Shown here piece by piece: positions 1-64,000 of a stretch of 64,000 nt of DNA. How positions within the stretch are numbered: position 1 is the stretch's first letter; every line of letters starts with the position of its first letter. The DNA comes from Desulfonatronum lacustre DSM 10312 (GTDB lineage: Bacteria > Desulfobacterota > Desulfovibrionia > Desulfovibrionales > Desulfonatronaceae): contig NZ_KI912608.1 of NCBI RefSeq assembly GCF_000519265.1, forward strand, positions 1,669,582-1,733,581, in the 5' to 3' direction. The translations under genes and the position numbers were made by a program. The notes under the pieces were generated by a model, which did no database searches, was not told the DNA's origin, and saw only the letters and a list, made by a program, of their open reading frames with translations.

Positions 1-227
1 CCCGCGGCAGTGGGCAACACCCCGCAACTGCACAGCGGGATGGGCACGCCCACGGCCGCGGCCTTGATCAGACCCCGGAACGACGAAGTTCCCAGATGCC
101 TGGCCACCAGATCGTCCGGCAAAAAGGCCTTGAGCAACCCAGCGAAGAAAAACCCCAAAAGCATGTACAACGCCGAGGCCACGAGCACGTCCCACCCGGC
201 CTGCACCACTTGCAACACCCAGTCCAT
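1..227 (-). CDS. DUF318/ArsP-YraQ family permease, 3' end outside window
   Basis: Only the N-terminal 75 residues are visible. They start at an ATG preceded by GGAGGTGAAC and run off the left edge. The segment is hydrophobic with one early membrane helix (residues about 18-32, ASALYMLLGFFFAG). It contains PLCSCGVLPTA near residues 65-75, the conserved cysteine-bearing motif of the DUF318 permease family, which includes the ArsP organoarsenical exporters and YraQ. It lies just downstream of an ArsR/SmtB regulator gene, with a perfect palindrome in the gap, so metal- or metalloid-controlled expression is likely. The substrate cannot be read from this fragment. Confidence 0.82.
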   Translation of the reverse strand, partial: MDWVLQVVQAGWDVLVASALYMLLGFFFAGLLKAFLPDDLVARHLGTSSFRGLIKAAAVGVPIPLCSCGVLPTAA

Positions 228-251
228 GTTCACCTCCAAAGGCGGTTGAAG

Positions 252-273
252 TGAACATATGACAATATGTTCA
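252..273. promoter_or_regulatory. Operator palindrome for the ArsR/SmtB regulator
   Basis: TGAACATAT and ATATGTTCA form a perfect 9-bp inverted repeat around GACA. It lies 25 bp upstream of the permease start codon, in the gap between regulator and permease. TGAA...TTCA half-sites of this kind are the usual ArsR/SmtB operator form, so repression of the permease is the likely role. Confidence 0.75.
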
Positions 274-329
274 GATGTTCAAGGAAAAAGTTGCCCTCCC
301 TTCAAAGGCTGGACCATCAATTCAACCCG

Positions 330-689
330 CTATTCCGCCACATGCTCCTCGGCCTGCTTGAGCAAGCCCAGGATATGCGCGTCGTCCAGGCTGTAGATCA
401 CGTTCTTGCCGTCCTTGCGATACTTGACGATGCGGGCCGTGCGCAGCACGCGCAGCTGGTGAGACACCGCCGATGAACTCATGGACAGCAGCTCGGCCAG
501 GTCGCAGACGCACAATTCGGAAATGCTCAAGGCCTCCAGGATGCGCACCCGGGCGGGTTCGCCCATGGCCTTGAACAGCTCGGCCATCCGCAGGAGAGTC
601 TCATCCGGAACCATCCGTCTCGTCACCCGCCGCAGCGCGTCATCATGGACGCACACCTCGCCGCAAACGTCATCCAGCCGCTGATCCAT
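330..689 (-). CDS. ArsR/SmtB-family metal-sensing repressor
   Basis: A 119-residue winged-helix repressor. The recognition helix contains SSSAVSHQLRVLR (about 71-83). Two metal sites can be read. Cys9 and Cys13 plus Cys60 and Cys62 of ELCVCDLA match the alpha3N thiolate site of CadC-type sensors. Asp103, His105, His116 and Glu119 match the spacing of the alpha5 site of SmtB/CadC. Known members release DNA on binding Cd, Pb or Zn. The gene starts 21 bp after the pabBC stop and precedes the permease, whose promoter region holds the matching operator. The metal specificity is inferred. Confidence 0.9.
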   Translation of the reverse strand: MDQRLDDVCGEVCVHDDALRRVTRRMVPDETLLRMAELFKAMGEPARVRILEALSISELCVCDLAELLSMSSSAVSHQLRVLRTARIVKYRKDGKNVIYSLDDAHILGLLKQAEEHVAE

Positions 690-710
690 GCCTACCTCGA
701 TAAGACGTTT

Positions 711-2579
711 TCAATCGTCAGGCTTCTGAGAAAAACTCTCCATCTCCCCATGCCATGATACCTCGGCGTTGGTCCAAAGACCGCCGGAAACCACCACGTC
801 ATACACTCCCCGAACCGAATTAAGCAGCACGACCCGCTCGGCTCCGTCCAGGTCCTCCGGTCGGAGAATTCGTTCCTTCAATTCGCCCCGCTCCACCATT
901 TCGGCCCGCATCGTCCCGCCCAGCAAACCGCATCGGATCGGCGGGGTCCAGAGAACGCCGTCCTGGCTGATGGCCAGGTTGGCCCGGGTGGATTCGGTGA
1001 GTTCGCCGCGCTCGTTTTGCAGCAGGACGTCGCCGAAGCCGGGGTTCGCGGCCAGGGCCTGGGCGTAAATATGGCGATGGGAGGTCTTGTGGTAAAGGAA
1101 GATGTCCGAGGAATCCACCGCCGACGAGGCCAGGGTCACGCGAAGGGGGACGGAGGACGGCGATGGCGGGGGGAGATGTTCCAGGGCAACGACCCCGTCC
1201 TTGTCCAGAAGCAGGCGGACCATTTGTGATTTTTGGCCAAATCCCGCGGACAGCACGTCCAGTCGATCACGGATCAGCTGCACGTCCAGGGGAAAATCAA
1301 AATACTCGGCCGAAGCGCCCAGCCGGGCCAAGTGCCGTTCCAACAGCACGTACCCGTACTCCGGGGTCCAGAGCATGGTTTCCAGGAGCCGGAATTCCGG
1401 CGTCCGCCGATGCAAAACCTCGGCCTTGGTCCGACACTCCGCGTACTCGCCCCGGGCGTCCGAATCCCAGACGATCCCTCCGCCGACACCGTATTCGGCC
1501 CGGTTCCGACGCTGGTCCACCAATACCGTGCGGATGGCCACGTTGAACGCGGCCCGGAGTTCCGGCTTGCTTCCAGAGGCTGAACGCGTCGCCTTCGGCC
1601 CCACGTATCCGATGCAGCCGGTATAGAGCCCGCGAGGGTCGGATTCCAGGTCGGCGATGATGCTCATGCTGGCGGCCTTGGGTGCGCCGGTGATGGAGGC
1701 CGGAGGGAAAAGGGCCGCGAAGATATCCGTCAGCGAACGCTTTGTCCGCGCCCGGACCGTGGAGACCATCTGCCAGACCGTGGCGTGCTTCTCCACCCGG
1801 CACAAGTCGTCCACCTCGACGCTGCCGGTTTCGGCGATCCGGCCCAAATCATTGCGGACCATGTCCGTGATCATCACGTTCTCGGCCCGGTCCTTGGGCG
1901 ACCGGCCCAGCTCCTCGGCCAGGGCCAGATCGTCCTCCAGGGTCCGTCCCCGAGGCCGGGTGCCCTTCATCGGCTCGGAAACGATCTCCTCGCCGTCCAG
2001 AGCGAAGAACCGCTCCGGCGAGAAACTGCATGCCGCCCAGTTCGGCAGGCGGACAAAGGCGGCGTGGGCCGGGGGCCGGTCCCGGCAGACGGTTCGAAAA
2101 TAATCCCAGGGATCCACGGAAAAGTCGGTTCGCAATCGAAAAGTGAAGTTGACCTGGTAGCAGTCCCCCACCCGCAAATGCTCCCTGATGCTCCCGAGGG
2201 CCTCCCGATAGCCGGATTCGGAAATGGACGGCGACCAGTCCGACGAAGCAAACCCAGGACCTTCGCCCCCCAAGACATCACGGGACGCGACCCGCTCAAC
2301 CCGCTCGTAGATCCCAAACCAGAGCAGCGGCGGACCGTCCTTGGTTCGAGGGCAAACCCGCAGCGCGGAATCAAAGGCCGGGGCGGCCTCGTAGGTCACG
2401 AACCCGGCGGCGTACAGGCCTTTTTCGATCGTCAGGCGCTGAATCCATTCCAAAGAAGACCGAACCTGAAGGAAATCCGTGACCCGGATCACTTCCAGGG
2501 GCCGTCGAAAGCCCAACCAGGAGCGGGATGAAGCGTCCCACAACAGGACGACGTTTTGTTCCCGCCATGAGGAGGACAT
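711..2579 (-). CDS. pabB: Aminodeoxychorismate synthase component I fused to aminodeoxychorismate lyase-like domain
   Basis: A 622-residue fusion for p-aminobenzoate (folate) synthesis. Residues 1 to about 390 are the chorismate-binding PabB domain: GDCYQVNFT, EPMKGTRPRG (with the PabB-type active-site lysine), PPASITGAPK and DSDARGEYAECRTKAEV. Residues about 395-615 resemble the PLP-dependent PabC/branched-chain aminotransferase fold (FRLLETMLW, then LLQNERGELTESTRANL). PabB makes aminodeoxychorismate from chorismate and ammonia, and PabC releases pyruvate to give PABA. No clear Shine-Dalgarno precedes the ATG. No pabA glutaminase is visible in the window. The gene sits downstream of the kinase cluster and just ahead of the ArsR gene. 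Confidence 0.93.
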   Translation of the reverse strand: MSSSWREQNVVLLWDASSRSWLGFRRPLEVIRVTDFLQVRSSLEWIQRLTIEKGLYAAGFVTYEAAPAFDSALRVCPRTKDGPPLLWFGIYERVERVASRDVLGGEGPGFASSDWSPSISESGYREALGSIREHLRVGDCYQVNFTFRLRTDFSVDPWDYFRTVCRDRPPAHAAFVRLPNWAACSFSPERFFALDGEEIVSEPMKGTRPRGRTLEDDLALAEELGRSPKDRAENVMITDMVRNDLGRIAETGSVEVDDLCRVEKHATVWQMVSTVRARTKRSLTDIFAALFPPASITGAPKAASMSIIADLESDPRGLYTGCIGYVGPKATRSASGSKPELRAAFNVAIRTVLVDQRRNRAEYGVGGGIVWDSDARGEYAECRTKAEVLHRRTPEFRLLETMLWTPEYGYVLLERHLARLGASAEYFDFPLDVQLIRDRLDVLSAGFGQKSQMVRLLLDKDGVVALEHLPPPSPSSVPLRVTLASSAVDSSDIFLYHKTSHRHIYAQALAANPGFGDVLLQNERGELTESTRANLAISQDGVLWTPPIRCGLLGGTMRAEMVERGELKERILRPEDLDGAERVVLLNSVRGVYDVVVSGGLWTNAEVSWHGEMESFSQKPDD

Positions 2580-2675
2580 GATTTCAGAAGTCGGGAGAGG
2601 AAACGGTTCGTTGTGATGTCGCCGAGGATTGCCGACGGGCCAGTCTTGGTTTGGGGCTTGTTTCCGGGGCCTGCT

Positions 2676-3926
2676 TCAGGGTCGAACATTCCGAGGAGAA
2701 CAGGAGGAGCATTGAATGTGCAAAGCGCCCGCCCCTTCATCCCGGTCCATGTCCTGTTCTTCGAGCTGTCTCTCGGAAATCTGAAACGACAGGACCACGT
2801 CAACGGTCGTTCCCTGGTCCACGACGCTTCGGATGGTGATCTCCCCGCCCAGCAGGCGGACCAAACGGTGCACGATGGTCAGCCCCAGGCCGGCTCCCTG
2901 ATGTTTCCGGGAATAGGACCCATCCACCTGACGAAAGGGTTCCAGGACGTCTTGAAGCTTGTTTTCCGGAATACCGACGCCCGTGTCAGCGATGGTGAAC
3001 CGAACCCGGCACCGCTTGTCGTCCTCCCGCTCGTCCAGGGCGATCTCCAGTCGCACTTCGCCCTGCTCCGTATATTTCAAGGCGTTGCCCACCAGGTTGA
3101 ACAGGATCTGACGCACCCGGATCTCGTCGCCGATCAAAAACAGCGGCAGAACGGGATCCAGGGCCGACGTCAGGGCAAGCCCCTTTTCCTTGGCCGCCAG
3201 CCCAAACAGACCGTCCATGGATTCCAGAAGCTTTTGAGCCCGGAACTCCCTGGAGTGGACAACCAGCTGACCGGCTTCCATGTCGCAGAGAGTCAGGATG
3301 TCGGAAAGCAGGTTCGTCAGCCGGTCCGCGCTGTTTCCAGCCAGGACCACGAACTGCTGCTGGCGCTCATCCAGATTGGTGTCCAGCAATATCTGCATGG
3401 CCCCGATAACGCCGTTCAGCGGCGTGCGGATTTCATGGCTCATGTTGGCCAGAAACTCGCCCTTGGCTTGATTGGCCAGTTCCGCGACCTCCTTGGCCCG
3501 GCGCAAATCCACCAGGAGTTGCTCGTTGCGCTCGCGCAAGAGCATGATCTCCAGCCCCTTTTGGATCCGTTCCAAAAACTCCGGCGGGTTCAGCGGCTTG
3601 TTGAAATATCCCTGGACCCTGCCCTTATTGATGGCGTCCACCAGCGGGTCGTAGTCGCTGTAACCCGTGAGCATGTAGCGCAACACGTTGGGAAATTCAC
3701 CAGCCACCTGCTCCAACAGGACCGTCCCGGACATTTCCGGCATTCGCTGGTCGGTCACCAGGACGTGAACCTCCTCTTTGCGCAGGATATTCAGGGCTTC
3801 CTGGGCCGACTCGGCCAGACGGATGTCGTAGTCGCGCCGAAACAACGCCTTGAAACTGCGCAGATTTTCGGACTCGTCGTCCACGTAGAGGACGATCGGC
3901 TTTTCGGAATCGCTCAAGGCCAGCAT
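2676..3926 (-). CDS. Receiver-histidine kinase, cytoplasmic
   Basis: A 416-residue protein with an N-terminal receiver (about 10-125; Asp17/Asp18 acidic pocket, phosphoacceptor Asp59 in [11 protein letters not shown], Lys110), a short coiled coil, a HisKA domain with [10 protein letters not shown] (His164) and an HATPase_c domain (about 270-390). There are no membrane segments. A receiver ahead of a kinase suggests that its activity is set by phosphotransfer from another kinase. Its start codon overlaps the stop of the preceding receiver-kinase by one base (TGATG), so the two are translationally coupled. It is the last gene of the signalling block. Confidence 0.92.
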
Positions 3927-5196
3927 CAGTTTTCCTCCGGAGTTATCGGCAAATACAGCATAAACGCGGCACCTTCGGCGACCTCTTCGTCGACCTCTTC
4001 GTCAACCTCCAGGAAGCCGTGATGTTCCCGTGCCAGATTGGCGCAGATGTACAGCCCGAGCCCGGTCCCCTTGCCCACCGACTTGGTGGTGAAAAAGGGA
4101 TCAAAAATCCGACCCCGGATGTCCGGATGAATCCCCGGACCGGCGTCGGCGACACGCAGCACGGCATAACTCTTGCCCGCGCGGTCACGGACTTCGGTAG
4201 TCAGGGTGACCCGTCGCCGGGCCCGGTCCTCCAGAGATTCCACGGCGTCGATAGCGTTGTTCAGCAGATTGACCACCACTTGGCTGAGGTGACCGTAATT
4301 GCCTGGAATCGATGGCAATGGATGAAAATCCCTGCATACGTCGACCTGCGTCTTGTAGCGATTGTGCAGCATGACCAACGCGGAATCAACCAGTTCGTTG
4401 AGATCGATGTCCAGGGTCCGGGCGTCGTCTGAACGGGAAAAGACGCGCAGGCAGCGCACGATGTCCTCGGCCCGCCACAATCCTTCAAAAATATGGGCCA
4501 GCAGTTCGGGAATCTCCTCCCTCAAGGTGGAATAGTCCATCCGCTTTTCGAAATCCGCCAACGCGGCCTGCTGTTCCCCGGTCATGACCCGGCGGCAATG
4601 ATCCACCAGGGCGATCAGATCGGCGATGTCTTTTTCCAGCCCATGGCAACTGTTTTTCACGAAATTCAACGGATTGTTAATTTCATGCGCCACCCCTGCG
4701 GCCAAAACCCCCAGCGCGGCCATCTTCTCCGACAAAACAAGCTGGTTCTGGGCCTTTTTGAGCTGATCCAAGGTCTTTTGCAGGGTCTTGTTCCGCTGCG
4801 TCAGATCATGTTGGACGCGGCGCAGGGCCAGATGAGTGCGGACCCTGGCCAGCACCTCCTCCACGTGAAAAGGCTTGGTGATGTAGTCCCGACCTCCCGC
4901 TTCGAAAGCCCGGACCTTGTCCGCCGCGTCTTCCAGGGCGCTGATGAACAACACCGGGATGTCCGCCAAGGCTTGGTCCGCCTTCAACCGTCGGCAGACC
5001 TCGAAGCCGTCCATGCCCGGCATGTTGATGTCCAAAAGGACCAGGTCCGGCGGCAGACGCCGGGCCGCCTCCAGGGCCATGGCTCCGGATGTGGCCGGCC
5101 GGACCTTGAACCCTTGGTCCTTGAGCATCCCGGACAACAGATGCAGGTTGGCCGCGACATCGTCCACGATCAGGATGGATGAGGCTGCGGATTCGT

Positions 5197-5200
<4 letters not shown>
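3926..5200 (-). CDS. Receiver-histidine kinase, cytoplasmic
   Basis: A 424-residue protein. The receiver (about 7-122) has phosphoacceptor Asp57 in [13 protein letters not shown] and Lys109. A coiled coil (about 125-160) leads into a HisKA-like dimerisation domain with [14 protein letters not shown] (His172) and a C-terminal HATPase domain with DAGPGIHPD and [10 protein letters not shown]. The AHEINNPL H-box differs from the SHEIRTPL type of its neighbours, so it belongs to another kinase subclass. The C-terminus has a short acidic tandem ([10 protein letters not shown]). It overlaps the upstream hybrid kinase by ATGA and the downstream one by a single base. Confidence 0.92.
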
Positions 5201-7935
<2,735 letters not shown>

Positions 7936-7954
7936 ACTGTTCAAGTTTATCCGG

Positions 7955-10402
7955 TTACCGACTGGTGTCAGGCGAGGCCGTTTTGTCCGATTGCCGAGCA
8001 GCCTCTTCATGCTTCTCCTCCAGCAGTCCCCGCACCATTCCCAGCAATTCCTCCAGTTTGTACGGCTTGGTGAGCATCCCCGAGGCTTTTCGCAGTTCTC
8101 CGTTGTCCCGGACACCGACATAGCCGCTGGATATGATGACCTTGGCCTTCGGGTCCCGCTCCCGCAACGCCAGCAGCAGGGCCTCGCCGCCCATGCCCGG
8201 CATGCCCACGTCCGTGATCACCAGATCGATCCTCTCCCGGGCATGCACCTCCAGGGCTTCCAGGCCGTCCGCGGCCTGGAAGACCTCGTAGCCGTGGGCG
8301 GTCAGCAGTTCCGCGGTCACTTCCCGGATCATCTCCTCGTCGTCCACCATCAGGATCTTCACCCCCGCGGAGGACGTTCGGAACGCCTCGGACCCGGCCC
8401 GCGGATCCGCTTCGGCACCTCCCAAGGATTCCTCCGGACTATCCGGGGCGGCGTCCCGAACCGGCTCCAGGGCCGGCAGCAGCATGGTGAAAGTCGTCCC
8501 CTTGCCCGTTTGGCTGGCGCAGGCAATCATGCCCTCGTGATCCCGCACGATCCCGTAGACCATGGACAATCCCAGACCGGTGCCTTTGCCCACTTCCTTG
8601 GTGGTGAAAAAAGGTTCGAAAATGTGTCGCAGCGTCGTTGCATCCATTCCGGCCCCGGTGTCGGACACGGCCAACCGGACATGCGGTCCCGGCGACAGCC
8701 CCAGGTATGCGGCGGCCTGTTCCGGGCTCAACTCCACGTTCCGGGTTTCCAGCCGCAGGTCCCCCCCCTCGGGCATGGCGTCCCGGGCGTTGTTGGCCAG
8801 ATTGACCAGGACCTGCTCCATCTGCACCGGGTCCGCGGAAACGTCGGCCAGATTCGGATCGGCATCGATCTCGATCCGGATCGTGTGCGGCAGGATGCGC
8901 CCGAGCAGCGCCACCACGTCCCGGATATCGTCGTTCAGGTTGTGCCGTATCCGCCGCGACTCTCCTCTCCGACTGAAGGTCAGCAACCGCTGCACCAGTT
9001 CCGTGGCCCTGTTCACGGTCTGAGCGATGCGATTCAACCCCGTTCGGACGGACTCCCGGCAATTGGTTGGACAAACGTCGCCGCAGGACATTCGCAGCAG
9101 TTGGACATGGCTGGAAATGGCTTGGAGCATGTTGTTGAAGTCGTGGGCAATGCCTCCGGCCAGGGTGCCCACGGCCTCCATCTTCTGGGATTGGCGCAAC
9201 TGCTCTCCCAGCCGCTCCCGTTCCTCCTCGACCCGACGCCGTTCCTCCACTTCCCGTCGCAAGTACTCGTTGGCCGCCTGAAGATCAGCGGTCCGGCTGT
9301 CCACCAGCTCCTGCAAGTGAGCTTGATAATGCTTGATTTCTTGATCCGAAGCGGCCAGAGCATCCGCGGTTCGGTTCAAGGCCCGGCCCAGTTCGCCAAT
9401 CTCATCGCGGCCCAGGTCGGGCAACGGAACGTCGAACACTCCTTGGCCCAGCCTGCGGGTGGCCTGGACCAGGGTCGATATCCGGCGCTTGACATGCCCG
9501 CTGAGTAACGCGGCCAGCATGACGACCATAACCAGGGAGAGCAACGCGCTCATGCCCAATCCCATGCGCAGCCGGGCCAGGGCGGGGTAGGCCCGGGCTG
9601 TCGGCTGGGTCAGGACGAGGCTCCAGCCGGTCTGGATCAGCTCCTGGGAAACACCATCCACGGGGGCTACCACGGCCACTTTTTCCATGTCCGTGTTGAT
9701 ATGGCCCACCCAACTCTCCCTTTCACCCACCGACTCGACCAGGTCCGTCAAAGGCAACGGACGCAGCACCTCCTCGTCCGAAAAGCTGGAAGCCACCACC
9801 AACCCTCGATGGTCCACCAGCCGGGTCCGTCCCTCCGGACCAAAGGATACCTGGCTCACGATCTCCCAGATCCGCTCCATGGCGATCTGGCCGACCAAAA
9901 CGCCCCGGACGGGACCGTCCTTAAGCTCTCTGACCGGAACCGCCACGGTCATCACCACCTGGTAAGGATGAAGTTGGGCATGGACGTTGGAAACAAGGCG
10001 ATCTCCATCGCGAGCCCCCTGAAACCACGATGTGGAGGCCCAGGCGCCGCGGTAGGAATGATGGACCGAGGTCCGCACCTCGCCGTCCAGGTCCAGCAGC
10101 GTCAGATCCAGGATCATGGGATAAAACCGATCCGTCTTGCCCAGTTCAGCCGCCAATTCGTTCATGGTCGCCCGCTCCGAGACGAGCACGGGATTTTCCG
10201 CAAGCAGATAAATGGCGTTGCCGGCATCGTTCACGGCCCGGTGAATTTCCCGACCCACTTCCGTGGCCAGGGACACCAACTGCATTTGGGTGGACGAACG
10301 AACCGCGTCATCCACCCGAAGCAGGGAGAAGCCGCCCAGAATTCCCAGGGGCGTCAGGCCGACCAGCAAAAAAAGAAGCAGAACCTTGGTGCGCAGGGCC
10401 AT
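7955..10402 (-). CDS. Membrane Cache-HAMP histidine kinase with C-terminal receiver
   Basis: 815 residues: TM1 (about 5-27), a periplasmic Cache-like sensor (about 30-275, with [12 protein letters not shown] and VVMTVAVPV), TM2 (about 280-302), HAMP, a coiled coil, HisKA with [14 protein letters not shown] (His420), HATPase ([15 protein letters not shown]) and a receiver with Asp732 in [11 protein letters not shown]. An uncommon cysteine spacing (Cys441, Cys445, Cys449) lies in the loop between the two dimerisation helices. It starts only 7 bp after the PotD-like lipoprotein gene. A binding protein feeding a Cache kinase is therefore a reasonable inference, not proven. Confidence 0.92.
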
Positions 10403-10409
10403 CCTGTTC

Positions 10410-11516
10410 TCACATCCCGGACAGCAGCTCGGCCCAGAGCTTCATCCGCGAACTCACGGACTCCGATGAGCCGAAGTCACCGAAATACGTGCATCGATCC
10501 CGGACACTTTGCGGCGGATGGACCACCGGAGATTCCAGGACCTCGGGGTCGATGAATTCCCGAGCCGCCAGATTGGGCGTGGCGGACCAGAGTTCACCGG
10601 CGATCTCGGCCATGATTTCCGGGGTGTGCACGAAATTGATGAAGGCATGGGCCGCGTCCGCGTTACGAGCCAATACGGGCACCACGAACACGTCCACCCA
10701 GGCCGCGCAGCCTTCCAGAGGAAACCCGAAGGCCAGGTCCGGGTTTTCCTCCAGGGCCATCAGCGCGTCGTTGCTGTAACTCTGCGCGGCCCAAAGCTCT
10801 CCGGAGGCCATTTTGTTCAGAATCTCCGTGTCGTGCAGATAGCCCGCCAGCAAGGGGCGCTGCGCCAGCAGCGCGTCGCGGACCTCGCCCAGATGCTCCG
10901 GCTCGGGATTGAGCGGATGGCCCAGCATCATGCTTGCCGCGCCGATGACCTCAAAGGGGTTGTTGAGCATGGCCACCCGGCCGGCAAGGCTCGGCTCCCA
11001 GAGCACGGACCAGGAATCCGGAGACCGGTCGACGTGGCGGGTGTTGACCACCACCCCGGTATAACCCTCCAGGTACGGGGCCTTGTAATCTTCCCCCATG
11101 ATTTGCAGCTTGGCCATGATTTCCGGATCAACATGGCGCAGATTGGGCAGGAGTTCCCTGTTCAACGGCGCGAGAACCCGGCCCCAGACCAGCTCACTGG
11201 CCGCGCTTTCGCTGAGAATGATCAAATCCGCCTCCAGCGAACCGGACAGCAACGCGCCGACCATCTCCTCGTCGTCCTCATAGGTGCGCAGTTCCACCTC
11301 TATGCCCGTGGCCCGCTGAAACTGGTCCAACGTGTCCCGGCCCAGGTACTCCTCCCAATTGTAGAGCACCAGTCGGGCCGACCCGTGCTCGGACTGAACC
11401 GCCGCTTCCCGCTCCGGGGACTCGGTGCAACCGCCAAGGCCCAGGCCCAAAAACCAGCATGCGGCCAGGGCCAGCATGCGCCAAACACCGCCGAAGATTG
11501 CTGAACGATCCTTCAT
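10410..11516 (-). CDS. PotD/PotF-like periplasmic binding lipoprotein
   Basis: 368 residues with a lipoprotein signal (hydrophobic 14-29, LGLGGC, acylated Cys30) and the extracellular solute-binding fold of the spermidine/putrescine group: LVLYNWEEYLG, FQRATGIEVELRTYEDDEEM, a DLIILSES segment, later GYTGVVVNTRHVDRSPDSW and NNPFEVIGAASMMLG. PotD and PotF deliver polyamines to an ABC transporter, but no ABC permease or ATPase gene is nearby. It is followed after 7 bp by a Cache kinase, so it may present a polyamine-like ligand to a sensor. GGAGGAGAGA precedes the ATG. Its specificity for polyamines is family-based. Confidence 0.88.
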   Translation of the reverse strand: MKDRSAIFGGVWRMLALAACWFLGLGLGGCTESPEREAAVQSEHGSARLVLYNWEEYLGRDTLDQFQRATGIEVELRTYEDDEEMVGALLSGSLEADLIILSESAASELVWGRVLAPLNRELLPNLRHVDPEIMAKLQIMGEDYKAPYLEGYTGVVVNTRHVDRSPDSWSVLWEPSLAGRVAMLNNPFEVIGAASMMLGHPLNPEPEHLGEVRDALLAQRPLLAGYLHDTEILNKMASGELWAAQSYSNDALMALEENPDLAFGFPLEGCAAWVDVFVVPVLARNADAAHAFINFVHTPEIMAEIAGELWSATPNLAAREFIDPEVLESPVVHPPQSVRDRCTYFGDFGSSESVSSRMKLWAELLSGM

Positions 11517-11601
11517 TCTCTCCTCCTCACTTGCCCGGCCAGTCGCTTATTCCTTTTTGCTTCCAAAATGCACTATCAGGTCGACTTCACATTTAGAGTC
11601 A

Positions 11602-11702
11602 GATCGAAATCGGTATCGAAATCGAAATCGAGAAAAACAAGTACGTCATTGAATAACGGCAATTCCGATTTCGATTTCGATTCCGATTTCGATTTCGATA
11701 CC
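11602..11702. repeat. Hexanucleotide palindrome A (subfamily I, reversed orientation)
   Basis: The left arm (11602-11631) is tandem GAAATC/GTATCG-type hexamers. The right arm (11661-11702) is the complementary GATTTC/GATTCC series. The loop between them reads GAGAAAAACAAGTACGTC followed by ATTGAATAACGG. Its reverse complement resembles the loops of elements C and D. It fills the gap between the lone receiver gene and the PotD-like gene. Confidence 0.85.
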
Positions 11703-11744
11703 AAGCACGCCCTGGATATATGTGTCGTGATGAGGAACGGCGGG

Positions 11745-12140
11745 CTATTCCAGGTTCAACGAGCGCAGCGCCGTGTGCACGGATTCGCGGTTCACCGGCT
11801 TGGTTACGTAAACGCTGGCCAGCCCTTTGAAAAAGGCCTGACAGACATTTTTCTGGTCCTCCAGGCTGGAAACCACGATCACCCGCGCCTCCTTTCCCGG
11901 CTCGACCCGTCGTTCCTGCTCAATGGCCCGAATCCGCTTCAGAGCCTCGTGGCCGTCCATGACCGGCATCATCAGGTCCATCAGGATCACATCGTAGGGT
12001 TCCCCCAGATTCAAGGCCTTGATCACGGTCAACACGGCTTGATCCCCGTCTTCAACCGCATCGCAGGGGCCAAAGGATTCCATGATTTTTTTCAGTTTGC
12101 TCCGACTTACCAGTTCATCATCCACCACCAGGCTTTTCAT
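11745..12140 (-). CDS. Single-domain response regulator (receiver only)
   Basis: 131 residues, all receiver: acidic pair Asp7/Asp8 in LVVDDE, phosphoacceptor Asp55 in VILMDLMMPVMDG, a serine pair in VIVVSSLED at the Thr/Ser position, and the conserved lysine in YVTKPV. There is no output domain. Its start overlaps the stop of the large hybrid kinase by ATGA, so it is probably a phosphate acceptor or shuttle for that kinase's HPt domain. It is not a typical CheY (no CheY-like FliM-face motif was recognised), so the final target is unknown. Confidence 0.9.
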   Translation of the reverse strand: MKSLVVDDELVSRSKLKKIMESFGPCDAVEDGDQAVLTVIKALNLGEPYDVILMDLMMPVMDGHEALKRIRAIEQERRVEPGKEARVIVVSSLEDQKNVCQAFFKGLASVYVTKPVNRESVHTALRSLNLE

Positions 12141-15100
12141 TTCATCCTCCTCTCCGCGTACGCCAAGAGCCGGCGATATGCCTCTCGCAACCGTTCCAGG
12201 ACCGCTTGACCGTCCGCACGTTCTTTCGCCGGTTCTTCGGCCAGTTCTTCCCTTCGACCGATCCGTTCCATATCCCTGGCCGCCCCGGCCAGTTCCTTCG
12301 CCAGCAGATTGGCGGCTCCGCCTTTGATGGCATGGGCCTGCTCGACCAGGCTTCCGTGATCCCCCGAGACCAGAGCCTCTTCCATCACCGGTATCTGCCG
12401 GGCCACATTGTCCAGAAACCCTTGCAGGACCTCCTCCAGCAGTTCAGCATCCCCTTCGAATTCCTCCACGGCCCGTTGATAATCCATGGGCTCGCCACTG
12501 GAATCGGTCGTTTCAGGCTGGGTCGTGCTAGGCAGGGTCGTTTTAGGCTGAACGGAAACCAAGACAGCCTTTGCCTCCACCTCCGGCGACCCGGGCGTCC
12601 CGATCCACTTGGCCACCATGGCCAACAACTCCTCCCGCCGCATGGGCTTGGTCAAATAATCGTCCATCCCCGCAGCCAGGCACTTCTCCCGATATCCCAC
12701 CACCGCATGGGCGGTCATGGCGATGATTGGAATTCTGGGATACTGGGATGCTGGAATGCTGGAATACTGGGATGTTGGGATGTTGGGATGCTGGGATACA
12801 GTTTGTGCGGAATTCGTCTCCCTGGAATCATGGCCGGAGAAATATGAAATGCCAAGGTCGCTCTTCTGATCAATTCCAGCATTCCAGGATTCCAGCATCC
12901 CAGCATTTTCTTCTTCCAACTTCCTGATCTCCCTCGTCGCGTCCCAGCCGTCCATGATCGGCATTTGCACGTCCATCAGGATCAAATCGTACGGCTTCTT
13001 TTGAAAGGCCCGGACGGCCTGGAGGCCGTTTTCAGCCACGTCCACGACGTAGCCCGCTCCGTACAGGTGGTGCAGAGCCACTTGCCGATTGGTGGGGTAG
13101 TCCTCCACCAGGAGAATCCGGCCCTGGGACGTGCTGGATGTTGGAACGGTCATGACGCCGGGCGGAGATTCCGTATCCTTTCGTGGCGTGGGTGCGTCCA
13201 ATTCGAAAGGCTTTTGGAGCTCCAGGACAAAGCTGAAGGTGCTGCCCTGGTTCTCCACGCTTTCCAGGAAGATAATTCCGCCCATTAATTCCACGAATCG
13301 CTTGCAAATGGCCAACCCCAGGCCCGTTCCGCCGTATTCCCGTGTCGTGGAGCCGTCCACCTGAGTGAAACTTTCGAAAATATGGGCGTGTTTGTGCACC
13401 GGAATTCCGATGCCCGTGTCCCGGACCTCAAATCGAACCCGAGCCGTGTCGTCGCGAATCTCCAACAAGTCCGCGGAAATCGACACTTCCCCGGCATGGG
13501 TGAACTTGATCGCGTTCCCGCCAAGATTCAGCAATACTTGGCGCAACCGGCCCGCGTCTCCCAACAGGGACGAGGGGATTTCCGGGGTGACGCGAGAGGT
13601 GAACCGCAGCCCTTTACGCCGGGCCAGCACGGCCAGGGACTCCTCCACCTGACGGAACACGGCCCGCAAATCAAAGACCGTCGATTCCAACTCAAGATGC
13701 CCGGCTTCGATCTTGGAGAAGTCCAGAATGTCATTGATGATGCCCATCAACGCTTCGACCTCTCCGGAGATGGTCCGCAGGGCCAGTTGCGGAGGAACCG
13801 TGCTCCCCTTGCCCCGCGCAAGCTCGGCCATGCCCATGATCGCGTTCAGCGGGGTCCGGATTTCATGGCTCATATTGGCCAGAAACTGACTCTTGGCCCG
13901 TGTCGCTTCCTCGGCCTGGGCCAGAGCGGCATCCAACTCAAGGTTCTTACGGGTCAGCTTCCGGGCCGAATCCAACATTTTCTCTTCGACTTTTCGACGA
14001 TCCGTGACATCCAGAATGAATCCATCCAGAAAAACGGTCCGCCCTTGCGCGTCCCGAACCTCACCGCCTTTTTCGTAGACCCAACGTTCGCCCCCGTCAC
14101 GATGCAGCACCCGGTACTCCACTTCCCACGGAACGCCGTCGGCGACGGCCTGGGCCACGGACCGGACGACATATTCCAGGTCGTCGGGATGGATGACGTC
14201 CCGATGGTTCAGAGCGGGACTCGGACCTAAAAAATCTCGCGCCGAAAAGCCGATGATCGCCTCGACGGGATCGCTGACGAACAGCAAGGCGCGTCCCTTT
14301 CCGGCATCCCGACGGTAGGTGGCGCCGGGAATATTGTCGACCAGGGACTGGAATTGGTTGCGACTGTCCCGCAAGGCTTGGGTCCGCTCGGTGATCAGTC
14401 GCTGGAGCTGTTCGCGGCGATGGACCATTACGCCCACCACCAACCCGACGGCCCCGGTCATCATCAAACCGGACAGGGCCGCCAGCCAGCCGACCATGAT
14501 CGGATTGAGCCTCTCAAAGACCCGGGTCGGACGGACCTCCAGGGCGTAAGTCTTGTCAAAGGCCATCACCGGCCTGGTCAGGGCGAAAGAGGCGTACCGT
14601 CGCGAACCGCCGTGCTCCGCGGTGGTTCCCAGCAATATTTTGCCCTGGTCCGGATGCAGTTGATAAAAGTTGATGAACGTCAGGGACTCGCCGCCGGCCC
14701 CGGAATCCGCGTCCAACGCGCCTTGAACCAGGGACTCCGCGTCGACGAGTTCAAGCAGGGAGGCCAAGCCGGGACTTTCGCTTTCGGTAAGATACTGGAA
14801 ATTGTCGAGAATATTGGCCGACTTGACGTCGGCCAGCAAGGAAAAAGTCTTGAAATGGTTTCGATATTCGGCTCGGTGCAGGGTCCGGGAGACGGCCACG
14901 GTCAGGATGAGTCCGACGAGTACGGTCAGCACGGCTTCCAGAGGGAGCCCGGCTTTCCGGGCTTCGGCCTCCCGCTCCCGACGAGCGGCCAGCAGCATAT
15001 ATCCGATCATCAACACGGCGGCCAGAACCAGGGTCATCACAGCCGGAAAAATTCCGGCCCGCATCGCGGACCACCGCCAGTCCCCGGCCTCCACGTCGAT

Positions 15101-15628
15101 GCCCGTCACGGCCAGCAACGTGCCGTCAGCCGGATCAATCAGGGGAACCAGAGCGCTGACCCAAGTCCCCCAGCGGTCGGTTTCCGGTCCCTCCATCAAA
15201 GCTCGGCCCGTGTCAAACATGCTCAGGAGTTCGTCCGTGGCTTCCTCGTAGACCTGCCCGGGCAGGGAGGGCTCCCAGTCCGTGTCCGGTTCGGAATCCA
15301 CAAAAAAAAAGGCCGTTCCGTCATCGTGGCGGCCCATCAGGTAGAGCCATTCCCAACGGTGGTCGACCAACTTGGTCAGCCACAGGTGCTCTTTGAGCCG
15401 GGCGTACTGGGTCGTTTCCAGGTCGGACCGATCCCCGGAGAGGCTTCTCACCCAGTCCGGCTTCAAAGCCTGGGTCACCAACCGGGCCTGGCGCAACAAG
15501 TCCTCGCGCATCATCCGATCGGCAGTGCGCACGGACCACCAACTGAACAACAACCCGACCGTCAAAACAAAAGCCAGGACGACCATCGGACGCGGCCCCG
15601 GAAGAACACGCCAGGAGGTTCTCTTCAT
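12137..15628 (-). CDS. Large membrane hybrid histidine kinase (PAS-HisKA-HATPase-REC-HPt) with repeat-derived insert
   Basis: 1163 residues. TM1 (about 14-32), a periplasmic region, TM2 (about 192-214), TM3 (about 229-248), a second extracytoplasmic region and TM4 (about 377-402) precede a PAS domain (about 425-545, PDDLEYVVRSV). HisKA follows (His588 in [10 protein letters not shown]), then HATPase ([11 protein letters not shown]), a receiver (LILMDVQMPIMDG) and an HPt domain with HAIKGGAANLL (His near 1098). The receiver carries an in-frame insert of about 60 residues (about 907-968) between TREIRKLE and IPIIAMTAHAV, encoded by an octanucleotide repeat element. Phosphate could pass from kinase to receiver to HPt to the overlapping lone receiver gene. 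Confidence 0.92.
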   Translation of the reverse strand: MKRTSWRVLPGPRPMVVLAFVLTVGLLFSWWSVRTADRMMREDLLRQARLVTQALKPDWVRSLSGDRSDLETTQYARLKEHLWLTKLVDHRWEWLYLMGRHDDGTAFFFVDSEPDTDWEPSLPGQVYEEATDELLSMFDTGRALMEGPETDRWGTWVSALVPLIDPADGTLLAVTGIDVEAGDWRWSAMRAGIFPAVMTLVLAAVLMIGYMLLAARREREAEARKAGLPLEAVLTVLVGLILTVAVSRTLHRAEYRNHFKTFSLLADVKSANILDNFQYLTESESPGLASLLELVDAESLVQGALDADSGAGGESLTFINFYQLHPDQGKILLGTTAEHGGSRRYASFALTRPVMAFDKTYALEVRPTRVFERLNPIMVGWLAALSGLMMTGAVGLVVGVMVHRREQLQRLITERTQALRDSRNQFQSLVDNIPGATYRRDAGKGRALLFVSDPVEAIIGFSARDFLGPSPALNHRDVIHPDDLEYVVRSVAQAVADGVPWEVEYRVLHRDGGERWVYEKGGEVRDAQGRTVFLDGFILDVTDRRKVEEKMLDSARKLTRKNLELDAALAQAEEATRAKSQFLANMSHEIRTPLNAIMGMAELARGKGSTVPPQLALRTISGEVEALMGIINDILDFSKIEAGHLELESTVFDLRAVFRQVEESLAVLARRKGLRFTSRVTPEIPSSLLGDAGRLRQVLLNLGGNAIKFTHAGEVSISADLLEIRDDTARVRFEVRDTGIGIPVHKHAHIFESFTQVDGSTTREYGGTGLGLAICKRFVELMGGIIFLESVENQGSTFSFVLELQKPFELDAPTPRKDTESPPGVMTVPTSSTSQGRILLVEDYPTNRQVALHHLYGAGYVVDVAENGLQAVRAFQKKPYDLILMDVQMPIMDGWDATREIRKLEEENAGMLESWNAGIDQKSDLGISYFSGHDSRETNSAQTVSQHPNIPTSQYSSIPASQYPRIPIIAMTAHAVVGYREKCLAAGMDDYLTKPMRREELLAMVAKWIGTPGSPEVEAKAVLVSVQPKTTLPSTTQPETTDSSGEPMDYQRAVEEFEGDAELLEEVLQGFLDNVARQIPVMEEALVSGDHGSLVEQAHAIKGGAANLLAKELAGAARDMERIGRREELAEEPAKERADGQAVLERLREAYRRLLAYAERRMK
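12728..12907. repeat. Octanucleotide palindromic repeat element inside a receiver-domain coding region
   Basis: Nine consecutive octamers of consensus TGGRATRY run from 12728 to 12799. The complementary series (ATTCCAGC, ATTCCAGG, ATTCCAGC, ATCCCAGC) runs from 12873 to 12907. About 73 bp lie between the arms. It encodes low-complexity protein (SQHPNIPTSQ, SIPASQYPRIP) in frame with the hybrid kinase. The position inside a conserved fold and the palindromic layout indicate an inserted repeat element. Confidence 0.88.
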
Positions 15629-15636
15629 AAGTGGAA

Positions 15637-16827
15637 TCAGGGCCGTCGAACTGCCAGGACCTCGTGCATCACCTCTCCCAGCTTCGTCGTCTCCACCGGC
15701 TTGGTCACGAAGGCGTCCATGCCCGCGGCCAGGCAGCGCTTGCGATCATCGGGCATGACCATGGCGGTCAGGGCGATGATGGGGATATCCTTGTTGATGT
15801 CGGGCCTTTCGCCGGAACGGATGATCTTGGTCGCTTCCAGACCATCCAGCACGGGCATGGAGATGTCCATCAGCACCAGGTCGAATGTCGCCCCGGCCAG
15901 GGCTTCCAGGGCTTGCTCGCCGTCCTCCACGGCGACCACCCGGTGGCCGTGCTTGCTCAGGAGTTGTTCGGTCATGAACCTGTTGACGGGCTCGTCCTCA
16001 ACCAGGAGGATCGAGAACGGACCGCCAGGCGTGTCCGAAGCCGTCGGTCGAACCGCATGCCTCGGCAGGGGCAGGGAAACGGAAAAGGTGCTTCCCAGGT
16101 ACAGATCACTGTCCACGACGATGTCGCCGCCCATTTTCTCCACAAGTTCACGGGCCACGGCCAGTCCCATGCCCAAACCGCCAAAGCGCCTGGAATGCGG
16201 CCCGGTGACCAGCTTGTTGAAGATCACCTCCTGGCTCTCCCTGGGCACCCCGATACCGGTGTCCGTGACATTGATGCACAGGACCGGCTTCCCGATCTTC
16301 CCTCGGCCGCAGTCGAAATGCACCAGCACCTCGCCGTAGTCCGTGAACTTGACCGCGTTGTCCACCAGCGCACTCACCACCTGGGCGATCCAGTCCGGAA
16401 CGCCGTGCAGGGTCCCGGAGACGTCCTGGCCAACGTGCATGAAAAAATGCAGTCCTTTATCAAGGGCTTTCTTTTTCTGGGCATGCAACCGGGGCAGGAT
16501 ATCCTGGACAATGGTAAAGTCGACGTGGTCTTCGTCCTCCGTCTCGGACCGCAACTGGGAAAAATCCAGGATCTCGTTGACCAATCGAAGCAACTGGGAC
16601 GTGGATTGGTCGATCATGGACAGGTAGTTGGCTTGGGTCGCGTCCAGTCCGGTGCCGGACAGCAGTTCGGTCATCCCCATGATCGCGTTCAACGGGGTCC
16701 GCAACTCGTGACTGATCCGCCCCAGAAACTCATCCCGCACCTTGGAGCTCTCCTCGGCTCCCCGCCGAGCCTGCTCAAGCATCCGCTCCAGTTTGGCCAA
16801 TCTGGCGGAAATTTCTTCGCTGTTCAT
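15637..16827 (-). CDS. Soluble hybrid histidine kinase with C-terminal receiver
   Basis: 396 residues: an N-terminal coiled coil (about 3-30), HisKA with His40 in GRISHELRTPLNA, an HATPase domain (DNAVKFTDYGE, DTGIGVPRE, GGLGMGLAVAREL) and a receiver (ILLVEDEPVNR, LVLMDISMPVLDG, FVTKPV). There is no membrane or recognisable sensory domain, so input probably comes from partner proteins. Its ATG overlaps the cheA stop by ATGA, coupling its synthesis to CheA. It ends 8 bp before the large hybrid kinase. Confidence 0.92.
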   Translation of the reverse strand: MNSEEISARLAKLERMLEQARRGAEESSKVRDEFLGRISHELRTPLNAIMGMTELLSGTGLDATQANYLSMIDQSTSQLLRLVNEILDFSQLRSETEDEDHVDFTIVQDILPRLHAQKKKALDKGLHFFMHVGQDVSGTLHGVPDWIAQVVSALVDNAVKFTDYGEVLVHFDCGRGKIGKPVLCINVTDTGIGVPRESQEVIFNKLVTGPHSRRFGGLGMGLAVARELVEKMGGDIVVDSDLYLGSTFSVSLPLPRHAVRPTASDTPGGPFSILLVEDEPVNRFMTEQLLSKHGHRVVAVEDGEQALEALAGATFDLVLMDISMPVLDGLEATKIIRSGERPDINKDIPIIALTAMVMPDDRKRCLAAGMDAFVTKPVETTKLGEVMHEVLAVRRP

Positions 16828-18977
16828 ATTGGTTGGGTCCCCTCACACTGCACGGCATTCCGCACCGCGGCGCCGATCAAGGCTTGGACGTCCAGGATCA
16901 GGGCCATGGTGCCGTCTCCGTTGATGGTCGCTCCGGAGATGCCGTCCAGTTCGCGGTATACGCGGCCCAGGCTTTTGATCACGGTCTGATGCTGGCCGAT
17001 GACCTTGTCCACCACCAGCCCGACGCGCTGCTCCTGAACATTGACGACCACCACTTGCTCGATGGCCTGCAACGCTCCCTGTTGGTCGAACCAGTTGCGC
17101 AGGCGGATGAACGGGACGGCTTCTCCGCGCAGATTGATCATTTCCCCGTTCTCGCCGAAATTCGACTTGAAGCGGTCCAACTCGACGCATTCCTCCACCG
17201 AGGACAACGGAATGACGTACTGTTCCTGGGCCACCTCCACCTGCAACCCGTCGATGATCGCCAGGGTCAGCGGGAGCTTGATCAGGACGCTGGTGCCTTT
17301 GTTCGGGACGCTCTCCAGCTTGATCACCCCGCGCAGGGCGTCGATGCCGCGCTTGACCACATCCATGCCCACGCCGCGCCCGGACACGTTGCTGACCTGC
17401 TCGGCGGTGGAAAACCCAGGCAGGAAAACCAGTTGCAACACCTCGTCGTCCGAAAGGGCGGAATCCGCGGTGATGAGCCCTTTTTCCAGGGCCTTGGCCC
17501 GGATCCTGGCCGGTTCGATGCCCGCGCCGTCGTCCATGATCCGGATCAGGACCTCGCCGCTGGCATGCTCGGCGGAAAGGGTGATCCGGCCTTTGCGCGA
17601 CTTGCCCTTGGCCTGCCGCGCTTGCGGCGACTCCACCCCGTGGTCGATGGAATTGCGCAAGAGATGGACCATGGGATCGTTGAGCTTCTCGATCACGTTC
17701 TTGTCCAGCTCGGTTTCTCCGCCCTGGGTGACCAGCTCGATTTCCTTGCCCAGTTCCTTGGAAAGGTCCCGGACCAACCGTAAAAATTTGTTGAAGGTGC
17801 TGCCGATGGGCAGCATCCGGATGCCCAGGGTGTTGTCCCGCAACTCGTCGCTGAGCCGCTCCAGTTCCTCGGCCAGGCTGGCCAGGGCCGGGTCGTGGCG
17901 CTGGGTCACGAGTTGGGTCAGCCGGGCCTGGACGATAACCAGCTCGCCCACCAGGTCCCCCAGCTTGTCCAGCTTGGCGGCCTCCACTCGGATGCTGGTC
18001 ACCGCCTCCTTGTGCTCCATCCGAGGTGCCCGAACATCCCGCATCACTTCCTGCTCGGTCAGGGCCGCCTCCAGCCCTTGGGAGCTGACCAGTCCGGCCT
18101 GGGTCAACAATTCGCCCAAGGGCCGCTGCTGCTTGAGAATCGCTTTGAGGTCCTGGATATTCACGTCTCCGCGCTCGACCAAAATCTCACCCAGCCGCTT
18201 GCCTACATGGGTCACGTCGTCCGGGTTGACCGTCTCCACCTCCTGGATGGTCAGTTCGCAGTCGTCCTCCACGAAAATGAACACGTCGTGAATGGCTTCC
18301 CTGCCCCGCGACGTCACCAGAATCATATCCCACCACGTGTAGCAGGACACCGGGTCCATTTCCTCCAGCCTGGGGATGTTTTCGGTCCGGGCCACGATCT
18401 TGCAATTGCCCAGCTCGGCCAATTCTTCCAACAAGGCCAAGGGGTTGGTTCCGGTCAAAAAAATGCGGGCATCCGGCTTGAAGCTAATCCGGTACACTGT
18501 GGAAAGCTCATCGGTCGAACCGCTCGCCTCCGGCCCTTCAACGTCCGTCTCGTCGGCGGTCGACCCGGTCGGCCCTTTTCCGGCTTGCGTCAGGAACCCT
18601 CGCAACCGCGCGACGATCCGCTCGGACTCGCCTTGACAGGTAGACGCGTGGCATCCGTCCTGGTGCAGCATCTCCAGAATCAAGTCCCGGGATTTGAGGG
18701 TCAAATCCAGCAATTCCGAAGTGACGCGCAATTCGTCGTTGCGGACCAGATCGAACACGGTTTCCAGTTCGTGGGTGAACATGGCGATGTCGTCGAAACC
18801 GAACATCGCACCGGAACCCTTGATCGTGTGCATGGACCGGAATACCCGGTTGATCAGTTCGCGATCCTCGGGGTCGGACTCCAATTCCAACAGGGCGTCT
18901 TCCAGGTCTCCCAGCAGTTCCCGAGCCTCTTCCAAATAGGCTTCTTTGGCCTGCTGCATCTGCTCATCACGACTCAT
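16824..18977 (-). CDS. cheA: Chemotaxis histidine kinase CheA
   Basis: 717 residues. P1 HPt domain at about 1-110 with MHTIKGSGAMFG (phosphorylated His50). A middle domain (about 155-255, YRISFKPDARIF) of the kind seen in many non-enterobacterial CheAs comes next. A P3 dimerisation segment follows, then HATPase (NSIDHGVE, GRGVGMDVVK, NKGTSVLIKLPLTLAI) and a C-terminal CheW-like P5 domain (YVIPLSSVEECVEL). CheA autophosphorylates under receptor control and phosphorylates CheY. AAGGGAGATGACGCC precedes the ATG. No cheW, cheR or cheB lies nearby, so adaptor and adaptation functions must come from elsewhere or be absent. Confidence 0.96.
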   Translation of the reverse strand: MSRDEQMQQAKEAYLEEARELLGDLEDALLELESDPEDRELINRVFRSMHTIKGSGAMFGFDDIAMFTHELETVFDLVRNDELRVTSELLDLTLKSRDLILEMLHQDGCHASTCQGESERIVARLRGFLTQAGKGPTGSTADETDVEGPEASGSTDELSTVYRISFKPDARIFLTGTNPLALLEELAELGNCKIVARTENIPRLEEMDPVSCYTWWDMILVTSRGREAIHDVFIFVEDDCELTIQEVETVNPDDVTHVGKRLGEILVERGDVNIQDLKAILKQQRPLGELLTQAGLVSSQGLEAALTEQEVMRDVRAPRMEHKEAVTSIRVEAAKLDKLGDLVGELVIVQARLTQLVTQRHDPALASLAEELERLSDELRDNTLGIRMLPIGSTFNKFLRLVRDLSKELGKEIELVTQGGETELDKNVIEKLNDPMVHLLRNSIDHGVESPQARQAKGKSRKGRITLSAEHASGEVLIRIMDDGAGIEPARIRAKALEKGLITADSALSDDEVLQLVFLPGFSTAEQVSNVSGRGVGMDVVKRGIDALRGVIKLESVPNKGTSVLIKLPLTLAIIDGLQVEVAQEQYVIPLSSVEECVELDRFKSNFGENGEMINLRGEAVPFIRLRNWFDQQGALQAIEQVVVVNVQEQRVGLVVDKVIGQHQTVIKSLGRVYRELDGISGATINGDGTMALILDVQALIGAAVRNAVQCEGTQPI

Positions 18978-19094
18978 GGCGTCATCTCCCTTCCGTCTTC
19001 ACACCCGGACTCCAACCTTTCCCCGTGCAACAAATCGGGATGGTTCAGAATTGGTTGACAAATCGCAACGCCTTCTTTCCGGCATTCGTTCGGT

Positions 19095-19122
19095 GTAGGG
19101 GCGACCGGCCGGTCGCCCCTAC
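19095..19122. repeat. Perfect 28-bp REP-like palindrome
   Basis: GTAGGGGCGACCGG is followed immediately by its exact reverse complement. It lies between cheY and cheA, upstream of cheA. Short GC-rich palindromes of this form recur in many bacterial genomes; a role as terminator or nucleoid-protein site is possible. No T-run follows on either strand. Confidence 0.7.
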
Positions 19123-19203
19123 GGCCTGAACATGGACAACCGTACACGAATGTGCCAACCGATTTTCCTGACAAAACGAACCATCCCAATAAATCCATGG
19201 CGT

Positions 19204-19360
19204 AACGACTCAGTACATTTTGCGTCCGCTCTTGCGCCGGCAATCGGGGTCGGTATCGGAATCGAAACAGGACAAATTTTGAACGCATCCCCACATTTTC
19301 GATCCCGATTCCGATTCCGATACCGACCCCGGCAACAGAATTACTCAATGCTGAGTAGTT
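19204..19360. repeat. Hexanucleotide palindrome B (subfamily II)
   Basis: The outer ends are AACGACTCAG (19204-19213) and CTGAGTAGTT (19351-19360), an inverted repeat with one mismatch. Inside, hexamer arms (GGTATCGGAATCGAAAC type; right arm GATTCC/GATACC) enclose the loop AGGACAAATTTTGAACGCA. The same ends, loop and CCGGCAA shoulders recur in element G. Together with the 28-bp palindrome it accounts for most of the 400-bp gap between cheY and cheA. Confidence 0.87.
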
Positions 19361-19378
19361 ACTCCATGGCAAAAAAGA

Positions 19379-19747
19379 CTACCTGACGACCTTCTTCACC
19401 ACGGCCAGCAATTGCTCCGGCTTGAACGGCTTGACGATCCACCCCGTGGCCCCGGCTTCCTTGCCGACCTGCTTCTTTTCAACCTGGGACTCCGTGGTCA
19501 GCATCACGATGGGAACGAACTTGTAGTTGGGCAGGGCCCGGACTTGGCGGATCAACTCGATGCCGTCCATGTTCGGCATGTTCAAGTCCGTGATGATCAT
19601 GTCCACGGGCCCGGACAGCTTTGTCAGTGCGTCTTTTCCATCCACGGCCTCGACGACCTCGTAGCCGGCGTCCTTCAGAGTAAAGCCGACCATCTGACGA
19701 ACGCTGCTGGAATCATCCACGGTCATAATTCGCTTGGACATACTCAT
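19379..19747 (-). CDS. cheY: CheY-like chemotaxis response regulator
   Basis: 122 residues, receiver only: Asp11/Asp12 in TVDDSSSVR, phosphoacceptor Asp54 in MIITDLNMPNMDG, Thr in VMLTTESQVEKK and Lys in GWIVKPFKPEQL. The TVDDSSSVRQM and FTLKDAGYEV signatures are those of the single-domain CheY group encoded beside CheA in many proteobacteria. The ATG shares one base with the STAS stop (TAATG); AAAGGAG overlaps that junction. A second in-frame ATG two codons on (MSKRIM) has better spacing. It is the likely phosphoacceptor of the CheA encoded downstream. Confidence 0.93.
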   Translation of the reverse strand: MSMSKRIMTVDDSSSVRQMVGFTLKDAGYEVVEAVDGKDALTKLSGPVDMIITDLNMPNMDGIELIRQVRALPNYKFVPIVMLTTESQVEKKQVGKEAGATGWIVKPFKPEQLLAVVKKVVR

Positions 19748-20076
19748 TAAGCTCCTTTCCTAAAAATCCCGACGACATGCCGGGGAGCAAAGCCTATCCA
19801 CTCCGCTTTCGTCATGACGTGCTCCGGGATGTTCACGAAATGCAGTCCATTCGACCCCATCGATTTAGTCGCTGAACCGAGGACCTGAAAAAAAGCCAAA
19901 TCCACGTCTTCCAGGCCTTCCAAGTCGACATGGAGCGCGACTCCGATATCCGTCGCCTGTTCGAGAAGTTGCGTAAATGCCTGGTGCAGCTCCTCGGCTC
20001 CTTCCACCCCCCAGCGCCCGGAAAGCTTCAGCACCCGGGTCGTGGGTTCCGGAATGGATATCTCCCATTCTCCCAT
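19747..20076 (-). CDS. STAS-domain protein
   Basis: The start is placed at MGEWEISIPEP because AAGGAGCCAAGCT lies directly upstream of that ATG; a longer reading frame exists. 109 residues with the STAS/anti-sigma-antagonist fold pattern (TRVLKLSGRWGVEGAEELHQAF, LHVDLEGLEDVDLAFFQVLGSA). The segment DLEGLEDVDLAFFQVL replaces the DxS motif of phosphorylatable SpoIIAA-type proteins with an aspartate-rich one, so regulation by serine phosphorylation is doubtful. STAS genes next to cheY and cheA occur in other chemosensory clusters; their role there is unsettled. It is coupled to cheY. Confidence 0.85.
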   Translation of the reverse strand: MGEWEISIPEPTTRVLKLSGRWGVEGAEELHQAFTQLLEQATDIGVALHVDLEGLEDVDLAFFQVLGSATKSMGSNGLHFVNIPEHVMTKAEWIGFAPRHVVGIFRKGA

Positions 20077-20137
20077 AGCTTGGCTCCTTCTGATACGTCC
20101 GCTTTGCATTCGACATGACACAGATAATCAGATCATG

Positions 20138-20234
20138 TTCGGTATCGAAATCGAGATCGGAATCGCTCTCGACGTCCTTCAATAATGTACTGTTTTTTCT
20201 CAATTTCGATACCGATTTCGATTTCGATTTCGAG
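20138..20234. repeat. Hexanucleotide palindrome C (subfamily I)
   Basis: The left arm of GAAATC/GAGATC/GGAATC hexamers (20138-20172) is complementary to the right arm GATACC/GATTTC (20201-20234). The loop GACGTCCTTCAATAATGTAC is followed by TGTTTTTTCTC. Flanks starting CATGACACA (20114) and ending CCTGACACC are shared with element A in reverse. It lies between the VELF-tail protein stop and the STAS start. Confidence 0.87.
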
Positions 20235-20275
20235 CCTGACACCAATGCGTAGTTGATCCGGTCACTACAAAATCG

Positions 20276-22246
20276 TCAAAACAATTCCACGTTGTCGCCG
20301 AAATCTTCCTTGCGACGTTTGTCGTCCTTGCTCTCGGATTCAAGATCGTCGAACAACTCCACGCCGTCGTCGCTTTCAAACAACTCCACGTAGTTGTCAC
20401 CGAACAGTTCAACGGCATCGCCGTCGCCGAACAGCTCGACACCGTCATCATCGCCGAACAACTCCACGTCGTCGCTTTCCGCCGCGGCGGCCTCGCCGTG
20501 CTCTCCCCCCAGATGGACCATGCGCTCGGCTTCCATGGTATATCGGGCCAACAGTTCCTTCAAACGCTCGGGTCGCCTGGACGGATCACAGTCCGCCGAG
20601 GATTGGACCAAGGCCTGGTCCGCGAGCTGCTCAAAGGTCCCCCTGGCCCGGGTCAAGTCCTGAAGCACGTCATGGTGAAAAGTGATCCCTTCAATCTGGG
20701 CTTGAAGGTCTTGACACAGAACGTCTCCATCGGCCCGAATTTCGTCGAACATGTCCATGGTTTGCCGGTTCAGGTTGCGCAAGCTGTTGATCATTTCCTC
20801 CAGCCGCCCCATCATTTGCTCCATCCGCCGGGCGTCCGCGGAAACGTCGGACAGCTTTTGCAGTTCCAGGGCATGGTCGGCTATGGCCCGCAATTCCCCG
20901 GCCACCTCGTCGGTCACGGTCCTGGCGTCCATGGACAGGCGCTGAATGGCCCCGGCCAGAACGCCCAGGGCCAGCCCCTCGTCGCCGGTGTGGGCCGCCT
21001 GGACGCTGGCGTTCAGGGCGATCAGCTCGATCTCCGAGCCCACTTCCTCGATGTTCCCGACAAACCCGGCCATCTGGGCCACGGTCTCGGCCACCCGGAC
21101 CATGATCGCGCCCAGTTCCTCGCTCTTGGCCCCGAACCCGCGCATGAAGTCGATTAAATGGTGGACATTGGCCCCAATCTGGTCCAGCACATTCCGGCTG
21201 GAATCCCCTTCGGAACGCAGCATTCCGCCCAGGTCCCGGTTCAGGCCGTTCACGGTCTCGGCAATGCTGGACAAGTCGGCGATCAGGGTGTCGATGGCCT
21301 GTTCAAAGGCCTTGCTGCAATGGCTTAGCTGGGAGGCCTGCAAGGAACAGACATCCGCGATCCAGCACGCCGTCTCCTGCATTCTCTGGTGATCGGCCTC
21401 ACTGGTTCCGTTCTCCGCTTCCTCGCCGAGCATCCGGACCATGTCTTCCACGGCCTCGCAGACGTGCTCCACCTGCTGCCGGGTGATGTCGTGAAACTGG
21501 AGGGAGGCGACAATGGAGCCGACATGGCGGCTGACCTCTCCGGTCCGCCTGGACAATGTCCGCGAAGCGTCGGCGGAATGCTCGGACAGGCGGCCCAGGG
21601 TCGCCAAGTTAGCCTGGCCGCTGCTCAGGGCCTCCTCGGTCACGGCCTGTTGTTCCCGGACCAGGGTGTCGGTCCGGACCAGGGCCGAGGAAACCTGTTC
21701 GCCCAGGTGCTTGGCGTCGGCCTGGATCTTGGCCCAGTGATCGATGATGTTCCGGCCCAGGCTGTCCACCTGCCCGGCCAGATTCATGAACCCCCGGCCC
21801 TTCTCCCCCAGCCGGGCGCTTTCGATCCGCGTGGTTACGCCGAGCATTTGCAAAGTGCGGACGATTTTGCGGAAACTGCCGGTGCGTCGCTCCAGGGAAC
21901 CGATCAGCTCCACCACCTGCTCCAGCCGATGCAGATCGTCCCTTCGGCAGGACAGGCCGCAAACCGCATTGATCTGGTCCAGCTCGCCGCCCAGGGTCTC
22001 GACGATCTGGACGATCTCTTGGCCGGCGGTCAGTTCGGTCAGGGCCGCGGCTTGCTTGGCCATGGCCTTGGACTTGGACGAAAAGGCCTGGATGTCCGCG
22101 CCCAAGGCCAAAAACGCCTCTTCCCGATCCGGAATGACCCGGGCCACATCGCGGCCCAGAGCCTCCAGGCTCTGGGCCCACTCCCGGGCATGTTCCGGAA
22201 ACCGTTCCGGATTAAAGCCGGAATGCGTCGTCGATTCGGCAGCCAT
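20276..22246 (-). CDS. Soluble coiled-coil chemotaxis-associated protein with repeated VELF tail
   Basis: 656 residues, almost entirely helical. It lacks the canonical MCP hairpin tip and any membrane helix. Phrases such as TLQMLGVTTRIESARLGEKGRGFMNLA and EVGSEIELIALNASVQAAHTG echo receptor-type heptads, so it is a divergent soluble MCP-like protein. Residues about 591-656 are an acidic tail with six copies of a VELF motif (DDVELF, DGVELF, DAVELF, NYVELF, DGVELF, DNVELF), the last being the C-terminus. The start lies 5 bp after the H-NOX MCP stop, so the two are co-transcribed. The tail could be a docking site for CheY or another receiver; that is inference. The exact function is not recognised. 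Confidence 0.85.
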   Translation of the reverse strand: MAAESTTHSGFNPERFPEHAREWAQSLEALGRDVARVIPDREEAFLALGADIQAFSSKSKAMAKQAAALTELTAGQEIVQIVETLGGELDQINAVCGLSCRRDDLHRLEQVVELIGSLERRTGSFRKIVRTLQMLGVTTRIESARLGEKGRGFMNLAGQVDSLGRNIIDHWAKIQADAKHLGEQVSSALVRTDTLVREQQAVTEEALSSGQANLATLGRLSEHSADASRTLSRRTGEVSRHVGSIVASLQFHDITRQQVEHVCEAVEDMVRMLGEEAENGTSEADHQRMQETACWIADVCSLQASQLSHCSKAFEQAIDTLIADLSSIAETVNGLNRDLGGMLRSEGDSSRNVLDQIGANVHHLIDFMRGFGAKSEELGAIMVRVAETVAQMAGFVGNIEEVGSEIELIALNASVQAAHTGDEGLALGVLAGAIQRLSMDARTVTDEVAGELRAIADHALELQKLSDVSADARRMEQMMGRLEEMINSLRNLNRQTMDMFDEIRADGDVLCQDLQAQIEGITFHHDVLQDLTRARGTFEQLADQALVQSSADCDPSRRPERLKELLARYTMEAERMVHLGGEHGEAAAAESDDVELFGDDDGVELFGDGDAVELFGDNYVELFESDDGVELFDDLESESKDDKRRKEDFGDNVELF

Positions 22247-22251
22247 GGCGG

Positions 22252-24357
22252 TTACTTGTGGAACCGGATTTCCGCCCTGGCCGTGTGCTCGTCCAGCGGC
22301 TTGACCGTCACGTCCACCCGTTCCTTCATGAACTGGGCCGCGCTCTTCAAAATGCCCTCGAAGTAGTCGAACAGCCCGCGCTTGGAGCGGTAGTTCATGA
22401 ACAGTACGTCGCCCTTGTCCTCATAGGTGAAGTTGGGCGGCTTGATGCCCGGATGATCCTTGGTCAGCTGGGCGTGGATGTCGTTCATTTTCAGATAGAA
22501 ATCCTTGAGATTCTTGGCGTTGAAATAGCGCCCGTACATCTTGTGAAACTGAGGCACGGTGTACATCCCCAGGCCTATGAGCACATCCCGCTTGCTCTTC
22601 TTGGTGATCCGGCTGACGATCCCGGCCATTTGCTGCAAGACCTGATCCGGATAGCTGGCCGTGGGCAGGAAGACCGGACTGCCCAGTTCTTCTTGCAGCT
22701 TTTTGTAAACGTCCTGGCCGAATTTCTCCTTGACGAATTCCTGCATCAGCTTGGGCAGCACCCCTTTCATCTGCCCTTCCGAAGCCGCCAGTTTGCTCAT
22801 GTCCGACCCGGCTCCGCTGAATTTCTGAGAGGCGGAAAGCAATTCCTGAGCCAATTGAGCCAAGTCCCGGGTGGCCGCGGCGGTCTGGCCCGCGCCCTCG
22901 TCGGCTTCATGGGCGATCTGGGCGATGCCCTCGATGCTGTGGTTGATTTCTTCCGCGGCGGCGGACTGCTCTTCCGCGGCGGCGGCGATCTGGGAGACCT
23001 GGGAAACCACCTCCTCTACCCGCTGCATGATCAAGCGCAGGGATTCGCCGGCCTTATTGGAGAGTTCGGTGCTTTCCCGGACCTGGCGCTCGGTCTGTTC
23101 CATGGAGGCCACCGCGTCCTTGGACCGACCCTGGATGGTCAGGACGGCGTGCTCCACTTCCTTTGTCGCGGTCATGGTCTTCTCGGCCAGCTTGCGCACT
23201 TCGTCGGCCACCACGGCGAACCCTCGCCCGGCGTCTCCGGCCCGAGCCGCTTCGATGGCCGCGTTCAAGGCCAAGAGATTGGTCTGGTCCGCGATATCGT
23301 TGATCACGTTGATGATCTTGCCGATGGCCCCGGCCTGTTCATTGAGCTGGGTCAGCACCTGGGCCAACTCACGGGCCGAACCGGCCACGCCGTTGATCCC
23401 GGCCACAGCCTTTTCCACCAGCACCACCCCCTCGCTGGCTGAAGCCTTGGCTTCTTCGGCCGCCTGGGAAGCATTGGACGAATTCTTGGCCACCTCCAGA
23501 ACCGTGGCCGCCATTTCCTCCATGGCCGTGGCCACGGAATCGGTCTGCCCCTTTTGCTGCATGGCTCCTCGGGCCTGCTCGTCGGCCGAGGCCGAAAGCT
23601 CCTCCGAGGCCGAGGCCACACGCTGGGACAATTCGTTGATCTCCTCGCCTAAAACCTGGCGCTTGCGGTTCTCATCCTCCAGGCGATCCCGTTGCTCCTT
23701 CATGGCGCCCATGTCCATGCACAGCAACACAAAACCGCTCAGCGGCTCCGCGCCGTCCCGCACCGGAGCCAGCACGCAGCGCACGGACCAGGCTTTCCCA
23801 TTGGCCAGCTTCAGGGAAAGCTCCGCGTCCAGCGCCCGTCCTTCGGCCAACGCCGTTTCCAGCTCCACCGCCGAGGCAGCTCCGCCGGAAGAGCCGAACA
23901 GGACATCCTTCAGCGGTTTGGTCCGAATCTGGTCTTCGGTTTTGCCCAGAACCGCGCAAAAGGCCGCGTTGGCGGAGACGATCCGCCGCTGGGCGTCGCA
24001 GAGCAGCACCGGGGCTTTCAGGTCGGCCAATCCCTGGCGCAGAAAGCGGACGTCACGCCGGTTGTCCTGGACCGCGCGGACCAACCCGCCGAGCAACCCG
24101 TCCACGCCGCCGGATTGCTCCAAGGCTTCCAGGTCAACAGGCTTGCCGTCCGCCACGGCCTCCGCGGCCTGCACGGCCAGAGGTGAGGGCTTGCCCGCGG
24201 ACGAGGTCGCAAAAAAGGCCGCCCAGCCCAGCGCCACCGCGCCGAAACCGAACAGCCACCAAAATTCCGACCACTGCGCCGCGGCGAAAAAACCCAGCGC
24301 GACAATGCTCAGCCCCCAAACCATGACTCGCGGATTCACCTGATTCGTTCCCGCCAT
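22252..24357 (-). CDS. Methyl-accepting chemotaxis protein with PAS and C-terminal H-NOX haem domain
   Basis: The start is set at [10 protein letters not shown] because AAAGGAGCAACAAT precedes it; a longer frame exists. 701 residues: two N-terminal membrane helices (about 11-27 and 32-50) with almost no periplasmic loop, a PAS domain (about 105-220), an MCP signalling hairpin (tip [21 protein letters not shown]) and, at about 530-701, an H-NOX domain. The H-NOX hallmarks are proximal haem ligand His628 (MNDIHAQL), PG..PPNF, the YxSxR haem-propionate motif (Tyr656, Ser658, Arg660) and Tyr665, which aligns with the distal Tyr140 of oxygen-binding H-NOX proteins. It should sense O2 or NO and signal to the CheA encoded downstream. 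Confidence 0.93.
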
Positions 24358-24574
24358 ATTGTTGCTCCTTTTGATCCCGTCGACATCAGTGCAGCCTGCA
24401 TCAACAGCCACTGTATCTTTTCTTGTCCGATACGCTGAATTTCACAAAAAACCAAGAGACAGGAAGGACAAAGAGCCGAGCAAGTCGGTGAAAGCGAACG
24501 TTCCACGCGGGATGAGTGCTTCCCGAAACACCACGGAGACATCTTAAAGGAGGAAGCGAAGCTTGAAGAAATGT

Positions 24575-25333
24575 TCATCGGCCATGGATGCAACCACCTT
24601 TCAGCGGGTCGGGCTTGGCGTGGTCGGCTTGGCCGACATCGCGCCAGGGCTCTTGCCTTGCCCAGTACCGCTCCACCAAATACCGCTTCCGGACCAATTC
24701 GGCCAGCACGGGGTCCGGCAGGAGAAACCGGAGATCCCGGCCCGCGCTCCAGTAGTCCCGGATCATGGTCGCGCTGATGTCCAGATAAGGGGGGCGGATC
24801 AACAGGATCGACCGTGCGTCCCCCTCCAGGGGCCACTCCCAGACCCGTCTCCAATCCCGCTCACGCAAAAGGGGTTCACCGCTTCGGGGCCAATGCTCGC
24901 GGACAAAGGTCCGCGTCGTTTTCAGGGCCATGTCCTGTCGGGCCACGGCCACGAAATGGGCCTTGTGGGTCAGGGCCAAACCGTCTTTCCAGGACGGCAG
25001 GGTCAGCAGATCCGGGACGCCGAGTAAAAAAAAGAGCCGGCTTCCGGGCATCGCCCGTGCCAGCTCTTCCAGCGTGTCTCCGGTGTACGACGGACCGGGC
25101 CGGCCGCCCTCGATCAGGGAGCAGTGCAAATCGGGAAGCCCATGAAGAGCCTTTTGCACCAGGCGACAACGCAGGCCAAAGGGCAACATATCCCGCTGTC
25201 CCTTGTGCGGCGGGATAGCGGCCGGAACCAGTTCCACCCGGTCCAGTCCAAGGATTTCCAGGGCTTCAATGGCCAGACGCAGATGGCCGTGATGCACGGG
25301 GTTGAAGCACCCACCGAAAACGCCGACCTTCAT
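24575..25333 (-). CDS. nadD: Nicotinate-nucleotide adenylyltransferase
   Basis: 252 residues with the nucleotidyltransferase motif GGCFNPVHHGHLRLA at residues 8-22 and the C-terminal ISATMIR motif (an ISxTxIR signature) that binds the ATP phosphates. NadD adenylates nicotinate mononucleotide to deamido-NAD in NAD synthesis. The C-terminus is longer than the shortest family members (QEPWRDVGQADHAKPDP and more). It follows proA on the same strand with hexamer palindrome D between them; proA-nadD neighbourhoods are common. About 215 bp downstream of its stop, up to the H-NOX MCP start, show no recognisable feature. Confidence 0.93.
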   Translation of the reverse strand: MKVGVFGGCFNPVHHGHLRLAIEALEILGLDRVELVPAAIPPHKGQRDMLPFGLRCRLVQKALHGLPDLHCSLIEGGRPGPSYTGDTLEELARAMPGSRLFFLLGVPDLLTLPSWKDGLALTHKAHFVAVARQDMALKTTRTFVREHWPRSGEPLLRERDWRRVWEWPLEGDARSILLIRPPYLDISATMIRDYWSAGRDLRFLLPDPVLAELVRKRYLVERYWARQEPWRDVGQADHAKPDPLKGGCIHGR

Positions 25334-25384
25334 CTGCCGTCACTTCCATTTCACGTTCAGCATGACGCAAAAAGCCGCGGCGCA

Positions 25385-25454
25385 CTCGGAGTCGAAATCG
25401 CTATCGTCATCCAACGACATACCTGTTTTTCTCGATTTCGATTTCGATTTCGAA
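25385..25454. repeat. Hexanucleotide palindrome D (subfamily I, shortened)
   Basis: A short left arm (GGAGTCGAAATCGCTATCG), loop TCATCCAACGACATACC then TGTTTTTCTC, and right arm GATTTC x3 ending CGAACCTGGC. The loop and TGTTTTTCTCGATTTCG shoulder match elements C and (reversed) A. It sits between the proA stop and the nadD start, about 50 bp upstream of nadD. Confidence 0.85.
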
Positions 25455-25511
25455 CCTGGCTCCAGCGCCGAGACTCGAAAATATCTTTTTGAAGGCAAAA
25501 TGGAACGAAGT

Positions 25512-26783
25512 TCATTCCCGGACCTGCCCCTGACCAAGGCCGACGAACTTCACGCCGGTCAATTCCCGAACGCCCATGGGGCCGTAAGCGTGCAGTTTGG
25601 ACGTGCTGATCCCGATTTCCGCGCCCAGGCCGAGCTGGCCGCCGTCGTTGAACCGGGTGGAGGCGTTCACCAGGACCAGGGAGGCGTCGGCCTCACGCAG
25701 AAAGCGCATGGCCCGGTCGTGGTCCCTGGTGAGGATGGCCTCGGTATGGTTGGAGCCGTAAAGGGCGATGTGCTCCAGGGCCCGGTCCATGTCCCGGACC
25801 ACCCGCACGGCCAGGACCAGAGCCAGAAACTCCCGGCCCCAATCGCTCTCATCGGCCGGTTCGGCGTCGGCCTTGGATTGCAGCAGGGGCAGACTTTCCG
25901 GACAGGCCTTGAAGCGCACGTCCGCAGCCCCCAGCCGTTCCGCCACCTTGGGGAGAAACATTCGCGCCTCGTCCTGATGCACCAAGAGACATTCCAAGGC
26001 GTTGCACACCCCGCAGCGCTGCACCTTGGAGTTGAAGACGATCTCCAGGGCCTTGTCCAGATCCGCGCCCTGATCCACATAAATGTGGCACACACCTTTG
26101 TAATGCTTCAGCACGGGCATGGTGGCCTGGTCGGCCACGGCCCGGATCAGGGATTCGCCGCCGCGCGGGATGACCACGTCGATATACTCGTCCAGCTTCA
26201 GCAAATGCCCCACCGCCTCCCGGTCCGTGATCGGCACCAACTGGACCGCGGCCTCGGGCAGGCCGGCGGCGCGCAGCGCCTCGGTGATCAGACCGGCCAG
26301 GGCCTGGTTGGAATGAAACGCCTCGGAGCCGCCCCGCAGGATGGCCGCGTTACCGGCCTTGAGGGTCAGGATGGCGGCCTCGATGGTCACGTTGGGCCGG
26401 GATTCGTAGATCATCATCACCACGCCCAGGGGCACGCGCATCCGCCCGATGCGCAGCCCGTTGGGCCGCTGCCACATGGTCTCGATCTCGCCCACCGGAT
26501 CGGCCTGGGCCATGACCTCCAGGCAGGCCTGGGCCATGGACTCCACGGTCGCCTCGGTCATCCGCAGCCGATCCACCCGGGCCGTGTCCAACCCGGCGGC
26601 CAGGGCCGCGTCCACGTCCCGCTGGTTGGCCTCCAGCACCTGCCCGGCCCGGTCCCGCAACAGCCGGGCCAGCTCCCGCAACATTTCGTCCTTGCGCCTG
26701 CCCTCGGCATTGGCCGTCAGCCTGGCCGCATCTCGGGCCCGCATCGCCAACCGGACCATCTTTTCTTGCAGTTCGTTCGCCAT
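25512..26783 (-). CDS. proA: Glutamate-5-semialdehyde dehydrogenase (gamma-glutamyl phosphate reductase)
   Basis: 423 residues from MANELQEKM, preceded by GGAGGGGAT; the open frame continues upstream but that part antisenses the divergent gene. Family signatures: PLGVVMMIYESRPNVT, LKAGNAAILRGGSEA, VIPRGGESLI and the catalytic cysteine in QRCGVCNALE. It makes glutamate 5-semialdehyde with NADPH in proline synthesis and acts on the ProB product; proB is not in this window. It is divergent from the flavin-fold gene at 26883, with about 100 bp between them for two promoters. Confidence 0.95.
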   Translation of the reverse strand: MANELQEKMVRLAMRARDAARLTANAEGRRKDEMLRELARLLRDRAGQVLEANQRDVDAALAAGLDTARVDRLRMTEATVESMAQACLEVMAQADPVGEIETMWQRPNGLRIGRMRVPLGVVMMIYESRPNVTIEAAILTLKAGNAAILRGGSEAFHSNQALAGLITEALRAAGLPEAAVQLVPITDREAVGHLLKLDEYIDVVIPRGGESLIRAVADQATMPVLKHYKGVCHIYVDQGADLDKALEIVFNSKVQRCGVCNALECLLVHQDEARMFLPKVAERLGAADVRFKACPESLPLLQSKADAEPADESDWGREFLALVLAVRVVRDMDRALEHIALYGSNHTEAILTRDHDRAMRFLREADASLVLVNASTRFNDGGQLGLGAEIGISTSKLHAYGPMGVRELTGVKFVGLGQGQVRE

Positions 26784-26882
26784 ATCCCCTCCAACCTTGA
26801 TGATGTCGGCCACCGGCTTGCCCGGCGCCGTCCTTCCTGATAGCCCTGCCTGACGCCCCCATACCGAACCGAGGAATCGCCC

Positions 26883-27332
26883 ATGCACGACTCCATCCGC
26901 GAACTGATTCAGAGCCAGAACGCCTGCGTTCTGGCCACCTCCCGAAACAACGCGCCGCACGCCTCTCTGATGGGCTTCGTTCCATCCGAGGATTGCTCGA
27001 CCTTTTTCCTGGCCACCTACCGCAACACCACCAAGTTCGCAAACATCCAGGCCAATCCGGAAGTCAGCCTGCTTCTGGACGACCGGGCTGCGCATCCCGT
27101 GCAGGACCGCCGAGAAACCAAGGCCCTGACCGTACATGGCCGGGCCGAAATACTCAAAGATCTGGAACAATGCCGCACCGTCGCGGACATCCTTCGCCGA
27201 CGCCTGCCGCACCTGCAAGACTTTCTGAACGGCCCGGACATCGCCTTCATCGCCGTCCAGGCCGTGGATTTCCTGCTCCTGCAAGGACCCACCGAGGCGA
27301 TCTTCGAGACCGCCGATCCCTCCGACCCATAG
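26883..27332 (+). CDS. Pyridoxamine 5'-phosphate oxidase-fold (FMN-binding split barrel) protein
   Basis: 149 residues beginning HDSIRELIQSQNACVLATS, the usual N-terminus of small FMN-binding split-barrel proteins, with NTTKFANIQANPEVSLLLDD in the middle. Members bind FMN, F420 or haem and reduce varied substrates; the substrate here is unknown. GAGGAATCGCCC precedes the ATG. It stands alone between proA and an MCP gene. It is unlikely to be true PdxH, which is longer and has other motifs. Confidence 0.85.
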   Translation: MHDSIRELIQSQNACVLATSRNNAPHASLMGFVPSEDCSTFFLATYRNTTKFANIQANPEVSLLLDDRAAHPVQDRRETKALTVHGRAEILKDLEQCRTVADILRRRLPHLQDFLNGPDIAFIAVQAVDFLLLQGPTEAIFETADPSDP

Positions 27333-27481
27333 ATCGACGCCCCCAACTCCTCGCGGGCTTTACATTCTTTTTGAAAACTGGTTGAAATGTGGCGGAAAAG
27401 CAGGGAAGCGCGCTTCGCCCTCAACCTTGCGTTCACTTTGGCGATTTCCACTCACCCCAGACAGCCAAGGAGGCAGGTCTG

Positions 27482-29071
27482 ATGGACACCTCAAAATTTG
27501 CCGTTCCAGCCATTGTGATCGGCATCCTGGTCATTGTCGGTGCCGTGTTCGCCACGTTTTTGAGCGGTGCGTCCGGACTCACCGGAGCCGTCACGACGGC
27601 CGCGGCCGGTCTTGTCGCCCTGCTCGTCGTGGGGACGCCGCTGATGCTCCAGAGCCGCGCGCTTGCCGAGGCGTCCGTGGTGTTGGGGAATCTCGCGGAA
27701 GGCAATTTCCAAAAAAATACCCTGGAATCCAGCCCTGGAGCCAAAAGCCTGCCCGGACTGTTCGCGGCCCTGGAGGCCGTGTCCCATGCCCTGAAGCACG
27801 AAAAAGGGCTGAGTAAAGGAATTATCGAAGGTCTGCCCACGCCGTTTCTGCTGGTGGACACCAAGGAGCGGGCCTTGTTTACGAACCAAGCCTGCCTGGA
27901 CATGGTTCAGATCGACGGCCCGCCGAAAAAACAGCTTGGCCGGACTCTGGCGGAAATCTTCTATAACGACCCCTCACGCCAGACTGCCGTGGGCAAGGCC
28001 ATCAAGACCGGCGAGGTCTTTCGCAATCTGGAGGTGAGCATTACCGGACACAAAGGCGGGGTGCGCCACGTTCTGGCCAATGTTTGCCCCCTGTACGATC
28101 TGGACGGCGTGTGCATCGGCGGCTTCTGCCTCTACGTGGACATGACGGCCCTGAAAACCAAGGAAGCTGAAATCTGCGAGCAAAACGAGATCATCTCCAA
28201 AGCGGCATCACAGGCCACCCAGGTCTCCAACTCCATGGCCTCGGCCGCCGAAGAGTTGGCGGCCCAGGTGGAGCAGGCCAGCCGGGGCGCGGAGCAGCAG
28301 CGGGACCGAACCGGCGAAACAGCCACGGCCATGGAGGAAATGAACGCCACGGTCCTGGAGGTGGCCAGAAACGCCTCCCAGGCCGCCGAAGCTTCGGACC
28401 TGTCTCGGACCAAGGCCCTGGAGGGCGCGAAAGTGGTGGGCGAATCCGTGGCGGCCATCAACAAGGTCCAGCAACAATCCGAGGAGCTGAAGGCCAACCT
28501 CGGTCGGCTGGGGCACCAAGCGGACCAGATCGGGCGGATCATGACCGTGATCGAGGACATCGCGGACCAGACCAACCTCCTGGCCCTGAACGCGGCCATC
28601 GAGGCGGCCCGGGCCGGAGACGCGGGACGCGGATTCGCCGTGGTGGCCGACGAGGTGCGCAAGCTGGCCGAGAAGACCATGAACGCCACCAAGGAGGTCG
28701 GACAGGCCATCTCGGACATTCAGCAGGGAACCAGAACCAATATCGAAGGCATGGACAAGGCCGCCGAGGCGGTTGCCGAAGCCACGGCCCGGGCCAACAC
28801 CTCCGGCGCGACCCTCCAGGAAATCCTGGCCCTGGCCGAACAGGCCGCGGACCAGGTTCGCTCCATCGCCACGGCCGCGGAACAGCAGTCCGCCACCAGC
28901 GAGGAAATCAACCGCGGAGTGGAGGACATCAACCGCATCTCCGCGGAAACCAGCGAAGTCATGAACCAGTCCGCCCAGGCCGTCTCCGAACTGGCCCGGA
29001 TGGCCGCCCAGTTGAACACCATCATCGACGGCATGCGGGCCCAGGCCAAAGACGAGTGTCCGGCGGAGTGA
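27482..29071 (+). CDS. Methyl-accepting chemotaxis protein with PAS domain
   Basis: The start at [10 protein letters not shown] follows AAGGAGGCAGGTCTG. 529 residues: two N-terminal membrane helices (about 7-29 and 37-55) joined by a very short loop, a PAS domain (about 120-230, [15 protein letters not shown]) and a full MCP signalling domain with tip [20 protein letters not shown]. As in the H-NOX receptor, the lack of a periplasmic domain implies sensing of the cell interior through PAS. The C-terminus (AKDECPAE) has no NWETF-type CheR tether. It ends 22 bp before a strong bidirectional terminator. Confidence 0.94.
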
Positions 29072-29092
29072 TAATTGCCTGCCCCTCCCGTT

Positions 29093-29147
29093 CCATCACG
29101 CCAAAAAGGCCGGTGCGATCATCGCACCGGCCTTTTTGGCGTGATGG
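29093..29147. terminator. Bidirectional Rho-independent terminator
   Basis: A perfect 27-bp inverted repeat (29093-29119 and 29121-29147) centred on one base, with an AAAAAGGCCGGTGCG stem. The internal A5/T5 tracts give a T-run after a GC stem on both strands. It separates the convergent MCP and acs genes. Confidence 0.9.
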
Positions 29148-29155
29148 CGTAGGCA

Positions 29156-29177
29156 GAGGCACGGCGTGCCGTGCCTC
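29156..29177. repeat. Short REP-like palindrome
   Basis: GAGGCACGGC and GCCGTGCCTC are exact inverse copies around GT. It sits just beyond the bidirectional terminator and 12 bp from the acs stop codon. It may be a second hairpin protecting or ending the acs transcript. Confidence 0.65.
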
Positions 29178-29189
29178 CTAACGTCCCTG

Positions 29190-31106
29190 CTAGTCTTCCA
29201 ACGTGGAGGTATCCCCCACTTCCTGGCCGAGTTCCTCGGCTTTGAGCACCCGGCGCATGATCTTCCCGCTGCGGGTCTTGGGCAATTTTTCCCGGAACTC
29301 GATGGTCTTGACGATGGCCACGGGGCCGAGTTCGTTGCGGATGTGGACCTTGAGTTCCTTGACCAGGTCGTCGGACGGCTCGAAGCCTTCGGTCAGGGTG
29401 ACAAAGGCCTTGGCCACCTCGCCCTTGATCTTGTCCGGAATGCCGATGGCCGCGGCCTCGGCCACCGCCTTGTGGGCCACCAACGCGCTTTCCAACTCCG
29501 CGGAACCCAGGCGGTGTCCGGCGATGTTCATCACGTCGTCCGAGCGGCCCTGGATCCAGATGTATCCGTCCTCGTCCTTGCGGGCCATGTCCCCGGCCAG
29601 ATACACGCCGGGGATTTTCTCCCAGTAGGTCTGCTTGTAACGCTCCGGGTCCTTGTACAGGGTCCGGACCATGGACGGCCAAGGCTTGCGGATGATCAAC
29701 AGCCCGCCCTTGCCCGGAGGCACGGGGTTGCCCTTCTCGTCCACCACGTCCGCGTCGATGGCCGGCAGCGGCTTGGTGCAGGAACCCGGCTTGAGCACGC
29801 TTACCGGAAGCGGGCTGATCATGATCGAGCCGGTCTCGGTCTGCCACCAGGTGTCCACCAGGGGGCACTCGGAGCGGCCGATGTTCTTGTACAACCAGAC
29901 CCAGGCCTCGGGGTTGATGGGTTCGCCCACCGAGCCGAGGATACGCAGCGAGGACAGATCGTGCTTCTTGGGATACTGGGTGCCGAAGCGCATCAGCATC
30001 CGAACCAGGGTCGGCGCGGTATAGAGGATGGTCACGCCGTACTTGGCGATCAGGTCCCAGACCCGGTCGGCCTGGGGATACAGCGGGTGTCCTTCGAAGA
30101 TGACCGAGGTGGTCCCGGCGATGAGCGGACCGTAGACCACGTAGCTGTGTCCGGTGATCCAGCCGGCGTCCGCGGTGCACCAAAAGATGTCCGTGGGCTT
30201 GATGTCGAAGACCCAATTCAGGGTGCGGTTGATGCCCACCTGGTAGCCGCCATGCGTATGCACGATCCCTTTGGGCTTGCCCGTGGTCCCGGAGCTGTAG
30301 AGCAAAAAGAGCATGTCCTCGGAGTCCATGGATTCCGTGGGAGATTCCGAACTCTCGGCACGGACCAGTTCTTCGTACCAAAGGTCACGGGCTTCCTGCA
30401 TTTCCACCTGAACATTGGCCCGGTGCACGACCACCACCGTCTCCACGCTGTCGCAATTGGGTCCCATCAAGGACTCGTCGACAATGGACTTGAGGTGCAC
30501 GGCCCGACCGTTACGGTAGAAGCCATCCGCGGTGACGATGACCTTGGGCTGGGCGTCCTCGATCCGGTCGCGCATGGCCTTGGCCGAAAACCCGGCGAAG
30601 ACCATGCTGTGGATGGCCCCGACCTTGGCCGTGGCCAGCATGGCGATCACGGTTTCCGGCAAAGGCGGCATGTACAGGAGAACCCGGTCGCCCTTCTGGA
30701 CGCCCAAGGAGCGCAAAGCGTTGGCGAACTTGTTTACCGCCCTGTACAATTCGAAATAGGTCATCTTCCGGGAATCGCCGGCCTCGCCTTCCCAGATAAT
30801 GGCCAGCTTGTTCTTGTTGCCCGTCTTGATGTGCCGGTCCAGGGCGTTGTGCACGATGTTGCACTTGGCTCCGGTAAACCATTTGTAGAACGGGGCGTCG
30901 CTGTCATCCAGAACCTTGTCCCACTTCCGGAACCACTCCAACTCCTTGGCGGCCTCTTCCCAATAAGCCAAAGGATCGTCCACGGCCTGTCTGCGGGCGT
31001 TTTCCAGGGTTTGGGGGTTGGCATTGGCCTCAATGACCATCTGCGGCAAAGGCCGAAAGACGCGATCCTCGTGAAGCAAGGTTTCCAGAGCGCCGTCTTG
31101 TGACAT
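29190..31106 (-). CDS. acs: Acetyl-CoA synthetase
   Basis: 638 residues, the usual length of bacterial Acs. Adenylate-forming motifs: YSSGTTGKPKGIVHTHGG, TWWQTETG, AGDMARKDEDGYIWIQGR (with the hinge Asp/Arg) and the C-terminal LPKTRSGKIMRR containing the catalytic, acetylatable lysine. It converts acetate, ATP and CoA to acetyl-CoA. AGGAGGAGACATC precedes the ATG. A LytTR regulator gene lies 190 bp upstream on the same strand. That 190-bp gap presumably carries the acs promoter, but no clear -35/-10 pair was identified. Confidence 0.96.
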   Translation of the reverse strand: MSQDGALETLLHEDRVFRPLPQMVIEANANPQTLENARRQAVDDPLAYWEEAAKELEWFRKWDKVLDDSDAPFYKWFTGAKCNIVHNALDRHIKTGNKNKLAIIWEGEAGDSRKMTYFELYRAVNKFANALRSLGVQKGDRVLLYMPPLPETVIAMLATAKVGAIHSMVFAGFSAKAMRDRIEDAQPKVIVTADGFYRNGRAVHLKSIVDESLMGPNCDSVETVVVVHRANVQVEMQEARDLWYEELVRAESSESPTESMDSEDMLFLLYSSGTTGKPKGIVHTHGGYQVGINRTLNWVFDIKPTDIFWCTADAGWITGHSYVVYGPLIAGTTSVIFEGHPLYPQADRVWDLIAKYGVTILYTAPTLVRMLMRFGTQYPKKHDLSSLRILGSVGEPINPEAWVWLYKNIGRSECPLVDTWWQTETGSIMISPLPVSVLKPGSCTKPLPAIDADVVDEKGNPVPPGKGGLLIIRKPWPSMVRTLYKDPERYKQTYWEKIPGVYLAGDMARKDEDGYIWIQGRSDDVMNIAGHRLGSAELESALVAHKAVAEAAAIGIPDKIKGEVAKAFVTLTEGFEPSDDLVKELKVHIRNELGPVAIVKTIEFREKLPKTRSGKIMRRVLKAEELGQEVGDTSTLED

Positions 31107-31296
31107 GATGTCTCCTCCTTGGCGGTGAGCTTATGAACGTCGTGACATGACGTGCGCATGGCGCACGGACCGATAACGAACCATCCCATTGTGGTTCCCG
31201 GTACGGCTGCATCCAGAACACGTACCAGCCGGAAAACCGCATTGATTATCGGCGAAAGGGAAGGGGGAAAGGGTAAACGGCAAGGCCGCCGCGAAC

Positions 31297-32160
31297 TCAG
31301 AGGCCGAGAATCTGCTTCAAATCCGCGATGCGGCGGCGGCTGACCGGCAGTTCAATGCGCTTTTTCCCCGTGGTCCGGAGCATGAAGTTGCTGCCCGGCA
31401 GGGAAGCGATTTCCGTAACCAATTCCAGGTTGACCAGAAACTTGCGATGCACCCGAAAGAAACGGTGCGACCGCAAACGGTCTTCCAGGTACTTTAAGCG
31501 GAACGAGGTCAGGTATTTGTCCTGATTGGTATGCACGAAACTATAGTCTTCGTAGGCCTCCACGAAGACGATCTGGCTGTAGGGCACCAGAATGACCCGG
31601 CCGTCCAGAGTGATGGGCAGCTTTTCGATCTCCACCGGACGGGCCTGGTTGTAGTCCCAGGCTTGACGCAGGGCCTTGAGGAAATTGTCTTCTTCTTCCT
31701 CGCCCATGGAAATCTGCAAGGTCTCTTCATCGCCCTCAAAATCCCTGGATTTTCTGGAATTGCCCTCGGGCTCGGCAATGTGCGCGTCAGCCGGGAGTCG
31801 GCGCAGTCGGGCCAACGTGCGCTTCAATCGCTCGTCGGTGCAGGGCCAGAGCAGGTAGTCCGTGGCCCCCAGTTCAAAAGCCTTGAAGGCGTGGGCTTCA
31901 TCCGCGGCCAAAAAGACCATGGCCGGACGACGCTTGCGCTGCCCGAGAATCTGGGCCAGTTCAAGGCCGCTGACTCCGTCCGGCAGATCCAGTCCCAGAA
32001 AAAAGGCATGATAGCCGACCCCTTCCAACAATTCCATGGCCTCAAATGCGGAAACGGCCTCCCCCAGCACCTTCACCCCGTCCATCTCTCTCAGTTGCCG
32101 CCGCAGTTCATGACGCAACTGGGGATCGGGATGGATCAGCAGTACGCGGAGTTCACTCAT
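31297..32160 (-). CDS. LytTR-family DNA-binding regulator with degenerate receiver
   Basis: 287 residues: a receiver-like domain (about 4-120) and a LytTR DNA-binding domain (about 185-287: YSQIVFVEAYEDYSFVHT, FFRVHRKFLVNL). The receiver has lost its active site. The acidic pair is replaced by HP in LLIHPDP, the phosphoacceptor position by Gly in FFLGLDLPDG, the Thr/Ser by Ala in VFLAAD, and the Lys by Trp in YLLWPC. It should therefore be a pseudo-receiver not controlled by phosphorylation. It lies upstream of acs in the same direction, so acs is an obvious candidate target. Confidence 0.9.
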   Translation of the reverse strand: MSELRVLLIHPDPQLRHELRRQLREMDGVKVLGEAVSAFEAMELLEGVGYHAFFLGLDLPDGVSGLELAQILGQRKRRPAMVFLAADEAHAFKAFELGATDYLLWPCTDERLKRTLARLRRLPADAHIAEPEGNSRKSRDFEGDEETLQISMGEEEEDNFLKALRQAWDYNQARPVEIEKLPITLDGRVILVPYSQIVFVEAYEDYSFVHTNQDKYLTSFRLKYLEDRLRSHRFFRVHRKFLVNLELVTEIASLPGSNFMLRTTGKKRIELPVSRRRIADLKQILGL

Positions 32161-32211
32161 GACATCACCGTAACTCGTTGATGTTTGATGGTTGACGGTT
32201 GAAATACCGCT

Positions 32212-32838
32212 TTAAACGGCCCCCTTTTCCCAAGAGCCGTTCGCCGTCGTCTCCAGATGGCGCAGCATGGAAAGGTCAGCGGGATGGTTGACGTTGAAAA
32301 ACGGCGTAGCTTCGGACCGTGGGTAGGGAATATGGTGCCGCATCGGCTCGGTCAGAATCCGGTTGAGTTGATACAGCCCCTGGTCAAACGCCCGCTCCAA
32401 CAGAGGCAGGGCCTCGGGTTCGTACATCGCGACCAGAGCCTCGATGTACCCGGTGTCTTCCTGCTGGAAGGTGGTCATCAAGGCCGTGTCCGGCTTCTCC
32501 CGCCACCCGGTCTTGAGGCGGCGCAACGTCCGATCATCCATCAGGGGCAGGTCGCAGGACAGCACCAAACATGGCCGACCAAGACGACTCAAGGCAGTGG
32601 CAATCCCTCCTCCCGGACCGCGCCCCGGCACGGCGTCGAGAAAGCTCGGTACATTCAGTCCGTGGTCTTCCGAAAGTCTTCCGACGACATGCACCATGTC
32701 GCAATGGCGCTTCAGCAGATCCACGGACCGGGACAGCAAACTGACCCCGGAAAAAACAATCCGCGCCTTGTCATGACCCAGTCGACTGCTCTTGCCGCCG
32801 GCCAGCACGACTCCGGCCGGCGATCCTCCCTGATTCAT
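32212..32838 (-). CDS. mobA: Molybdenum cofactor guanylyltransferase
   Basis: 208 residues starting MNQGGSPAGVVLAGGKSSRLGHDKA, the nucleotide-binding LAGGxSxRxGxDKA motif of MobA. VLSCDLPLMDD is the metal-binding aspartate segment. MobA joins GMP to molybdopterin to give the bis-MGD cofactor used by formate dehydrogenases. The upstream part of the open frame, read through the FdhE gene, is spurious. It lies directly downstream of fdhE (67 bp), which agrees with a formate-dehydrogenase maturation role. Confidence 0.92.
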   Translation of the reverse strand: MNQGGSPAGVVLAGGKSSRLGHDKARIVFSGVSLLSRSVDLLKRHCDMVHVVGRLSEDHGLNVPSFLDAVPGRGPGGGIATALSRLGRPCLVLSCDLPLMDDRTLRRLKTGWREKPDTALMTTFQQEDTGYIEALVAMYEPEALPLLERAFDQGLYQLNRILTEPMRHHIPYPRSEATPFFNVNHPADLSMLRHLETTANGSWEKGAV

Positions 32839-32905
32839 GTTCGTCACCCTCGCTTGCGGCCAGTGGATATGTCCGGATTGGTCGACGGCAGCCCGTAAAT
32901 CAGGG

Positions 32906-33799
32906 CTAGAAACCGAATGCCGACAGGGTCGGCCGGGCATGGCCCCTGGCCTGGGCCAGCACGTCCATGGCCAAGGATTCCAGGTCGTCCAGCACCGGGA
33001 CGGAAATCCTGTCCAACTGCCGAAAGTCGGCGGTTTTGACGTACATCCGGCACTGATCACAAAGATCGACCCGGAATCCGGGCAGGTCTTCAACGTCGAA
33101 GTAGTGCAGCTTTTGCGGGTCCCGCTCGCCGCAGTAAACACATCCGATCCGCGCGACGCGATACGCGGTTTGACAAAAACAACAGTGCATCTTCCGCAGC
33201 CCTTCGCGGGTTTCCAGGCTGGAAAGATACGGCAGGCTCCCACAAACCGGACAGTGGCCGTGCTCCCAAACACCGTTCAACGGGCGTGCTTCGACGATCC
33301 GGCGAGCCAAGCTTTTGATGAACGGCGTCAAAGCACTTTGAGCGAGAAAGAACAACAATTTCGGTGTTGTCGGAGTTTTTTCAGCCCAAATGGCGAAAAA
33401 TTCCTGATCCTCATCCAAATATGCCCGAAACAGACGTTCGACACTGAGTTCCTCGGTCTCCAGGGCTTCCATCACCCGGTCCGCGCCGATCTCCAGCTCC
33501 GATCCCGCGGCCCGGACATCCTCCAGGATGGCCGTCAACAGGACCCGAGCCGGTTCCAGGTCCAGAGAAAAGGATGCTCGCGGCAACAAGCTGGCGCCCT
33601 GAACATGCCGCTCAGGAGCCGTCAAATCGGGTAATCCGGTCGAAGCATCGTCCTTGGACGTCTGCTCGACCATGGCCTGAAACTGTCTTCCGCCCACTGT
33701 TTCCAAAAGGTTCAGCATGGCCGTCGGGAAATTGCCTTTCGCGCGCAACGCGCCGATCTTTCGTGCAAAACGTTGTTCTTCCTTTGCCAAGTCAGTCAT
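32906..33799 (-). CDS. fdhE: Formate dehydrogenase accessory protein FdhE
   Basis: About 297 residues with four CxxC pairs in the C-terminal half (CPVC, CCFC, CVYC, CDQC), the iron- or zinc-binding rubredoxin-like sites of FdhE. FdhE helps activate formate dehydrogenase by acting on the metal and sulfur of its active site. AGGAGGAAAAC lies upstream. Either the ATG at 33799 or a TTG six bases earlier (33805) could be the start. It is paired with mobA. No formate dehydrogenase subunit is in the window. Confidence 0.92.
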   Translation of the reverse strand: MTDLAKEEQRFARKIGALRAKGNFPTAMLNLLETVGGRQFQAMVEQTSKDDASTGLPDLTAPERHVQGASLLPRASFSLDLEPARVLLTAILEDVRAAGSELEIGADRVMEALETEELSVERLFRAYLDEDQEFFAIWAEKTPTTPKLLFFLAQSALTPFIKSLARRIVEARPLNGVWEHGHCPVCGSLPYLSSLETREGLRKMHCCFCQTAYRVARIGCVYCGERDPQKLHYFDVEDLPGFRVDLCDQCRMYVKTADFRQLDRISVPVLDDLESLAMDVLAQARGHARPTLSAFGF

Positions 33800-33805
33800 G
33801 ATCAA

Positions 33806-34127
33806 GTTTTCCTCCTGGATAAAAACAACATCATAATTTCAAGGACGAATCAGGTGGTCTTCCCGATATGGACCCTAATATGGCCCCTATGGGCATGGGC
33901 TCCACCCGGAATCGTTTCACTTCCATCAAACAATCTTTTTCGAAGCCATAATTGAACAGCCAAGGACAATCAATCGATTAGCCAGAATTCCTCCAATGGC
34001 CGCTGCATGGAAATACGGACAAGAAAGATACATTTTTTTCCGGCAAAAGCTTGACTTTTTCCCGAACGAAAGGCAAAGACCCTTTTTGCCGCAAGCATCA
34101 TCGCGAGCAGGAACCGCGAACAGGAAC
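33806..34127. other. Intergenic stretch between fdhE and tRNA-Val, no gene seen
   Basis: About 320 bp, visibly more AT-rich than its surroundings. It must hold the promoters of fdhE (leftward) and of tRNA-Val (rightward). TTGACT at 34051-34056 is a possible -35 for the tRNA, but the matching -10 is poor. No ORF with a ribosome-binding site and no repeat were found. Confidence 0.5.
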
Positions 34128-34202
34128 AGGCGCGTAGCTCAGGGGGAGAGCACTTGCTTGACACGCAAGGGGTCAGGAGTTCAAATCTCCTCGTGCCTAC
34201 CA
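34128..34202 (+). tRNA. tRNA-Val (anticodon GAC)
   Basis: A 75-nt cloverleaf with CCA encoded. The acceptor AGGCGCG pairs with CGTGCCT, the D arm is GCTC/GAGC, and the anticodon stem CTTGC/GCAAG carries loop TTGACAC, giving GAC. The T arm has GTTCAAATC. A terminator hairpin follows after 12 bp. Confidence 0.95.
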
Positions 34203-34214
34203 TCACGCATCCAC

Positions 34215-34244
34215 GCAGGGAGGCCCAGGCCTCCCTGCTTTATT
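34215..34244 (+). terminator. Rho-independent terminator of tRNA-Val
   Basis: GCAGGGAGGC (34215-34224) pairs with GCCTCCCTGC (34229-34238) across a 4-base loop, followed by TTTATTT. It lies 12 bp after the tRNA. Confidence 0.8.
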
Positions 34245-34376
34245 TGAAGACCATTCGAAATCAGCGCGAAATTGCCGAAATGAGCTCGTCTCGACGTTTT
34301 TGAAAAAGATGTCAGCTCTGATGATTTCGGATGGTCGGGCTCCGGACGGTTCAGTTCCGGACAAGGAGTATCGGGA

Positions 34377-36300
<1,924 letters not shown>

Positions 36301-36314
<14 letters not shown>

Positions 36315-36825
36315 ACGTACCCGCTGCAACAAGCAGATCCGGGCTCAAGAAGTTCGAGTCATCGGGGAGGACGGCAAGCAGGTTGGAATTCTGCCTCTGG
36401 CCGAGGCTCTCCAGTACGCGGAAAGTCAGGGAGTTGACTTGGTGGAGGTTTCTCCGGAAGCGAATCCTCCGGTCTGCCGGGTCATGGACTTCGGAAAGTA
36501 CAAGTACGAGCTGCAAAAAAAGCAGCAGGAAGGCCGAAAGAAGCAGACCCTGATCCAACTCAAGGAAATCAAATTCCGCCCCAAGACGGACGATCACGAC
36601 TTTGAAACCAAGCTCAAGCACATCCGCCGCTTCCTGGAAGCCGGCGACAAGTGCAAGGTGACCGTGGCCTTTCGGGGGCGGGAAATGATGCACCGCGACC
36701 GAGGTGAAATGGTGCTGAGGCGGGTCCTGGAAGAGTTGGGCGAAGACGCCAAGATCGACCAGCAGCCGTCCATGGAAGGACGCACCATGAACATGGTGCT
36801 CAGCGCCGTGGAAAAGAAAAAATAG
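36301..36825 (+). CDS. infC: Translation initiation factor IF-3, ATT start
   Basis: 174 residues read from ATT at 36301 ([22 protein letters not shown]), with GGAGG eight bases upstream. Longer readings exist only by going into thrS. ATT starts are the hallmark of infC and let IF-3 repress its own translation. The N domain has [14 protein letters not shown]; the C domain has [16 protein letters not shown] and [10 protein letters not shown]. It binds the 30S subunit and checks initiator codon pairing. It overlaps thrS by 14 bp. Confidence 0.95.
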
Positions 36826-37017
36826 GGCGGAGCCTGGGACGTCCCCGGCAGACGAGTCGGTCAATCGAACCAACGAGATGAACCGTTGCGAGCGGATATC
36901 CCCGCCGTGGCCCGGATTGCCTAAGCCGCCGGGTCCTCGAAATAATCCGGAACGCCGTGGAAAGCCACGGACGACGATACATATTTGTCCATTCAGTCCG
37001 TAAGGAGAAGAACTACC
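36826..37017 (+). other. infC-rpmI intergenic leader
   Basis: 192 bp without a gene before rpmI. It contains a perfect hairpin CCGTGG-AAAG-CCACGG (36955-36970) and other GC-rich complementary stretches, and ends with TAAGGAGAAG before rpmI. Leaders at this place bind L20 for feedback control in other bacteria; that function here is inferred from position. Confidence 0.4.
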
Positions 37018-37218
37018 ATGCCGAAGATGAAGACACGAAAAAGCGCCGCCAAGCGGTTCAAGTTGACCGGCTCCGGGAAAATCAAGCGCCGCAAGGCCTT
37101 CATGAGCCATATTTTGACCAAGAAAAGCCCGAAACGGAAACGGCAGTTGGGCAAGGACACCATCCTCGCACCGGCCAATGTGAAGTCCGTGCGCAAGATG
37201 ATCCCTTTTGCGAAATAG
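37018..37218 (+). CDS. rpmI: 50S ribosomal protein L35
   Basis: 66 residues, [20 protein letters not shown], highly basic with the L35 pattern [10 protein letters not shown]. The ATG follows TAAGGAGAAGAACTACC. It is part of the large ribosomal subunit. It lies in the conserved order thrS-infC-rpmI-rplT, about 100 bp before rplT. Confidence 0.97.
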
Positions 37219-37319
37219 GGTTTGGATTTATCAATGATTCTTCGGCCCGTGGTTGAGAATTTCAAACACGGGCCTAAACACGGTTTTGATTGCCTTTCAC
37301 CAACGAGGAGGTTGAGTCC

Positions 37320-37673
37320 ATGCGTGTAAAACGCGGCTTGGCGGCCCACCGCCGGCATAAGAAATATTTGGATATGGCCAAGGGCTATCGCGGCGCCCGA
37401 AGCAGACTGTACCGCACCGCTCGCGTCACGGTGGAGCGCGCCCTGGCGTACGCCTACCGCGACCGCAAGGTTCGCAAGCGTGAATTTCGCGCCCTGTGGA
37501 TCGTGCGCATCAACGCCGCGGCCCGGGTCCACGGTCTGTCCTACAGTAAATTCATGCACGGCCTGTCCCAGGCCGGCATCGAACTGAACCGCAAGGTCCT
37601 GGCCGACCTGGCTGTTCGGGAAAAGGAACACTTCGGCAAGTTGGCCGAAATGGCCAAAGCCAAGCTGGTCTGA
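37320..37673 (+). CDS. rplT: 50S ribosomal protein L20
   Basis: 117 residues from [23 protein letters not shown]-type N-terminus, preceded by GAGGAGGTTGAGTCC. It contains the L20 signature [24 protein letters not shown]. It binds 23S rRNA early in assembly and in other bacteria represses its own operon by binding mRNA. It is followed after 2 bp by pheS, so the two are one transcript. Confidence 0.97.
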
Positions 37674-37675
37674 TC

Positions 37676-38740
37676 ATGACCGATTCGAACCCGGAACGCT
37701 CCAGCGGCTTGGCCGAGCAGTTGGACGAACTGGCCCAGGCCCTGGAACAGGGCCTGGGTTCAGCCGACACCGCCGCTGAAGTCGAATCCATCCGCGTGGC
37801 CTACCTGGGCCGCAAGGGGCGCTTGGCCGGGTTGATGTCCGGCTTGGCCAAGACGCCTCCGGATCAGCGTCCTGCCCTTGGCCAGAAGGCCAATCAGGTC
37901 AAGGCCCTGCTCCAGGAACGGATGGAAGCCCGCCTGCGGGAGTTGGAACGGCGCAAGGAGCACGAGCTTCTGGCCCGCTTCGATCCGTCGCTGCCCGGGC
38001 GCTCCCACTGGCTGGGCAGCCTCCACCCGGTGACCCTGGTTACCGAGGAAATCTGCCGAGCCTTCGTTTCGCTGGGGTTTGAGGTGGTGGAAGGCCCGGA
38101 GTTGGAAACGGACTTCTACAACTTCGAGGCCCTGAACCTGCCCCCGGACCACCCGGCCCGGGACATGCAGGATACGTTCTATATCGGTGAAAACACCCTG
38201 CTGCGGACCCATACCTCGCCCTTGCAGGTGCGCACCATGCAGCGCAAGACCCCGCCCGTGGCAGCCATCGCGCCGGGCAAGGTCTACCGTCGGGACTCCG
38301 ACCTGACGCACACCCCGATGTTCCACCAAATCGAAGGCTTTCTCGTGGATAAGGACGTAAGCATGGCCGACCTGCGCGGCACCTTGACCGCCTTTGTCCA
38401 TCAAATCTTCGGTCCGGACACCGTGGTCCGCTTCCGCCCCAGCTTCTTTCCCTTCACCGAACCCAGCGCGGAAGTGGACATTTCCTGCATGCTCTGCGGC
38501 GGCCGGGGCGTCTGCGCCGGGAAGACCTGCCGGGTCTGTAAGCAGACCGGTTGGCTGGAAATCCTGGGCTGCGGCATGATCGATCCGGCGGTCTTCACGG
38601 CAGTGGAGTACGATCCGGAAGTGTACGCCGGCTTCGCCTTCGGACTGGGCGTGGAGCGAGTGGCCATGCTCAAATACGGCATCGGCGACCTGCGCATGTT
38701 CTTCGAAAACGACGTCCGGTTCGTCTCCCAATTCGGCTGA
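37676..38740 (+). CDS. pheS: Phenylalanyl-tRNA synthetase alpha subunit
   Basis: 354 residues: an N-terminal coiled coil (about 1-85) and a class II catalytic core with motif 2 ([22 protein letters not shown]) and motif 3 ([15 protein letters not shown]). An internal [18 protein letters not shown] segment holds cysteine pairs seen in many bacterial PheS. With PheT it forms the tetramer that charges tRNA-Phe. The start follows the rplT stop directly. Confidence 0.97.
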
Positions 38741-38828
38741 TCCGGCCAGTCTTCAGGGGCGTGAAGAACCGACCGCATCTTCTTTGCCCGGAAATCACCC
38801 TTCCGCCCAAGGATCAGTTCACGCGACC

Positions 38829-38887
38829 TTCTGCCTTCTGAGTCCTGACTTCTGACAACTGACGCCCGACAACTGACTTCTGTCCCC
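38829..38887. repeat. Low-complexity CTGACTTCTGACAACTGAC-type repeat
   Basis: The pheS-pheT gap (165 bp) contains a run of related short words (CTTCTG, CTGACTT, CTGACAA, CGACAACTGACTTCTG). No inverted partner was found. It ends just before the pheT ribosome-binding site (CCCGAGG). It may be a decayed repeat element. Confidence 0.5.
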
Positions 38888-38905
38888 TGCCCCCCGAGGT
38901 TCCCC

Positions 38906-41341
38906 ATGCTTTTAAGTCTGAACTGGCTGCGCGAGTTCACGCCATATGAAGGTTCGGCCGAACAATTGGCCGACCGCCTGACCATGCTTGGTCTGGAAGT
39001 AGAAGAGATCATCCGCCCCTTCGCCCACCTTGCCGATGTCGTCGTGGGCCGGGTCCTGGAATGCGATCGCCATCCGCGATCGGACCGGCTCAGCCTGTGC
39101 AAGGTGGACATCGGCCAGGTTAAAACGTTGCCCATTGTTTGCGGCGCGCCCAACGTGGCCCGGGGGCAGCTGGTGGCCGTGGCCAAACCCGGCGCGATCC
39201 TTCCAGACGGCAAGGAAATCGTCGCGACCGAGATTCGCGGAGAGACCTCCCTGGGCATGATCTGTTCGGAGATCGAACTTGGCCTGGGCGACGAAAGCGA
39301 TGGGATCATGGTCCTGGAGGGCCACTTCAACCTTGGGCACAGCCTGTTGCGAGTCCTGGACCTGAAAGACGAAGTTCTGAACATATCCATCACGCCGAAC
39401 CGCGGCGATTGCCTCAGCGTACTCGGTCTGGCCCGGGAAGTGGCCGCGGAGTTCAATCTGCCCCTGAACCCGCCTCAATCTCGGTTGCCCGAGGAAGGCC
39501 CCGAGTGCTCCGAAGCCGTGTCCATAGCCATTGACGATCCGGGCCTTTGCCCCCTGTACCAGGCCCGGATCATCCAGGGCATCCGCATCGCTCCCAGCCC
39601 GGCGTGGCTGAAGCGCCGACTCCTGGCCGTGGGGCAACGGCCCATCAACAACGTGGTGGACGTGACCAACTACATTCTCATGGAGTTTGGCCAGCCCCTG
39701 CACGCCTTCGACCTGGCCAAGCTGGCAGGCCCGGCCATCCGGGTCGCCCGGGCCGAGGAAGGCCAACGGTTCACCACACTGGACGGTAAGGAACGCACGC
39801 TGCTGGCCACAGATCTGCTGATCAACGACGCGGAAAAAGCCGTGGCCCTGGCCGGGGTCATGGGCGGCGCCAACTCCGAAGTCACGGAGACGACCACGGA
39901 CATTCTTCTGGAATGCGCGGTCTTCAATCCCATTTCCATCCGCAAGACCTCCCGCCGCCTGGGCCTGTCCAGCGAATCCTCCTACCGCTTCGAGCGCGGG
40001 GTGGACCAGCCCGGCTCGGCTTTAGCCCTGGATCGGGCCATGGCCCTGATCAGAGAAACCGCCGGCGGCTCGGTGCTGCGCGGGACGGTCAAAAGCGAGC
40101 CCCGGCCTTGGCAGGCCCCCCGCATCGCCTTTCGCCCCCAGCGGGCCACGAAACTGCTCGGCCTGTCCCTGGACGACGCTTTCTGCAAAACCACGTTGCA
40201 AGCCCTGGGCTGCGCCGTGGCCGACGACGACCAGCCCGTCTGGCACGTCACCCCGCCCGGCTCCCGCCGGGACCTGGAGCGGGAAGCGGATCTGATCGAG
40301 GAGATCGGCCGCTGCTACGGCCTGGACCGCATTCCCGCGGTCCTGCCCCGGGCGGCCAAATCCCTTGACCAACTGGCCTCACTGGCTCCCAGGACCGACT
40401 TTGCTCGCCGGGTGAAAACCTGGGGCCAAGGCCTGGGCTTGACAGAGGTGGTCAACTACAGCTTCGTCTCCACCCAGGAACTAACCCTGATGGGTCTGAT
40501 GGGCGACTTGGCCGACGCCGAGACGACCATTGCCCTGCGCAACCCCCTCTCCGAAGATCAGAACGTCCTGCGGCCCCAACTCGCCCCCGGCCTGCTGCAA
40601 AGCGTGCGGCACAACCTGACCCAGGGCAACACCACCCTGCGGCTTTTCGAAACCGCCGTAGTCTTCCAGCCCGATGCAGGCTCCGAAACCGGGGCACGGG
40701 AGCCCTCACGCCTGGGCCTGGCCCTGACCGGCCAGCGCCACCCCGAAGGCTGGCCCCATCCCACGGAGTCCGTGGCGAATTCCGTGGACGTCTTCGACCT
40801 CAAAGGCGTGGTGGAGCACCTCCTGCGCCATCTGCGCCTGCCCGCCGCCACGTTCCGGACCCTGGCCGACCATTCCATTTGCCTGCCTTGCGCGGAAATC
40901 CTGCTGGACGGTGAATCCTGCGGCTGGCTGGGCCAGGTCCGTGCGGAAATCGCCGAATCCTGCCACGCCCGGCGTGAACTGTTCCTGGCGGAAATCGATC
41001 TGGATCTGCTCCAGCGTCGCTGGGCCGAGTCGGTCCAAAGCTTCACGGCCCTGCCGACCTTTCCTCCTGTCCGCCGAGACATGACCGTGATCAGTTCACA
41101 GAGCGTAACCTGCGCCGCGATTCAAGAGGCCATTCAATCCACCGACATCAAGCTGCTCCAGGACGTAATCCTGGTGGACCGCTTCCTTCCGAAAACCCAG
41201 CCCGAAGCCGACGAAGTCCGCCACACCCTGCGCCTGACCTACCGCCACCCGGAACGTAGCCTGACCAACGAGGAAATCGACCAGCTCCACCAGGGACTTT
41301 GCTCCCGCCTCCAGGAACAACTCCCGGTCCGTTTTTCCTGA
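38906..41341 (+). CDS. pheT: Phenylalanyl-tRNA synthetase beta subunit
   Basis: 811 residues with the bacterial PheT order: tRNA-binding OB domain (about 40-150, GRVLECDRHPRSDRLSLCKVD), B3/B4 core with editing site (NNVVDVTNYILMEFGQPLHAFD), B5 domain and C-terminal anticodon-binding FDX domain (LPTFPPVRRDMTVI). It pairs with PheS and edits mischarged Tyr-tRNA. Its stop codon is followed at once by a GC-rich hairpin. About 145 bp separate it from the MerR gene. Confidence 0.97.
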   Translation: MLLSLNWLREFTPYEGSAEQLADRLTMLGLEVEEIIRPFAHLADVVVGRVLECDRHPRSDRLSLCKVDIGQVKTLPIVCGAPNVARGQLVAVAKPGAILPDGKEIVATEIRGETSLGMICSEIELGLGDESDGIMVLEGHFNLGHSLLRVLDLKDEVLNISITPNRGDCLSVLGLAREVAAEFNLPLNPPQSRLPEEGPECSEAVSIAIDDPGLCPLYQARIIQGIRIAPSPAWLKRRLLAVGQRPINNVVDVTNYILMEFGQPLHAFDLAKLAGPAIRVARAEEGQRFTTLDGKERTLLATDLLINDAEKAVALAGVMGGANSEVTETTTDILLECAVFNPISIRKTSRRLGLSSESSYRFERGVDQPGSALALDRAMALIRETAGGSVLRGTVKSEPRPWQAPRIAFRPQRATKLLGLSLDDAFCKTTLQALGCAVADDDQPVWHVTPPGSRRDLEREADLIEEIGRCYGLDRIPAVLPRAAKSLDQLASLAPRTDFARRVKTWGQGLGLTEVVNYSFVSTQELTLMGLMGDLADAETTIALRNPLSEDQNVLRPQLAPGLLQSVRHNLTQGNTTLRLFETAVVFQPDAGSETGAREPSRLGLALTGQRHPEGWPHPTESVANSVDVFDLKGVVEHLLRHLRLPAATFRTLADHSICLPCAEILLDGESCGWLGQVRAEIAESCHARRELFLAEIDLDLLQRRWAESVQSFTALPTFPPVRRDMTVISSQSVTCAAIQEAIQSTDIKLLQDVILVDRFLPKTQPEADEVRHTLRLTYRHPERSLTNEEIDQLHQGLCSRLQEQLPVRFS

Positions 41342-41348
41342 GAGAAAA

Positions 41349-41378
41349 GGGGGAAAAGAGAATTCCCTCTTTTCCCCC
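41349..41378 (+). terminator. Hairpin after pheT, possible terminator or attenuator
   Basis: GGGGGAAAAGAG (41349-41360) pairs with CTCTTTTCCCCC (41367-41378). The stem is stable, but the following bases (ACCTGG) lack a T-run, so termination is uncertain; it may instead protect the pheT mRNA end. Confidence 0.45.
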
Positions 41379-41486
41379 ACCTGGCTCTTTCTCCGTTTTC
41401 CTGCTATAGGCTGGGCCGTGAGCGACCTGGGCCTGTAAACGCCCTGGAATCGGAATCTCCCGCAATCCACATCCAGCGGACCAGCC

Positions 41487-41852
41487 ATGCCCAGCACCCA
41501 ACGGATGTTTCCTGAAATCTCCCCGGGCCCGAAGCGCCTGCGCATCGGCGAGGCGGCCCGAAAGCTTGGCCTTGAGCCGTACGTGCTGCGCTATTGGGAG
41601 ACGGAATTTCCCCAGCTGGCCCCCCTGCGAACCGAAAAAGGCCAGCGACTCTACACCCAGGACGACATGACCGTATTGCGAAGGATTCAAAAGCTGCTCC
41701 ACGAAGACGGTCTGACCATCGACGGCGCGAGACGCCGGTTGACGGAAAGCGCCCAGGTTCATGAGCTGACCACCGGGATCATCCAGGAACTTCAAGACAT
41801 CCGGGCCATCCTGACCGCTCCCGCGCGACCCGGCGCTCGCCGCCGCCCCTGA
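41487..41852 (+). CDS. MerR-family transcriptional regulator
   Basis: 121 residues with a winged helix-turn-helix of MerR type (RIGEAARKLGLEPYVLRYWETEFPQLAPLRTEKGQRLYTQDDM) and a short dimerisation helix. No cysteine-based effector site is seen. A MerR-like gene after pheT is a conserved arrangement in many proteobacteria, usually with ihfA between; ihfA is missing here. The target is unknown. Confidence 0.9.
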   Translation: MPSTQRMFPEISPGPKRLRIGEAARKLGLEPYVLRYWETEFPQLAPLRTEKGQRLYTQDDMTVLRRIQKLLHEDGLTIDGARRRLTESAQVHELTTGIIQELQDIRAILTAPARPGARRRP

Positions 41853-41874
41853 CACCAATGAGGAGACGACCACC

Positions 41875-42279
41875 ATGCCCGGCATTTTTCTGCGTTGGCT
41901 GATGCTGACCGTGGCGATTCTGGCCGCGGCCTATCTGGTTGAGGGAATTCAGACAGCGGGCTTTCTCTCCGCCCTGGTCACCGCTGCCGTACTCGGTATT
42001 CTCAACGCCATCCTGCGCCCGATCCTGATCATCCTGACCCTGCCCGCGACCATCCTGACCATGGGGCTGTTCCTGTTCGTGATCAACGCCCTGCTCTTGA
42101 TGATGGTCTCCGGCGTGGTCGGCTCCTTTCATGTGACCGGATTCGGCTCAGCCCTGCTCGGCTCGCTGATCATCAGCCTCGTGGGCTGGCTGCTCAATTC
42201 CTTCATCAGCGATCGTGGCCGAGTGGAACGCGTGGAACACATTGAAATGCGCCGCAACCACGGACGCTGGGAACCATGA
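41875..42279 (+). CDS. Phage-holin-4-superfamily small membrane protein
   Basis: 134 residues with four predicted membrane helices (about 6-24, 28-48, 58-80, 88-110) and a basic tail (ISDRGRVERVEHIEMRRNHGR). The pattern LNAILRPILIILTLPATILTMGLFLFVINALLL is that of the DUF422/phage-holin-family chromosomal proteins. These are not known lysis proteins; the function is unknown. GAGGAGACGACCACC precedes the ATG. It is probably co-transcribed with the MerR gene (22 bp gap). Confidence 0.85.
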   Translation: MPGIFLRWLMLTVAILAAAYLVEGIQTAGFLSALVTAAVLGILNAILRPILIILTLPATILTMGLFLFVINALLLMMVSGVVGSFHVTGFGSALLGSLIISLVGWLLNSFISDRGRVERVEHIEMRRNHGRWEP

Positions 42280-42347
42280 CCCCGCCGACCATCGAAACCG
42301 TGAACCGCTGAATCTCCCCTCAACAAACCACGTATCGGAGCATCTCC

Positions 42348-43001
42348 ATGAGCGACTATTTGACGCAGTTCTGGAACAAACGCCTGCACAAGGCCCAAGA
42401 AGGACTGGAAAGCAACAATTTCGAGACTTACCTGGTGGAGAATCTGGTCCAAGCCAGGGAGACCGTCCTGAACGTGATTCTCCCGGCGGTGAATCCCGAG
42501 GTAATCGCCTGGGGCGGCTCCGTGACCTTTTCCGATTCGGGGATCATGGACGCCCTGAAACAGCGCAAGGGTTTAAAGGTGCTGGACACCTCCGACCCGT
42601 CCCTGAACAAGGGCCAAAAACAGGAACTGCGCCGTCAGGCCCTGCTTTGCGACCTGTATTTCACCGGGACCAACGCCCTGACCGAGAGCGGCCAGCTGAT
42701 CAACCTGGACATGTACGGCAATCGGGTCGGGGCTTTGGTCTTCGGCCCTCGCCATGTGGTGGTTCTGGTGGGTCGCAACAAACTGTGCGTGGATGTGGAG
42801 GAGGCCATGCTCCGAGTCAAGGGATTCGTGGCCCCGGCCAATGCCGCCCGCCTAAAGATGAAGACGCCTTGCGTCAAAACGGGCTTTTGCGAGGACTGCA
42901 AAAGCCCTGAACGAATCTGTAACACCTGGACGATCACCGAAAAATCTTTCCCCAAAGGACGAATCAAGGTCGTTCTGGTCAACGAGGATCTCGGGCTGTA
43001 G
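42348..43001 (+). CDS. LUD-domain (LutC/YkgG-like) protein
   Basis: 217 residues with the LUD fold of lactate-utilisation proteins (AWGGSVTFSDSGIMDALKQ, YFTGTNALTESGQLINLD, VVVLVGRNKL). The C-terminus holds four cysteines in CVKTGFCEDCKSPERIC, a possible metal site. LutB/LutC partners are absent, so this is the stand-alone type found in many anaerobes; lactate oxidation is not established for it. GGAGCATCTCC precedes the ATG. Confidence 0.85.
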   Translation: MSDYLTQFWNKRLHKAQEGLESNNFETYLVENLVQARETVLNVILPAVNPEVIAWGGSVTFSDSGIMDALKQRKGLKVLDTSDPSLNKGQKQELRRQALLCDLYFTGTNALTESGQLINLDMYGNRVGALVFGPRHVVVLVGRNKLCVDVEEAMLRVKGFVAPANAARLKMKTPCVKTGFCEDCKSPERICNTWTITEKSFPKGRIKVVLVNEDLGL

Positions 43002-43063
43002 CCGGTGCCGCCACCGTAGTTCCACGGGGAGAGGAAAGCCGGTCAGAGTTCCCGACCAGCTTA

Positions 43064-43189
43064 GCAGGCTGCTGAAAAATCCCCGGTAGCTGCGTTGCTG
43101 CAAAAAGTTCAAACCCTCCGCATGACTAACTACCTTTCGGCCTTGAACTTTTTTTTGCGCCTTACCATCGAGGTTTTTGAACAGCCTGC
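43064..43189. repeat. 126-bp imperfect palindromic element with GCAGGCTG ends
   Basis: The ends GCAGGCTG and CAGCCTGC are exact inverse copies and continue as GAAAAATCCCC / GAGGTTTTTGAA. The inner part pairs GCAAAAAGTTCAA with TTGAACTTTTTTTTGC. It lies alone between the LUD gene and an HDOD gene. Elements with these ends are common between genes of deltaproteobacteria. It could be a non-autonomous mobile repeat. Confidence 0.85.
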
Positions 43190-43286
43190 AGAATCCGGCT
43201 TTTTCAACTGTTAAGAAGCTTTTCCCACGTCTCGACCAACAAAATCCGGCACCAGCCGACATATCAAGTCATTCGGAGATCATGCC

Positions 43287-44537
43287 GTGCGAACCGATCT
43301 GAGCGCCAACTGGGGACCGCTTCCTTTCTTTGTCGGCAGGCAGCCCATCTTTGATCAGTCCCAAAAAATCTGGGGCTACCAGCTTTTCCATCGGGCCACC
43401 GCCGCCTCGGTGGCCGCCAGCTTTGAGGATGGCGAGGAAGCCACCCTGGAGATCATTCGCAACATCGCGATGAATCCGCTCCTCGATCCCCATGGCCAGA
43501 CCAAAAACCTGATTACCTTCACCAGGGAGAATGTGGTCCGGAGCGCACCCTTTGCCATGCCTCCGGGCAAAACCGTGGTCAAATATATCGGCTCCCGGGC
43601 CGAATCATCCATCCAGAAACAGCTTCAGGAATTGCGCACGGCTGGGTATCTTCTGGCCTGGGAGGACGACGCCGAAGCTGTCGTGCCGGAGGTTTCTGGG
43701 CTCGACATCCTGATTCTGGACGCCATGACCGTTCCGGAAAATCGAATTCCCGGCATGATCCACGCCGCCCACGCCGCGAATGTCCTGGTCATGGCCAAGC
43801 GGGTCGAGACCCATGCGATTTTCGAACAATTGAAGCGTCACGGCGTGAGCTTGTTTCAAGGCTTCTTTTTCCAAAAGCCGGAAACCTTCCACGGGCCGCG
43901 CCTGACACCCCACCACGCCTTGCGGTTTAAACTTCTCGCGATTCTCAACGAGGACCCGCCCAATCCGGACAAGTTGGCCGATATTCTGGAAAAGGACGTC
44001 GCTCTCAGCTATCGCCTGTTGCGGTACGTCAACTCCGCCCGTTTCAGCCCGGTGACCAAGATCACCTCCATCCGCAGGGCCCTGTCCTTCATCGGCCTGA
44101 AGCACGTCCGGCACATGCTTGAAGTCATTTTGGTCAAGGAAACCACCCTGCCCGGCAAAACCCACGAACTGCCCTTTTCCGCCGCCTTGCGCGGCAAGTT
44201 CCTGCAGTCCGCGGCCTCCGGACGCTCTCCTGAAAACGTCACCCCGGAGTCCCTTTTCTTACTGGGCCTGCTTTCCCTGCTGGAAGCCTTGTTGGACCTG
44301 CCCATGCCGGACATCCTGCGCAACCTCCCCCTGGACGACGATTTCAAAGCCGGTTTGTGCCGACAAGCGGGGAGCCCGTATCTGCCCTGGTTGAAACTGG
44401 CCGACGCCTTTGAACGCTCGAACTGGGACGAAGCGGACGCCTGCATCAACGAACTCGGCCTGGACCCGCTCAGGGTAGCCTCCAGTTACGCCGAAGCCGT
44501 GGATTGGACCCAGACGTTCTTCCAACATGCCTACTGA
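43287..44537 (+). CDS. EAL-like/HDOD signalling protein, paralogue 1
   Basis: 416 residues starting at GTG, with GGAG eight bases upstream. The N-terminal half is a degenerate EAL-like domain (FVGRQPIFDQSQKIWGYQLFHR) in which the catalytic EAL glutamate position is Gln and the metal ligands are not recognisable. The C-terminal half is an HDOD domain (LADILEKDVALSYRLLRYVNSA, IRRALSFIGLKHVR). It resembles the YuxH/CdgJ type, which acts by protein interaction and not as a phosphodiesterase. A closely similar paralogue lies 1.6 kb downstream, on the far side of a PilZ gene. Confidence 0.9.
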   Translation: MRTDLSANWGPLPFFVGRQPIFDQSQKIWGYQLFHRATAASVAASFEDGEEATLEIIRNIAMNPLLDPHGQTKNLITFTRENVVRSAPFAMPPGKTVVKYIGSRAESSIQKQLQELRTAGYLLAWEDDAEAVVPEVSGLDILILDAMTVPENRIPGMIHAAHAANVLVMAKRVETHAIFEQLKRHGVSLFQGFFFQKPETFHGPRLTPHHALRFKLLAILNEDPPNPDKLADILEKDVALSYRLLRYVNSARFSPVTKITSIRRALSFIGLKHVRHMLEVILVKETTLPGKTHELPFSAALRGKFLQSAASGRSPENVTPESLFLLGLLSLLEALLDLPMPDILRNLPLDDDFKAGLCRQAGSPYLPWLKLADAFERSNWDEADACINELGLDPLRVASSYAEAVDWTQTFFQHAY

Positions 44538-44685
44538 CCCCAAACACCTCCCCATCCCATGCCGTATTCGTCGCAAACAGTGGTCGTGGCCAACGACAGT
44601 CCAGCCCAGTGCAAGCTGTGGTCGAAGTGTCGCGTTGGAACGGTTTGCGGGTCCAAGAATTTGAGAGCGCGGAGCAGGCTTTTGA

Positions 44686-45543
44686 TCAGCGAGTGCCTCG
44701 GGTGGTCTCCAGGTATCGCTCGTAGGTCCAGGCTGCCAGATCTTTGATCATTCGACGCTCCACCGCCCGCCAAACCAATTTGCCGCCTTTTTCCTTGATG
44801 CCCTCGGCCGTCAGTTCAAGGCCGCTGACGATGTCTTTGGAAGCGTGGTCAACCTGGGTGTAACAAATTCGCCCCTTGAACCAGAGCGTCATGTTGCAGC
44901 CTTTCTTGGGATCATGCAGGACCAACCAGATCACCACCCCGGGCATGTCTTCCCAGGCCTCTATCACGTCCTTCAATCCGGAATGCCGGAGGTTGACTTT
45001 CATCCCTCCGGCCGAGAGGTCGAGGAGTTGGACCTGTTTTTCCTGGAGATGGTCGTTGTTGATCATCGGCGGATTCAGTTTGACCTTGTTCGTCTCCGGA
45101 CACTTGACCATGAACTGCCCTTGAGGCCAAAGAGAAAAGCCCAAGACATGTTCCGGCCTGGGAAAGATGCGCATGCTCGACCGCCGCTGACCCAGGGAAA
45201 GGGCCTCGGGAGTCCGCAGGACGCAGACATATCCTCCGGGCTGCTTGGTCAGGGAAAGAACGGGGGAAGTGAAGTTGTAGTAAAATTCGCAGGCCTTGGC
45301 CCTGTCGTTCAACTGAAAATAGCAGGCGACCTCGTCGCGCAGCCAGTTGGTCATGGTCAGCCCGCCCAGGGAGGTCAATTCCAGGTTGATATTTTTTTTG
45401 GTAAAGGAAGAAATCATCCCCGCCACGGACTTGGGTGAACGGCTCAGAAGCGTCGGGATAACGATCAGTTTGGCCCGCTCCGCTATGACCTGTTCCAGAA
45501 GTTCACCGGCTTCAGCTGCGGCTACGGTTGTACAGATGTCCAT
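44686..45543 (-). CDS. PilZ-domain protein
   Basis: 285 residues from MDICTTVAAAEAG, with AAGGAG eleven bases upstream. The N-terminal half resembles YcgR-type flagellar-brake N domains only loosely. The C-terminal half has the PilZ c-di-GMP signature RRSSMRI (RxxxR) followed by LDLSAGGMKVNL. A binding role for c-di-GMP is likely. It is convergent to HDOD paralogue 1 and divergent from paralogue 2. About 560 bp upstream (to 46104) contain only palindrome E and no gene. Confidence 0.82.
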   Translation of the reverse strand: MDICTTVAAAEAGELLEQVIAERAKLIVIPTLLSRSPKSVAGMISSFTKKNINLELTSLGGLTMTNWLRDEVACYFQLNDRAKACEFYYNFTSPVLSLTKQPGGYVCVLRTPEALSLGQRRSSMRIFPRPEHVLGFSLWPQGQFMVKCPETNKVKLNPPMINNDHLQEKQVQLLDLSAGGMKVNLRHSGLKDVIEAWEDMPGVVIWLVLHDPKKGCNMTLWFKGRICYTQVDHASKDIVSGLELTAEGIKEKGGKLVWRAVERRMIKDLAAWTYERYLETTRGTR

Positions 45544-45707
45544 CAGATGAGCGGCTCCTTGTGTCGCGGTTAAAGGAAGCAATCCGAAATAACTTCTTGG
45601 GTACACCAGATGCCAAAAAATCGTCAATCAAACCCTTTTATTATTGTCATGCCAACTTGCTTTACGTCAAGCCCGTTCCCCAGGTCGAACAGAGCAAATC
45701 TGTTCTC

Positions 45708-45817
45708 ATCAAAATCCAAATCGCGATCGAAATCGGAAATATTGTGCATCACCCCCTGATAACGCCGTCTTTTTGGATATGTTCGATTTCGATCACGATT
45801 TCGATACCGATTCAGAT
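45708..45817. repeat. Hexanucleotide palindrome E (subfamily III)
   Basis: Left arm AAATCGCGATCGAAATCGG, loop ATTGTGCATCACC...ACGCCGTCTTTTTGG, right arm GATTTC/GATCAC/GATTTC/GATACC. The loop words TGTGCATCA, ACG, TCTT and TTGG, and the GATCAC hexamer, are shared with element H. Outer GAGAACA copies flank it (within 45697-45706 and at 45829-45835). It lies between divergent PilZ and HDOD genes; 45840-46104 shows nothing further. Confidence 0.83.
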
Positions 45818-46104
45818 AGCTGGTGAGGATCGAGAACAAATCTGCCCTGCCAAGCATTCATCGATAGAACGGCGAACAGGGCTCGTCCCGCTGAAAACGG
45901 ACATTCGGCAATTGTCGACCGGACACTTTCAATGTACACCATGACGGCAACACGATCAGAGCCGCTGACCAAATCCGCGGCCCTGAAGCGGTCACCTCCC
46001 CGCGGGCAAGTAAAATTTCAATAAACCAGCACGGCGATCCGCGCTCCGATGAGAGTATGCCCAGCGCGTGACCAATCCATGAAATTACGAAGGAATACCC
46101 GGTA

Positions 46105-47349
46105 ATGCGCCCATCTCCCCCACCACCTCCATCCGTACAATCCTGCTTTTTCGCCCGCCATCCCATATTCGACCGGAACATGAAACTGTGGGGCTATCAA
46201 CTGTTGTACAGGGACTGCGAACAGGCCGAGTCCGCGCGGTTTGAGGACCAAGACCAGGCCACGGTGCAAGTCGTCCTGGAAGCGGCGGCATCCCCGAGTC
46301 TGGGGCCGGCCCGCGACACATACCTGCTGATGGAATTTTCGATCACGGCCCTGGTCCACGAGGTCCCCTACGCCCTGCCGCCGCACAACATGATCATCAA
46401 GCTGACCCCCAGCCTTTGCCGGGACGGGACTGTGCCCGGCGTAATCACCGAACTACGCGCGACGGGTTACCGGCTGGCCCTGGACGGTCCGCTGGACTCT
46501 TGTCATCACGTCCTGGCCGAAGCGGATTACCTTATCGTGGACGCCCTGATCGAGTCCTCGGAGGCATTCACCCAAGCCATGAACGCCGCGACCCGAACCG
46601 GCATTCCGGTCCTGGTCAAACGGATCGAAACGCCGAAGGCCTTTGCCGAGGCCAAGCGGCTGGGGGCGGAGTTCTTTCTGGGCTTTTTCTTCCAGAAGCC
46701 CGAAGTCATTGCCTCGAAAAAGCTTTCCTCCATCCAGGTCGTCCGGCTGAAATTGTTGAAAATGTTGAACAACAAAAATGTAGACTGGAATGAAATCGCC
46801 AAGACCCTCCAAAACGACGTGTCCTTGACGTATCGGCTGCTCAAGTTTCTCAATTCTCCCTTTTTCGGCGTGATCCAGCCCATCACCACGGTGCAGCGGG
46901 CCGTCGCCTACCTGGGCGCGAAACAAGCCAGAATCTGGTTGCGCATGGTCATTCTCACGGATCTCTGTCCTCCTGAAAAAACCTCCCAGCTTCCCTTGCT
47001 CTCGGCCCACCGAGCGCGATTTCTGGAACTCGCGGGTTCAGACCGTTCGGACGTGGACCCTGACGAACTGTTCCTGCTGGGCCTGTTTTCCCTGCTGGAC
47101 GTCATGTTCGACATGTCCATGCCGGACTTGGTGGACTTCCTGCCGTTGACCGACGCCCTCAAGGCGACACTCTGCGGCCGCCCAAGCCCCTTTGCTCCCT
47201 GGCTGGAACTGGCCGCCCAATTTGAACAGGGTCAATGGGACCGCGTGGATGTCCTGGCGGCTCAACTGGACCTGAATCCGATCCAGGTCGGCACCTGTTA
47301 CGCCCAAGCCATGACCTGGGCCGAAGAATTTTTCCGGATGGCCGGGTGA
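46105..47349 (+). CDS. EAL-like/HDOD signalling protein, paralogue 2
   Basis: 414 residues of the same architecture as the product of 43287-44537: a degenerate EAL-like half (FFARHPIFDRNMKLWGYQLLYR, Gln again at the catalytic position, then LVKRIETPKAFAEAKRLG and FFLGFFFQKPEV) and an HDOD half (IAKTLQNDVSLTYRLLKFLNS, VQRAVAYLGAKQAR). The N-terminus has a proline run (PSPPPPPS). GAAGGA precedes the ATG. It ends 49 bp before a receiver-PAS-kinase gene, so the pair is probably one transcript. Confidence 0.9.
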   Translation: MRPSPPPPPSVQSCFFARHPIFDRNMKLWGYQLLYRDCEQAESARFEDQDQATVQVVLEAAASPSLGPARDTYLLMEFSITALVHEVPYALPPHNMIIKLTPSLCRDGTVPGVITELRATGYRLALDGPLDSCHHVLAEADYLIVDALIESSEAFTQAMNAATRTGIPVLVKRIETPKAFAEAKRLGAEFFLGFFFQKPEVIASKKLSSIQVVRLKLLKMLNNKNVDWNEIAKTLQNDVSLTYRLLKFLNSPFFGVIQPITTVQRAVAYLGAKQARIWLRMVILTDLCPPEKTSQLPLLSAHRARFLELAGSDRSDVDPDELFLLGLFSLLDVMFDMSMPDLVDFLPLTDALKATLCGRPSPFAPWLELAAQFEQGQWDRVDVLAAQLDLNPIQVGTCYAQAMTWAEEFFRMAG

Positions 47350-47398
47350 CTTCCTCGAAGTTGCCACGCAAACTCGAAACTGATCAACGAGCATCCCC

Positions 47399-48877
47399 AT
47401 GACTGACCAGCCCTCAATCTACTTCGACATATCCGTGCTTTGCGTCGAAGACGAGCCCGTCATCCTGGAATTTCTGAAAGAAATGCTCCGCCCTCACGTC
47501 CACCAGGTTCTTTGCGCCAGGGACGGCCACGAAGGATTTTTCGAATTTGCCCGCAGCCGCCCGGACATCGTGCTCACGGACATGGAAATGCCCCGCATGG
47601 ACGGTCTGGAAATGGGTCAGGCCATCCGCTCCCTGTCTCCCATCACCCAGATCGTCCTGATCACCGGCTTTGAGGACTCACGCATCCTGAAACGCGCCAT
47701 CCAGCTCAAAGCGGACGGCTTTCTCTCCAAACCCGTCTCCATTCAGGACTTGCTGGGGACCTTGGAACGCTGCAACGAGACGATCCGCTTCCAGCGTGAA
47801 GCCATGACCCAGCGCAAACTGCGGGAACTGATCCTGAACAGCCTGCCCTACCCCCTGGTGCTGCTGAACACCGCCACATACCAGGTCTTGTTCGCCAACT
47901 CCGAAGCGCAGCTCATGGACATCACGCCCAACAAGTCGGCCAACGGGCCATTTTTTCCGAAACCGGTGCGCCGCGAAATTCACGAATCCGTGACCCTTGC
48001 CGAGAAACTGCAAAACATCGATACCCCGCTCCAAATCGAGGCCGCCGGAAAGACCTGGGAGATTTCCATATCCCCGGTGGCGACGGACACCTCGCTCTAC
48101 GTGGCCGTAGACATCACGGCCCGCCAACATCTGGAATTTCTCAAAGCCGACGTGGAGCGAATCGTCAGGCATGACCTCAAATCGCCCTTGGGGGCGATCA
48201 TCGGCCTTCCGGACATGCTCCTGCATCAGGCCGGACTATCGGAAACCATGGTCGAATCGCTGACCATGATCCGCGATGCCGGCCACAACATGCTCAACCA
48301 GATCAACCTGTCCCTGGATCTGTTCAAGATGGAGCAGGGCAGCTACGAACTGAACCCCGAGCCCGTGGAAGTCATGGCCCTGATGCGGGAGATTCTCCCC
48401 CAAATCGACCAATTCGTCAGAGTGATGCAACTGTGGGTGGAAATGGAACTCAATGGACGCAGGCCGACCTCGGGGACGACCTCGGGAACGACCTCGGACG
48501 AACGCTTTTTCGTATTCGGAGAAAAACTGCTCTGCCTGTCCATGCTCTCCAACCTGCTCAAGAACGCGGCGGAGGCCTCACCCAAAGGCGGCACGATCAC
48601 CATCGGCCTGAAGACGGTCCATGACGGTTCGCTCATCACCATCCACAACCAGGGCGCGATTCCGGCGGCCATCCGGAACCGGCTTTTTGAAAAATACGTC
48701 ACCGCAGGCAAGCGCCACGGCACCGGCCTGGGAGCCTACTCCGCGGCCCTGATCGCCAGAACCCAGGGAGGAACAATTTCCGCGACATCTTCCGAGGATG
48801 CCGGAACGACGATCAGCGTCGTGCTGCCCAGCCCTCCCGCAGCGGTACCGGAAGACCTGAACAGGTCAGTTTTTTAG
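47399..48877 (+). CDS. Receiver-PAS-histidine kinase
   Basis: 492 residues: an N-terminal receiver (phosphoacceptor Asp61 in IVLTDMEMPRMDG, Lys in FLSKPVS), a PAS-like domain (about 140-245), HisKA with VRHDLKSPLGAIIG and an HATPase domain (NLLKNAAEAS, KRHGTGLGAYSAALI). There are no membrane helices. A small 12-bp tandem (48467-48500) encodes SGTTSGTTS in a linker. The H-box HDLKSPL is of the HisKA_2/PhoR-like kind, unlike the kinases at 2676-16827. It is likely co-expressed with the HDOD gene before it. Its stop is 15 bp from the convergent oxidoreductase stop. Confidence 0.9.
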   Translation: MTDQPSIYFDISVLCVEDEPVILEFLKEMLRPHVHQVLCARDGHEGFFEFARSRPDIVLTDMEMPRMDGLEMGQAIRSLSPITQIVLITGFEDSRILKRAIQLKADGFLSKPVSIQDLLGTLERCNETIRFQREAMTQRKLRELILNSLPYPLVLLNTATYQVLFANSEAQLMDITPNKSANGPFFPKPVRREIHESVTLAEKLQNIDTPLQIEAAGKTWEISISPVATDTSLYVAVDITARQHLEFLKADVERIVRHDLKSPLGAIIGLPDMLLHQAGLSETMVESLTMIRDAGHNMLNQINLSLDLFKMEQGSYELNPEPVEVMALMREILPQIDQFVRVMQLWVEMELNGRRPTSGTTSGTTSDERFFVFGEKLLCLSMLSNLLKNAAEASPKGGTITIGLKTVHDGSLITIHNQGAIPAAIRNRLFEKYVTAGKRHGTGLGAYSAALIARTQGGTISATSSEDAGTTISVVLPSPPAAVPEDLNRSVF

Positions 48878-48891
48878 GCGGATGATGAGAG

Positions 48892-50088
48892 CTATTCCAC
48901 CGGGAACAGGGCTTGGATTTCGGGGCTGACGACCTGATCCCGGCGCATGGCCGCCAGCGCGGCCCTGGCCCCCTGGTCGTCGCCGAGAAAAATCCCGCCG
49001 AGCATCCGGCCCTGATCGTGGACCACCTTGCGGTACAGGCCTTTTGCTTGGTCCTGGAAGATCAGGGATTCGTGGCGGCCCTCGGCGTCGATCTCGCCGA
49101 AGGCGGTCAGGGCGATTCCGGCCACCTTCAAGGAGTTGCTCGGCATGGTGCCCGCATACTCCGCCGGCCCTCCGGCCATGTTCGTTCCGGCGACCCGGCC
49201 CTGCTCCACCGCCGCCGGCCAGATCCCGTAATACCGGCCCCGGTGCTCGCAGACATCACCGGCGGCGTATACATTCGCCAAGGAGGTCCGCATCCGGTCG
49301 TCCACCAGCACGGCCTTGTCCACGGCCAACCCGAGCTTCCGTGCCAGTCCCAGTTCCGGACGCACCCCGGCGGAAATCAGGATCATGTCCGCCGTCAAAC
49401 GAGTTCCGTTGTCCAGGCGAATCTCCAGGCCGTCAGGCATCCGGGCGATCTGTTCGGTCTTCCTGCCCAGGTGAAAGGCGAATCCCATGTTTTCCAGCAA
49501 CTCCTGAAGCAGCTTCGCTCCCTGGAGATCGGTCTGCCGGGGCAGCAGACGCGGGAAAACCTCCACCACCTCCACATGGGCGCCGGTCCGGCGCAGGCCG
49601 TTTCCAGCCTCCAACCCCAACAGGCCCCCGCCGATCAGTGCAACCCGTCGCCCCTTGCCCGCCACGGCCTTAATCCTCTCCGCATCGGCCATGGTCCGCA
49701 AGGTGAACACTTTCGATGTCACCTTCTGATCGTCGGTTCCGGGAATGGGCGGAACGAATGCGTTGCCGCCCGTAGCCAGGAGCAAAGCGTCGTAGCCTAC
49801 CTCCTCGCCCTCCGCCGTGGTCACGAGACGGCGTTCAGGGTTGGCGTCCTGGACCGGGCAGTCCAATCGCAAGTCAATTCCAAGTCGCTCATACCACTGG
49901 GGGCCATGGACAATCAGCTTTCCCGCGGCCTTTTCCCCGGACACCAATTCCGGCAAGGCCGGGGTGTAGTAGTGGCCTTGGGATTCGCGGGAAAACATCA
50001 CCACCGACGCGCTCTGATCCTGTTTACGGATCGCCTCGGCGGCGCTGTTGGCCGCGGGCCCGTTGCCGATGATCACGAAGCGCTTCAT
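48892..50088 (-). CDS. FAD/NAD(P)-dependent oxidoreductase
   Basis: 398 residues with an N-terminal FAD-binding GxGxxA motif (IIGNGPAANSAAEAI), an NAD(P)-binding GGGLLGLEAG (about 152-162) and the FAD-ribityl motif VYAAGDVCE. It is the rubredoxin/nitrite-reductase-like group of pyridine nucleotide-disulfide oxidoreductases without the redox CxxxxC. The electron acceptor is unknown. Its ATG overlaps the stop of the deoxyhypusine-synthase-like gene by ATGA, so the two proteins are made together. Confidence 0.88.
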   Translation of the reverse strand: MKRFVIIGNGPAANSAAEAIRKQDQSASVVMFSRESQGHYYTPALPELVSGEKAAGKLIVHGPQWYERLGIDLRLDCPVQDANPERRLVTTAEGEEVGYDALLLATGGNAFVPPIPGTDDQKVTSKVFTLRTMADAERIKAVAGKGRRVALIGGGLLGLEAGNGLRRTGAHVEVVEVFPRLLPRQTDLQGAKLLQELLENMGFAFHLGRKTEQIARMPDGLEIRLDNGTRLTADMILISAGVRPELGLARKLGLAVDKAVLVDDRMRTSLANVYAAGDVCEHRGRYYGIWPAAVEQGRVAGTNMAGGPAEYAGTMPSNSLKVAGIALTAFGEIDAEGRHESLIFQDQAKGLYRKVVHDQGRMLGGIFLGDDQGARAALAAMRRDQVVSPEIQALFPVE

Positions 50089-51218
50089 GCTTGTTTCTCC
50101 CGCGCGGTGTCAGAGCTCGCCTCGGCGGCGTGGCCGGCCCCACGCTTGGCCAAACGTTGTTCCAGGGCCTTGATCAGCAAAGGCCAGACCAGGGTCGCGT
50201 CGCTGGGCACCTCCGCGTGCCGCCCGCCGTCCTTGGGCGCGACGAACTTGCCCCAGGAGACGCCCTCCTGGTACGTGCAGCCGCTCAAACCGCCCCAGTG
50301 CACCGGTTCCGGACAGATCCGCACGGCGTAGTGAAAGCGCCGGGCCGTGGTCTTCATGGACTCGACGCGCTGGCTGAGAATTTCCAGAAACGGCCCGACC
50401 TGCTGGGCCCAGTTCCGGGGCACGCCTCCACCAATGGTGAAGATCCCGATCCGTTTGGCCCCCAGAATTCGTTTGGTGTAGCTGAACAGGTCCAGAAACG
50501 GATTGAACTGAAAGGGGAGCTTGCCCGGCTCGTCGATGTCCAGGGACTGCCACTCCGGGTGGTTGCGCAGCATGTACGAAGCCACGTCCAAGGCCAGCTC
50601 CGAATCCGTGAAGGCCGGGATATACACCGGCACGTCCTTGGCAAAGGCGCTTTTGAGGATACCCGGACCGTCATAATTGTCGGTCAAATGCCGACCGATG
50701 GCCCGGCACAGACTCTCCGAACTCAAATGGGCGTCGGCACCCACTTCTTCCATCACCCGGGCGATGACCCGTTCGGCCTGCATGAAATTGGTTTCCGGTT
50801 CCAGGGTGTCGTAAACCCGATTGTAGCCCTTTTCGAACAGCGCCGCGTCGTTCATCCGGTGCGGTTCGTGCTTATAGTGGCGCAGCCCGATGGATTCGAT
50901 GAATCCATGGGCCATCAGCGCCCCGGTGGACACGATGATATCCAGCCAGCCGTTGTCGATCATCCGGCACAGCACCTTGCCCATCTTGGCCACGGTCATC
51001 GCCCCGGAAAAGGTCCCCACCACCAAGCATTCCGGATCGCTGACCATGGCCTCCAGAACGTCCAGAGCCTCACCCAGACAGCGCCCGCCGAACGCGGTGC
51101 GGGACATGGCCGTCACCAGTTCGTCGAAATCCTCCACGGCATCCAAATCAAGGGTTTTCAGGGGCGTCAAGCCGTCTTCCTCTCCACTGTGCAAGGTGTC
51201 GATACGTCGAATGTTCAT
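50085..51218 (-). CDS. Deoxyhypusine synthase-like protein 1
   Basis: 377 residues of the deoxyhypusine synthase family: GTFSGAMTVAKMG near the N-terminus, FTIGGGVPRNWAQQ, and EGVSWGKF with the Glu-x3-Trp-x-Lys arrangement of the active-site lysine that carries the aminobutyl group. Bacteria lack eIF5A, so bacterial members probably make homospermidine or related polyamines, or act otherwise. A pyruvoyl arginine decarboxylase gene lies 300 bp upstream. Three tandem 13-bp copies containing AAGGAG precede the start. It is translationally coupled to the oxidoreductase gene. Confidence 0.88.
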   Translation of the reverse strand: MNIRRIDTLHSGEEDGLTPLKTLDLDAVEDFDELVTAMSRTAFGGRCLGEALDVLEAMVSDPECLVVGTFSGAMTVAKMGKVLCRMIDNGWLDIIVSTGALMAHGFIESIGLRHYKHEPHRMNDAALFEKGYNRVYDTLEPETNFMQAERVIARVMEEVGADAHLSSESLCRAIGRHLTDNYDGPGILKSAFAKDVPVYIPAFTDSELALDVASYMLRNHPEWQSLDIDEPGKLPFQFNPFLDLFSYTKRILGAKRIGIFTIGGGVPRNWAQQVGPFLEILSQRVESMKTTARRFHYAVRICPEPVHWGGLSGCTYQEGVSWGKFVAPKDGGRHAEVPSDATLVWPLLIKALEQRLAKRGAGHAAEASSDTAREKQA

Positions 51219-51229
51219 GTCGTCTAACG

Positions 51230-51265
51230 TTGCTCCTTGGAGTTGCTCCTTGGAGTTGCTCCTTG
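51230..51265 (-). repeat. Tandem 13-bp repeat carrying three AAGGAG motifs
   Basis: Two full copies and one partial copy of TTGCTCCTTGGAG. Read on the minus strand they give AAGGAGCAAC three times, each a potential ribosome-binding site for the gene starting at 51218. The nearest lies 14 bp from the ATG. Confidence 0.7.
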
Positions 51266-51292
51266 TAATACCATTTCCAATTCAAAGTTTCT

Positions 51293-51400
51293 CTACCGGT
51301 ATCGGTATCGGAGTCGGAATCGGAATCGGGGTCGAATTAATGGTATAGGCGAACACACAGTATCGATCCCGAAAGCGATACCGACGCCGACACCGATAAC
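51293..51400. repeat. Hexanucleotide palindrome F
   Basis: Left arm GGTATC/GGAGTC/GGAATC/GGGGTC hexamers (51293-51335), loop of about 25 bp, right arm GATCCC/GATACC/GACGCC/GATAAC (51361-51400), less perfectly paired than B or G. Its loop matches neither subfamily clearly. It lies between the arginine decarboxylase terminator and the deoxyhypusine-synthase-like gene. This gap (51219-51526) has no ORF. Confidence 0.8.
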
Positions 51401-51462
51401 TACATTTTCTCAAGCGAATAACGCATGATCGGAACAAAATGGAATAGTACGGAACCGCCCCC

Positions 51463-51500
51463 AAAAAAAAGGGCCGAGGGAAGCGGATTCACCTCGGCCC
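51463..51500 (-). terminator. Rho-independent terminator for the arginine decarboxylase gene
   Basis: On the minus strand GGGCCGAGG pairs with CCTCGGCCC across 12 bases and is followed by eight T (complement of 51463-51470). It begins 26 bp after the decarboxylase stop. Confidence 0.9.
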
Positions 51501-51526
51501 GTTAACGGCGTTTTTTAAGTGCGGCC

Positions 51527-52075
51527 TCAGGGGAGGAACACCGCGGCGGAAACCGTGGTGGTCCAGACCCCGGCTTGCCCCATGGTCACAACCGGGGCCG
51601 AGGCCGAGTCGATGATTTTCCCGCTCATCAGATAGATTTGCCGTCTTTCGTCATAAGCGGTCTCCGGGTTGAAGTCCACGCCCTGGGTTGTGGCCAGCAT
51701 GGTGGAGGCCAGGTCTTCGGCAAAGTCGCCCAGTTCCTGCTCATCGGCCCCAAAGGCGGTATGCTCGGAAATGTAGCCGTAGTGCTCCTTGCTGGCCGGA
51801 AAGGCCATGCCCACGGCCGACCCCACCAAACGCCCCTTCTCGTTGGTGGCGTTACGGGCCATCACGCAAAAGGTGATCTGTCCCGGACTGAGCTGCTTCA
51901 CCCCTTCTTCCACTGTGACCATTTTGCAGTTTGGAGGGAAGATACTGGACACATAGACCAGATTCAGCTTTTCGATCCCGGCGTCGCGCAACGCCAACTC
52001 GAACGACTGAAGTTTGTTTTTGTGTCTGCCGATGCCCCTGGTGAAAAATGCCTGCCGTGGTACAAAATTGATCAT
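51527..52075 (-). CDS. pdaD: Pyruvoyl-dependent arginine decarboxylase
   Basis: 182 residues from MINFVPRQAFF, where TAGGAGGATCGAAT precedes the ATG. The family signature VYVSSIFPPN holds the self-cleavage site between Ser43 and Ser44; the second serine becomes the pyruvoyl cofactor. GYISEHTAFG is also conserved. It converts arginine to agmatine. Its own terminator follows. Neighbouring argS and the deoxyhypusine-synthase-like gene suggest a polyamine setting. Some family members decarboxylate other substrates. Confidence 0.92.
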   Translation of the reverse strand: MINFVPRQAFFTRGIGRHKNKLQSFELALRDAGIEKLNLVYVSSIFPPNCKMVTVEEGVKQLSPGQITFCVMARNATNEKGRLVGSAVGMAFPASKEHYGYISEHTAFGADEQELGDFAEDLASTMLATTQGVDFNPETAYDERRQIYLMSGKIIDSASAPVVTMGQAGVWTTTVSAAVFLP

Positions 52076-52125
52076 ATTCGATCCTCCTAAACAAAATGTT
52101 TCCACTCCCGAAGAAGTGAAATGCC

Positions 52126-52848
52126 TCATAAGGATTTTTTGGCCCGAAGGAAAGGGTCCGCGATGCCCAAACCCTGAAGCCGCGACTTGGCCAGGTCCGC
52201 CTCGGCCTGCGAGCCGCGCACCGTGACCAACACCCGATACCATTGCCGATCATTGACCATTCCAGCTTCCACGGACGCCGACAGTCCCGTGGAGGCAATG
52301 TTTTGCTGCAACGCCCTGGCCTGGCTGTCATTCTGAAACGAGGCCACTTGATAGACGAACTCAAAACGCGGTCCTGCCGGTTCCAGAGGTTCCGCAAGCC
52401 CTGCCTGTCCAGTCGGGCCAGTCGGGCCAGTCGGTTCGGGCGCGGCGACGACCGGAGCCGGGGCGTGATCAGGCGCGGCCTCCCGCTGGGCCTGAGGAGT
52501 CTGCCGGACTGGAGCCGAAACCCGCGGCGGTTCGACTCGGCGGGGCGCTTCAGGGGAGGGTTGGCTGCCCCGTTCCTGAAGCGTCTCGTGAAATCGCAGT
52601 TCCTCGGGCTGCAAAACGGTTCGCGGCGTGGAGAGCGTCGGCAGTTTGGCGGACTCCCAACCGATTTCCGGAATCACCGACTCCGGATGGTATCCTCTGC
52701 CAACCAGAATGCCCAAAATGAACGCCCAGGCCATGACCAAAGTGCCCACCAATCCCACGCCGAGCATCCCAAAGGGACCCAGTTCAAACCGCCAGCGTTT
52801 CTTCTTTCCGCCGGGGGAAGTCGAGGGTTTGGAGTTCTTCTGCGCCAT
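52126..52848 (-). CDS. SPOR-domain membrane protein
   Basis: 240 residues: a basic cytoplasmic N-terminus, one membrane helix (about 27-50), a long Pro/Ala-rich periplasmic linker with TGPTGPTG (a 9-bp DNA tandem near 52425) and a C-terminal SPOR domain (about 162-235, FVYQVASFQNDSQARALQQNI). SPOR domains bind denuded peptidoglycan at division sites. It lies 12 bp after argS on the same strand; SPOR proteins after argS are a recurring arrangement. Confidence 0.88.
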   Translation of the reverse strand: MAQKNSKPSTSPGGKKKRWRFELGPFGMLGVGLVGTLVMAWAFILGILVGRGYHPESVIPEIGWESAKLPTLSTPRTVLQPEELRFHETLQERGSQPSPEAPRRVEPPRVSAPVRQTPQAQREAAPDHAPAPVVAAPEPTGPTGPTGQAGLAEPLEPAGPRFEFVYQVASFQNDSQARALQQNIASTGLSASVEAGMVNDRQWYRVLVTVRGSQAEADLAKSRLQGLGIADPFLRAKKSL

Positions 52849-52860
52849 ATCCGAATCGGC

Positions 52861-54519
52861 CTACATCTTCTCCGGTGCGCTCACACCCAGCAAACCCAAC
52901 CCGTTACGCAACACCTGGGCCACGGCCCGGCACAAGGCCAGTCGGGCCTGAACCAATTCCGGCGCCCCCGCGGCCAGGACCGGATGCGTGGTATAGTAGC
53001 GGTGCAGCTTTCCGGCCATATCCAACAGATAGTGGCTGAGGTGATGCGGGCTGAGGGTGACCGCGGCGGAAACCAGCACATCGCCGAACTGATCCAGGGC
53101 TTTGAGCAGTTCCATATCCCCTTCTCCGTCCAGCAGAGTCAGCGTCTCCAGGGTCGGCCGCAAAGGAATCACTCCGGCTTCTCCGGCCTTGGCCAGCAGG
53201 GAATGAATCCGGGCATGAGCGTACTGCACGTAGTAGACCGGGTTGTCCATGGTCTGCCGTTTGACCAGTTCCAGGTCAAAGTCCAGATGGCTGTCGCTCT
53301 TGCGGCTGAGAAAGATAAACCGAGCCGCATCCGGCCCCACCTCGGCGCACACGTCGGCCAGGGTCTCGAACTCCCCGGCCCGAGTAGACATGGCGATCTG
53401 CTCTCCGGCCCGGAGCAGGTTGACCAGTTGGACCAAAATGCACTGCAAGTCCTCCGGGGCCCGGCCCAGAGCCTGGGCTGCGGCTTTCATCCGGCCGACG
53501 TAGCCGTGATGGTCCGCGCCCCAAATGTCCACCACCAGATCGAAGCCGCGCTCGAACTTATCCGCGTGGTAGGCGATGTCCGAGGCCAGGTACGTCAACG
53601 AGCCGTCGGACTTGCGCAGCACCCGGTCCTTGTCGTCCCCGTACCGGGTGCTGGCGAACCAGAGCGCCCCGTCCTGCTCGTAGGCCAGCCCGTCCGCCCG
53701 CAAGCGCTCCAGGGTCCGCTCCACGGCCCCGTCCCGGATCAAGCCGGACTCGGAGAACCAGACCTGGTGCTCCACCCGAAAGTCCTGGAGATCCTGGCGG
53801 ATTCCGGCCAGAATCCGGGCCATGGCGTATTCCCGGGCCACGTCCAGGGCTTCCTGCTCCGGAAGGTCCGCTGTCCGCTCTCCGTCCCGGTCCGCTAATC
53901 CTTGGGCCAACTCCCGGATGTACTCACCTTTGTACCCGTCCTCGGGAAAAACCGCTTCCCGCCCGAGCAGTTCCAGATACCGGGACAGGACCGAGGCCCC
54001 CAGGAGCCGCATCTGGCGACCGGCGTCGTTAAGGTAGTATTCCGTAGTCACGTCGTGGCCCATAAACCGCAGGATACGAGCCAGACTGTCCCCCAGGGCC
54101 GCCCCGCGCCCGTGGCCGATGTGCAGCGGGCCGGTGGGGTTGGCGGAGACGAACTCCACCTGGACCTTACGACCCCGACCCAGGTCGGTCTGTCCGTATT
54201 CATCGCCCTGGTCCAGGATGTCCAGGACGCCTTGTTGCCAGAAAGACGGGGCCAGGGTGAAATTCAAGAACCCCGGACCGGCGGTCTCCACTTTGGCCAA
54301 TCGTCCGTGGCCCAGGCCGGCCAAACGCTGTTCCATATCCTGGGCGATCTGCCGGGGGTTCTTTCCGGCTTTCTTGGACAGGGTGAAGGCCATATTCGTG
54401 GCCAAATCCCCGAAACGCTTGTCCCTCGGTGGTTCCAGGGTCGTGGCCGGGGTCCACTCCAGGCCGTGTTCGGTCAGAAAGGGCGTCAACAATTCCCGCA
54501 AATAATTTTGTGCTCGCAT
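52861..54519 (-). CDS. argS: Arginyl-tRNA synthetase
   Basis: 552 residues from MRAQNYLRELL; the upstream extension of the frame reads into repeat G and is rejected. Class I motifs: VEFVSANPTGPLHIGHGRGAA (HIGH) and AMSTRAGEFETL in the KMSKS position (ArgS often lacks the second lysine). The DALR anticodon domain is at the C-terminus. It charges tRNA-Arg. It is co-directional with the SPOR and arginine decarboxylase genes. Confidence 0.96.
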   Translation of the reverse strand: MRAQNYLRELLTPFLTEHGLEWTPATTLEPPRDKRFGDLATNMAFTLSKKAGKNPRQIAQDMEQRLAGLGHGRLAKVETAGPGFLNFTLAPSFWQQGVLDILDQGDEYGQTDLGRGRKVQVEFVSANPTGPLHIGHGRGAALGDSLARILRFMGHDVTTEYYLNDAGRQMRLLGASVLSRYLELLGREAVFPEDGYKGEYIRELAQGLADRDGERTADLPEQEALDVAREYAMARILAGIRQDLQDFRVEHQVWFSESGLIRDGAVERTLERLRADGLAYEQDGALWFASTRYGDDKDRVLRKSDGSLTYLASDIAYHADKFERGFDLVVDIWGADHHGYVGRMKAAAQALGRAPEDLQCILVQLVNLLRAGEQIAMSTRAGEFETLADVCAEVGPDAARFIFLSRKSDSHLDFDLELVKRQTMDNPVYYVQYAHARIHSLLAKAGEAGVIPLRPTLETLTLLDGEGDMELLKALDQFGDVLVSAAVTLSPHHLSHYLLDMAGKLHRYYTTHPVLAAGAPELVQARLALCRAVAQVLRNGLGLLGVSAPEKM

Positions 54520-54608
54520 TGGGTTGCGTCGTCTCGTCTTGTTGATGATTCTTTTTTCGGCCTCCCGACGGCCGTGTCCTTTCACGTCATACTTTGGCTT
54601 TGGCTTGT

Positions 54609-54777
54609 AACTACTCAGTACATTTTGTGTCCGATCTTGCATCGGCAATCAGTGTCGGGGTCGGTATCGGAGTCGGAATCGAAACAGGAAGAATTTAGAA
54701 CGCACCCCAGCGTTTTCGATCCCGATCCCGATTCCGATTCCGACTCCGGCAACAGAATTTCTCTGTGCTGAGTAGTT
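54609..54777. repeat. Hexanucleotide palindrome G (subfamily II)
   Basis: Perfect terminal inverted repeat AACTACTCAG (54609-54618) / CTGAGTAGTT (54768-54777). Internal parts parallel element B closely: TACATTTTGTGTCCG, CGAAACAGGA, AATTTAGAACGCA, CCCAGCGTTTTCGATCCCG and CCGGCAACAGAATT. The arms are GGTATC/GGAGTC/GGAATC against GATCCC/GATTCC/GACTCC. It fills the gap between the fabD stop and argS start. Confidence 0.9.
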
Positions 54778-54789
54778 GCTGGCTCGGGC

Positions 54790-55761
54790 TCAACTCCCGG
54801 CGGTCGAACCGAGCGCTTCCAGGTGCTCCAGGCTGGAGATGCTCTTCGCCTCCCAGGGCACGTCCACCTTGGCCAGAATCGCGCCAGCCAGCCGGCTCAG
54901 AACCCCTTTGGGGCCAAGCTCAATCCAGGTTCGGGCCCCGTCATCCCACTGAGCCAAAATGCTTTGGGTCCAGAGCACGGAAGAGGTCATCTGCTCCGCC
55001 ACCAGGGTCTGGATGCGGGCGGGATCAGGCTCCACGGCCGCCGTGACGTTGAAGTAGACCGGAATGCGCGGCGCGCGCCAATCCAATTTCTTCAATGCTC
55101 CGGCGAACTCCTTGGCCGGTTCGGCCATCAAAGAGCTATGAAAGGCCCCGCTCACAGCCAAAGGTACGGCACGGCCCTTGCGATCCTTGACCAGGGCCGC
55201 GGCCTGGTCCACCAGGTCGGCGGTCCCGCTGATCACGAACTGGGCCGGAGAATTGTGGTTGGCGATGCGCAGTTCCCGGTCACTTTCGCCTCGGACCGCG
55301 TCCACGATTTCCTGGACCGCCTCCTGGGAAAGCTTGAGCACCGCGGCCATCTTGCCGCCTTGGTCCGCCCCGACCTCGTCCATCAACTGACCGCGCAACG
55401 CGGCCAGTTCCAGGACCGCCGGAATATCCAGAACCCGCGCCGCGGCCAGCGCGGCGAATTCTCCCAGGCTGTGACCGGCCAGACCGTCCACCCGCAAACG
55501 CTCATGGCCCACGATCCACAACCCCAGGGTGGTCGCGGTCATGGCCGGCTGGAGATATCTGGTCCGGGCCATGTCCTGTTCCGCGCCGTCCCAATAGATT
55601 TCCCGCAACGGCGCTCCCGCCGCCTTTTCCGCCCGCTTCCACAATTCCATGGCCTCGGGGAACCGCTCCGCCACGTCCCTTCCCATGCCCGACTCCTGGG
55701 ACCCCTGACCGGGAAAGACAACCACGATTTTCGATGTTGATTCTCTCATATTTTTGTCCAT
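54790..55761 (-). CDS. fabD: Malonyl-CoA-acyl carrier protein transacylase
   Basis: About 323 residues. FVVFPGQGSQ-type N-terminus (VVVFPGQGSQESGMG), nucleophile Ser in GHSLGEFAAL and catalytic His in SGAFHSSLM. It loads malonyl units onto ACP for fatty acid synthesis. The start is uncertain: ATG at 55761, one four codons later (55749) and one eleven codons earlier are all possible, and none has a clear Shine-Dalgarno. No other fab genes are adjacent. Confidence 0.93.
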   Translation of the reverse strand: MDKNMRESTSKIVVVFPGQGSQESGMGRDVAERFPEAMELWKRAEKAAGAPLREIYWDGAEQDMARTRYLQPAMTATTLGLWIVGHERLRVDGLAGHSLGEFAALAAARVLDIPAVLELAALRGQLMDEVGADQGGKMAAVLKLSQEAVQEIVDAVRGESDRELRIANHNSPAQFVISGTADLVDQAAALVKDRKGRAVPLAVSGAFHSSLMAEPAKEFAGALKKLDWRAPRIPVYFNVTAAVEPDPARIQTLVAEQMTSSVLWTQSILAQWDDGARTWIELGPKGVLSRLAGAILAKVDVPWEAKSISSLEHLEALGSTAGS

Positions 55762-55873
55762 AACAGTACGTTCTCGTTCCGCTTCAACTTTCAAACCACG
55801 GTTTCAAACCTCAGCTCCCAGGTCTCAGCCTTCATCCCTCTCTCCCCTCTTGCATTTTCCCACATGATCGGCC

Positions 55874-56590
55874 ATGGATCGCCCCATGGCCGCCAAAACC
55901 ACCTCCCCGACTCCGCCGACACCGGACCAGATTACCGCCCTGGCCGCCGACCTCGGTCGGACGCTGACCACGGAGCAAGCTCTGGGATTAAGCCGGTATC
56001 TCGGGCTGCTGCTCCAGTGGAATCAACGCATGAATCTGGTCGGACCCGGTGATTGGAGGACCGTCCTGACGGACCTGGTGGCGGACAGTTGGCTGTTGGC
56101 CGATTTTTTGGACACCCTGCCCCTGCTGAAAAACGCTCCGGATAGCCCCACGGGTAATCAACCGAAAAAACCTCTGGCCGTGGATCTGGGCGCCGGGGCC
56201 GGGCTGCCCGGCCTGCCCTTGCGGCTGTTCTGGCCGCAGGGAACGTATCATCTGGTGGAAATCCGCCGCAAGCGCACGGCCTTTCTGCTCCAGGCCGTCG
56301 CGGCCATGGGGCTGCGCCGGACCATGGTTCGACCGGAACGGGCCGAACAGGCCTTGCCCGCCCTGGCTCCCGTGGATCTGTGCCTGAGCCGGGCCTTTCT
56401 GCCCTGGCCCCGACTTCTGGAATTGGTCCGCCCCTGGCTGGCACCCAAGGGGCTGGTCCTGATCATGGCCAACGAGACCCCGCCCGAACCCCTTCCGGAA
56501 GGCTGGTCCCTTCAGGCCGCCCGGGGCTATCCTTCCGGCGACAAAAACCGTTATTTCTGGTCCTTGGCCGCCGCCGTCATCTCCAGATAG
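55874..56590 (+). CDS. rsmG: 16S rRNA (guanine527-N7)-methyltransferase
   Basis: 238 residues with the GidB/RsmG pattern: LLQWNQRMNLVG, VDLGAGAGLPGLPLRLFWP (SAM-binding) and VEIRRKRTAFL. It methylates G527 of 16S rRNA using SAM. A second ATG four codons in (MAAKTT) may be the true start. Its last 40 bases overlap, on the other strand, a small ORF at 56551. Confidence 0.92.
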   Translation: MDRPMAAKTTSPTPPTPDQITALAADLGRTLTTEQALGLSRYLGLLLQWNQRMNLVGPGDWRTVLTDLVADSWLLADFLDTLPLLKNAPDSPTGNQPKKPLAVDLGAGAGLPGLPLRLFWPQGTYHLVEIRRKRTAFLLQAVAAMGLRRTMVRPERAEQALPALAPVDLCLSRAFLPWPRLLELVRPWLAPKGLVLIMANETPPEPLPEGWSLQAARGYPSGDKNRYFWSLAAAVISR

Positions 56591-56769
56591 GAGCCTTTGA
56601 AAATGGCCTCCGTGGCCGCGGCGTCCGCGGCCTCGCCCAGGTCCATCAACGTTTCCAGGAATTCCAGGATCACGAACCGATCGTTCTCGCATCCGTCCTG
56701 AAAATCCTGAACCAACCGGCCGCTGGAAAGCAGTTCCTCGATTTCCCGCAAACAGTCCATGGGAAGCAT
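56551..56769 (-). CDS. Small acidic hypothetical protein
   Basis: 72 residues (MLPMDCLREIEELLSSGRL...), acidic, helical, with no recognised family. Codon use is like a real gene and an AAGGCACGACA stretch precedes the ATG, but it is short and overlaps the rsmG end tail-to-tail by 40 bp. Function unknown. Confidence 0.5.
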   Translation of the reverse strand: MLPMDCLREIEELLSSGRLVQDFQDGCENDRFVILEFLETLMDLGEAADAAATEAIFKGSYLEMTAAAKDQK

Positions 56770-56905
56770 TGTCGTGCCTTGGTGATCCTTGCTGATATTT
56801 ATTTGAGATTCGGATAGACGTAAAAAACGAGTATCATGGCAGGAAACAGCCGTGGCGTAAAGAGCGCCGCACGTCTTTTCGCCGACAATAACGGGGGAAA
56901 AAATG

Positions 56906-56984
56906 AACCACGGGGCACACGGGGATCAGGGGGCGGACATGAACCAGACTGCCTTTCCCCGTGCTCCCCCTGCGCCCCGTGGTT
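56906..56984. repeat. Palindromic element with AACCACGGGGC ends
   Basis: AACCACGGGGC (56906-56916) and GCCCCGTGGTT (56974-56984) are exact inverse copies. ACGGGGATC/GGGGG on the left faces CCCCGTG/CCCCC on the right. It lies between the small ORF and the lysozyme-inhibitor gene, just after that gene's stop. Confidence 0.75.
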
Positions 56985-56991
56985 ACCTTCT

Positions 56992-57363
56992 TTACAATTC
57001 CCGGCATCCCTCAAGATACAGCCGCCAGCCCCCGTCATCCCCGCGTTTCTCCAAAAAGCCTTCCCGGCCCTTGACCCACCAGACGTACTCCCGTTCATCG
57101 GTATACCTGGACCCCGAAGCCGAAAGAGCACTGGGCAAGGTGACCATCTCGCCGTCCGGCATATCCAAGCGAACGAAATGCAGCGTCTTGTCGGAGAGTA
57201 CATAATAGCTGGCCGTGAGCCGTGCTTCGCCGATACAGAGGTACGCGACCTCGGAGATCGGAACCGCGGTCAGTTCGCCAAGATCACGTCCGCCCCGATT
57301 CCAGATGCAACCGGCAATCAGCAGGCCGGCCAAGCAGGTGAAGACTCCGACTGTCCGTATCAT
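56992..57363 (-). CDS. MliC-family lysozyme-inhibitor-like lipoprotein
   Basis: 123 residues. The start is placed at MIRTVGVFTC, because AAGGAGCGGAGC precedes it; a start six codons earlier is possible. The signal ends in the lipobox LIAGC. The mature part shows the MliC pattern: VAYLCIGEARLTASYY, TLPSALSASGSRYTDE, YVWWVKGREGFLEKR and a closing Cys (LEGC). MliC proteins sit in the outer membrane and block C-type lysozyme through a conserved SGxxY loop, here SGSRY. The assignment is by pattern only. Confidence 0.78.
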   Translation of the reverse strand: MIRTVGVFTCLAGLLIAGCIWNRGGRDLGELTAVPISEVAYLCIGEARLTASYYVLSDKTLHFVRLDMPDGEMVTLPSALSASGSRYTDEREYVWWVKGREGFLEKRGDDGGWRLYLEGCREL

Positions 57364-57419
57364 GCTCCGCTCCTTATTCATCTCTCCTGCCGGTCTTCCC
57401 AAGATCGCGTCGAGAAATA

Positions 57420-58442
57420 TTACCAGCCAAGCAAATAGGCAAAGATCAACGGCGCGACGATGGTCGCGTCGGACTCGATAATGAACTTCGGCGTGTCCAC
57501 GCCCAATTTGCCCCAGGTGATCTTCTCGTTAGGGATGGCCCCGGAATAGGAGCCATAGCTGGTGGTGCTGTCGCTGATCTGGCAGAAATACCCCCACAGC
57601 GGAACATCCGTCCGCTCCATGTCCTGGTGAAGCATGGGCACCACGCAGATCGGGAAGTCCCCGGCGATTCCCCCGCCGATCTGAAACATGCCCAGGGGAT
57701 TTTGCTTCGTGGTCTGGGTGTAGTGATCCGCCAGCCAGGTCATATACTCGATCCCGGTGCGCACGGTGTGCACGTTTTTGACCTCGCCCCGCAGCACGGC
57801 CGCGGCGTACATGTTGCCCAAGGTGGAATCCTCCCAACCCGGCACGACCATGGGCACGTTCTTTTCCATGGCCGCCAGCATCCAGGAATCCTTCGGATCA
57901 ATCTGGTAGGACGGAGCCAGGTCTCCGGCGGCCAGGATCTGGCGGAAGAACTCATGAGGAAAGTAGCGCTCCCCCTTGGCGTCCGCCGCGGCCCAGACCT
58001 GGAGCATGGCCTTCTCGATCCGCCGCATGGCCTCCATTTCCGGGATACAGGTGTCCGTGACCCGATTCATGTGCCGGGCCAGCAGTTCCGCTTCGTCCTG
58101 GGGGGTGAGGTCCCGATAATTGGGCACCCGTTCGTAAAAATCGTGGGCCACGAGATTGAAGATGTCCTCCTCCAGATTGGCCCCGGTGCAGACGATCAGA
58201 TGCACCTTGTCCCGACGGATCATCTCGGCCAGGGACAACCCCAGCTCAGCGGTGCTCATGGCCCCGGCCAGGGTGATCATCATCTTCCCGCCGTCGGCCA
58301 GAAAATCGTCGTAGGCCCTTGCCGCGTCGATTAAGGCCGCTGCGTTGAAATGCCGATAATGGTGCGTAATGAACGATCCCACCGGTCCGAGTTTGGCGGT
58401 ATCGCTTGATTTCTTGGATATCGTACTCTCAGCCGAACACAT
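57420..58442 (-). CDS. Deoxyhypusine synthase-like protein 2
   Basis: 340 residues starting MCSAESTISKK, with AAGGAGACTTGGTC before the ATG. Family features: GSFITHHYRHFNAAAL, MITLAGAMSTAELGLSLAEMI, FQIGGGIAGDFPICVVP and NEKITWGKL with the active-site-like lysine in the Glu-x3-Trp-x-Lys arrangement. It differs strongly from the protein at 50085, so the two are separate subgroups and not a recent duplication. Bacterial members of this subgroup are thought to form homospermidine-type polyamines; the substrate is unproven here. Confidence 0.88.
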   Translation of the reverse strand: MCSAESTISKKSSDTAKLGPVGSFITHHYRHFNAAALIDAARAYDDFLADGGKMMITLAGAMSTAELGLSLAEMIRRDKVHLIVCTGANLEEDIFNLVAHDFYERVPNYRDLTPQDEAELLARHMNRVTDTCIPEMEAMRRIEKAMLQVWAAADAKGERYFPHEFFRQILAAGDLAPSYQIDPKDSWMLAAMEKNVPMVVPGWEDSTLGNMYAAAVLRGEVKNVHTVRTGIEYMTWLADHYTQTTKQNPLGMFQIGGGIAGDFPICVVPMLHQDMERTDVPLWGYFCQISDSTTSYGSYSGAIPNEKITWGKLGVDTPKFIIESDATIVAPLIFAYLLGW

Positions 58443-58596
58443 GACCAAGTCTCCTTTGAAACAAAAAGTAGGGTGAATTGCCGATTGCGGCATACGTCAT
58501 GCTTGGGATAGTCGGTGCCAAGACTTCCGTCAATTTTCGAGGCGCTTCAGTCCTGGGCTGATTTCCTCTCGGAAGCAACGGAGAGAACAACATCAA

Positions 58597-58703
58597 GCGA
58601 AATCGAAATCGCTATCGAAATCGGAAGAAAAACTGTGCATCATCGGGATTACGTCATCTTCTTGGCCATGAAGTTCGATTTCGATCACGATTTCGATTTC
58701 GTT
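58597..58703. repeat. Hexanucleotide palindrome H (subfamily III)
   Basis: Left arm GAAATC x2/GCTATC/GAAATC, loop AAGAAAAACTGTGCATCATCG...ACGTCATCTTCTTGG, right arm GATTTC/GATCAC/GATTTC x2. Loop and right arm parallel element E. It occupies the divergent gap between deoxyhypusine-synthase-like gene 2 and the UbiD gene (58443-58786), which holds no other feature. Confidence 0.85.
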
Positions 58704-58786
58704 TAAGATCCACTCCGGATATGGAATCGGGGAAGTGCAAGGCTCCGAATCTGGACGCTGCAAGCACGGTCGCGTACAAGACCGTC

Positions 58787-60649
58787 ATGGGATACGACAC
58801 GCTGCAAGCATGCATTCGCGATTTGGAGGCTGCCGGAAGACTGGTCCGGCTGGACGTGGCGGTGGACCCGTACCTGGAAGCCGGGGTCATCCAGCGCCGA
58901 GTCTACCAGGCCGGAGGACCGGCCCTGCTCTTCACCAGGGTCAAAGGCTGCCGCTTCCCCATGCTGGGCAACCTATTCGGTACCCTCGACCGAGCCAGAT
59001 ACATCTTCCGGGACACCCTCCCGGCCCTGGATAAACTGGTCAGGCTGAAGGTCGATCCGAGCGAGGCGCTCCGAGCCCCCTGGAAATATCTGGGACTGGT
59101 TCGCACCCTGTGGAACGCCCGGCCGAAGTACGTGACCAACGGGCCGATCCTGGCCGAAAACTGCGCCCTGTCCGACCTGCCCAACCAGGTTTCCTGGCCC
59201 AGGGACGGCGGAGCCTTCGTCACCCTACCCCAAGTCTACTCCGAAAGCCCGGGCAGGCCAGGCCAAAACAATTGGATGCATTCCAACCTGGGCATGTACC
59301 GGGTCCAGTTCTCCGGCGGGCGGTACGCTCCCGACCGGGAAGCGGGCCTGCACTACCAGATCCACCGGGGCATCGGGGTGCACCATGCCGAGGCTTTGCA
59401 GCGCGGCCTGCCGTTGCGGGTGAACGTGTTCATCGGCGGACCGCCGGCCATGACCCTGGCCGCGGTGATGCCCCTGCCCGAGGGTATGCCGGAACTCAGC
59501 TTCGCCGGGATGCTCGGCGGCGGCAGACTGGAACTGGTCCGCTCCGCAAACGGTCTTCCCATGCCTGCTCAGGCCGACTTCTGCATCTCCGGCGTGGTCA
59601 AAGACGCCCAAACCCTGCCCGAAGGTCCCTTCGGCGACCACCTTGGCTACTACAGCCTGGAGCACGACTTCCCGGTGCTCACCGTGGACCGGGTTTATCA
59701 CCGCCCGGACGCGGTCTGGCCTTTCACTACCGTAGGCCGCCCGCCCCAGGAAGACACCACCTTCGGCGCGCTGATCCACGAACTCACCGGTGACGCCATT
59801 CCGACCGTGCTCCCGGGAGTCCGGGCCGTGCATGCCGTGGACGCAGCCGGGGTGCATCCCCTGCTCCTGGCCCTGGGCAGCGAGCGCTACGTACCCTATG
59901 ATTCGGAGCGGGCTCCCCGGGAACTGCTCACCCAGGCCAACGCCATTCTCGGCCAGGGCCAACTCTCCCTGGCCAAATATCTGCTCATCGCCGACCGAGC
60001 CGACGACTCCCGTCTGGACATCCACGACATCGCCAATTTCTTCCGCCATGTCTTGGCGCGGGTGGATTGGACCCGGGATCTGCACTTCCAGACCCGAACC
60101 ACCGTGGACACCCTGGACTACTCCGGTCTGGGGCTGAACGAAGGCTCCAAGGTGGTGATCGCCGCTGCCGGCCCGCCCCACAGGACCCTGCCCACGTCTT
60201 TTCCCAGCGACCTCCACCTACCGGATGGTTTTGGCTCGCCCCAGGTCTGCGCACCGGACGTCCTGGCCGGAATCCTCGTCATCCAGGGACCACCCTGCAC
60301 CCGGACCCGGCACGCCCAGGACCCGATCATGGCCGAATTCTGCCACGAACTGCACACCAGAGGGCAACTCCCGGACTGGCCGCTGATCATCGTGGCCGAC
60401 GACAGCGCCTTTGTCGCCCGAACCCTGAACAACTTCATCTGGACCACCTTCACCCGCTCCGACCCAGCCTGCGACATCTATGGAGCAGGCGAAACCATGA
60501 CCTGCAAACACTGGGGCTGCCCCGGCCCCCTGGTCATCGACGCCCGAGCCAAACCCCACCACGCCCCGGCCTTGGAACCGGATCCGGAAGTGGAAAAAAG
60601 AGTGGATATGCTCGCGGCCAAGGGAGGGCCGCTGGCGGGATTGTGGTGA
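58787..60649 (+). CDS. UbiD-family decarboxylase
   Basis: 620 residues from MGYDTLQACIRDLEAAG, the usual UbiD N-terminus; an ATG 22 codons earlier (58721) is possible but adds an untypical leader. Features: NNWMHSNLGMYRVQF, HRGIGVHHAEAL, VFIGGPPAMTLAAVMPLPEG, EGPFGDHLGYYS and TMTCKHWGCPG. UbiD enzymes use prenylated FMN to (de)carboxylate aromatic or unsaturated acids. The ubiX partner is not in the window. The group is the longer menaquinone/UbiD-like type; the substrate is unknown. Confidence 0.88.
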   Translation: MGYDTLQACIRDLEAAGRLVRLDVAVDPYLEAGVIQRRVYQAGGPALLFTRVKGCRFPMLGNLFGTLDRARYIFRDTLPALDKLVRLKVDPSEALRAPWKYLGLVRTLWNARPKYVTNGPILAENCALSDLPNQVSWPRDGGAFVTLPQVYSESPGRPGQNNWMHSNLGMYRVQFSGGRYAPDREAGLHYQIHRGIGVHHAEALQRGLPLRVNVFIGGPPAMTLAAVMPLPEGMPELSFAGMLGGGRLELVRSANGLPMPAQADFCISGVVKDAQTLPEGPFGDHLGYYSLEHDFPVLTVDRVYHRPDAVWPFTTVGRPPQEDTTFGALIHELTGDAIPTVLPGVRAVHAVDAAGVHPLLLALGSERYVPYDSERAPRELLTQANAILGQGQLSLAKYLLIADRADDSRLDIHDIANFFRHVLARVDWTRDLHFQTRTTVDTLDYSGLGLNEGSKVVIAAAGPPHRTLPTSFPSDLHLPDGFGSPQVCAPDVLAGILVIQGPPCTRTRHAQDPIMAEFCHELHTRGQLPDWPLIIVADDSAFVARTLNNFIWTTFTRSDPACDIYGAGETMTCKHWGCPGPLVIDARAKPHHAPALEPDPEVEKRVDMLAAKGGPLAGLW

Positions 60650-60705
60650 ACCTCAGAGCCGGGTTACAGGCGACACCTTTGCTTCCCTACATTGCGAGTG
60701 GCAAT

Positions 60706-61098
60706 ATGACGCGAGACGAGCATATACTCTACTGGCTGCAAGAATCCGACAAAGATTGTTCCGTCATGACCAGCCTTTTGGATAATGGTCATTTCACTTG
60801 GGCACTTTTTGTCGGCCATCTAGTCCTTGAAAAACTTCTCAAGGCAATTTACGTACAAAATATTGACAAAGAAGTTCCGCGTATTCACCATCTGCTCAAA
60901 ATAGCCCGAGATGCAGGTTTAGAAATGACAGTTGATCAGGAAAATTTTCTACTTGAGGTGACGACATACAACATCAAAGGGAGATATCCGGATTACAAGA
61001 AGCAATTTGCACGCAAGGCAGGTCTTGATTTCACATTACAAAGAGTAGCCCAGATAAAGGAGATGCGTCGATGGCTCAAAAACAAATTGCAGCGCTGA
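60706..61098 (+). CDS. HEPN-domain protein
   Basis: 130 residues with the HEPN pattern: a helix bundle with WALFVGHLVLEKLLKAIYV and VPRIHHLLKIARDAG. The DNA is clearly AT-richer than its neighbours, suggesting acquisition. It overlaps the following nucleotidyltransferase gene by 28 bp. HEPN/MNT pairs act as toxin-antitoxin modules in which MNT modifies HEPN. The RxxxxxH ribonuclease motif of toxic HEPNs is not clear here, so it may be the substrate-handling kind. Confidence 0.82.
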   Translation: MTRDEHILYWLQESDKDCSVMTSLLDNGHFTWALFVGHLVLEKLLKAIYVQNIDKEVPRIHHLLKIARDAGLEMTVDQENFLLEVTTYNIKGRYPDYKKQFARKAGLDFTLQRVAQIKEMRRWLKNKLQR

Positions 61099-61394
61099 TC
61101 GAAAATAGCATCAAAGAGTATATACAGATACTACGTAAAAATAGTGTTCCGATCCAAAGCTTATATCTTTTTGGTTCTCATGCAAAAGGAACGGCCAAGG
61201 CAGACAGTGACATTGACCTGGCCGTCTTCTGGGACAAGGATGAGATTGACGGTTATGATGAAGACGTACGCTTAATGAAACTAACACGGCAGATGAACGT
61301 ATGCATCGAGCCTCATTCGTTTTCACGCAAAGACCTTGAACATCCGGACCCATTTGTTCAAGAGATCATGGCAACCGGTGCACGGCTCATTTAG
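61071..61394 (+). CDS. MNT-type nucleotidyltransferase
   Basis: 107 residues with the minimal nucleotidyltransferase motif LFGSHAKGTAKADSDIDLAVF (GS plus DxD). A clear AAGGAG lies eight bases before the ATG, inside the HEPN gene. MNT antitoxins neutralise HEPN partners by adding AMP. It shares the AT-rich composition of its partner. Its stop is 57 bp from the convergent cheZ stop. Confidence 0.88.
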   Translation: MAQKQIAALIENSIKEYIQILRKNSVPIQSLYLFGSHAKGTAKADSDIDLAVFWDKDEIDGYDEDVRLMKLTRQMNVCIEPHSFSRKDLEHPDPFVQEIMATGARLI

Positions 61395-61451
61395 GAGCAT
61401 GAAACAAGAGCACGATTCAGACAGTCATCTCAAGAGAGTCCGAGCTTTGAT

Positions 61452-62183
61452 CTAATCCAGCCCAAGCTGGGCCAGCAGATCGTCTACGTCGTTCTGGTTG
61501 GTCGTGGTTTGCGGGCCTTTGAGGTCCGAGGCTTTTTGTTTGGCTTCGGTGTTCAGGGTCTGGAAGTCCTTTTCCGGCTCCTCGTCAATTCCTTTGATTT
61601 TCAACCCCGTGGCCACGAACAGTTCCGTGGTGATCCGTTCCACCTGCTTGATGGCGGTAATGATCTTCTTGATCCGCTGGCCGGTCAGATCCTGGAAGGA
61701 CAGAGCGGTCATGATCCGCATGAAGTCCTCGCTCAGGCGCTGGTTGGTGGCGATCAGGGCGTTCACGTCCGCGGCCCTGGCCCCGCCGCTGCGGAATCGC
61801 TCCAGGATCGCGGTCATCTCGGCCTGCAACTCCATCTGATCTTCCACAATGTCCATGACCTGGACCGCGGCCTGCTCCGTGGCCTTGAGAATCTCGTCGA
61901 GTTGATCCGAGGCTTCGGAGATCAGGGCGGAGGTCTGCCCGTCCACGATCGGAGCCTGTCCATCGTATTTCTTGGCTTCGGCGATTTCCTTGTAGATTTG
62001 CTTCAACCCGTCTTGCAATTCCGCGTTCAGGGTCCGGTAGAACTCACCTTGCATCAGAGATCGGCTGATGTTCTTCTGCAATTCTCTTTCCAGAGCCTGG
62101 ACCATGGTTCCGCGTAATTCTTCGGAAATACGCGCGGCAATCCGATCCATGACCCGATCAGCCATTTCATCATTGCTGAGCAT
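61452..62183 (-). CDS. cheZ: CheY-P phosphatase CheZ
   Basis: 243 residues from MLSNDEMADRVM, where AGGAG precedes the ATG; earlier starts are less likely. The core has SFQDLTGQRIKK, matching the catalytic Asp and Gln segment of CheZ. The C-terminus ends NDVDDLLAQLGLD, the CheY-P docking helix. It removes phosphate from CheY-P and resets flagellar signalling. It lies about 37 kb from cheA, beside an SH3 membrane protein and not in the che cluster. Confidence 0.93.
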   Translation of the reverse strand: MLSNDEMADRVMDRIAARISEELRGTMVQALERELQKNISRSLMQGEFYRTLNAELQDGLKQIYKEIAEAKKYDGQAPIVDGQTSALISEASDQLDEILKATEQAAVQVMDIVEDQMELQAEMTAILERFRSGGARAADVNALIATNQRLSEDFMRIMTALSFQDLTGQRIKKIITAIKQVERITTELFVATGLKIKGIDEEPEKDFQTLNTEAKQKASDLKGPQTTTNQNDVDDLLAQLGLD

Positions 62184-62264
62184 GGTGCTCCTCGCTGTGT
62201 TGCGGCCCATTAACCGTGCTCGCGTACGGCGTTCAGGCCTTGTGTTGTTCAAATTGCTTCGCGA

Positions 62265-62948
62265 TCAGGTATATTGCAGGGTATTCCGCCGCTTGCCCTG
62301 CAAACGCCCGGTGATCACTCCGGCCAGCCAAGCCACCAAGAAGACCGCTCCGCCGGCGAGAAACCAGTAAAAACGGTCCCAGGACTTCAACTTGCTGTTT
62401 TCTTGGCGCAAGGTCTCGACCTCGACCTGAATATCGGCCAAGTCAGCCACTGTCTGATCGTAACGTTGCCGCAAATCGAGAACATTGGACGCATCCAACT
62501 GGAGAGCTGCATATTCACGGTCCAGATCCAGAAGCTTGTTGGAGGTTTCGGATAAGGTTTCCAAGAGGTTCCGGTTAACCTCTTCCAGTTCGGCGATCCG
62601 TCCCAGAGCCCCGCTGGATGCTGCATAAAGTTCATCATATTCCTCGCGAAGCTCCTGATATTTCAACGATACCGGAAGTTCCGCGCTGGTGAAGCGTTTC
62701 AGCACCCATCCTTCAATGCCGTTCGGACCGCGGACCCGCAACCATCCCGACTGTTCGGTCAAAGCTTCCATTTTCGCCCCGGCGGGGAGCATCTGAAGAA
62801 TCCGATGTTCAGTGGATGGTCCGGCTCGTTTGGAAATCTCCCGGACATCGGACACGTACACGGTTTCCGCCGTGGCAGTGCTCGGGGGGAAGGCAACGAC
62901 GATTACCAGGACGACGGCGACAAACAGCATGATCAGACAGCTTTTCAT
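62265..62948 (-). CDS. SH3-domain and C-terminal anchor protein
   Basis: 227 residues: an N-terminal signal or membrane segment (about 4-27, cleavage near ATAET), a bacterial SH3 domain (about 28-92, VSDVREISKRAGPSTEHRIL, SGWLRVRGPNGIEGWV), a coiled coil (about 95-190) and a C-terminal membrane helix (about 193-213) with a basic tail. This is the YgiM/TIGR04211 architecture. SH3b domains usually contact the cell wall; the exact role is unknown. It precedes cheZ by about 80 bp. Confidence 0.87.
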   Translation of the reverse strand: MKSCLIMLFVAVVLVIVVAFPPSTATAETVYVSDVREISKRAGPSTEHRILQMLPAGAKMEALTEQSGWLRVRGPNGIEGWVLKRFTSAELPVSLKYQELREEYDELYAASSGALGRIAELEEVNRNLLETLSETSNKLLDLDREYAALQLDASNVLDLRQRYDQTVADLADIQVEVETLRQENSKLKSWDRFYWFLAGGAVFLVAWLAGVITGRLQGKRRNTLQYT

Positions 62949-63128
62949 CGGTGAACCTCAGTAAAATAATGGGCTTGGGTATACGAAACGCGTCTTTTCG
63001 TAACACTGAACCATGCCCAAAGACAACGCGTCCAACCACTCTTTTCCCGGGCGAACCGGTGGGATCAGGCATGCAAACCACCCATTTTCACGGCACGGAA
63101 CGTATCTCGCCGCGACAGCATTTCCGAC

Positions 63129-64000
63129 CTAGATCAGACCGGGCAAAAACGTGGTCAGAGCGGGAAAGGCCAGCAGAATGGCGATGCAGACGATCAACGC
63201 GGCCAAAAACGGCCAGATCCCCTTAAAGATGGTTTCCAGCGGGACGTCTGCGGCGATTCCCTTGACGATATAGACGTTCATGCCCACAGGGGGCGTGATC
63301 ACCCCCATGGCCACGACCAAAACCATGATCACCCCGAACCAGATCGGATCATATCCCAAGACATTGACTACCACGGGGTAAAAGATGGGAATGGTCAACA
63401 AGACCAAGGCCAGGGCGTCGATGAAGAATCCCAGAACAAGGTAGATCAACAGGATCAGGGCCATGACCACGTAGGCCGGCAAATCCAACTGCCCGGCCCA
63501 GGACGCCAGCTCGAAGGGAACGCGGCTCACGGCCATGAACCGCCCGAAAATCACCGCCCCGGCCACCAGAAGCATGATCATGGCCGTGGTCCGGGTGGAG
63601 TCGGCCAGGGCGCGCTTCAATCCTTCCCAGCGCAACTTGCCCTGGACCAGGGTCAGAAAAAACACACCGGCCGCCCCCACGGCTCCGGCCTCGGTGGGGG
63701 TGAACCATCCGGCGAAGAGACCGCCCAGGGACAAGGAAAAGATAACGAATACTTCCCAGATTCCGCCCTTCAACGCCGCGAAGCGATCCTTCCAGCTGAA
63801 CACCGGTCCGGGAGGACCGAGCCGGGGATTGCGCCGAGCCATGAGGAAAATGGTGGCCATGTAGAGAAACATCAACAAAAATCCAGGGATGATCCCGGCC
63901 ATGAACAGCTTGCCGATGGATTGCTCCGTGGCCATGCCGTAGACGATGAAGATCACGCTGGGCGGAAACAGGACTCCCAACGCCCCTCCGGCGGCCACGC
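63129..64000 (-). CDS. TRAP transporter large permease subunit (DctM), 5' end outside window
   Basis: About 290 residues of the C-terminal part are visible; the frame is open to the right edge. They are mostly hydrophobic with several membrane helices and DctM motifs GALGVLFPPSVIFIVYG, GWFTPTEAGAVGAAG and MGVITPPVGMNVYIVKG. TRAP large permeases use the sodium gradient with a periplasmic binding protein (DctP) and small permease (DctQ) to import carboxylates; those genes would lie beyond the window. About 180 bp downstream (62949-63128) hold no recognised feature. Confidence 0.93.
   Translation of the reverse strand, partial: VAAGGALGVLFPPSVIFIVYGMATEQSIGKLFMAGIIPGFLLMFLYMATIFLMARRNPRLGPPGPVFSWKDRFAALKGGIWEVFVIFSLSLGGLFAGWFTPTEAGAVGAAGVFFLTLVQGKLRWEGLKRALADSTRTTAMIMLLVAGAVIFGRFMAVSRVPFELASWAGQLDLPAYVVMALILLIYLVLGFFIDALALVLLTIPIFYPVVVNVLGYDPIWFGVIMVLVVAMGVITPPVGMNVYIVKGIAADVPLETIFKGIWPFLAALIVCIAILLAFPALTTFLPGLI

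Follow-up and report, generated by a model that had tools for sequence, protein, structure and literature searches.

A proposed AdoMet-free route from arginine to homospermidine, with two uncurated deoxyhypusine synthase homologues, in a soda-lake-type sulfate-reducing bacterium

The 64-kb stretch of DNA analyzed here (the window) comes from a soda-lake-type sulfate-reducing bacterium whose genome carries a known but uncommon gene set predicted to lead from arginine to a polyamine, most likely homospermidine. All features of the window described below lie on the minus strand. Coordinates and profile matches bear out the three genes that a first-pass annotation had placed at the locus: pvlArgDC (51527..52075, 182 amino acids, with a longer frame up to 52243), for a predicted pyruvoyl-dependent arginine decarboxylase; DHS-A (50085..51218; PF01916, E = 3.5e-73), for a protein of the deoxyhypusine synthase (DHS) family that we propose to be a homospermidine synthase; and a gene for an FAD/NAD(P) oxidoreductase (48892..50088; Pyr_redox_2, E = 1.9e-56, plus Rubredoxin_C). 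The ATG of pvlArgDC at 52075 is preceded by AGGAGG, in agreement with the start chosen earlier. Also as annotated, the DHS homologue is the next gene after pvlArgDC on the same strand and overlaps the oxidoreductase gene by ATGA, an overlap that recurs in two relatives (G001 and G003). The upstream neighbor of pvlArgDC encodes a SPOR-domain protein (52126..52848, by profile match), and pvlArgDC closes the run fabD-argS-SPOR-pvlArgDC, whose order is kept in relatives. Before DHS-A, a 13-bp unit present in 2.8 exact copies (51229..51265) gives three AAGGAG sites. The window also encodes a second, deeply diverged DHS-family protein, DHS-B (57420..58493; PF01916, E = 3.6e-41), which the first-pass annotation had missed.

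The gap of 308 bases between pvlArgDC and DHS-A holds an intrinsic terminator (51463..51500), in which the hairpin GGGCCGAGG...CCTCGGCCC (51500..51471, −20.9 kcal/mol) is followed by eight T. We read this terminator from the sequence; it is absent from an automated terminator scan whose loop limit is 8. A comparable hairpin and T run is found in six of six Desulfonatronum copies carrying DHS-A. Because the terminator separates pvlArgDC from DHS-A, the two genes and the oxidoreductase gene do not form one simple operon, and a single operon of three pathway genes was thereby ruled out.

The oxidoreductase had been linked to redox steps of polyamine synthesis, a proposal that fares poorly when relatives are compared. 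Its ATGA overlap with DHS-A and its place beside DHS-A in five of the six Desulfonatronum genomes that have DHS-A would suit a working part of the route, for example in recycling NADH or oxidizing an amine. It is, however, missing behind DHS-A in the sixth genome (G004) and in 78 of 80 named loci, the two exceptions both being Desulfonatronum, and elsewhere in the order its homologues (45–50% identity) are not adjacent to DHS-A. Moreover, DHS-family coupling is redox-neutral overall. We therefore consider a role in the pathway very unlikely; the oxidoreductase is most likely a lineage-specific neighbor of DHS-A outside the pathway. No clue to function came from the genes that flank its homologues in G012 and G018.

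By family, pvlArgDC appears to be a pyruvoyl arginine decarboxylase, as first annotated. It matches PF01862 (E = 3.4e-57; 193 bits versus a cut-off of 22.7) and TIGR00286 (127.9 bits, above the cut-off of 106.95), and just misses NF009064 (192 versus 207). It carries a Ser-Ser dyad in VYVSSIFPP, aligned to RISSIMPP of 2qqd, which we take to be the self-cleavage site.

Elsewhere in the genome lies an aguB-aguA pair, likewise missed by the first-pass annotation, with aguB directly before aguA and a 4-base overlap between them. AguA scores 376.9 bits against PF04371 (agmatine deiminase; cut-off 25) and 242.5 against TIGR03380, below the cut-off of 381.8; agmatine deiminases are the only families it matches. 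AguB scores 311.3 against TIGR03381, below the cut-off of 410.25, but this is its best family by 180 bits. With this pair found, the idea that the genome has no way from agmatine to putrescine was rejected.

The window had been described as lacking spermidine synthase, agmatinase, and AdoMet decarboxylase, and for agmatinase and AdoMet decarboxylase this description holds for the whole genome. Profile searches found no match to the arginase/agmatinase family PF00491 (at E 0.001), none to AdoMet decarboxylase (PF02675), and none that is convincing to spermidine synthase (PF01564), for which the one match, of 40 bits, is a 527-residue protein with a hydrophobic front. The carboxyspermidine dehydrogenase type PF16653 has no match genome-wide either, and the only PF02784 match in the genome is LysA (548 bits versus a cut-off of 297.9). 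Thus the genome holds an arginine decarboxylase and enzymes predicted to convert agmatine to putrescine, and no other triamine enzyme among the families searched, which is the genome context of the SpeY type. A complete standard pathway, which the first-pass annotation had named as counterevidence to an uncommon route, is present in a modified form, with aguB-aguA replacing agmatinase.

Against PF01916 (cut-off 27), DHS-A and DHS-B score 246.8 and 141.8 bits, respectively, and the genome-wide search gave no third DHS match. The equivalent of human K329, the imine-forming lysine, is kept in 91 of 91 DHS-A and 14 of 14 DHS-B sequences, and the DHS-B sequences all keep the equivalents of W327 and E323 as well. 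The predicted structure of DHS-A (pLDDT 90.4) has DHS as all of its best PDB matches, with TM-scores by query length of 0.66–0.76 among the 50 matches listed; that of DHS-B, predicted from 3 sequences only, has a pLDDT of 35.7, too low to interpret. Despite the shared fold of DHS-A and the W327, K329, and E323 equivalents, identity to human and archaeal DHS is only about 20%, and DHS-A departs from them at other active-site positions, where it has H137, N288, W313, and L316. The common fold of DHS-A and the catalytic lysine of both proteins would be compatible with protein modification, as performed by true DHS on eIF5A. We regard this as extremely improbable, since the neighborhoods of DHS homologues consist of polyamine genes and the papers examined (PMC9992855, PMC10407285) describe no bacterial DHS homologue that modifies eIF5A.

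Neither protein reaches the cut-off of any curated model for DHS, homospermidine synthase, or bis-guanidino (caldomycin) synthase. The homospermidine biosynthesis model NF001980 gives 154.8 bits for DHS-A and 109.4 for DHS-B versus a cut-off of 450, which three DHS-like controls also fail to reach and for which no positive control was found. The bis-guanidino synthase model NF002699 gives 172 and 86.7 bits versus 500, a cut-off exceeded by the controls from Trichormus (591.8) and Sphingomonas (564.3). Judged by these profiles, DHS-A and DHS-B are two DHS subfamilies covered by no curated model; the DHS tree has long branches and was built without the T. thermophilus CdmS or a validated SpeY sequence.

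CdmS of Thermus thermophilus is a DHS homologue that joins agmatine, not putrescine, and has a ureohydrolase as its partner (PMC10981699). DHS-A might likewise join agmatine, after which AguA and AguB (SpeB in relatives) would strip the guanidino groups, or a guanidino polyamine would be the end product. Like CdmS, DHS-A belongs to the DHS family with its lysine mechanism, would be supplied with agmatine by an arginine decarboxylase, and has hydrophobic residues (Leu/Leu) at human positions 243/316, where CdmS has Phe and Leu. In many relatives DHS-A also stands directly behind pvlArgDC and speB. These positions were rejected as a substrate discriminator, however, since Phe/Cys is found in a Sphingomonas DHS-like protein whose gene neighbors one for a type III PLP enzyme, and DHS-B has Asn/Tyr. 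In addition, both proteins fall far below the NF002699 cut-off, and no ureohydrolase is present here. Agmatine joining would further demand that a deiminase and an amidase act on a coupled bis-guanidine, of which no example was found in the literature examined. We therefore consider this reading possible but unlikely. Quite unlikely, too, is a division of labor in which DHS-A and DHS-B differ in substrate, one joining agmatine (or N-carbamoylputrescine) to give guanidino- or carbamoyl-homospermidine and the other putrescine, so that the genus would make two related polyamines and AguA/AguB would act both before and after coupling.

The distribution of these genes in 61 related genomes is given as raw counts uncorrected for shared descent. 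PF04371 alone occurs in 12 genomes, PF00491 alone in 46, both in 1 (a fragment, in G030), and neither in 2; aguB matches of 283 bits or more, counted as strong, are present in each of the 12 deiminase-only genomes and in no others. The agmatine deiminase thus replaces the agmatinase-family gene almost perfectly. A similarly near-perfect substitution is seen between carboxyspermidine dehydrogenase and the DHS homologues that take its place (DHS only in 31, PF16653 only in 23, both in 3, neither in 4). In many lineages DHS-A adjoins an arginine decarboxylase and either agmatinase or agmatine deiminase: relatives show the order pvlArgDC-speB-DHS-A, and 13 of 80 named loci show pvlArgDC-DHS-A-aguA, of which L145 also has aguB. 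Since DHS-A is found with either agmatine-removing system, putrescine is indicated as the shared intermediate. Other loci are bare: 35 of the 80 DHS-A loci, some on short contigs, have none of the polyamine genes sought nearby, and 18 of 20 DHS-B loci have no convincing one (L263 shows just a 33-bit amidase match). DHS-B relatives adjoin pvlArgDC in L251 and SpeB plus pvlArgDC in L253. In 6 of the 80 DHS-A loci a SpeD-like gene is nearby, mostly on planctomycete or Hydrogenedentes contigs.

We propose that the genome probably directs synthesis of the triamine homospermidine from arginine without AdoMet. Self-cleaved pvlArgDC, with its pyruvoyl cofactor, would convert arginine to agmatine, AguA would deiminate agmatine to N-carbamoylputrescine, and AguB, as N-carbamoylputrescine amidase, would release putrescine. 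DHS-A and/or DHS-B, to which we attribute the same reaction by inference, would then oxidize one putrescine with NAD, attach its aminobutyl group to the conserved lysine through an imine, and transfer that group to another putrescine, yielding homospermidine. The aguB-aguA pair, the exclusion patterns, the gene orders, the occurrence of DHS-A with either agmatine-removing system, and the DHS-A fold support this route; the missed curated cut-offs of DHS-A/B and AguA/AguB, the terminator, the existence of CdmS-type agmatine users, and the bare loci speak against it. Of the uncommon polyamine route suggested at first, homospermidine or a guanidino relative as product is thus supported, while the oxidoreductase role and the three-gene unit are not.

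A route of this kind has been published: an arginine decarboxylase, AguA/AguB, and the DHS-like SpeY make homospermidine, with SpeY clusters in Ca. Pelagibacter and Gimesia maris (PMC9992855, PMC10407285). The present gene set has the same three components, and as in G. maris, where speY is immediately preceded by the gene for a SpeD-derived decarboxylase and aguA-aguB are found elsewhere (PMC10407285), the decarboxylase gene is upstream of the DHS homologue and the agu genes are remote. In contrast to the SpeY system, the decarboxylase here is of the archaeal type PF01862, and the genome has two DHS homologues deeply diverged from each other, both below the cut-off of the curated homospermidine model. 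Another close counterpart is the pvlArgDC-speB-DHS-A cluster of Desulfonatronovibrio, Desulfonatronospira, and relatives, which also lies behind fabD-argS-SPOR and has an orthologous DHS-A (63–69% identity), but carries speB where our genome has aguB-aguA elsewhere. A literature search found nothing on Desulfonatronum with polyamine, nor on homospermidine with Desulfovibrio. What is new is the DHS-A/DHS-B pairing and the two uncurated subfamilies.

By these findings, a large share of one order of sulfate reducers would count as probable AdoMet-free homospermidine makers. The findings also show a clean natural exchange in which AguA/AguB take the place of agmatinase while the DHS-A enzyme stays the same. 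With DHS-A accompanied by either agmatine-removing system, an assay could tell use of putrescine from use of agmatine, the question opened by the 2024 caldomycin work.

The complete, 3.76-Mb genome that holds the window encodes two deoxyhypusine-synthase (DHS)-family proteins, DHS-A (50085–51218, minus strand) and DHS-B (57420–58493), which are its only PF01916 matches. On the minus strand the genes run in the order fabD, argS, a SPOR-domain protein, pyruvoyl-dependent arginine decarboxylase (pvlArgDC; 51527–52075), a 308-base gap, DHS-A, and an FAD/NAD(P) oxidoreductase (48892–50088, minus strand); the names fabD and argS rest on inspection by eye and conserved order, without a family search. 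Family searches confirmed the last three genes as named in the first-pass annotation, and the ATGA overlap it described between DHS-A and the oxidoreductase is borne out by the sequence; DHS-B, 6.2 kb away, had been overlooked. Judged by DHS-A, a Desulfonatronum MAG is the closest named relative, at 94% identity. Just before DHS-A, a 13-bp unit in 2.8 exact copies (51229–51265) creates three tandem AAGGAG (Shine–Dalgarno-like) sites; two are found at the same place in the related genome G005 and one in G007. Degenerate hexamer runs (CGATTC, ATTTCG, TCGGAA) recur at 11603–11699, 19300–19331, 20203–20233, 25432–25453, 45784–45812, 51297–51334, 54655–54748, and 58674–58701, those near 51300, 54700, and 58690 being intergenic. 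Elsewhere in the window, 8-bp repeats CTGGGATG and, opposed, ATTCCAGC lie within 180 bases (12728–12907), and two similar plus-strand proteins of 416 and 414 aa (43287–44537 and 46105–47349) have an HDOD/EAL-type signalling look by eye.

Directly 3′ of pvlArgDC, the minus strand has a GC-rich hairpin that runs into eight T (51500..51463). A hairpin and T run occupy this place in all six Desulfonatronum copies with DHS-A (the window, G001, G003, G004, G005, and G007), their stems differing in sequence; G006, a genome without DHS-A, has one too. Nothing similar turned up in G002 or in the five other-genus copies examined (G008, G011, G013, L129, and L131), in which the best candidate (−9.5 kcal/mol) lies within the next gene. 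An automatic terminator scan with a loop limit of 8 did not report the 51500..51463 hairpin, and a shuffle test of a 71-base stretch was weak (z −1.63). Because this terminator-type feature separates pvlArgDC from DHS-A, pvlArgDC is most likely the last gene of a fabD–argS–SPOR–pvlArgDC unit, and DHS-A and the oxidoreductase most likely form a second one; a single operon of the three genes was rejected on account of the same hairpin and T run.

Profile searches were run genome-wide on D. lacustre and 60 relatives (61 genomes in all). PF00491 (arginase/agmatinase, SpeB) had no match in D. lacustre or in any of the 8 genus members, nor did these searches find PF02675 (AdoMet decarboxylase) or PF16653 (carboxyspermidine dehydrogenase/HSS type) in D. 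lacustre or its genus. The one PF02784 protein of D. lacustre is LysA, and PF01564 matched one protein at 40 bits, which is 527 aa long and hydrophobic in its front half. Agmatine deiminase (AguA; PF04371, 376.9 bits) and N-carbamoylputrescine amidase (AguB; TIGR03381, 311 bits) are both present, encoded by an overlapping aguB–aguA pair at 3.33 Mb; they score under the curated equivalog cut-offs, yet their best matches are these families. In L106 (2118–5755), the pair is flanked by lipoyl synthase (lipA-like) and lipoyl ligase/transferase (lipB-like) genes.

Across the 61 genomes, 12 have only the deiminase, 46 only a ureohydrolase, one both (G030, via a 90-bit fragment), and two neither (G022 and G046, 84–85% complete); strong aguB matches are confined to exactly the 12 deiminase-only genomes. 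DHS homologues occur without PF16653 in 31 genomes, PF16653 without DHS in 23, both in three, all of genus g12, and neither in four. Full pvlArgDC is found in 36 genomes, 31 of which carry a DHS homologue; among those without it, G017, G029, and G053 carry PF16653 as well as SpeD and SpeE-type proteins, and completeness is <90% for both G049 and G059. Fisher p-values for these patterns (<1e-8) ignore shared descent and are descriptive only. With DHS-A and DHS-B assigned by score bands, plus BLAST where the region was fetched, the 13 deiminase genomes comprise two with DHS-A alone (G011, and G030 with its fragment), four with DHS-B alone (G002, G006, G036, and G048), and seven with both; fragments (G050) and a second, partial match (G033) are given no assignment.

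Gene neighborhoods were compared for 80 named DHS-A loci, the top 80 among 292 relatives ranked by DHS-A similarity, some on the same contigs as genomes among the 61. Near DHS-A, pvlArgDC occurs with SpeB in 15 loci, with the deiminase in 12, with deiminase and amidase in one (L145), and alone in four; SpeB alone occurs in six, SpeD-like genes with SpeB in two and alone in four, and a weak amidase in one. None of the polyamine genes looked for was near DHS-A in 35 of the 80, several contigs being short. The SpeD-like loci resemble the SpeDA–SpeY clusters described in PMC10407285. Among 20 DHS-B regions, pvlArgDC lies alongside in one (L251) and SpeB plus pvlArgDC in another (L253); apart from L263, where an amidase match reaches 33 bits, the others have no polyamine gene nearby.

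In the tree, DHS-A and DHS-B fall into two distinct clades with strong support (100/99 and 100/100), subject to a long-branch warning. The confident DHS-A model (pLDDT 90.4, pTM 0.88) has deoxyhypusine synthases as all 50 of its listed PDB matches. In an alignment whose human numbering was anchored on K329, the equivalents of K329, W327, and E323 are kept in 91/91 DHS-A and 14/14 DHS-B sequences. Unlike human DHS, DHS-A has Leu for D243, Leu for D316, Trp for D313, Asn for H288, and His for E137, and DHS-B has Asn, Tyr, Tyr, and Asp at 243, 316, 313, and 288. Positions 243 and 316 are the two unlike residues of caldomycin synthase (CdmS, a DHS homologue) named in PMC10981699. Phe and Cys fill these positions in a Sphingomonas DHS-like protein whose gene neighbor is a type III PLP enzyme, so these residues do not settle the substrate and were rejected as a discriminator. 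Neither DHS-A nor DHS-B passes any curated DHS, homospermidine or bis-guanidino synthase model; Trichormus and Sphingomonas controls pass NF002699, and a Haloferax control passes NF003052. Contigs labelled as Woesearchaeota and Micrarchaeota (L156, L162, and L167) also carry DHS-A-clade genes (55–57% identity); of these, L156 and L162 were included in the tree, where they branch within bacterial sequences.

Of 395 genomes of the phylum, 23 carry DHS-B. Since its relatives outside the order are mostly 61–70% identical (56% in G150), those in other genera of the order only 54–57%, and the tree places it with sequences of distant families (97/91), DHS-B was most likely gained horizontally in Desulfonatronum.

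The proposal that the oxidoreductase serves redox steps of a polyamine route found no support. It lies behind DHS-A in five of the six Desulfonatronum genomes with DHS-A and in two of the 80 named loci (best 80 of 292), both of this genus; relatives 45–50% identical in G012, G018, G026, G038, and G046 never adjoin DHS-A, one in G018 lying ~9 kb from pvlArgDC. DHS-type coupling is redox-neutral overall and therefore needs no reductase.

SpeY with ADC and AguA/AguB has been published for Pelagibacter and others (PMC9992855), and in Gimesia maris, according to PMC10407285, the decarboxylase lies directly upstream of speY with aguA/aguB elsewhere, as in D. lacustre. Among the mostly non-subscription papers that our search covered, none links pyruvoyl-dependent arginine decarboxylase to a DHS-like synthase in sulfate reducers, which does not imply that such a pairing is unpublished. 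Around a retained DHS-A, the means of removing the agmatine group differs: most of the order carries SpeB, and Desulfonatronum and Humidesulfovibrio-type genomes carry AguA/AguB instead. If DHS-A coupled agmatine itself, AguA/AguB would have to act on the coupled product. The simplest product common to SpeB and AguA/AguB is putrescine, which favors putrescine as the DHS-A substrate and would fit a route from arginine through agmatine, N-carbamoylputrescine, and putrescine to homospermidine.
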